DNA of 28,047 nucleotides, from IMG/VR virus record IMGVR_UViG_3300007523_000064, positions 1 through 28,047 of that record; one strand, 5' to 3'. Below, in pieces: positions 1 through 28,047 of this stretch. The notes below the pieces were generated by a model. It was not told the DNA's origin. It saw nothing but the letters and a program-made list of their open reading frames with translations, and searched no databases. Source of the stretch: a virus. The stretch's first letter is position 1. Each line of letters starts with the position of its first letter. The translations under genes and the position numbers were made by a program.

Positions 1-93
1 GTCGTCAAGAAGTGCTCGGTGTAGCTTGATCCACGGCGGTCGCCGGTTCCGGTAGTGCTGAAACTCAATCCAGTTCTTCGGAACAAGTCTCAT
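1..93 (-). CDS. Phage replication-associated protein, N-terminal fragment (partial)
   Basis: Only the first 31 codons are in the window; the gene runs off the left edge. It reads from an ATG at 93-91, and the start overlaps the stop of the upstream zinc-ribbon gene in an ATGA arrangement, so the two are probably translationally coupled. The visible protein starts MRLVPKNWIEFQHY and continues with RPPWIKLHRALLDD. From memory, this pattern (PKNW..FQHY..R.PPWIKLH..LLDD) opens a family of phage proteins encoded beside replication initiation or helicase-loader genes. The role is inferred from that resemblance and from the leftward, early-type orientation. The function-bearing part lies outside the window, so the product could equally be an uncharacterised regulator. 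Confidence 0.6.
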   Translation of the reverse strand, partial: MRLVPKNWIEFQHYRNRRPPWIKLHRALLDD

Positions 94-290
94 CCTTTTG
101 CCTCGCGCAAGGTCTTGCGGACAAGGTCTACGTTCTGGGCTGAGCGTTCCTTTGTGCAGCCGACGCACTGCCCACTGGTGACGTAGCGGACTTCACTTTC
201 GCAAGTTGGGCAGGCCCGCCCAAGGAGTTTCGTCCTGCCTGCCTTGGCGGCCTCTAGTCGCGTTTCCCTTCGGGGGGTCAGTTCATCCAT
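90..290 (-). CDS. Small zinc-ribbon protein
   Basis: A 66-residue protein with two Cys pairs, C27-x2-C30 and C42-x2-C45, separated by a short basic/aromatic stretch (EVRYVTSGQ). This is the layout of a treble-clef or zinc-ribbon finger. Small proteins with this kind of CxxC pair are common in phage early regions, but their role is generally unknown; DNA binding or a protein-protein contact is likely. The rest of the chain is charged and probably helical. Its stop overlaps the start of the partial replication-type gene, so both belong to the same leftward transcript. I saw no strong ribosome binding site before the ATG at 290-288. Confidence 0.65.
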   Translation of the reverse strand: MDELTPRRETRLEAAKAGRTKLLGRACPTCESEVRYVTSGQCVGCTKERSAQNVDLVRKTLREAKG

Positions 291-331
291 GGCGGTCTAA
301 ATAGCAAACGCAACAAGCAAGGTCAAACCTG

Positions 332-529
332 TCAGAGTTCTTCGCCGGGCTGGTTTGTTGGGGGTGTCGCGCCGAGCAACTCGGCCTCACTCAACCCGAC
401 CGGCAGCCGGTGGCGGTGCACTGGCCTCAGCTCGGTCTCGCGCCGCGGCGGGAAGTCGGGCACTACGGGCGGGACACATTCGCGACAAGTGCATGGGGAT
501 TCCAGAGGAATCGGCGCAGTGGCAATCAT
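332..529 (-). CDS. Probable small leftward gene, hypothetical protein
   Basis: An open frame on the minus strand encodes about 65 residues, starting MIATAPIPLESP, with a CxCxxC cluster at residues 13-18 and a Pro/Arg-rich middle. Codons show the G/C-rich third positions expected of this genome and the composition looks protein-like, unlike the part of the same open frame further upstream, which is only the shadow of the small terminase gene. It lies 41 bases before the zinc-ribbon gene and on the same strand. The start is uncertain: an in-frame ATG at 583-581 would give 83 residues, and the direct repeats at 521-558 would then be coding. Neither start has a clear ribosome binding site. I do not recognise the family. 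Confidence 0.42.
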   Translation of the reverse strand: MIATAPIPLESPCTCRECVPPVVPDFPPRRETELRPVHRHRLPVGLSEAELLGATPPTNQPGEEL

Positions 530-558
530 CCGGCAATCATCCGGCAATCTGGCAATCT
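521..558. repeat. Four tandem GGCAATC-core direct repeats
   Basis: Two perfect adjacent 11-base units GGCAATCATCC (521-531 and 532-542) are followed by two adjacent 8-base units GGCAATCT (543-550 and 551-558). The shared core GGCAATC occurs four times without spacers. It lies in the divergent zone between leftward early genes and the rightward late operon, just before the small terminase gene. Such a cluster could be an operator, a replication iteron set or a terminase recognition site (pac or cos). Sequence alone cannot choose among these. It may also partly encode the N-terminus of the leftward small gene. Confidence 0.7.
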
Positions 559-685
559 GGCGCGGGGTGGCAACGGGTTCCATGTGGCCAAGTGTAGCGG
601 ATGGGCTACGGGTGGTCAAGCGACTGCAGTGGCGAATCGGCAAGGCGTGGCGCGGGGCCCGGTGGCGCGGTAGGATGCGGGGCGC
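530..685. promoter_or_regulatory. Divergent control region between early and late genes, with TGGCGCGG repeats
   Basis: This stretch separates the leftward genes from the rightward operon, so promoters for one or both directions, or the packaging site, should lie here. I could not find convincing -35/-10 boxes in either direction. Besides the GGCAATC cluster, it holds three copies of TGGCGCGG: 558-565 and 648-655 (both extended by GG) and 663-670. The octamer GCAGTGGC occurs twice, at 516-523 and 625-632. Just before the small terminase start is TAGGA at 671-675, a possible ribosome binding site with wide spacing. Apart from these repeats I see nothing identifiable. Confidence 0.45.
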
Positions 686-1228
686 ATGACCAAAAAGAAC
701 GGCACAAACGGCAAGCCAAAGAGGATCGGGCGACCGCCTGAGCCGGTGCCGCAAGCGTTCGCTGACGAGGTGGTCGAGTGGATCGCCTCTGGAGGCATGC
801 TGCGCGAGTATTGCCGGCAGCCGGGGAAGCCTGCTCGGCAGACGATCGACCTGTGGCGGGACAAGGATCCAATCTTCGCTGGCCGCGTCGGGCGCGCGCG
901 CGACCAAGGGTTCGACGTGATTGCCGAAGACTGCCTCAACATCGCTGACTCCAACGGCCAGGACACGCGGGTCACCGACAAGGGCGACGAGGTGACCGAC
1001 GGCGACGTGATCCAGAGATCGAAGCTGCGCGTCGAGACCCGCCTGAAGCTGCTCGCGTGCTGGGATCCGCGGCGCTACGGCAGCAAGGTGCAACTCGGCG
1101 GCGACGGCGGCGCACCGATCAAGATCGCCGCGACCGGCCCAACCGTGCCACCAACCCGCGACCTGCTGACAGGCATCCGACGGCTGGCAGGCATGGCTGA
1201 AGAGTTGATGCCGGATGATGAGGAGTGA
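686..1228 (+). CDS. terS: Terminase small subunit (Sf6-like)
   Basis: A 180-residue protein expected to recognise the phage genome at the packaging site and load the large terminase. The N-terminus is basic (KKNGTNGKPKRIGRPP). A helix-turn-helix-like segment follows, with the family pattern in which a region near LREYCRQPGKPARQTIDLWRD precedes FAGRVGRARDQGFDVIAE at residues 64-81. Residues around 105-133 (VIQRSKLRVETRLKLLACWDP then RYGSKVQLGG) match the C-terminal signature of Sf6 gp1-type small terminases, which is thought to form the oligomerisation region. Length is typical. The large subunit follows after one tiny gene. The ATG at 686 has a modest TAGGA site ten bases upstream. The repeats just upstream are a natural candidate binding site. 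Confidence 0.88.
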   Translation: MTKKNGTNGKPKRIGRPPEPVPQAFADEVVEWIASGGMLREYCRQPGKPARQTIDLWRDKDPIFAGRVGRARDQGFDVIAEDCLNIADSNGQDTRVTDKGDEVTDGDVIQRSKLRVETRLKLLACWDPRRYGSKVQLGGDGGAPIKIAATGPTVPPTRDLLTGIRRLAGMAEELMPDDEE

Positions 1229-1320
1229 TGGACGTAGCCTGGGGCGTCGCTGTGGCCGTCGCCATGGTCTTGACGACCATCGCGATTGTGAGCATCGAAC
1301 GCGCCAAGGAATACGAGTGA
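1228..1320 (+). CDS. 30-residue single-pass membrane protein
   Basis: A very short gene whose ATG (1228-1230) overlaps the small terminase stop (TGATG), with a good AGGAG ribosome site at 1221-1225. The product is 30 residues: a short start (MDVAWG), a hydrophobic stretch of about 18 residues rich in Val, Ala, Met, Thr and Ile, then a charged tail (IERAKEYE). That is the layout of a small single-span membrane protein with the charged end probably in the cytoplasm. It fills the space between the two terminase genes exactly and its stop is 12 bases before the large terminase start, in the same frame. The function is unknown. A holin-like role is possible but nothing beyond size and hydrophobicity supports it. 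Confidence 0.6.
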   Translation: MDVAWGVAVAVAMVLTTIAIVSIERAKEYE

Positions 1321-1332
1321 GTCTCTCGACGG

Positions 1333-4077
1333 ATGACGAAGCCGGCTGACCGCGAGGCCGAAGCGCGCGAACGCATCCTGCGCGAGTTCGAGTCCGTGTG
1401 CCCAGGCATCATCGGAAACCCCTACATCCCGCACTGGCCAACGCCGCCGCAGCAACTCTTCCTCGGAGCTCACCTGCGCAAGCGCACGACGCAGCGCGTG
1501 TTCGAGTGCTTGTATGGCGGCGCGGCCGGTGGTGGCAAGTTGCTGTATGCTGGTGAGATGATCCCAACACCAAGTGGCTTCCGTTCGCTTCTAAGTCTCA
1601 GTGTCGGTGATGTCGTTTTCGGCCGAGACGGACTACAGCATGAGATCCAGGGCGAGTCGGAGTTGATCACGGCTCCCGCATACCGTCTACGGTTCGACGA
1701 TGGTGCTGAGTTGATCGCCCACGATGACCATCGATGGTTGACCTTCGACTCTGTTGAGATGGCGAGCCTGACGAGGAGATCCGAAGGATGGCGTGAGCAA
1801 CGTCGGCATAAGCGAGTGAGTGAGGTTGGTGGACAGAAGTCGAAGGCGTTCACGGCGATGATTGTTGCTCGAAACAGACTCATGATCGGCCGAGGATCTC
1901 TTCCTCCGACCGGTTCGGTTCGGACTACGTCGGAGATTGTCAAGACCATCAGAACGAGGTCTGGCCGAACCAATCACGCAATACCTGTCGCCGATCCGTT
2001 GGAGCTAGTGGCTCGAGTTCTTCCGATCGACCCATACGTTTTAGGCCTTTGGTTGGGTGATGGGACAACCGTTACCGGTGCGATCACGACGATGGACCAT
2101 GAGATCGTGGCGGCTATCGAAGCTGCCGGATACCCGATCACCCACGTCTCACAGAAACCAAACAACCGTGCTGCTACGTATCGGTCACCCGTCTTGTATA
2201 AGGCGCTGCGATCGGAAGGGCTGATCGGAAACAAGCATGTCCCCAACGACTACCTGTGGACCTCGAAGGAACAGCGACTCGCGTTGCTGTGTGGATTGAT
2301 GGATACGGACGGGTGCACCGACTCCCGTGGAATGGTTGAGTTCGGGAACACAAACAAAAACCTGGTTGATTCGGTTGCGCACTTGCTCCGATCACTCGGC
2401 CACAAGGTGACGGTCCGGGAGACCGTGGCGAAGCTCAATGGACGAGTGGTAGGGCCTTTTTGGCGTATCCATCTTGTGTGCCACATGCCGGTCTTCCGGC
2501 TACCGAGGAAGCTGGCTCGGCAACGATTGTCGACCAGGCGTACGACGAGGTTCCGATTCATCGTTTCCGCAGAACGGGTAGGACCTGTGCAGATGAAGTG
2601 CTTGAGCGTCTCGTCGCCAGATCACCTGTTCTTGGCTGGAGAGCATATGATCCCAACACACAACAGCGATGCGATACTGTCGGCGTCGGCTCAATACGCA
2701 TGGAAGCACGGCGAGTTTGCGTGCATCTGTTTCCGCCGCACGTTCATGGACCTCGCGCTACCCGGCGCCCTCATGGACCGCGCGCTCGAATGGTGGGGCG
2801 GACGCGATGACGTCCACTGGTCGGCGGCAACGAAGACGTTCACCTTCGCCTCGGGCGCGAAGGTCTCGTTCGGTTACCTGCAGCATGACATGGACCACCT
2901 GCGCTACAAGGGCGCAGAGTTCCATCAAACCAACTGGGACGAGCTGACCGACTTTCCGCTCGAATCCCAATACGCCTACGTCGGTCTGTCGCGCGTTCGT
3001 CGCGCCGCGAAGAGCACGGTTCCGCTGCGAACGCTGTCCGCATCGAACCCAGGCGGGCCAGGGCACACGTGGGTAAAGGCACGGTTCATCGGCGACCCCG
3101 AGGCCGGCGTGAAGGCACCGAACCTCTACATCCCCGCGCGCATCCGCGACAATCCGCACATCGACCAAGACGCATACGAGGAGGGTCTGATGCACCTGCA
3201 CCCGACCACTCGCGCGCAACTGCTCGACGGTGATTGGCGAGCGCGCGATCCCGGCGACTACTTCCGCGCCGAGTGGTTCGGGCCGCTGCTTGACCCTGCA
3301 ACCGACATGTGGCCCGACGCCGATTGTATCCGAATCCGGTGGTGGGACCTGGCTGCGAGTGAGAAGGAAGGCGCCAAGTTCACATCTGGCGTGCGCATGG
3401 CGAGGCACCGCATGGGCGTTCGCGCCATCGAGCACTGCAGGTCGTTCCAGGCGACACCGGGCAAGCGTGATGACCTCATCGTGCAGACGGCGCAGGCCGA
3501 CGGGTTTGGCGTCATCGTCGGCATCGAGATCGAGGGCGGCAGCGGTGGACCTGCGCAGTTCGAGGCGCTGTCGAAGCGGCTGCGCGAGAAGGGCTATCGC
3601 GTCGTCGGCGCGCGGCCTCGCGTCGGTGGTGTCGACCTCACCGACCGCGAGAAGGCGACGATGATCCGCCAGCCGGTGAAACAGGGCGGCAAGGCTGGGC
3701 GCGCGGATCCTGTTGCATCGTGTCTCGAGCGCGGCTACCAACGCCGCGGCGAGTGCCCCAACACCGGCGGGCTGTGGTGGGGCGTGGACCGAGACAAGGC
3801 AGTGACCGGTCAGCGGGATGGCCTGCGGCTGTTCCATGGCGCGTGGACGCAGGCGTATCTCGACATCCTGGAAGGGTTCCCCGACGGCGCGACTTGCGAC
3901 GAGGTGGACGCAACCAGCGGCGGATGGGCCTACCTCGAAGCGCACCCGTTCGGATTCAACGTACCACCGCGAGAGCTCAAGAAGCCGCACCAAGGCAACG
4001 AGCACACCATGCATCCTGCGGATAGGCACCGAAGCAAGGATGGCGACAAGGACAAGGCGGGAAGGTGGCGGCCTTGA
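1333..4077 (+). CDS. terL: Terminase large subunit, interrupted by an intein in the Walker A loop
   Basis: The packaging motor: an ATPase that pumps DNA into the prohead and a nuclease that cuts it. The precursor is 914 residues. Removing the intein (residues 70-444) leaves 539, normal for the family. N-extein residues 61-69 (YGGAAGGGK) join C-extein S445 to complete the Walker A loop. Walker B is at 530-538 (FHQTNWDEL, acidic D536 and E537), and the ATPase coupling motif is SASNPGG near 569-575. The RNase H-like nuclease has D672 (WWDLA), an acidic pair E732/E734 (IEIEGGSGG), and D856 with D859 (CDEVDA), in place of the usual DDQVDA. The ATG at 1333 is the only possible start, since an in-frame stop lies 15 bases upstream. 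ATP binding, and so packaging, should require splicing. Confidence 0.95.
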   Translation: MTKPADREAEARERILREFESVCPGIIGNPYIPHWPTPPQQLFLGAHLRKRTTQRVFECLYGGAAGGGKLLYAGEMIPTPSGFRSLLSLSVGDVVFGRDGLQHEIQGESELITAPAYRLRFDDGAELIAHDDHRWLTFDSVEMASLTRRSEGWREQRRHKRVSEVGGQKSKAFTAMIVARNRLMIGRGSLPPTGSVRTTSEIVKTIRTRSGRTNHAIPVADPLELVARVLPIDPYVLGLWLGDGTTVTGAITTMDHEIVAAIEAAGYPITHVSQKPNNRAATYRSPVLYKALRSEGLIGNKHVPNDYLWTSKEQRLALLCGLMDTDGCTDSRGMVEFGNTNKNLVDSVAHLLRSLGHKVTVRETVAKLNGRVVGPFWRIHLVCHMPVFRLPRKLARQRLSTRRTTRFRFIVSAERVGPVQMKCLSVSSPDHLFLAGEHMIPTHNSDAILSASAQYAWKHGEFACICFRRTFMDLALPGALMDRALEWWGGRDDVHWSAATKTFTFASGAKVSFGYLQHDMDHLRYKGAEFHQTNWDELTDFPLESQYAYVGLSRVRRAAKSTVPLRTLSASNPGGPGHTWVKARFIGDPEAGVKAPNLYIPARIRDNPHIDQDAYEEGLMHLHPTTRAQLLDGDWRARDPGDYFRAEWFGPLLDPATDMWPDADCIRIRWWDLAASEKEGAKFTSGVRMARHRMGVRAIEHCRSFQATPGKRDDLIVQTAQADGFGVIVGIEIEGGSGGPAQFEALSKRLREKGYRVVGARPRVGGVDLTDREKATMIRQPVKQGGKAGRADPVASCLERGYQRRGECPNTGGLWWGVDRDKAVTGQRDGLRLFHGAWTQAYLDILEGFPDGATCDEVDATSGGWAYLEAHPFGFNVPPRELKKPHQGNEHTMHPADRHRSKDGDKDKAGRWRP
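1540..2664 (+). mobile_element. Class 3-type intein with LAGLIDADG homing endonuclease
   Basis: A 375-residue protein intron between K69 and S445 of the large terminase. Block A reads LLYAGEMIPTPSGF, so position 1 is Leu and not the usual Cys or Ser. Block B has H133 and W135 (HDDHRWLTF), block F has C423 (MKCLSV), and block G ends PTHN with T442, H443 and N444, followed by Ser at +1. Trp in block B, Cys in block F and Thr in block G form the set that defines class 3 inteins, in which the block F Cys makes the first branched intermediate. Two LAGLIDADG motifs, LGLWLGDG (237-244, acidic D243) and LCGLMDTDG (319-327, acidic D326), indicate a homing endonuclease. Three 60-base lines counted inside the intein were about 52-58% GC, against about 68% in a line counted in the extein, consistent with acquisition from elsewhere. 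Confidence 0.93.
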
Positions 4078-4658
4078 ACCTCGGCGCATGGCGAAATTGG
4101 ATGCGCGGTGAACACTGCATCGTCGTCGGTTGTGGGCCATCGGCTCAACAACTTGGTATCGACTACCGCGCGCACTGGACGATCGGCTGCAACCGCGCGC
4201 TGACGTTCTGTGAGGCAGACTTCGCGGTGTGCGTCGAACCCTACCGAGACCGCGACATCTGGCGCGTGGTCACCGAGTCGCGCCCGCTAGTAGTGTTCAC
4301 ACACTTGCTAGCAGATGACCAGATCGGCCACCGCGCGCACCCGCGCATGGTGGTCATCGATACCCACGACGTGCAGACGTGGCTGACGCCTGGCGAGATC
4401 GATTCCCCGCCGCTGCGGCTGTGCCAGTCGCCGTTCTTCGCTACGGCGATTGCGATGCACCTTGGATTCGGAACAATCGGGCTCGTTGGTGTGGACTACA
4501 CTGAGGACCGATACCCTGACGTGAGCATGGAAACCGAACGATGGCGCAGACTTGACGAGATCGCGACGGGTATGGGCTCAGTGATCTGCAACCTCAACCC
4601 GGCGTCGAGGCTGTCTAGCATCCAGTCTGCTGACCGAAGCGTGATCCACCACAAGTGA
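4065..4658 (+). CDS. Rossmann-fold sugar-modification protein, MptE-like/DUF115-like
   Basis: A 197-residue protein. Near the N-terminus is a nucleotide-binding turn, CIVVGCGPSAQQL (18-30), followed by TIGCNRAL (39-46). Near the C-terminus is FATAIAMHLGFGTIGLVGVD (125-144). The GxGPS loop plus a late LVGVDY strand is the pattern of MptE-like and DUF115 proteins. Relatives of these sit in flagellin and surface glycan modification clusters, some with sialic- or pseudaminic-acid transfer roles. The function is therefore probably handling a nucleotide sugar, but the substrate is unknown. The GTG start overlaps the end of the large terminase by 13 bases; a TTG at 4074, after GGAAGGTGG, is an alternative. 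It opens a five-gene cassette of similar theme. Confidence 0.6.
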   Translation: MAALNLGAWRNWMRGEHCIVVGCGPSAQQLGIDYRAHWTIGCNRALTFCEADFAVCVEPYRDRDIWRVVTESRPLVVFTHLLADDQIGHRAHPRMVVIDTHDVQTWLTPGEIDSPPLRLCQSPFFATAIAMHLGFGTIGLVGVDYTEDRYPDVSMETERWRRLDEIATGMGSVICNLNPASRLSSIQSADRSVIHHK

Positions 4659-5284
4659 TTCGCGTCTTCGTAGGCACCGATCCGCAGCAGGCCGTCGCCG
4701 AACGTGCGCTCGCTGCCAGCATCCTTCGCAACACGCCTGGCGATGTGTCCATTACGTGGATGCGCCAAGGCGACAACGGATGGGACTGGGGTGGCCGTGC
4801 TGCCGGATGGGCGACGCCGTTCTCGATGTTCCGATGGTATGTGCCACAGACGTGCAACTACGAAGGTCGCGCCATCTATCTCGATGCCGACATGCTGGTT
4901 CTCGCCGACCTGCGCGAACTGTGGGAGTGGGAACTTCCGACGGATGCACCGGGCGCCTACTGCGGAAGGGACTCGCGCAAGGCCGACGTCATCCTCTGGC
5001 AGTGCGGCAACGCCGGCCGGTGGGACCGCGAGCAATACGAAGGGCGACACGCTCTTGTCCGCGACCTTGGCGGCGACGCGCTGCGTTGGCACAAGCTGCC
5101 GCCAGAGTGGGACCACTGCGACAAGATGGGACCGAATACGAAGATACTTCACTTCACCAAGCTATCCATGCAACCGCACAAGCCATACCCAGACATGTAT
5201 CCCTATGACCAACCCCACACCGACCCCGCAGCCTGCGAACTCTTCTGGAAATACGCGGTCGCTGGAGAAGCGCCGACGGATTGA
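4655..5284 (+). CDS. Glycosyltransferase, GT8-like
   Basis: A 209-residue protein, presumably transferring a sugar from a nucleotide donor with a divalent metal. It opens IRVFVGTDPQQAVAERALAA, continues with GWATPFSMFRWYVP (51-64), and has the DxD metal site in AIYLDADMLVLADL (73-86, D77 and D79). A late His in ILHFTK (H166) fits the third metal ligand seen in GT8 enzymes. Length is shorter than many GT8 enzymes but spans the core fold. The GTG start overlaps the previous stop (GTGA), so the pair is coupled. The acceptor is unknown: phage virion proteins, DNA bases and host envelope glycans are all possible. No membrane segment is seen, so it should act in the cytoplasm. Confidence 0.8.
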   Translation: MIRVFVGTDPQQAVAERALAASILRNTPGDVSITWMRQGDNGWDWGGRAAGWATPFSMFRWYVPQTCNYEGRAIYLDADMLVLADLRELWEWELPTDAPGAYCGRDSRKADVILWQCGNAGRWDREQYEGRHALVRDLGGDALRWHKLPPEWDHCDKMGPNTKILHFTKLSMQPHKPYPDMYPYDQPHTDPAACELFWKYAVAGEAPTD

Positions 5285-5810
5285 GATAGGACGCTACTAC
5301 GAGGCACACAACGACCCGCGCTACTCGATGAAGGAGTGGAGGCAGGACATCCTCCGAGACTGGCTTCGTCAGTTCCCGAGCGCGTCCTACCTCGACGTCG
5401 GATGTGGCAAGGCCGAATCGTTGCGCATCGCGAGGGGGATAGGTTTGAAGTCGCGAGGCTGCGACGTCGTCGACTACCTATGTGGCGAGGACAACATCGA
5501 CCACATCATGGGGGCGCACAGCCTACCATACGCTGGCCGATCGTTCGACTTGGTGACGTGCAACGACGTCATGGAGCACATCCTAGAAGACGATGTCCCT
5601 GGCGTGCTGCGCGAGATTCGTCGCGTCGCGGGGTTGGCTATCCTGCTCGGAATCAGCAGGAAGCCAGGTCCGCTACACGTGACGATCCAGTCAGAGGAAT
5701 GGTGGTTACATCAGGTCGAGGACATGGACGGATTCCAGAGTGTCCGGTTCAGAGATCGCATTCCGAAAGTGAAGCAGCCCTACGTCTGGATTGAAATCCT
5801 ATGCGGGTGA
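5205..5810 (+). CDS. SAM-dependent methyltransferase, class I
   Basis: A protein of about 201 residues with the class I methyltransferase fold. Motif I is SYLDVGCGKAESL (61-73), a later acidic strand is RGCDVVDY, and LPYAGRSFDLVTCNDVMEHI (107-126) is the typical Methyltransf_11 segment just before the substrate side. It probably methylates a sugar or small molecule made by its neighbours; the substrate is unproven. The start is uncertain. The ATG at 5205 overlaps the glycosyltransferase gene by 80 bases. An ATG at 5328 would drop the conserved-looking EIGRYYEAHNDPRYS segment. An ATT at 5280, overlapping the previous TGA as ATTGA with GGAG upstream, is a third option. The same open frame before 5205 is a shadow of the glycosyltransferase gene. 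Confidence 0.78.
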   Translation: MTNPTPTPQPANSSGNTRSLEKRRRIEIGRYYEAHNDPRYSMKEWRQDILRDWLRQFPSASYLDVGCGKAESLRIARGIGLKSRGCDVVDYLCGEDNIDHIMGAHSLPYAGRSFDLVTCNDVMEHILEDDVPGVLREIRRVAGLAILLGISRKPGPLHVTIQSEEWWLHQVEDMDGFQSVRFRDRIPKVKQPYVWIEILCG

Positions 5811-6703
5811 TCCTCTACACGCCTGACTACAACTCGCCGGGTAGCTGTGGCCACTTGGCGACGTTGGCTATGAGTGAGGGACTTACAAAACTCGGCATCG
5901 AGCACGACGTGCGGCGCACGAGACACTGGGATAGGGACGGCAACGAACTTGCCGACGTGTGCATCGTCAACGGATGGTGGAAGGCATTCATCGAGAACCG
6001 ACACATCACCAATCGAAACGTGGTGATTCGTGCGCAGCAGGCCGCCGGAAAACCGCCTTGGTGCATCGAGCGGGCGTTTCTTCTCGACCGCGAGGTGTAT
6101 TCGGCGATCAGCATCGGAGGGTTCTGTAGCAATGGCGGCAACTTCCGCGCTGATGGGATGCCGTCGGATCGGTGGAAGTCCTTCGGGCTCGAGCTCGAGA
6201 CGTGGAAGACTGGCGGCAATCACATCTTGCTCGCAGCGCAGGTGCCGTGGGATGCGCAGGTGCAGGGCAACCATGGCGCATGGATCGAAGCCACCGTCCG
6301 CGAGCTGCGGCAGCACACCGATCGCGAGATCCTGTTCCGTGGGCACCCGAAGGCGTGGCGACAGGGGAACCCCTACGGCGCGCTTAGCCGTGAGACGCTG
6401 GATGAGATGCGGCTATCGGTGCCGATTCACCAATCGCCGGATACGACATTCGAAGCAGACATCGTCGGGGCGCATGCCGTGGTCTGCTACAACAGCAACG
6501 TGGCGACGCTGGCGACCGTGGCGGGCTATCCGGTGTTCACCGGGGCACCATGCCTGGCGGACCCCATCGCATGCCGTGACCTGTCGCTGATCGAGACCCC
6601 GCCGCAGCGGGACCGCGACCAGTGGGCGTGGGATCTGGCGTATCGGCAGTGGCACGTCGATGAGTTCCGCGAGGCAAAACCATGGCTGCACTTGACGAGG
6701 TAG
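5801..6703 (+). CDS. Putative GT-B-type glycosyltransferase, capsule/Kdo-transferase-like
   Basis: A 300-residue protein. The C-terminal half resembles capsule polysaccharide transferases of the Kdo/KpsC type: a basic loop ILFRGHPKAW (177-186), then IVGAHAVVCYNSNVATLATV (221-240) followed by AGYPVFTG, the nucleotide-sugar phosphate-binding layout in which a Ser/Asn-rich loop follows a buried strand. The tail, with SLIETPPQRDRDQWAWDLAY near 262-281, resembles the end of phage and bacterial relatives that I recall being annotated as capsule-related. The N-terminus begins RVILYTPDYNSPGS, a first Rossmann strand. The ATG overlaps the methyltransferase stop by ten bases. The donor and acceptor are unknown. 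Placement within a run of glycan genes supports the call more than any single motif. Confidence 0.55.
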   Translation: MRVILYTPDYNSPGSCGHLATLAMSEGLTKLGIEHDVRRTRHWDRDGNELADVCIVNGWWKAFIENRHITNRNVVIRAQQAAGKPPWCIERAFLLDREVYSAISIGGFCSNGGNFRADGMPSDRWKSFGLELETWKTGGNHILLAAQVPWDAQVQGNHGAWIEATVRELRQHTDREILFRGHPKAWRQGNPYGALSRETLDEMRLSVPIHQSPDTTFEADIVGAHAVVCYNSNVATLATVAGYPVFTGAPCLADPIACRDLSLIETPPQRDRDQWAWDLAYRQWHVDEFREAKPWLHLTR

Positions 6704-7377
6704 CGATCCTGTCGACCTGGGCGCCAGCCGACGAGGCGACGTCCGGCCGGCTGTTCCGCGAGGGTGTCGCCAAGCACTGGGGCGGCTTCCGCTTCGTGGG
6801 CGAGGACGAGATCCTGATGGACGCTGCCGTGCGAGCCTTCCGCGAGCGCGAGGCGGACGAGCACACCAGCAACCGGGCCGACCTCCACCGCGGCGTCCTC
6901 AAGTGGTCGTGGAAGGTGTTCGCGCTGACGGCGCCGCCCATCCCCGAAGACGGCTGGCTGGTGTGGATCGACGGCGACGTCGAGTTCCTGGCGACCCCAA
7001 CGCCTGACTTCCTGCGCTCCGCCATGCCAGAGTGGGCCGACGTGGCATTCCTGGGGCGACCCTGGGCCTACGCCTCCGAGACCGGGTTCATGGCCTACCA
7101 TGTCCGCCGGCCGAAGGTGTGCGACCTGCTCGCCAAGATGCGCGAGACCTACCTCGGCGGCAAGTTCCGCCAACTCGCCGAGTGGGGTGACGCCGGAGTG
7201 TTCGACGCCTGCCGGCAGGGAATGGGCCTACGCGAGCATGACCTGTCGGAGCACTGTCCCGAGGGGGACTTGCACGTGTGGCCGCAGACGATCTTGGGGG
7301 CGTTCATGCGGCACAACAAGGGACCACAGCGGAAGCGCGATGCCTATGGGTGCGCGGAATCCGGACACATTCGGTAG
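6682..7377 (+). CDS. Putative glycosyltransferase with a DxD motif
   Basis: A 231-residue protein with the metal-binding DxD type motif in LVWIDGDVEFLATP (93-106, D97 and D99), set after a hydrophobic strand as in GT-A fold transferases. Downstream LGRPWAYASETGFMAYHV (124-141) resembles the acceptor-side segment of phage-encoded relatives, in which an ETGF turn lies near the active site. The N-terminus VAILSTWAPADEATSG could be the first nucleotide-binding strand. The start overlaps the preceding gene by 22 bases. It ends 12 bases before the portal gene and so closes the sugar cassette. Donor, acceptor and activity are not readable from the sequence. Confidence 0.55.
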   Translation: MAALDEVAILSTWAPADEATSGRLFREGVAKHWGGFRFVGEDEILMDAAVRAFREREADEHTSNRADLHRGVLKWSWKVFALTAPPIPEDGWLVWIDGDVEFLATPTPDFLRSAMPEWADVAFLGRPWAYASETGFMAYHVRRPKVCDLLAKMRETYLGGKFRQLAEWGDAGVFDACRQGMGLREHDLSEHCPEGDLHVWPQTILGAFMRHNKGPQRKRDAYGCAESGHIR

Positions 7378-7389
7378 ACTGCCGCCGCG

Positions 7390-8739
7390 ATGGCACAAGA
7401 ACTCCGCCTGCGGAACCAGTCTCAGCAGCTCTACGTCCGGGCGTTGTCATCGGCCTACCGAAACAACGTCCAACTCTTCGACCCGTCGGTCTGGTTACTG
7501 CGCGACCCGGATGCCGAAGAGTCGATGTTGCGGGACGCCGACATTGCTCACGCGGTCGGCTACCGGCGCCACCTGATCGCCGGTCGGCAGTGGGCACTCA
7601 CCCCTCGCCATGACGGCAACGACGGCGGTGACCTTGCGGTAGAGGTGGGCACCGAATTGCTCGGATGCATCCGCCACTTCACCCAGGCGCGGCTCAACCT
7701 GGCGCGTGCCTTCTTCAGCGGCAGTCGGTTCGCTCGCATCCACGGCACGCCGCGGGTGATGTCGATCGGCGACGGCCGGCCGCGCACGTGGTGGGTTCCG
7801 GTGCGTCTCGAAGACTGCGACAAGAGGATGTTCCGCGTGGTGCCGAAGATCGACGGCAAGAAGATTCACGCGCACTGGGAGCGGTGGAACATCGCGTCGC
7901 AGGACTGGGAGGTTGAGACTATCGCCGATTCGGTGGCGACCATTCGCCACGTCTACCAAGACGACCAGGCGACGCTGGGCCACGGTCGCGCACTGCGCGA
8001 GGCCCTCGGCTGGTGGTGGTACGCAAAGGAGCATGTTTTCCAGGAATCGTTGCAGGCTGTTGAGCGGTTCGCGCAGGGGATCATCGCGGCGAAGGTCGAC
8101 GGGATCCGCGACGCCGAGACCGGGTTACCGAACGCTGAATTGATCGCAGACTGGACCGACGTGCTAACTGACTTGCGTTCGCGGCATGTGCTGGTGTTCG
8201 ACAAGTCGGACGATGTCGAGATCATCAGCGGTAACTCGGAGGGCTATCAGCTGCTGAAGGACATCCGCGGTGAACTTCGCTCGACGATCTTCACGCTGGT
8301 CCTCGGCGCAAACCTGACGACCGGTGCATCCGAGGGCGGCAGCTACGCGCTCGCCGAGATCCAGGAGAACAGCACCGAGGCACTGATCCAATACGACCGC
8401 GAGACGTTGCAGGAAACGCTGACCGACGATCTGATCGGATGCGTGTGGCATCGGAATCATGCCAACCTCGTCGAGCTTGGCATCGTCGAAGAGAAGCCCA
8501 GGTTCAACATCACGCAAGAGAAGAGGCAGGATCCGAAGGAGCGCGCGGAAGTGGCATCGGTGCTGAACGCCATGGGCGTCGCGTTGAGTGCCACCGACGT
8601 CTACGAGCAGACGGGATTCCGCAAGCCAGAGGGTGACGAGGAGGTCATCGCGGGGCGCGTCGAGCCTTCGCCATTGGCGGCGATGGGGTTCCAGCCCGGC
8701 GCTGGTGGCGACCAGTTCGGTGCTGGGGTATCCGCATGA
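7390..8739 (+). CDS. Portal protein, Mu gp29-like (DUF935)
   Basis: A 449-residue protein forming the dodecameric ring at one capsid vertex, through which DNA enters and to which the tail attaches. Family features include the early LLRDPDAEESMLRDADIAHAVGYRR-type segment, split here around residues 37-61, where the helix before IAGRQWALTP leads into the wing. A central segment, HGRALREALGWWWYAKEHVF, reads like the Mu portal signature, and LTTGASEGGSYALAEI then ALIQYDRETLQETLTDDLI lies in the crown-proximal helices. Length is a little under Mu gp29. Its stop overlaps the head morphogenesis start as ATGA. The ATG at 7390 has no obvious ribosome binding site, so it may depend on readthrough from the preceding gene 12 bases away. 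Confidence 0.9.
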   Translation: MAQELRLRNQSQQLYVRALSSAYRNNVQLFDPSVWLLRDPDAEESMLRDADIAHAVGYRRHLIAGRQWALTPRHDGNDGGDLAVEVGTELLGCIRHFTQARLNLARAFFSGSRFARIHGTPRVMSIGDGRPRTWWVPVRLEDCDKRMFRVVPKIDGKKIHAHWERWNIASQDWEVETIADSVATIRHVYQDDQATLGHGRALREALGWWWYAKEHVFQESLQAVERFAQGIIAAKVDGIRDAETGLPNAELIADWTDVLTDLRSRHVLVFDKSDDVEIISGNSEGYQLLKDIRGELRSTIFTLVLGANLTTGASEGGSYALAEIQENSTEALIQYDRETLQETLTDDLIGCVWHRNHANLVELGIVEEKPRFNITQEKRQDPKERAEVASVLNAMGVALSATDVYEQTGFRKPEGDEEVIAGRVEPSPLAAMGFQPGAGGDQFGAGVSA

Positions 8740-9695
8740 TCGACCTGGACCGATGGCTGGAATCGCTGTCGGGGCGGCATGCTCGGCACTACACATCGGC
8801 CGTCCATGACATGGTCGTCGCAATGGCGCGCGGTAACAGGTACGGCGTTGTTGATGCGCGAACGAAGCTGGAGCGCGTCATCACCGACACGATGGCGATG
8901 GCCGAGATCGTCGGGGCCTCGATGGCGCTGCGCAGTGCAGCGGCGGTGTTCGCAGGCGGACAGTTTCGCAAGGTGGACGATGCTGCGCACTGCCTGCGGT
9001 TCTCGACGTCAACCACTCAGGACATCCTCCCGCGCGTTACGTTCGACGAGGCCGTGCAGGACATGATCGACCGCACGCCGGTGACAATCCGCGACGCCGC
9101 GCAGCGGACCGCGCGACGCATCTCGCAGATCTACAGCGAGGGGCATATGGTCGCGTTCGTGCGGTCGGCGGAACAGGCCGTGACTGAACGGGTGCGCGAC
9201 CTGATCGCGGCAGCGATTCGTGACGGCACCGAGGAGATCGGCGTCGGTCGCATGATCCGCACCAGCGTCGAAAAGATCCGAACGGCAACCGCGGCGTGGT
9301 CCGAGGGCTACTCGCGGATGGCGTTCAGAACGAACCTCAACACGGCGGTGACCGCTGGCAGGTTCCGACAGGCGCAAGACCCCGACATCAAGGCAGTGAT
9401 GCCGTGCTTTCAGTTCCACGCCGTGGGCGACGATGACACGCGTGACAACCATCGCCTGATGGACGGTCGCATCTTTCTTGTCGACAATCCGGTCTGGAAC
9501 AAGCTCGCGCCGCCGCTGGGCTACAACTGTCGATGCCGCGTGGTGTCGATGTCGCGGCCGATGCTCGACCGCATGGGGCGCGTAGGCGCTGACGGAAGCA
9601 TCCTGGAGGACCGTGTTCCGGCCGGCGCGCTCGCAGACCCAGGCTTCCGCCACGGTGGGCGACCCGATCTGCTACTGGCGAGCGCCGCGCAGTGA
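8736..9695 (+). CDS. Head morphogenesis protein, Mu F / SPP1 gp7-like
   Basis: A 319-residue minor head protein that associates with the portal and assists early capsid assembly or DNA ejection. The diagnostic C-terminal module is clear: DDDTRDNHRLMDGRIF (232-247), then NKLAPPLGYNCRCRVV (255-270) with the paired cysteines C265 and C267. The N-terminal two thirds are largely helical and poorly conserved, as is usual. The start overlaps the portal stop in ATGA, matching the invariant portal then Mu F order in Mu-like head clusters. The ending LLLASAAQ overlaps the next gene by four bases. Confidence 0.92.
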   Translation: MIDLDRWLESLSGRHARHYTSAVHDMVVAMARGNRYGVVDARTKLERVITDTMAMAEIVGASMALRSAAAVFAGGQFRKVDDAAHCLRFSTSTTQDILPRVTFDEAVQDMIDRTPVTIRDAAQRTARRISQIYSEGHMVAFVRSAEQAVTERVRDLIAAAIRDGTEEIGVGRMIRTSVEKIRTATAAWSEGYSRMAFRTNLNTAVTAGRFRQAQDPDIKAVMPCFQFHAVGDDDTRDNHRLMDGRIFLVDNPVWNKLAPPLGYNCRCRVVSMSRPMLDRMGRVGADGSILEDRVPAGALADPGFRHGGRPDLLLASAAQ

Positions 9696-9910
9696 CAAAG
9701 CCGTGGAGCGAGCTGCGCGAAGAACTCGAGCGACTCGTCTTCGCGCGCGGTGTGACCAACGTCTCGCATCTGATCCCCGCCGGCCGCAGCACGGTCTACC
9801 GGATCATCAACGGCGACACGCAGACGCCTTGCCGAGCGATTCAGAGCGGCGTCGAGCGTCTGGTGCGCGAATACAGATTGTCCAAGGTGGCACACCAAGA
9901 CGATTCGTAG
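9692..9910 (+). CDS. Small helix-turn-helix protein
   Basis: A 72-residue basic protein with a GTG start overlapping the previous stop (GTGA). Residues 21-58 look like a helix-turn-helix: NVSHLIPAGRSTVYRIING forms the likely turn and recognition helix, followed by a helix RAIQSGVERLVREY. This resembles the compact DNA-binding domains of XRE-type or transposase-like proteins, but the family is not certain. A DNA-binding protein lodged between a minor head gene and the protease gene is unusual. It could regulate late genes, bind DNA during packaging, or be a structural protein with a borrowed fold. Confidence 0.55.
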   Translation: MTKPWSELREELERLVFARGVTNVSHLIPAGRSTVYRIINGDTQTPCRAIQSGVERLVREYRLSKVAHQDDS

Positions 9911-9940
9911 TCGCTGGACGGGTGGCTAGTCGTATGGGTC

Positions 9941-11293
9941 GTGGCGACCCTCACACCGACCATCGCAGGCTACCAAGCGACCCGCTCAGGCGATGAACTG
10001 ATCATCCATCGGGTTCCGATCTTTTGCACATGCGTGCGCGGCGACCTCACGTTCAACGAGGCTTGGGTGGCTGCAGCGATCGCCAGGGCGAGGCTATCCG
10101 AGGCCGAGGGATACTTCCCGCCGCTGCATATTCGCCACCACGAGCACGGCACTGAGACGCGCGCTGCTGGCTACTTCCGCATCGAGGGATCCGAGCCGAT
10201 CACGCTCAAGGGCAAGACGCGCATCGCGATCATGGCCGAGCTGGTCGTGACCGACCCGATGGCGCAGGCCGACATCCTGGCGAAGCGCCTGCTGTATCGC
10301 TCGGTCGAGATCCTGGACCCGGACATCCCGTCGATCGACTCGCTGGCGCTGCTCGACCACGAGGTTCCCTACCTGGAGCTTCCGCTCCTGATGGTCTCTG
10401 ACCTCGACGAGCGCAGCGGCGGCTATCGCAGCTTTCAAGTGGTGTGCGAATCCGCCGGTGAGCGGGTCGCCTACTTCCGCCGCGGGTCTCCCGCGCACAC
10501 ATCGTTTCGCGAGGACAACATGACAGCGACAGCGACCAAGAAGAAGCCCGCGACCGATTTCGGCGCAGGCGTCAAATTCGAGCAGCACGACGGCGACGAC
10601 GGGCCGCCGCCGAAGAAGAAGGAGGGCGACGGCGATGGCAAGGACGAGGACATGGAGGCCGATGGCGGCGCCGACGTCAAAGCCATCTGCGAGGCGATCG
10701 AATCGGGCGAGATCAGCGTCGCCGACATGGCCGCGATCATGGCCGCGATCCAGGCGCAGCAGTCCGAAGGACAAACCGAAGACCAGACGCCCGCGCCAGC
10801 AGCGGTGCCAGGAGCCGAGAGCATGAAGGCGAAGACCAACGATGACATGACCGTCAAGATGGCGGCACTCCAGGGCCAGAACGAGGCCCTCAAGGCGCGG
10901 CTCGACGCGCGCGACGCTGAGGAAGTCCGCAAGGACGACGTCAACGCCGCAATGAAGCGGCTCGAAGGTCGCCCACTCGGTGCCGACCTGCGCGGTCGCC
11001 TGATGTCCTTCCACAAGGAGCACGGCGCCAAGGCATTCGGCCCATACGTCGAGGCGATGGCGCAGGCTGTCGGCGTCGTCGGTGATGACGACAGCGCCGC
11101 CGAGGCGTTCCGCGGTCACGCCGGCAAGGTGCCGGAAGTGGCGATGAAGTACCAGGACCAGGGGACCGACGCGGTGGACCGCGCGGCCAGGTTCGCGAAG
11201 GATTGGCAAGAACTGCAAGGCACCGGACTCACGGTGACGCAGGAACGCTACGTCGCAGGATGCATGGCGCGCTTTGCCGCGAAGGTGAACTGA
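9941..11293 (+). CDS. Capsid maturation protease fused to scaffold protein
   Basis: A 450-residue protein expected to guide capsid assembly and then digest the scaffold. The first ~190 residues look like a Mu I-type phage protease: FPPLHIRHHEHGTE, then AAGYFRI, RIAIMAELVVTDP and LLYRSVEILDPDI, echoing the pattern of His near a glycine-rich strand and a late RSVEI segment. Catalytic residues are not assigned with certainty. From about 194 the chain changes character: Lys-rich, then strongly acidic (DGDGKDEDMEADGG), then Ala/Gln-rich, then a probable coiled coil around 305-345 and a helical C-terminus, as expected for a scaffold. The GTG at 9941 has a weak ribosome site. The major head gene lies two genes downstream, as in other phage head clusters. 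Confidence 0.7.
   Translation: MATLTPTIAGYQATRSGDELIIHRVPIFCTCVRGDLTFNEAWVAAAIARARLSEAEGYFPPLHIRHHEHGTETRAAGYFRIEGSEPITLKGKTRIAIMAELVVTDPMAQADILAKRLLYRSVEILDPDIPSIDSLALLDHEVPYLELPLLMVSDLDERSGGYRSFQVVCESAGERVAYFRRGSPAHTSFREDNMTATATKKKPATDFGAGVKFEQHDGDDGPPPKKKEGDGDGKDEDMEADGGADVKAICEAIESGEISVADMAAIMAAIQAQQSEGQTEDQTPAPAAVPGAESMKAKTNDDMTVKMAALQGQNEALKARLDARDAEEVRKDDVNAAMKRLEGRPLGADLRGRLMSFHKEHGAKAFGPYVEAMAQAVGVVGDDDSAAEAFRGHAGKVPEVAMKYQDQGTDAVDRAARFAKDWQELQGTGLTVTQERYVAGCMARFAAKVN
10520..11293 (+). CDS. Nested scaffold protein from an internal start
   Basis: Inside the protease/scaffold gene, in the same frame, an ATG at 10520-10522 follows GAGG at 10511-10514 with a five-base spacer, a better site than that of the full-length gene. 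It falls exactly where the protein changes from the protease-like part to the Lys-rich, acidic and coiled-coil scaffold part. The product would be 257 residues beginning MTATATKKKP. Nested scaffold genes sharing the C-terminus of the protease are well known in lambda (C and Nu3) and Mu. The call rests on the ribosome site and domain boundary; it has not been tested. Confidence 0.55.
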   Translation: MTATATKKKPATDFGAGVKFEQHDGDDGPPPKKKEGDGDGKDEDMEADGGADVKAICEAIESGEISVADMAAIMAAIQAQQSEGQTEDQTPAPAAVPGAESMKAKTNDDMTVKMAALQGQNEALKARLDARDAEEVRKDDVNAAMKRLEGRPLGADLRGRLMSFHKEHGAKAFGPYVEAMAQAVGVVGDDDSAAEAFRGHAGKVPEVAMKYQDQGTDAVDRAARFAKDWQELQGTGLTVTQERYVAGCMARFAAKVN

Positions 11294-11294
11294 T

Positions 11295-11786
11295 ATGGCC
11301 GACAGAACCACAACCAAGATAATCGAGACTCGCCCCAGTGCAGGTCGCGATTCATTCCCGATCGCGGACGGCGTCACCGTCGCCGCTGGCACGCTCGTGC
11401 AGCTCGAGGCCGGATTCCTCAACCACTGGGACGACAGCGCCTCGGACGACGTGTTTGTCGGCATCGTCATCGGTGGCGAGGACCGCGCTGGCGATGGCAT
11501 CATCATCGGCGAGACATCGGACACACCCGACCCGAGGGCGTTCGTCGATACGAGCGGTGTCATCCTGATGCACCTTGACAGCATCAACGGCACGCCGTCG
11601 CAGGCGAAGGTCGGTGACCTCATCTACTGCGACGACAGCGACACCGACAACATGGACCTTCAGGCGTCCGGAAATACCAACGCAATCGGTGTGCTGTGGG
11701 AGTTCCGCAGCACCACGGACTGCGACGTGAAGCTCTTCACGCCGGCCGAATACATCGCGGTCAACTACGAGTCGGCGGGGACGTAA
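11295..11786 (+). CDS. Putative head decoration / capsid cement protein
   Basis: A 163-residue protein directly between the scaffold and major head genes, the usual place for a decoration protein. It is rich in beta-forming residues and short turns with many Asp, Gly and Thr (for example DGVTVAAGTLVQLEAG and FVGIVIGGEDRAGDG), compatible with a compact barrel that caps capsid symmetry axes and strengthens the shell. A segment near the start (GRDSFPIADGVTVAAGTLVQ) resembles the opening beta strands of DUF2190-like cement proteins, but that match is from memory. No enzymatic motif is visible. Confidence 0.6.
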   Translation: MADRTTTKIIETRPSAGRDSFPIADGVTVAAGTLVQLEAGFLNHWDDSASDDVFVGIVIGGEDRAGDGIIIGETSDTPDPRAFVDTSGVILMHLDSINGTPSQAKVGDLIYCDDSDTDNMDLQASGNTNAIGVLWEFRSTTDCDVKLFTPAEYIAVNYESAGT

Positions 11787-11789
11787 GCC

Positions 11790-12791
11790 ATGGCAACCAT
11801 TCTCAGCAACAACCTCCTGATCAACGGGCTCCGCCAGGAGTTCTCGGACACCTACGGAGCGATTCGCAATCGGCAGTCTGACAGTCGTCTGTCTATCGTG
11901 ATGGACACCGTCGTGGCGACCAACCGGAACCACGACTTTGCCTACCTCACCGCTGCGCCGCACATGGCCTACTGGGAGCGTGGCACGTCCATCCCCACGG
12001 ATGCCATGGACTCGGTCCAGTTCAACGTCCGGGTCTACGAGTGGGCGCGCCGCGTTCCGTGGTCCAAGTGGGACCGCGAGGACGACCAGACACAGTCGTT
12101 GTTCGATATGGCGCGCATGGCCGGCGAGTCGGCGGCGCTTCTCGACGAGCGGCTGTTCTTCGACCTGCTGACGAACACCGCGACCAACCTGCCGGCGATC
12201 CCGAACGCCCCGGACGGCGCGGCGTTGTTCACCAGCAACACGCGCTTCGCCGCGTCTGGCGGTAATCAGCTCTCCGGCGGCGGCGTCACGACCATTCACG
12301 ACGTCCGCAACGACTACTACGCTGCCATCGAGCAGTTCATGGCCTACCAGGACGGCAAGGGCCAGCCCCTGCTGTCGAAGGAGACTATCGAGGGTGGAAC
12401 GCTGCTCATCCACGCTGCGGCGGACACCGAGGTGTTCGAGGAGACCTTCCTACAGCAGCGTCAGGTTGTCGGCGTAGACAATGCAGGGGCGATCGGTGGC
12501 ACCGTCGTCGCGGCCGGCGCATCTACCAACATGTTCCGCGATGCGTCTCGCAACGTGGTTCTGTGGGGCACGCCGCGTCTGGCAACTGGCGATTGGTATG
12601 TCTTCCTGCAGAAGCCGCCGAAGAAGGCGACGTTCATCTTGGACCGCAAAGGCGTTCAGGAGTTCTCCTCGCTCGAAGGCGACAACAACGGCGACCATAC
12701 CCGCGACACGGCGGAGGAATACATCCAGTGGGAGCGCCGGGCCGGCGCTGGCATCGCGCTTCCGTTCGGCGCGATCATGATCAACAACTGA
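11790..12791 (+). CDS. Major head protein, Mu T-like
   Basis: A 333-residue protein that builds the capsid shell (HK97 fold). It opens ILSNNLLINGLRQEFSDTYG, followed by an acidic/aromatic stretch around residues 55-85 with DAMDSVQFNVRVYEWARRVP, typical of Mu-like major head subunits. A central portion LDERLFFDLLTNT is followed by LFTSNTRFAASGGNQLSGGG, matching the Mu T motif in which an LF segment precedes a glycine-rich loop. The C-terminus RAGAGIALPFGAIMINN is also characteristic. Length is close to Mu T. The ATG is three bases after the previous stop. A gap of about 100 bases follows with no clear terminator. Confidence 0.85.
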   Translation: MATILSNNLLINGLRQEFSDTYGAIRNRQSDSRLSIVMDTVVATNRNHDFAYLTAAPHMAYWERGTSIPTDAMDSVQFNVRVYEWARRVPWSKWDREDDQTQSLFDMARMAGESAALLDERLFFDLLTNTATNLPAIPNAPDGAALFTSNTRFAASGGNQLSGGGVTTIHDVRNDYYAAIEQFMAYQDGKGQPLLSKETIEGGTLLIHAAADTEVFEETFLQQRQVVGVDNAGAIGGTVVAAGASTNMFRDASRNVVLWGTPRLATGDWYVFLQKPPKKATFILDRKGVQEFSSLEGDNNGDHTRDTAEEYIQWERRAGAGIALPFGAIMINN

Positions 12792-12889
12792 TCGGCAGAC
12801 GCTGAGCAGACATCCTGGCCGGCGTCCCATCGTCTGGGGCGGCGGCCTGCTTCACATACAGACGACATTGAACTAGGAAGAGCCCTGGA

Positions 12890-13498
12890 ATGACGACGAT
12901 GGACACGACGACGAAGAAGATGGACGCAGGCAAAAGCCTGCGTAGTTTGACCAAGAAGACCCCCGGTAGCGCACTCGTTACCAACCTCGGAAAGCACTCG
13001 GCGGGCGTCTCCAAGCAATACGCCTACTGGATCGGAACGCTGCCAGGGGCGCCCACGGAGGGCATCAACTGCGCCGGCATCGACTTCCCCAAGATGACTG
13101 AGCAGGTCATCGGCAAGGGACGCGACACGAGGCGTATTCCCCGGATCGGCAGCATCCGACATCTGGCAGAAGACCAGATCGACATGCTGAGAGATCGGCT
13201 GCCGGCCAACGTGGTGAGATTCCATGGGCCGGAACTCGATCACGACATGAGAGGCACGTTGGAGGATCTCGAGAAGCCGCGCCGCAAGGGGCACCTGATC
13301 CGCATCCCAACCGAGGAGCAGCTTGATGCCGCCAAGACGCGCGGGCGCACGCTGCGACGCTACGTCGCCGGCAGTCACGACGAGCCGGCGGCGAAGTTCA
13401 TGTTCGCTCTGCTGTGCGAGAACCAGAAGAACCCATCCCCTGGGTCGGTGTATCCCGAACCACTTTCGGAGACCGGGCTCGAATGGCCCGAGGACTAG
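12890..13498 (+). CDS. Hypothetical protein of the head region
   Basis: A 202-residue protein that I do not recognise. The N-terminus is Thr/Lys-rich with a low-complexity feel (TTMDTTTKKMDAGK). It is basic in the middle, with RRKGHLIRIPTEEQLDAAK and RTLRRYVAG toward the C-terminus, then ends acidic (LSETGLEWPED). No membrane segment or catalytic motif is seen. Position after the major head protein suggests a head-associated or connector role, as in Mu-like phages where small genes follow T. It follows a gap of about 100 bases, with AGGAAG upstream of the ATG, so it could be independently expressed. Confidence 0.5.
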   Translation: MTTMDTTTKKMDAGKSLRSLTKKTPGSALVTNLGKHSAGVSKQYAYWIGTLPGAPTEGINCAGIDFPKMTEQVIGKGRDTRRIPRIGSIRHLAEDQIDMLRDRLPANVVRFHGPELDHDMRGTLEDLEKPRRKGHLIRIPTEEQLDAAKTRGRTLRRYVAGSHDEPAAKFMFALLCENQKNPSPGSVYPEPLSETGLEWPED

Positions 13499-13504
13499 CG
13501 ACCA

Positions 13505-14839
13505 ATGAGCGGAACCCCAACCGAAGCCGAGATTCAGACCCAGTGGAAAGCTGCCATTGCCATCCTGGAGGACACGCGCGAGCTGGCGGACAATGTCATG
13601 GCCGGCGCGTCGGGCTACTTCGACGACTTGCAGCAGGCGCTCGAAGGCGAGTACACGCCCGCCGGTCTGTCGGGTGCGGTGCAACGGTTCCGCGACACAA
13701 TGTCGTCCCTCATCGAGTCGTCGCGCGCGCTGGAGTTTCTCGCGCCCATCCTCTACGAATACTCGCGGGTGTTCACGACGGGGGACGGCTACACGGATCT
13801 CTTCGAGATCGCCAAGGCACTGTGGGAGCATCTCGACGGCAGCTCCGCAACTGTCGAGTCGCGAAACATCACCTACGGGACGCCGTCGAACACTGCCGGC
13901 AACGTCGGCAACGGTGCGATGTCCCGCATGACGGTCGACGAGGCCGGATCAAACCTGGAATCCTGCTACGTCGAGGTGAAGTCATTCCGCTGCCGCCTGG
14001 ACCAGAACAGCGGCGTGAAGGAAGAGGCCGAGGTTTTTGACTTCGTCGGCGAGGCGGCGTCACAGGACGGGCTGCTGCGCGGCGCGACCGGCAGCAGCAC
14101 GTTGCTTCGGACGTCAGTCACGAGCCTCAGCGCGCGCCCTGGCCGCGGCGGCAGTCTGCTGCACAACGGCAGCTTCTCGGACTACTCGGCGACCGCCACA
14201 CCGAAGTTCCGCGGTTGGACGGAGACCGCTGGCGGAGCGAACATCGCGCAGGACACGACGAACTTCTATCGCTCGTTTCCGGGCGCGAGCGTGGACGGCA
14301 GCCTCAAGATCACGGGTGGCAGTGGCACGGTGACGTTGACGCAGAACCTCGAAGACATGGCGACGCGGCGGCTCAACCCGGACGCGCCCTACTTCCTTCG
14401 GGTGATGCTGAACAAGTCGGTCGGATCTGCGCTGGGAGGCACCGTCAACTTGAAGCTCGGGTCTCAGACGGTGTCCGTCGCCATCTCGGCGCTGTCGTCA
14501 GGCTGGAATGAACTCATCATCCCGCTCAACAAGGACTGCTGGTTCCGCAACTTCAACGTGGACCCATTCACCGTCGTCATCGAGTGGAGTCAGGGCACGG
14601 CCAGCGGATACCTGCTCGTCGACGACATGATCTTTCAGGAGATGCAGCGGATCGACGGCACCTACTGGGTGCTGCGTGGCAACCACGCAACGCACTTGCC
14701 TTGGCTCGTGGATGACAAGATCACGGCGACCGACACGGGCGGCGCACCGGGCACGGGCAAGCTGCAATACTGGATGTGGGTGGCCGGGTTGCCGAGTCTT
14801 CCGAACGCCATCGGAGGATCCATCACCGATCCGGTGTAG
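13505..14839 (+). CDS. Virion protein with carbohydrate-binding-like beta-sandwich domain
   Basis: A 444-residue protein. The N-terminal ~190 residues are helical (AAIAILEDTRELADNV, ALEFLAPILYEYSRVF) and look like a virion-attachment part. From about residue 218 the chain becomes a beta-rich module opening LLHNGSFSDYSATATPKFRG, with a downstream W in GWTETAGGAN and a Gly/Thr-rich strand VDGSLKITGGSGTVTLTQNL. This opening (LxNGSF..., then GW) is how CBM4/9-type and related carbohydrate-binding jelly rolls usually start. A tail such as IDGTYWVLRGN follows. A capsid-surface decoration that sticks to glycans is a reasonable inference. It could also be a head fibre. No enzyme motif is seen. Confidence 0.5.
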   Translation: MSGTPTEAEIQTQWKAAIAILEDTRELADNVMAGASGYFDDLQQALEGEYTPAGLSGAVQRFRDTMSSLIESSRALEFLAPILYEYSRVFTTGDGYTDLFEIAKALWEHLDGSSATVESRNITYGTPSNTAGNVGNGAMSRMTVDEAGSNLESCYVEVKSFRCRLDQNSGVKEEAEVFDFVGEAASQDGLLRGATGSSTLLRTSVTSLSARPGRGGSLLHNGSFSDYSATATPKFRGWTETAGGANIAQDTTNFYRSFPGASVDGSLKITGGSGTVTLTQNLEDMATRRLNPDAPYFLRVMLNKSVGSALGGTVNLKLGSQTVSVAISALSSGWNELIIPLNKDCWFRNFNVDPFTVVIEWSQGTASGYLLVDDMIFQEMQRIDGTYWVLRGNHATHLPWLVDDKITATDTGGAPGTGKLQYWMWVAGLPSLPNAIGGSITDPV

Positions 14840-14853
14840 CAACGTGAGGACAC

Positions 14854-15324
14854 ATGACCGACGCAACCGACCTGTGGGCAGCCGTAGTCGTTTCCTACGA
14901 AGTGACCGGCCTCGTCGCGCTGACAGCGATTCGTGACCCGTCGGCGACGACGATCACTACCGCCGTCGGCGTGGACGCGGCGCAGGCTGCGATCAACCTG
15001 TGGCCGTCCTACGCACAACTCGCCTACGACTCGGCGAACGCGCTGCATGTCGAGGTCGCAAAGCGGGCGACGATTGCTGTCCTGTGGGAGCGCGGCGGGA
15101 CGTCGGCGACGATCGCCAAGGTCGAATGGGATGAGGTCTTCGGCGCTGATGGTCTGATCAGCAAGGTTCGTCGCACCGGACCGCGCGGGCGACAGGGACC
15201 GGCGAGCAGCAGTGGCGTGACCGCTAGTTCGGAGATCATCAACGGGCGCCGTGGCCGGCCGTGGTCCGACCGGGACTCGCTGCCGATCATGGGTATCTTG
15301 CCGTCCAGGGGGGGGGCCGACTGA
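14854..15324 (+). CDS. Putative head-tail connector, position of Mu gp36 (DUF1320-like)
   Basis: A 156-residue protein with a GTGAGGA ribosome site before its ATG. The N-terminal half is helical (AAQAAINLWPSYAQLAYD, then HVEVAKRATIAVLWERGG), fitting the small connectors that sit below the portal, and it directly precedes the virion morphogenesis gene, the Mu order. The C-terminus is basic and Gly/Ser-rich. Close to the stop is a run of nine G at 15308-15316, which puts the last residues (SRGGAD) at risk of frame errors. The family call is by position and general character only. Confidence 0.5.
   Translation: MTDATDLWAAVVVSYEVTGLVALTAIRDPSATTITTAVGVDAAQAAINLWPSYAQLAYDSANALHVEVAKRATIAVLWERGGTSATIAKVEWDEVFGADGLISKVRRTGPRGRQGPASSSGVTASSEIINGRRGRPWSDRDSLPIMGILPSRGGAD
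15308..15316 (+). repeat. Nine-base G homopolymer near a gene end
   Basis: Nine consecutive G lie three codons before the stop of the connector gene. One base of backward slippage here would move translation into the frame of the next gene, which is open across this point, and would join both proteins. It may also mark a sequencing-error-prone site. Confidence 0.5.
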
Positions 15325-15908
15325 TGGCTGCCGAGTTCGAGAAGGGCGCGAAGATCGAGCGCATGGAGCGCAATCTCGACAACCCCGAGCGGGCGCTGAA
15401 GCAGATCGGCGTGATGATGGTCTCCGAGTCGCAGACGGCGTTCCGCGAGCAGCGGCTCGGCGATGTGGCATGGCAACCGCGCGGCAAGGTGAACGTTATG
15501 GGCATCATCGCCGACTTCGCGGCCGGCAAGAAGGCGCCACCAGCGCGACGGTTCCAGACGCGACCCGCGCTGCAAGACACCGGCAGGCTGGCGGGGTCGA
15601 TCGCACATCGTCTGGTGTCGTCCCATGTCGTCGAGGTCGGAACCAACCTGCCCTACGCGGGCGTGCTGCACCACGGCGGCGAGGTCGAGTCGCTGCCGAT
15701 CAATCAGCAGGTCCGCGACGGCTTGTCGCGGTGGCTCAAGGGACGGGGCAAGGAATATCGCGAGCAGCTCGGCTGGCTGCTCAACGAGAAGTTCGCCGAC
15801 CAGACGATCAAGATGACCGTTCCGAAGCGCCCAATCGTCGGCATCACAAAGCAGACCATCGAAGACATCCGCACCACGATAGGCGTGAAGATCATGGAGG
15901 CCGACTGA
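15324..15908 (+). CDS. Virion morphogenesis / tail completion protein, Mu G-like
   Basis: A 194-residue protein needed to complete head-tail joining. Residues 84-120 show the family signature: QDTGRLAGSIAHRLV (84-98), then VVEVGTNLPYAG (102-113) and VLHHGGEVE, the pattern TGxL..S...VxVGtn..YA...HxxG of Pfam PF05069. The N-terminus is helical and charged. The ATG at 15324 shares its first base with the previous stop (TGATG). Longer open frame upstream is shadow. The C-terminus RPIVGITKQTIEDIRTTIG follows the family habit of ending with a basic strand and helix. Confidence 0.85.
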   Translation: MAAEFEKGAKIERMERNLDNPERALKQIGVMMVSESQTAFREQRLGDVAWQPRGKVNVMGIIADFAAGKKAPPARRFQTRPALQDTGRLAGSIAHRLVSSHVVEVGTNLPYAGVLHHGGEVESLPINQQVRDGLSRWLKGRGKEYREQLGWLLNEKFADQTIKMTVPKRPIVGITKQTIEDIRTTIGVKIMEAD

Positions 15909-15909
15909 G

Positions 15910-16479
15910 ATGGCCGCAGGTGACATCTCGCGAGTAGTGCGCGCCCCTGGCAGGCTCGTGGTCGACCCGTTGGACGACTTCGCCGCGCTGGCGTCGGAGT
16001 TCCCCTACAGTGGAACGCAGGTCGGCACGGTGCGGCTATGCAGCTTGGTCCCGATCGGACTGCCGCCGTTCCGGGTGTCCTACGAGGCGCTCGGCGAGAC
16101 CGGTCAGATCCTCGAAGGCGATAACCGCTGGGCGTTCTCATGCATGATCCGCGCGTGGGATCGCGAGGCTGTCGAGCAGTTCCTGTCGGACGGCTACGCG
16201 GTCGGTGCATCGACGCAGCACGCGGTCTACAGCGTGCCTGGGACGAGGGTGCCAGGGTCGGCGTCGGTCGCGCGCGGGGTGAAGTTGGCCTACATCCCCG
16301 ATGACGAGATCCACGTTCCAGGCGTGTTGATGTATCGCGCCATTCCGAATTGGACCGAGTCCGCCGAGATGGCGTTCCGCCGCGGCGACGAACTCGGCAT
16401 CCCCATCACCTTCGAATGCCTGCGAGACGACACCGGCCGCATCTTGCAGGTCGGCCGCATCGCGGACCTGAGCATCTGA
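15910..16479 (+). CDS. Putative tail tube protein
   Basis: A 189-residue protein, beta-rich with alternating hydrophobic residues. It starts ISRVVRAPGRLVVDPLDDFA and ends with IPITFECLRDDTGRILQVG followed by RIADLSI. A late strand followed by a Gly/Arg-rich turn and a final GRIADL-type strand resembles the closing strand of major tail tube proteins. The middle (FSCMIRAWDREAVEQF) mixes helix and strand. It follows the head-tail completion gene and precedes a presumed chaperone and terminator. No sheath gene is seen nearby, so the tail is probably non-contractile. The assignment is by position and fold impression, not by a firm motif. Confidence 0.5.
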   Translation: MAAGDISRVVRAPGRLVVDPLDDFAALASEFPYSGTQVGTVRLCSLVPIGLPPFRVSYEALGETGQILEGDNRWAFSCMIRAWDREAVEQFLSDGYAVGASTQHAVYSVPGTRVPGSASVARGVKLAYIPDDEIHVPGVLMYRAIPNWTESAEMAFRRGDELGIPITFECLRDDTGRILQVGRIADLSI

Positions 16480-16480
16480 C

Positions 16481-16903
16481 ATGGAAGTAGACCTGACCAA
16501 CGAAGGATACCGCCGATGGCTTCGCGCGAGGCAACCGCAGCCGATCGCGTGGTTCCTCTCGCTGGACGAGGAAAGCCAAGAGGCGATGGGGATGCTCGGC
16601 GACGACTACACTCGGGACGTGTGCATCGGCATCGGCGTCGCCGTCGTTGGCGAGCTGCCGCAGCAACCCGACGAGACCGACGAAGACATTGTTCGCCGGC
16701 TGACGGCGACCGCCATCGGTGCGTTGGGGCATCCGGCGAAGGCGCATGCGCCATCGGAACCGATTCCCGCACCGACCCTTGCCGGCATCGTCGGCCGCCG
16801 GCTGGCGAGCCAGGAAGCCCATGCCGAGTCCGAGCGCCGCCGCAAAGCCGAGGGTCGCAGCTTTCTCGGCAAGGCGCCCGCGCAGGCCGGGAGCGGCCCG
16901 TGA
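16481..16903 (+). CDS. Possible tail assembly chaperone
   Basis: A 140-residue protein with a charged, mostly helical chain: ends SERRRKAEGRSFLGKAP after a Pro-rich linker (APSEPIPAPT) near 90-100. Position between a tail tube candidate and the tape-measure-type genes is where phages place tail assembly chaperones. Those are often made in two forms by a -1 frameshift. The frame of the next gene is open for 384 bases upstream of its GTG, so such a fusion would be possible, but I found no convincing slippery heptamer near the end. Start is the ATG one base after the previous stop. Confidence 0.4.
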   Translation: MEVDLTNEGYRRWLRARQPQPIAWFLSLDEESQEAMGMLGDDYTRDVCIGIGVAVVGELPQQPDETDEDIVRRLTATAIGALGHPAKAHAPSEPIPAPTLAGIVGRRLASQEAHAESERRRKAEGRSFLGKAPAQAGSGP

Positions 16904-17697
16904 ACGCCCGCCAGTTCGCGCAGCAGATCAAACATAAGCTCGAGGCCGTGACCTGGCCGGCGGGGTCGCAAGACGTCGTCTTCGGCACCCAGAACCGGGT
17001 GGTTGTCTACGCGGGGACACCGACCGAAGAACAGATCCCGCCGGGGTTCCCCTGGGCTCTGGTTGGCATCGGCCCGGCTCAGTTCGACGCCGACGACCCC
17101 GGCCTCGCCACGCAGGAACTCACCGTCACCGTGGGCGCATCGGTAGCAGGCGACCCAATGGGGGCCCAGGCGATCACAGGCGGTCCGATTCTCGACCAAG
17201 GCAAGAGCGCAGGCCGTGGCGTCGGTGACCTCGTGGAGCGCGCGCTGTCGGCTGTGCGCAGCCTGCTGGGGTCCGACGGCGCCAAGGTCATCTTGTCGGC
17301 TGCGAGCACGGGTTCCCCGACGGCGCTGGGTCGCGGTCGTCACCTTGCCATTGCCGAGGTCTCGTTGTCGGCGGTGTGCACTGCCGCCGAGCACTGGAGC
17401 GCCCCGCAGCGGTTGCGCTACTCGACGGTGGCGAGCGTCGGCCGGTGGACGTGGGAAGGGTCGCACTGCGAGGCGCGGTATGACTTCTACCGCTACCGGC
17501 TGGTGCGAAAGCAGGGCACCACGCCGAGCGTGAGTCCGAGCGACGGCACGACGGTCTACACCGGCACCGAGGCCAAGTTCGTCGGCAGCCAGAACAGCGG
17601 CTACGTCTACACGATCTTCTGCGACTACAACTCGCGCGGCGCGGCGCTCGTCGAAGGTAGCAGCAGCGCCGAGCGGGGGGCCTACCGGACCGTCTGA
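16900..17697 (+). CDS. Putative tail terminator-like protein with C-terminal beta domain
   Basis: A 265-residue protein from a GTG overlapping the previous stop (GTGA). The N-terminal part (ARQFAQQIKHKLEAV, then PWALVGIG and LTVTVGASVAGDP) has the helix-then-strands layout of tail terminator proteins, which cap the tail tube and join it to the head. A central helix follows (VGDLVERALSAVRSLLG). From about residue 188 a second segment opens YDFYRYRLVRKQGTTPSVSP, then GYVYTIFCDYNSRGAALVEG, resembling a fibronectin-type or Ig-like domain of the kind often displayed on tails. The open frame before 16900 is a shadow. Confidence 0.5.
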   Translation: MNARQFAQQIKHKLEAVTWPAGSQDVVFGTQNRVVVYAGTPTEEQIPPGFPWALVGIGPAQFDADDPGLATQELTVTVGASVAGDPMGAQAITGGPILDQGKSAGRGVGDLVERALSAVRSLLGSDGAKVILSAASTGSPTALGRGRHLAIAEVSLSAVCTAAEHWSAPQRLRYSTVASVGRWTWEGSHCEARYDFYRYRLVRKQGTTPSVSPSDGTTVYTGTEAKFVGSQNSGYVYTIFCDYNSRGAALVEGSSSAERGAYRTV

Positions 17698-18398
17698 TGG
17701 CTGCTTCCCGCGATGACATGGTGCTGCGGCCGAAGCTGAAGCTAGGCGAGGTGAGTGTTCGCGAGCGCGCGAAGGAAGAGCGTGACATGGAGCGCGCCGT
17801 CCACCGTCGGGGTCGACTTGGGCAGTGGCTTCGGCACCGTGCTGGCCGATTCGCGAAGGCGTCCACCGTGAGGGTGGCGCGGGCGCTTCGGGCGCGAGCG
17901 TTGTCCGCAGGCGGTGCGACGGGTGGACGGGCGGCGTCTGGCGCTGCACGCACGCCGGTCGGGGCAATCGTCGTCGGCGTCGTCATCGCGGTTGCGGTTG
18001 TGGCTCGGCTGATCAGCGGTCGATCTTTCGAAAACATGGGGGCGCAGATTCAGAAGACGATGTTCGGAGACTACGACGAGGAAGCCCTCGCTGGCGGTGA
18101 TGCTCGCAACATGATCACGGGCAACCCAATGCTCACCCGCATCGTCGGAAAGGAGGGGAAGGCGAATGCGCAGATCCAGCAGGTCTACGAGAACTTCAAG
18201 AAGCACGCGCTTCTCCGTCGACTCGGTGATGCCAAGATCAACGAGTCGACGGACTTCCAAGTGAACAACATGGCTGACATGGCGATTCTTCGGATGCGCG
18301 ATGGCGTCATCGAAGGATGGAAGGCTGCGGGCGGAGAAGAATTGGTTCGCGAACTGAAGGACATGCTTCTGATCCTTGGCCTGACGAGGTTCAAGTAG
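17697..18398 (+). CDS. Basic membrane-segment protein, tape-measure-like position
   Basis: A 233-residue protein. The first ~85 residues are strongly basic with Arg-rich helices (ERAKEERDMERAVHRRGR; QWLRHRAGRFAKAS). One hydrophobic span follows at about 87-107 (TPVGAIVVGVVIAVAVVARL), then a charged helical C-terminus (AQIQQVYENFKKHALLRRLG). This is similar in general build to the short membrane-active parts of tape-measure or ejection proteins. Its start overlaps the previous stop (TGATG). I do not recognise the family. It may enter the host membrane during DNA delivery. Confidence 0.4.
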   Translation: MAASRDDMVLRPKLKLGEVSVRERAKEERDMERAVHRRGRLGQWLRHRAGRFAKASTVRVARALRARALSAGGATGGRAASGAARTPVGAIVVGVVIAVAVVARLISGRSFENMGAQIQKTMFGDYDEEALAGGDARNMITGNPMLTRIVGKEGKANAQIQQVYENFKKHALLRRLGDAKINESTDFQVNNMADMAILRMRDGVIEGWKAAGGEELVRELKDMLLILGLTRFK

Positions 18399-18979
18399 TG
18401 GCGCAGGACGAAGCAAAGGTCCGGGTGCGCCTCGACACGCAGCAGGCCAAGGCCGAACTGGACGACCTCGGCAAGAAGGGTCAGGTCGCAACGAATCGCA
18501 TCGGCGCCGGCGTGCGTCGCGCCGTGAAAGGTGGGCTGCGCGCGATCGGTCTTGGCGCGGCAATCGGCGCTGGCGTGCAGGCTGTTCGAGGCGCAGCCAG
18601 CAGTGGTCTCAGTGACGTCGTAGGAGAGATGTTCGGTGGCTACGGGTCTCAGTTCGAGTCGTTCGTGTTCGGCAACCTTTCGGTCGATGCGCGAGCTGAC
18701 CGCACCGCGCGCGAAGAAACGAAAGCCGCCTTCGGCATGATCGTCGGCGCCGCCGGCAAGGACGCACCGATCCCGCCGGGAGTCAAGAGCTGGTTCGATT
18801 CGGTCCAGTCTTTGCGCTACCAAGAGGAACTCGGCAAGCAGATCATCGAATCGAGCGATGACTTCCGAGGCGTGAAGCCGATGGATCTCATCGAACGACT
18901 CAAAACAATGTTAGAGGATGTGATCAAGACCGGCGTCGGAGAGTTCTTCTCACACTTGCCATTCTTCGGGAGTCGCTGA
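18398..18979 (+). CDS. Short tape-measure-like protein
   Basis: A 193-residue protein starting at GTG 18398, which shares a base with the preceding TAG. It opens VAQDEAKVRVRLDTQQAKAE, followed by a Gly/Ala-rich, weakly hydrophobic stretch (LRAIGLGAAIGAGVQAV, about residues 47-63). The opening, strand-rich and acidic with repeated Val/Arg and then a glycine-alanine helix, matches the start of many tail tape-measure proteins, but this one stops at 193 residues instead of continuing for hundreds. The C-terminus is helical (MDLIERLKTMLEDVIKTG). The tail it measures would therefore be very short. The longer open frame upstream is a shadow of the previous gene. Confidence 0.5.
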   Translation: MAQDEAKVRVRLDTQQAKAELDDLGKKGQVATNRIGAGVRRAVKGGLRAIGLGAAIGAGVQAVRGAASSGLSDVVGEMFGGYGSQFESFVFGNLSVDARADRTAREETKAAFGMIVGAAGKDAPIPPGVKSWFDSVQSLRYQEELGKQIIESSDDFRGVKPMDLIERLKTMLEDVIKTGVGEFFSHLPFFGSR

Positions 18980-20340
18980 TGGTCACCAATCCGTTCTCCA
19001 TCACCTACGGCTCGGTCGTTGTCGGTGGCGCCAGCGAGACGCTACTGCTGCACGGCCCATACATCATCGACAAGGGCTACTCATCCCTGCGGCTAGTGTT
19101 CGATGTTGTCGTCGTCGCGACCAGTTATGCGACGTTGCAGACGCTGTCCGAGTCGGTCGAGGCTGGGTTCATCAAGCGCGACCAGAACCTGACGATCAGC
19201 CTGAGCGGCAACGACTGGGTATACGTCACCGGCGTATCGGCGCTGAACGTCACGAGCACCTGCCAGAAGTCGGGAGACCCGCAGACCGACCGCGGCTACA
19301 GCCGGGCGTATACGTGCGTGATCCAGGGTGAGCTACCAGCGTCCGACAACGACGGGTTGCGTGACTTGCAGGTGAACGTCGACTACGCGAGCGGGCGACA
19401 GAAGACCGTCACCATGCGCGGCGTCTACACGGCCACGGCGGCATCGACGAAGGCTAGCGCGCGCTATCAGGCCGACTTCGACGCCGAGGCTTCGACGCTT
19501 CTGACTGGCATCGACAGCGGCGCGGTTTGGGAGCTGGTTGACGAGACCTATGACACGGATCGCAACGATCACACGGCGCAGTTCACGCGGCAGTATTCCG
19601 AACTGCTGGCGGCGCAGTCGCAGGCCGCGACCGACGACGCCGACATCCGGGATCACCGCATCGTGTTCACCGACCTGTCACAGCACCCTGGCGATTCGCA
19701 AGAGAACATCCAGCGGTTGCGGCGCGTGGTGGGCAACTACGATTGCTCGATCGACATCGATCAGACGACGGACATGCAGACCGTGTTTGCCGACAAAGTC
19801 CGACCGCACGTCATTGCGCTGTTCGAATTGAACTTCTCGCCGGTGGTGTTTGGCATCGAGGACGAGCGCGTGAGCTACGACGAGACATCAAAGAGGATGA
19901 GCGTCGCAGTTCAGATGCTCTACCAGAAGTCGGGTGGTGAGAACGTCGTCGAAGTCGCGCAGTCGGTGACGATTCGCGAGTCCCGTCAGATCGACTACAC
20001 CTACGTGCATAGCCGAAACGAGTTCGGCGCCTACGCGGACCCGGGATGGGCGTTGAAGGAGCGAATCTTCGCACGCACGTCGATTGTCATCGGCAGCGAG
20101 ACGCCGAAGGAGCGACTGAGTGGGAGGCCGAAGTCTGGCGAGGCCGGGCTGATCAGCGGGTTCTCAGGTGAGGCCGGTGTCGATTCTGGCATCGGCGGCG
20201 TCAACCGCACGGGCTGGAACACGATCAGCAGCACGAGTCAGGTCACGCCGCGGTGGATCGGCGACCCGGCGTCCGGGCAACAGATCGAGATGTCGATCCT
20301 CACGGAGCAGGTCGTCGAACGTTGGAACGAGGCGCCGTAG
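18979..20340 (+). CDS. Tail or baseplate structural protein
   Basis: A 453-residue protein, predicted mainly beta-strand, with no recognised catalytic motif. It has a Thr/Ser/Val-rich beginning (FSITYGSVVVGGASETLLLH) and regular strand-turn alternation through much of the chain, as in tail or baseplate beta-barrel proteins. A middle part NDGLRDLQVNVDYASGRQKT and a later VVEVAQSVTIRESRQIDYTY show typical repeats of beta hairpins. The tail end (GWNTISSTSQVTPRWIGDPA) resembles a receptor- or hub-side extension. Its TGATG start overlaps the previous gene. Position just before the hub-like gene suggests a distal tail part. Confidence 0.5.
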   Translation: MVTNPFSITYGSVVVGGASETLLLHGPYIIDKGYSSLRLVFDVVVVATSYATLQTLSESVEAGFIKRDQNLTISLSGNDWVYVTGVSALNVTSTCQKSGDPQTDRGYSRAYTCVIQGELPASDNDGLRDLQVNVDYASGRQKTVTMRGVYTATAASTKASARYQADFDAEASTLLTGIDSGAVWELVDETYDTDRNDHTAQFTRQYSELLAAQSQAATDDADIRDHRIVFTDLSQHPGDSQENIQRLRRVVGNYDCSIDIDQTTDMQTVFADKVRPHVIALFELNFSPVVFGIEDERVSYDETSKRMSVAVQMLYQKSGGENVVEVAQSVTIRESRQIDYTYVHSRNEFGAYADPGWALKERIFARTSIVIGSETPKERLSGRPKSGEAGLISGFSGEAGVDSGIGGVNRTGWNTISSTSQVTPRWIGDPASGQQIEMSILTEQVVERWNEAP

Positions 20341-20341
20341 C

Positions 20342-22594
20342 GTGGCCATCGCCTACAAAGCATCGGTGACGCTCGGCGGCGTGAAGCTGGCCGCGACGGG
20401 GTCTATCGTCTGGAAGTTCGTGGCCGGCGTGCAGCCCTACGCGACGGTGATGTCGGTCTACAAGGACAATTGGGACTCGCTCAAGAACCGCATGGGGGAG
20501 TTCCTCACCCTTACGATCAGTGACGCACGCGGTCACACCTACGAAATCAAGAAGCTGACAATCCTGCACGCGGCGCCATCGGAAGGCCCGAACCTCGTTT
20601 CGTTCGTCGTCGCGGATCGGCGGTGGAAGTGGCCATACACGCTGGTCGTGCGTGACTTCAACGTGCCGAAGAAGTCGGGAGACCGCACGGCGTTCTTCAC
20701 GGAGGTGCCGGCTGCGGCTGGCATCACGGTCGACGTCTACGAGTATCGCCGCAGCAGCCTGAACGAGGACGGTGAGAAGTGGACGTCGAAGGGTGCCGTC
20801 GAAGACGTGCTGGATCAGGTCGAGCCCGACGAGGACGCATGGGAGGTCGAGTCGTGGCCGATCAAGGACGGCGTCGAGGTCGCCGAGGAGGGTCAGTTCG
20901 CCATTCAGGGCGTCATGATGCGCGACCAGGGCGATACCGCGATTGCTCGGTTGCTGACGCTGGTGCCAGGCGCATCGCTCTACGTCAACATGGCCGGCAA
21001 GGTCATCGTTTTCGACGGCGCGGACCTGGACGCAGCCGAGAACTACTTGAAGAACGAACTGCCGTTCGCGACGTGGGACGGTGAGAAGGTCGAGTTCGTG
21101 GATCGAAAGGTCATCCGTCCTTCGAAGGTAAACGTCTACTACACGCGCGAGGTCGAGGTTCTGTTCGAGTTCAGTGATGACTACAACGTGACGTCGGTGC
21201 CGCCGGCTCGGAACAGCCCTTACGCGGATAACGTCATTCCGACGACGGATTCCGAGACTGAGATCTTCTCATACGACCCTGAGGTTGGCACCAGTGTTCA
21301 GATAGATACCCTGTATCCTGGAACCTACGTTCCGGTGAAGGACTGGCTCTACCAGATGGACCTGAGGAAGCCTGCTGCTTCCTTCCCGTGGACATTCGAC
21401 TTCGCGCGAGAGGCATGGCTCGTCGGTGACCTGATGGGTGGTTGGGGTGGGACTAGGTTGGATATGACTGAGTTCGCGAGCGTTGCTGCGCGCATTACGG
21501 CGTTTCAGCAGCACTTTCGCCAGACGTTTCGCATCTCTCGACGTTACACCGAACGCATCCGCGACATGCGACCGGTGCGCGTGTCGATGCTGGATCCCGT
21601 CACAGGCACGCGAGCACCTGCGGCGTCGTGGGGTCAGTATGCGACGACATGGTCGGCGAAGGGTGTCAGACTTGCATCCCGCAAGAACTCTCAGAATGCC
21701 ACCGAAAGCACGAACGTCGATACGATTCAGGCTGCCTCTGAGCTGGGTATATCACTGCTCAAGTCGTCACCGTCGCCGATGCAGATCACGGTCATAGACA
21801 AGGATCTAGGCGTGTTCCGACTCGATGGAATCCTCTCGCCCTACGGAACAGAAGATCGGATGTATCCGTGCAACCTCGTCGACAGCAACGAACAACTCGC
21901 GTCTGTCAGTCGCGACCTCACGCAACAGAACAGCAAGCCGATGGGATTCGGCATGCGGTCGTCGACAGGAACCAACGGCATCTTCCTGCGCAGGAAGATG
22001 GACATGAAGGCATGCCTGACGATCATCCCAGCGGCGCCGAACAACAAGTTTCAGTTCCATAAGGTCGTCGTCGAGGCATCCGACATCGCCGAGGTCTACC
22101 AGAGGGAGTTCCGCATCCAGGATGGCGACGGTCCAGAACTCGACGTGTTCGTGCCGCCGGGAGAAGTCACGGCTCGGTTCGCGTGGGCGGAAGACGTTGC
22201 GGCCAAGGCGACGATCAGCGATCTGCTCGGGCTCAACAGCGAGAACCCGAACACGGCCGGTATTGAGGGCCCCGACCTGCCCGGATACGAACTGGTCAAC
22301 GGCAAAAACGAGATTGCGGCGCACTCGGTCGCGGTCGCGGCCGAAGCCATCGCGCAGTTCGCCGATGCGTGGCAGGGTCGCGTCGCGACGCGGGTGCCTG
22401 ACGACGGCCTCAAGCTCGTCGGCAACATGAGCGGCGCGACGATCTCGGTCGCCGGCGCGCCGTCGTCGAAGGTGATGGCGATGCATGATTTCCCGGGACA
22501 GCAGAAGCCGATCAGCCGGTTGGCTATGCTGCCCGAGGCGGCGCGACACTTGATCCTTGGCGTTCTCAAGGTTGGAATCTCACATCACCAATGA
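20342..22594 (+). CDS. Large tail tip / baseplate hub-like protein
   Basis: A 750-residue protein from a GTG at 20342, one base after the previous stop; the extra upstream frame is a shadow. It opens VAIAYKASVTLGGVKLAATG, and its first ~300 residues are strand-rich with a repeated layout of short hairpins, consistent with a hub or tail-tip barrel. A pair of segments, AAAGITVDVYEYRR and ARLLTLVPGASLYVNMAGKV, resembles the LysM/gp44-like hub domain region of tail proteins, where a strand after a helix carries a small residue at its end. The C-terminal third has a mixed helix and strand chain ending LGVLKVGISHHQ. The stop overlaps the next start (ATGA). No peptidoglycan-hydrolase motif was found. 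Confidence 0.45.
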   Translation: MAIAYKASVTLGGVKLAATGSIVWKFVAGVQPYATVMSVYKDNWDSLKNRMGEFLTLTISDARGHTYEIKKLTILHAAPSEGPNLVSFVVADRRWKWPYTLVVRDFNVPKKSGDRTAFFTEVPAAAGITVDVYEYRRSSLNEDGEKWTSKGAVEDVLDQVEPDEDAWEVESWPIKDGVEVAEEGQFAIQGVMMRDQGDTAIARLLTLVPGASLYVNMAGKVIVFDGADLDAAENYLKNELPFATWDGEKVEFVDRKVIRPSKVNVYYTREVEVLFEFSDDYNVTSVPPARNSPYADNVIPTTDSETEIFSYDPEVGTSVQIDTLYPGTYVPVKDWLYQMDLRKPAASFPWTFDFAREAWLVGDLMGGWGGTRLDMTEFASVAARITAFQQHFRQTFRISRRYTERIRDMRPVRVSMLDPVTGTRAPAASWGQYATTWSAKGVRLASRKNSQNATESTNVDTIQAASELGISLLKSSPSPMQITVIDKDLGVFRLDGILSPYGTEDRMYPCNLVDSNEQLASVSRDLTQQNSKPMGFGMRSSTGTNGIFLRRKMDMKACLTIIPAAPNNKFQFHKVVVEASDIAEVYQREFRIQDGDGPELDVFVPPGEVTARFAWAEDVAAKATISDLLGLNSENPNTAGIEGPDLPGYELVNGKNEIAAHSVAVAAEAIAQFADAWQGRVATRVPDDGLKLVGNMSGATISVAGAPSSKVMAMHDFPGQQKPISRLAMLPEAARHLILGVLKVGISHHQ

Positions 22595-25212
22595 CATTCG
22601 CTGACTGGAGAGGGCTCGGGATTCTCCCGCTGCAAGACACCGAGGAGGGCGTGCCGTCGAGCATTCGTCGGCAGATCGTCGGCGGCCGGGTGGTGTCGAT
22701 ACCGGAACCGAGCGGCACGGCGAACCCCGACGATGCGATGCTGGTCTACGCCGAGAACTCGCTCGGCGACATTCACCCGTGGATGAACTGGTCATCGGCG
22801 AACCCCGATGCACGGACTGGATCGTGGGCGCAGGCGTTCGCGGCGATCAACGAAAAGGCGGGCGCGTCGTCGCCCGGGCCAGTGACTGGCGGGGCTTATC
22901 CGCCGCAACTGCAACCCATCGGCTCGAATGCGTATCGCGCCGACCTGCGCTACGCCGGCCGCACCAGCCTGGAGCCGAAGGGGCTTCCGCATGCGGTCCG
23001 CGGGTCGCTGGCGATCGTGCTGCCGACGACGGACGAGCGATACCCTGGCACGGTCAGTATGGCGACCGACCCGCGGCTGTGGTGCCCGGCTGCGCAGGGG
23101 CCGCAGGACTGCGGGACGACGGTTGTCGACCTGCAGCCGGAATACGAGGCGTGCATGGACGGCACGTCGCGGCCGGGTGTCGGAGGCCGGCAGGCGCTAC
23201 TGCAGTCGATGATGAAGGTCGTCCCGATCCGGGACAATGCATCGGGGCCAACCAGCGACTTGTTGCGTGGGCCGCTGAGCGCCGGCAACGGACTGGCGTG
23301 GAACATGGCGCCAGCGATGCGCGGCGGGATGGTCGGATTCGGCCTCGCGTGGGGCTTTGTGGACCTAGCACGAGGATCTGGTGGCGGCCCGACGACTGGC
23401 GGTCCTGCGCAGCCGACAACGCCGACAACGCCGACGACAACGCCGATTACGCCTGGTGGCAGCACTGGTCCGGCGACGCCGAACATTCCTGATCCTGGCA
23501 ATGACGATCCTGGAAACGAAGATCCTGGTGGAGACTTCGCCGGCAGCAAGAAACCCATCGAGTTCGGTCAGTTCGCACCGCTCTACGACAACCGATACGG
23601 CAGTGCCGTGTTCGCCAGTGGCGCAGGCGCGCAGCTCGCCTACGGGCCGCTGCACATCGGGGCCGCGGAGGATCAACACCAACTCGGCGTGGATCGGGAC
23701 GGGCATCCGATCAACGCTGGCCACATCAGTACATCGGCATTTTTCTACAGCAAGAAGGACCGCGATTGCCCGCTGCTGTTCGAAGGAAAGTACCCAAACC
23801 CTGGGCCGTTGCCCCTTCAGTCGAGGGTGCACCTTACCTACGACGAGGACCTCCGGCACCCGTTCGCGGACGGGTTGCCGCGGATGGGCTACTGGCGATG
23901 GTGGGCCGAGGTGCCGATCGTGCCGCCGTCGGACATTCCGACGGTCTTCCCGCCACTAGATCCACCACCGCTACCGCCGCCGGTGCGTGGACCGACGACA
24001 GGTGGGCCGCCAGGGCCGTCGCCGCCAGGGCCGGCGGCGCCTGGACCTGTGCCTACGCCGAGATTCCCAGGACCCGGCCCGCCGATGTCAGGTCAGGTAG
24101 CAGGTCCGACCAGCCCTGGCCCATCCGGCCCACGAGGTCGAGGCCCAACCACGCCGAATCCTGGCAGCGTGACCGGGCCGCGGTTCCCCGGGTATCCCAC
24201 CACCGGCTGGCGCGGTACGCCCCCGATCAATCCAGGCCCCAGCGGTCCCTACACGGGTCCATACCCGCCGTACCCCGACCCTGACCCGCCGGAGCCAAGC
24301 GGCCCCATCACGCCATCGACACCGACCGGCCCTGCAGCGGCGCCCCCCAGCGGCCCCGCCGAGTGGTGGGTCCGGGACCAGCGATCCCGTGGGCTCATGC
24401 CGCCGGCGGAACCAGTGCGAGGCAGCGAGAACTCGGAGGATCCCCATCGCGAGGACGCCCCGGGTTCCGTGCACCGCATCGGGCAGTCATCGAAGAGTGA
24501 CGTCGCGCACTACTCGATCATGCACCCGTTCAGCGAGGGCTGGGCCGCGATGGTGTTCCGCCCGCAGTTGTGGGTGAAGGACTATCCGAATATCGAACAC
24601 AACCCGGACTTGCCCGGCCGATTTTACAAGACTGACGAGCTGTATCGTCCGCAGGTGATGGCCGCGCGCGCGTGGGGCGCGCAGGCGAACGGGGTCTACG
24701 ACTACGACCAGACGCCCGCTGAGTCGCGAGCACGCGGCGGCACGGCCAACGGTGGGCTGTTGTTCGGGCCGCCAGAGTTCGAGATGGAGGATTACCTCGG
24801 CATCAACTCGACGGCGGACGTCACGGCGGCAACCACCGAGTCCTTGCTGACGGTGGCACCAGGCGCCGCGTTCGCGCTCGGCACGCCGGTGCTCGACGGC
24901 GGGCTGGCAGCCAACGGCATCAAGATCTCGCAGGCCACCGGCGCCAACGGATCGTTGCAGGTCGTCCAGCTCAACAGCAGTCGGGTGGCGAAGGATCTGA
25001 TCACCGGCCAGGTCGACCAGTCCACCGGCGAGGTCATCGTGAGCCTCGCGATGGGCGGCAGCCAGGCGATCCAGATCCCGCGAGGCAACGACGCTGCTCG
25101 GCCAGCATCACCAGGCATCGGCTACATCCGCATCAACAGCCAGGGCAATAACGATCTGTTGGAGTTCTGGGACGACCAGGGTGGGGCGTGGGTGCAGCTA
25201 GGCACGCCGTAG
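22591..25212 (+). CDS. Large fibre protein with Pro/Gly-rich linkers
   Basis: An 873-residue protein. The N-terminal ~260 residues form a folded part with motifs such as VVSIPEPSGTANPDDAML. A Pro/Thr-rich stretch, about 263-312, leads to a beta-rich centre (SAVFASGAGAQLAYGPLHIG). A second, longer Pro/Gly-rich stretch follows, about 453-587 (PPLPPPVRGPTTGGPPG and similar). The C-terminus is another folded block ending RPASPGIGYIRINSQGNNDL and a final WVQLGTP, a strand-turn pattern also found at the ends of other phage fibres or at chaperone-cut sites. The chain is typical of a flexible virion fibre. The start overlaps the previous stop (ATGA). Confidence 0.65.
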   Translation: MTFADWRGLGILPLQDTEEGVPSSIRRQIVGGRVVSIPEPSGTANPDDAMLVYAENSLGDIHPWMNWSSANPDARTGSWAQAFAAINEKAGASSPGPVTGGAYPPQLQPIGSNAYRADLRYAGRTSLEPKGLPHAVRGSLAIVLPTTDERYPGTVSMATDPRLWCPAAQGPQDCGTTVVDLQPEYEACMDGTSRPGVGGRQALLQSMMKVVPIRDNASGPTSDLLRGPLSAGNGLAWNMAPAMRGGMVGFGLAWGFVDLARGSGGGPTTGGPAQPTTPTTPTTTPITPGGSTGPATPNIPDPGNDDPGNEDPGGDFAGSKKPIEFGQFAPLYDNRYGSAVFASGAGAQLAYGPLHIGAAEDQHQLGVDRDGHPINAGHISTSAFFYSKKDRDCPLLFEGKYPNPGPLPLQSRVHLTYDEDLRHPFADGLPRMGYWRWWAEVPIVPPSDIPTVFPPLDPPPLPPPVRGPTTGGPPGPSPPGPAAPGPVPTPRFPGPGPPMSGQVAGPTSPGPSGPRGRGPTTPNPGSVTGPRFPGYPTTGWRGTPPINPGPSGPYTGPYPPYPDPDPPEPSGPITPSTPTGPAAAPPSGPAEWWVRDQRSRGLMPPAEPVRGSENSEDPHREDAPGSVHRIGQSSKSDVAHYSIMHPFSEGWAAMVFRPQLWVKDYPNIEHNPDLPGRFYKTDELYRPQVMAARAWGAQANGVYDYDQTPAESRARGGTANGGLLFGPPEFEMEDYLGINSTADVTAATTESLLTVAPGAAFALGTPVLDGGLAANGIKISQATGANGSLQVVQLNSSRVAKDLITGQVDQSTGEVIVSLAMGGSQAIQIPRGNDAARPASPGIGYIRINSQGNNDLLEFWDDQGGAWVQLGTP

Positions 25213-25227
25213 GATAGGATTCCGAAA

Positions 25228-25503
25228 ATGACGACCACTGACGAAGACGCCATCGAGACCGCGAGCGAGCCCGTGACCGAGGCTGCGGACCATGTCCACG
25301 TCCACGTCCACGACAACGGCGCGAACCCACGCTTCAGCGAGAAGCAACCGTCACCCGTCGACCGCAGCCGCATGTGCTACGAGGCCATCGGGCAGGCGCT
25401 GACGCAGTTCGGCTGCCGGTTCGCGCCGAAGCTCGAAGTCGACCAGACAAGCAACGGCAAGGCGATCGTGACGACCACTTGGACCGTGGAGCCCATCGGG
25501 TAG
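25228..25503 (+). CDS. Small hypothetical protein with HVHVHVHD segment
   Basis: A 91-residue protein with an acidic start and a striking alternating segment DHVHVHVHDNG (residues 21-31, with His at 22, 24, 26 and 28), a likely metal-binding strand. The rest (RSRMCYEAIGQALTQFGCRF, then KAIVTTTWTVEPIG) suggests one helix followed by a beta strand. An AGGA ribosome site lies shortly upstream. It sits between the fibre and the SGNH enzyme, so a fibre-associated or trimerisation role is possible. I do not recognise the family. Confidence 0.55.
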   Translation: MTTTDEDAIETASEPVTEAADHVHVHVHDNGANPRFSEKQPSPVDRSRMCYEAIGQALTQFGCRFAPKLEVDQTSNGKAIVTTTWTVEPIG

Positions 25504-25506
25504 CCC

Positions 25507-27564
25507 ATGGCCACTGTCCCCGGAGTCATGCTGATTGGCGGCTTCTCGGTCCAGGGCGGCGAGCCCGGGCTGAAGGCTGCTGTCTTTGTGCCGCCGGATT
25601 CCGACCTGATGTTCTCTTGGCTGGAGAAACTCCGCGACCGCAAGGTGATGCGGGTCACGCCGGACGACGCGACATCCGGCAACCCCACCGCGACATCGCT
25701 GTCGCTGTGGCCGTGGTATGACCCGACCGGCAGCGCGAACCAGTTCACGGTCGGCAGCAGCACCACGACGACGGTCACGGTCGATGGGGCGTCGCCGGGA
25801 TGGGTGACGAACGTGCATGCTGGGAGGATCTTCACGGTCGTCAACTGGACCGAGTCAGGCGCGTATGCCACGGTCGGCTTCCACGACCGCGTGACGGTCT
25901 TGTCAAACACCGGGAATCAGGTCACATTCGCAGCGCTCGCCGGTGCCCCGACCGTTGGCGCTCCGTGCTTCGTTGGCGAGGGTCAGTTCAATGACTACGT
26001 GGCTGCGCCCGGGTGGCTGCACTCATCAGAGCTTGGTGTCGGCTACTCGACGCGCGGCGGAAGCAAATCGAATGGAAGCATCGGCGTCGGGCCGGATGCG
26101 ACGTTGGTCCGCCGCCTGCTCGAACTCACCTACGACGCCTCGCCATACTGCGCGGTGTGGAAGGTTCCGATCGGTATCTCGACGATCGTTGGATACTCCG
26201 ATTCGAGCGGCAATACCGCCAGGGACACGTTGGAAGCTGAACTCGTCCGCGTCACCGCAGCCGCAACAGCACGCGGCAACACGATCGCCTGGAAGCACGC
26301 GATTCTCGACCAGTCGACGGAGGACGTGAAGTTCGCTGCCGTCAGTGGTGCGAACGCGTTGCAATTCATTGGCGGCGGCGCATCGCCTAGCTACGACGCC
26401 GCGCTCCGCGAGATGATCGTCTGGCTGCGCGGCGTCGATGCGATGAACAACGCCAGCGCGGAGATCCACATCGTCAACCATCTGACGTCGTTGTATGCCA
26501 CCACGGCGGCCGGCGCCGTGACGTTCGCTAACAGCGTGCATCGCAGCATCGCTGCGGACACCGCTGGCGTGCGCGTCATAGACCTCAACCAACACGAATC
26601 GGTGATTCGGTTCGCGGACCAAGATGACACGCCTGGGTCCGAGAAGAAATACTACGCCGTCCCATCCTACTTCTTCATCGGTGACAAGATGGCCGAGAGC
26701 GTGCGTAACGCGAATCTCGGCGTGGCTACGACGACAGAGGGTGGATTCCCGGTCTATGCCCTGATCGGTGATTCCATCGCTGTGGGCCTCATCACCACGA
26801 CGTGGACGACCGAGAGTCACGACGTCGAACTGACCGGCGTTACGCACGGCAACCTGACGCGCCCGTCGAATCAGCTCAAATACAACCGCGGCAGCGCGGT
26901 GCTGGAGATCTACGTCCCGCACACGAACAGCAACACCAGCGGAACGGTGAACACGCTTGCAGGGCCTGACCTGTCGATCATGGCGGAGCTCGGCAAGTTG
27001 CATCCGAACGGGTTCGGTCTCATCAAGCGGGCCAGCAGCGGCAGCGCGTTGGCCAAGGAGTTGACGGCCTACGTCGGCGGCACTGGTGCCGGTGGCACGT
27101 GGTTGAAGTCGGTTGCGGCCGAGCACTACGACGAGTTCCTGGCCGACGTGAGCGGGTGCTTGGCCTACGTCAACACGACGCTGGCGCAGCAGGCAGACTT
27201 CCGCGGGCTGTTCGTCATCCTCGGCACCAACGACGCGGCGACTGCAGGCGGTGGCGCGGCCTTCACCGCGGCGCTGTCGACGTTCTGCAACGACCTATGG
27301 GAAGACATCAGCACCCGCACTGGCGGCGATAAGTTCCCCATCATATGGCGCCGCCCACAGACGGACGCAGCATCGGCGATCGCTGTCGAAGTCGCGGCGA
27401 TTCGCGCCGCACTGGTCACGCAGGCAGCGGCCGAGACTCAGTTCCGATGGACCGACGTTGACGACCTTGCGCGCGAGCACGCGGATAACCTGCACGAGAC
27501 GCCGGATTCGTCGGTGGAAGACGGGCGGCGGATGATCACGACATTGGCGGCGGTAGCAATCTAG
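25507..27564 (+). CDS. Virion SGNH-hydrolase (esterase/deacetylase), tandem domains
   Basis: A 685-residue protein. Its C-terminal half is a complete SGNH hydrolase: block I YALIGDSIAVGL with catalytic S423, block III FVILGTND with N575, and block V with D660 and H663 (ADNLHETPD), the Ser-Asp-His triad. The N-terminal half starts VMLIGGFSVQGG and ends with DDTPGSEKKYYAVPSYFFIG, then DKMAESV; both resemble block I and block V but lack a clear His in the block V position, suggesting a decayed first copy. SGNH enzymes on virions usually remove O-acetyl groups from surface polysaccharide to aid adsorption. No signal peptide is seen, as expected for a virion part. Confidence 0.8.
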   Translation: MATVPGVMLIGGFSVQGGEPGLKAAVFVPPDSDLMFSWLEKLRDRKVMRVTPDDATSGNPTATSLSLWPWYDPTGSANQFTVGSSTTTTVTVDGASPGWVTNVHAGRIFTVVNWTESGAYATVGFHDRVTVLSNTGNQVTFAALAGAPTVGAPCFVGEGQFNDYVAAPGWLHSSELGVGYSTRGGSKSNGSIGVGPDATLVRRLLELTYDASPYCAVWKVPIGISTIVGYSDSSGNTARDTLEAELVRVTAAATARGNTIAWKHAILDQSTEDVKFAAVSGANALQFIGGGASPSYDAALREMIVWLRGVDAMNNASAEIHIVNHLTSLYATTAAGAVTFANSVHRSIAADTAGVRVIDLNQHESVIRFADQDDTPGSEKKYYAVPSYFFIGDKMAESVRNANLGVATTTEGGFPVYALIGDSIAVGLITTTWTTESHDVELTGVTHGNLTRPSNQLKYNRGSAVLEIYVPHTNSNTSGTVNTLAGPDLSIMAELGKLHPNGFGLIKRASSGSALAKELTAYVGGTGAGGTWLKSVAAEHYDEFLADVSGCLAYVNTTLAQQADFRGLFVILGTNDAATAGGGAAFTAALSTFCNDLWEDISTRTGGDKFPIIWRRPQTDAASAIAVEVAAIRAALVTQAAAETQFRWTDVDDLAREHADNLHETPDSSVEDGRRMITTLAAVAI

Positions 27565-27573
27565 GAGCAGACC

Positions 27574-27822
27574 ATGGCTGGATACGTAATCGACAGTTCA
27601 GTGACCGCCACCGGTGGCGTTGCGGTGACGCCGAGCAACACGGTGGACCTGACGAGGGCAGCGAGGGCTCTATACATCGGCGTCTCAGGTGACGTGAAGA
27701 TCATCGGATTGAACGGAAACGACGTGACGTTCGTCGCCCATCCGGTCGGCTATGTCCAGTGCGGTGCCAAGCGCGTCTATGCCTCGGGGACGACTGCGCT
27801 CAGCATCGTCGCGCTCTTCTAG
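27574..27822 (+). CDS. Small spike-base-like protein (RCAP_Rcc01079 type)
   Basis: An 82-residue beta-rich protein. It has the pattern GGVAVTPSNTVDLTRAARAL then YIGVSGDVKIIGLNG, VTFVAHPVG and VYASGTTALSIVALF, matching the small spike base proteins seen in gene transfer agents and alphaproteobacterial phages, with a start of VTPS, a middle RALYIGxxGDV and an end GTTA.xIVAL. It is expected to be a small trimer- or spike-base subunit. AGGAG lies just before its ATG and overlaps the previous stop. The assignment is from memory of the family pattern and has not been compared with a database. Confidence 0.7.
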   Translation: MAGYVIDSSVTATGGVAVTPSNTVDLTRAARALYIGVSGDVKIIGLNGNDVTFVAHPVGYVQCGAKRVYASGTTALSIVALF

Positions 27823-27830
27823 GCCGTCGA

Positions 27831-27977
27831 ATGCTCGCTCTTGGTCTAGGTCTCGGTCTTCCGTTTGCTCCCCAGGGCGACGGCTCCATCCTCGCCTTCG
27901 ACTTCGGCAGCGCAGCCGACCCCGACGCGCTCGGCATCCCGTCTAGCAACTGGAGGGTACGATGCATCTTGGTCTAG
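27831..27977 (+). CDS. Small Leu-Gly-repeat protein
   Basis: A 48-residue protein from an ATG at 27831, beginning MLALGLGLGLPFAPQGDG, followed by ILAFDFGSAADPDALG and a basic end. The Leu-Gly repeat at the N-terminus is of the kind that opens some phage minor tail or fibre proteins. It may be a shortened paralogue of the gene that follows, which starts MHLGLGLGLAV. The two overlap by 16 bases. It sits nine bases after the spike-base-like gene. It could instead be a truncated remnant of a larger fibre gene. Confidence 0.5.
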   Translation: MLALGLGLGLPFAPQGDGSILAFDFGSAADPDALGIPSSNWRVRCILV

Positions 27978-27981
27978 GTCT
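27840..27981 (+). repeat. 14-base direct repeat pair CTTGGTCTAGGTCT
   Basis: The repeat occurs at 27840-27853 and 27968-27981, in both cases within the Leu-Gly start of the two small genes and in the same coding frame relative to their ATG codons to within one codon. It fits a duplication of the gene start. Confidence 0.7.
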
Positions 27982-28047
27982 TGGCTTGGCGGTGATTCAG
28001 GGCATCGACACCCCCCCCGGCGGCGCCGCCAGTGTTATGCTGAAAGA
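27962..28047 (+). CDS. Leu-Gly-repeat protein, N-terminal fragment (partial)
   Basis: The gene runs off the right edge. It starts at ATG 27962 within the end of the preceding small gene, in a different frame, and reads MHLGLGLGLAVIQGIDTPPG and then GAASVMLK. Its first residues match those of the preceding gene, so the two are likely paralogues. It contains a run of eight C at 28011-28018, which encodes the TPP turn. A phage minor tail or fibre role is possible, from the type of start and its position after the spike-base-like gene. Confidence 0.5.
   Translation, partial: MHLGLGLGLAVIQGIDTPPGGAASVMLK

Follow-up and report, generated by a model that had tools for sequence, protein, structure and literature searches.

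The window, that is, the whole 28,047-base stretch of DNA analysed here (virus record IMGVR_UViG_3300007523_000064), contains on its plus strand a reading frame at 1333-4077 which is open throughout and encodes 914 amino acid residues with no internal stop. Outside a large insert, the product matches phrog_979 (terminase large subunit) with an E-value of 1.4e-60 over residues 445-873, and a Walker A motif (GGAAGGGK/S, the slash marking the point of insertion), a Walker B-like NWDE and nuclease motifs are legible in the translation. The gene therefore shows what is expected of a large terminase (TerL): a Walker A/B ATPase joined to an RNase H-like nuclease, with small terminase and portal genes nearby. 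Since small terminase, portal and head genes surround TerL, the window covers the part of a tailed-phage genome that serves packaging and head formation; a second terL may lie outside this 28 kb fragment. Large open reading frames on the tail side (18979-20340, 20168-22594, 22591-25212 and 25507-27564) show almost no PHROG matches. The features of the locus are as follows.

686-1228: small terminase gene, upstream of TerL (phrog_1482, E 7e-23)
1333-4077, plus strand: intein-interrupted TerL precursor gene (open reading frame, phrog_979 match, motifs in the translation)
1333-1539, plus strand: N-extein, 69 residues, ending in YGGAAGGGK with the Walker A Lys as residue -1 (translation, contiguous homologue L192)
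1540-2664, plus strand: class 3 intein, 375 residues, in frame (alignment, conservation, tree, profile, AlphaFold model, Foldseek)
1540-1542, plus strand: Leu1 (TTG), non-nucleophilic position 1 (falls on residue 1 of the class 3 inteins with solved structures)
1729-1737, plus strand: block B, His64 (B:10) and Trp66 (B:12, W of the WCT motif), aligned with H65 and W67 of MchDnaB1; 161 of 161 homologues
2029-2064, plus strand: block C, first LAGLIDADG motif DPYVLGLWLGDG, with D174 (alignment, conservation)
2275-2313, plus strand: block E, second LAGLIDADG motif RLALLCGLMDTDG, with D257 (LAGLIDADG_3 match, conserved in 157 of 161)
2599-2601, plus strand: Cys354 (F:4), predicted initiating nucleophile and C of the WCT motif, aligned with Cys124 of MchDnaB1; 161 of 161 homologues
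2656-2664, plus strand: Thr373 (G:5), His374 (G:6) and Asn375 (G:7) (alignment, conservation)
2665-4074, plus strand: C-extein, 470 residues, starting with the Walker A Ser as Ser+1 (phrog_979, E 1.6e-59; Ser or Thr at +1 in all homologues)
7390-8739: portal gene, downstream of TerL
8736-9695: minor head protein gene, downstream of TerL
11790-12791: probable major head protein gene, downstream of TerL

The intein is flanked by YGGAAGGGK and SDAILSASAQ, with 375 residues between them, and its leading TTG, being internal to the precursor, encodes Leu rather than Met. Three lines of evidence support these boundaries: profile position 13 (Leu1) pairs with residue 1 of the solved inteins 6rix, 6riy and 6bs8 (E 1e-37 to 3e-39), an intein-free TerL (L192) is contiguous at the junction, and the inteins of relatives sit at the identical Lys/Ser or Lys/Thr junction. 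The preliminary description had placed a 375-residue intein at 1540-2664 between the Walker A Lys and Ser, and the reading frame, the alignments and the intein-free TerLs bear it out; its precursor numbering (L70, W135, C423, T442, H443, N444 and S445) is also right, and corresponds to L1, W66, C354, T373, H374, N375 and Ser+1 of the intein.

Class 3 signature, phylogeny and predicted fold

Among solved structures, the best sequence matches were two class 3 DnaB inteins, from M. chimaera (6rix, 6riy) and M. smegmatis (6bs8), with an E-value of 1.6e-15 for the single sequence and 3e-39 when a profile of 51 relatives was used. In the pairing with MchDnaB1, whose C124 and H65 are catalytic residues (PMC7664689), W66 falls on W67, C354 on C124, and T373-H374-N375 on the C-terminal T-H-N. 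Alignment thus placed the block F Cys, the block B Trp and the block G Thr at the equivalent positions of class 3 inteins. A tblastn search of isolated phages with the intein gave E-values as low as 5e-62, a likeness well outside what chance would give.

Homologues came from phages, viral contigs and the genomes of bacteria and archaea. Because the patterns used in the large searches lay in the endonuclease part, they did not build in the conservation of the splicing residues, although the matches were also confirmed and ranked by their whole-intein similarity to the window intein. Among 161 distinct homologues, Trp B:12, Cys F:4, Thr G:5, His B:10 and Asn G:7 are each kept in all 161, and the +1 residue is Ser in 108 and Thr in 53. 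The window intein shows a position 1 without Ser, Thr or Cys, the W-C-T triplet, the B:10 His, a His-Asn C terminus and a Ser+1, the last being typical of class 3 inteins (PMC5222942).

Class 1 inteins for comparison were taken from genomes via TIGR01445, because all the phage homologues fetched were class 3-like. A tree of the splicing blocks separates the class 3 sequences from five Cys1 class 1 inteins, an outgroup of these five only and with long branches, at a branch with a value of 99. The window intein lies deep on the class 3 side, among TerL inteins and beside its nearest relative, L003 (sisters, 98). The intein, modelled by AlphaFold with short extein ends, reached a mean pLDDT of 90.5 and a pTM of 0.88. 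A Foldseek comparison of this model gave a match to PI-SceI that spans both the splicing and the endonuclease domains (E 7e-19); it also matched the class 3 inteins 6riy and 6bs8, with TM-scores by target of 0.79-0.85. The class 3 assignment made in the preliminary description is upheld by the equivalence of the signature residues, with which tree and fold concur. Its view of class 3 as a small group was mistaken: 1701 class 3 inteins were counted in nr in 2020, of which 82.5% have LAGLIDADG motifs (PMC7891396). Judged from its sequence, the window intein appears to be a genuine and complete class 3 intein, whose class, site and Leu1 are all ordinary in its family.

Other inteins met in the survey include the following. 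The TerL of IMGVR_UViG_3300025889_017167 (L044) contains two inteins: the one at Walker A is of class 3 with Leu1, and the second, of 343 residues, follows NVNDYLRYKG and has Pro1, a block B His and Trp and a block F Cys. The C terminus of the second reads T-G-N before Ser, Gly replacing the penultimate His, and this second intein is possibly a divergent member of class 3. The class 3 inteins of L093, L111 and L138 end in Cys-Asn, with Cys in place of the penultimate His. In L272 a single gene holds a class 3 intein (...IPTHN/STLGLD) and, farther on, a class 1 intein of 426 residues with Cys1.

Residue 1, insertion site and history of the intein

The first residue was compared in 175 relatives: Ala in 117, Leu in 24, Gly in 12, Met in seven, Glu in five, Gln in three, Asp and Pro in two each, and Arg, Phe and Ser in one each. 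At the TerL Walker A site (55 inteins), Leu is found in 19, Ala in 17, Gly in 10, Glu in four, Met and Gln in two each, and Asp in one. Leu1 is thus the second commonest first residue overall and the commonest at this site, and the idea that it makes the intein special, let alone unique, is ruled out by these counts. It requires at least 16 changes on a tree built without residue 1 and has therefore arisen many times; a deposited Klebsiella phage, W12-3, also has it, whereas the closely related RaK2 carries Ala1 at that site. With Leu1 in 19 of 55 TerL Walker A inteins, against 5 of 120 elsewhere, Fisher p is 3e-7, a value inflated by relatedness, and a test on independent pairs had three pairs only. 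Residue 1 can matter, since A1G in another class 3 intein abolished splicing (PMC7891396). Residue 1 nevertheless varies widely at the TerL site although A1G kills that characterised intein, which makes it a small testable point on how the N-terminal bond is primed. Conceivably the glycine-rich N-extein itself strains the scissile bond and frees TerL Walker A class 3 inteins from the usual Ala1, a proposal that we consider doubtful; if it is true, Leu, Gly, Met, Glu or Gln would be tolerated at position 1, and the window intein would be an instance of this.

Relatives lacking the intein show that it is a real insertion, present in some relatives and absent from others: L192, a TerL 60% identical, reads FGGAAGGGK/SDALLMGAAQYAW over the site (in its shorter reading, FGGAAGGGK/SDALLM). 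The TerLs of psiM100 and psiM2 also align over the junction in one piece, and 75 of the 80 TerL loci retrieved by a profile of joined TerL are contiguous there, the joined, intein-less sequence having served as search query only. A search for close relatives with the extein alone returned only the same population. On the TerL tree the intein is scattered, with eight changes over 32 sequences, and empty loci pair with occupied ones (L192 with L003, and L193 with L020). The location within the Walker A loop claimed at the outset is thereby confirmed, and an insertion of this kind in TerL, between Lys and Thr, has been called the "classic" P-loop site (PMC5050341). Because it splits the ATP-binding loop, the TerL motor would be expected, from established knowledge of Walker A, to be unable to bind ATP and to be inactive before splicing.

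In the pair formed by the related TerL loci L020 (occupied, intein at 1998-3113) and L193 (empty), one stretch of DNA that ends about 60 bases short of the site is 96% identical; identity is 67% over those final 60 bases and about 80% beyond the site. Co-conversion of flanking DNA during homing would give such a pattern, which is seen here in one pair only.

The GC content of the intein is 56.0%, compared with 66.0% for the TerL extein and 63.9% for the whole window, and GC3 is 0.63 in the intein versus 0.80 in the extein. Surveyed inteins average 2.8 GC points below their exteins, and the 8.9-point gap of the window intein to its adjacent extein falls in the lowest 11% of 147 intein-extein differences. 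L003 has an intein at the same site, with 62.4% identity to the window in the intein and 63.4% in the extein, and its intein and extein show no GC difference. In comparisons with more distant TerLs, identity is higher in the intein than in the extein (52 versus 31% for L018, for example), which fits either stronger constraint or an older transfer. The lower GC, from which a recent arrival had been suggested, is confirmed, but recency is unproven, given the same-site intein of L003 and the equal divergence of intein and extein. Between the window and L003, dN is 0.34 and dS is 2.4 (near saturation), and on these sequence estimates the comparison points to purifying selection. The contig L177, from the same population in another sample, has 21 differences over 6623 bp and none in the 1390 bases at 1471-2860, which include the intein, where about four would be expected if they were evenly spread.

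Proposed splicing and homing, and alternative readings

The LAGLIDADG_3 domain (PF14528) matches intein residues 244-303 with an E-value of 7.7e-10. D174 is kept in 156 and D257 in 157 of the 161 homologues, and conservation, the AlphaFold model and Foldseek show that the block D Lys is retained and the fold of the endonuclease intact. Two motifs with their catalytic acidic residues, in a fold matching that of PI-SceI, agree with the earlier proposal of an intact LAGLIDADG endonuclease. Five terminase inteins assayed elsewhere all spliced, and the two that were assayed for cleavage cut intein-free terL (PMC5050341).

We consider it highly probable that the insert, located in a phage TerL between the Walker A Lys and Ser, is a class 3 intein of full length that carries a LAGLIDADG homing endonuclease. 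Beyond the established sequence anatomy, signature-residue equivalence, clade, predicted fold and intein-free alleles, we infer splicing, its order of steps, cleavage and homing by analogy with characterised inteins, on the basis of class 3 chemistry (PMC5222942, PMC7664689). The precursor would be made as a single chain, and Cys354 would attack the Lys(-1)-Leu1 peptide bond to give a branched thioester. The N-extein would then be transferred to Ser+1, cyclisation of Asn375 would release the intein, and an acyl shift would leave an uninterrupted GGAAGGGKS loop in a functional motor. The endonuclease is predicted to cleave terL alleles that lack the intein, at this same site, and repair would then copy the intein in.

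With no nucleophile at position 1, and with one class 3-like intein known as an inactive pseudogene (PMC3196547), the insert could instead be a decayed intein which lost the Cys1 of a class 1 ancestor and no longer splices. That pseudogene, Arth_1007, lacks the F:4 Cys and the B:10 His, however, whereas the window intein has both together with the Trp, Thr, His, Asn and Ser+1; the frame is intact in an essential gene, dN is low relative to dS, the intein is unchanged in the second contig of the population, and Cys1 is absent from the whole clade, all of which makes decay very improbable. Still less credible is a class 2-like mechanism, in which Ser+1 would attack the N-terminal junction directly and Cys354 would be dispensable. 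Class 2 inteins likewise have no first nucleophile (PMC5222942), but here the W-C-T triplet is complete, C354 is invariant in the homologues, and replacement of the F:4 Cys by Ala abolished all activity in three class 3 inteins (PMC5222942).

A third reading keeps class 3 splicing and supposes a dead endonuclease and vertical inheritance of the intein. The equal divergence of intein and extein from L003 and the sister position of the two inteins would suit it; against it, the endonuclease fold is intact, as are the block D Lys and both catalytic Asp residues, and on the TerL tree empty alleles are interspersed among occupied ones. We regard this reading as unlikely, although less so than the preceding two, and retain a class 3 intein with a homing endonuclease as the preferred explanation.

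MchDnaB1 (6rix, 6riy) and Msm DnaBi1 (6bs8, 6own) resemble the window intein in their W-C-T triplet, B:10 His, splicing-domain fold, insertion after the P-loop Lys and Ser+1. They differ in being mini-inteins of 139-145 residues in DnaB, without endonuclease, whereas the window intein has 375 residues, a TerL host gene, Leu1 and a LAGLIDADG domain. The mycobacteriophage TerL1-a site (PMC5050341) is like that of the window, between the Walker A Lys and the next Ser or Thr of TerL, but those phages have another terminase lineage and their TerL inteins are only about 30-35% identical to the window intein. Closest are the viral TerL inteins of IMG/VR (L003, L005, L053 and L018), which share its site, approximate length, Leu1, W-C-T triplet and endonuclease, are 50-63% identical and differ from it by ordinary sequence divergence only. 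To these systems the window adds one more class 3 intein at the Walker A site of TerL; its endonuclease is complete, and a relative free of the intein exists in nature, so that the pair would lend itself to homing assays.
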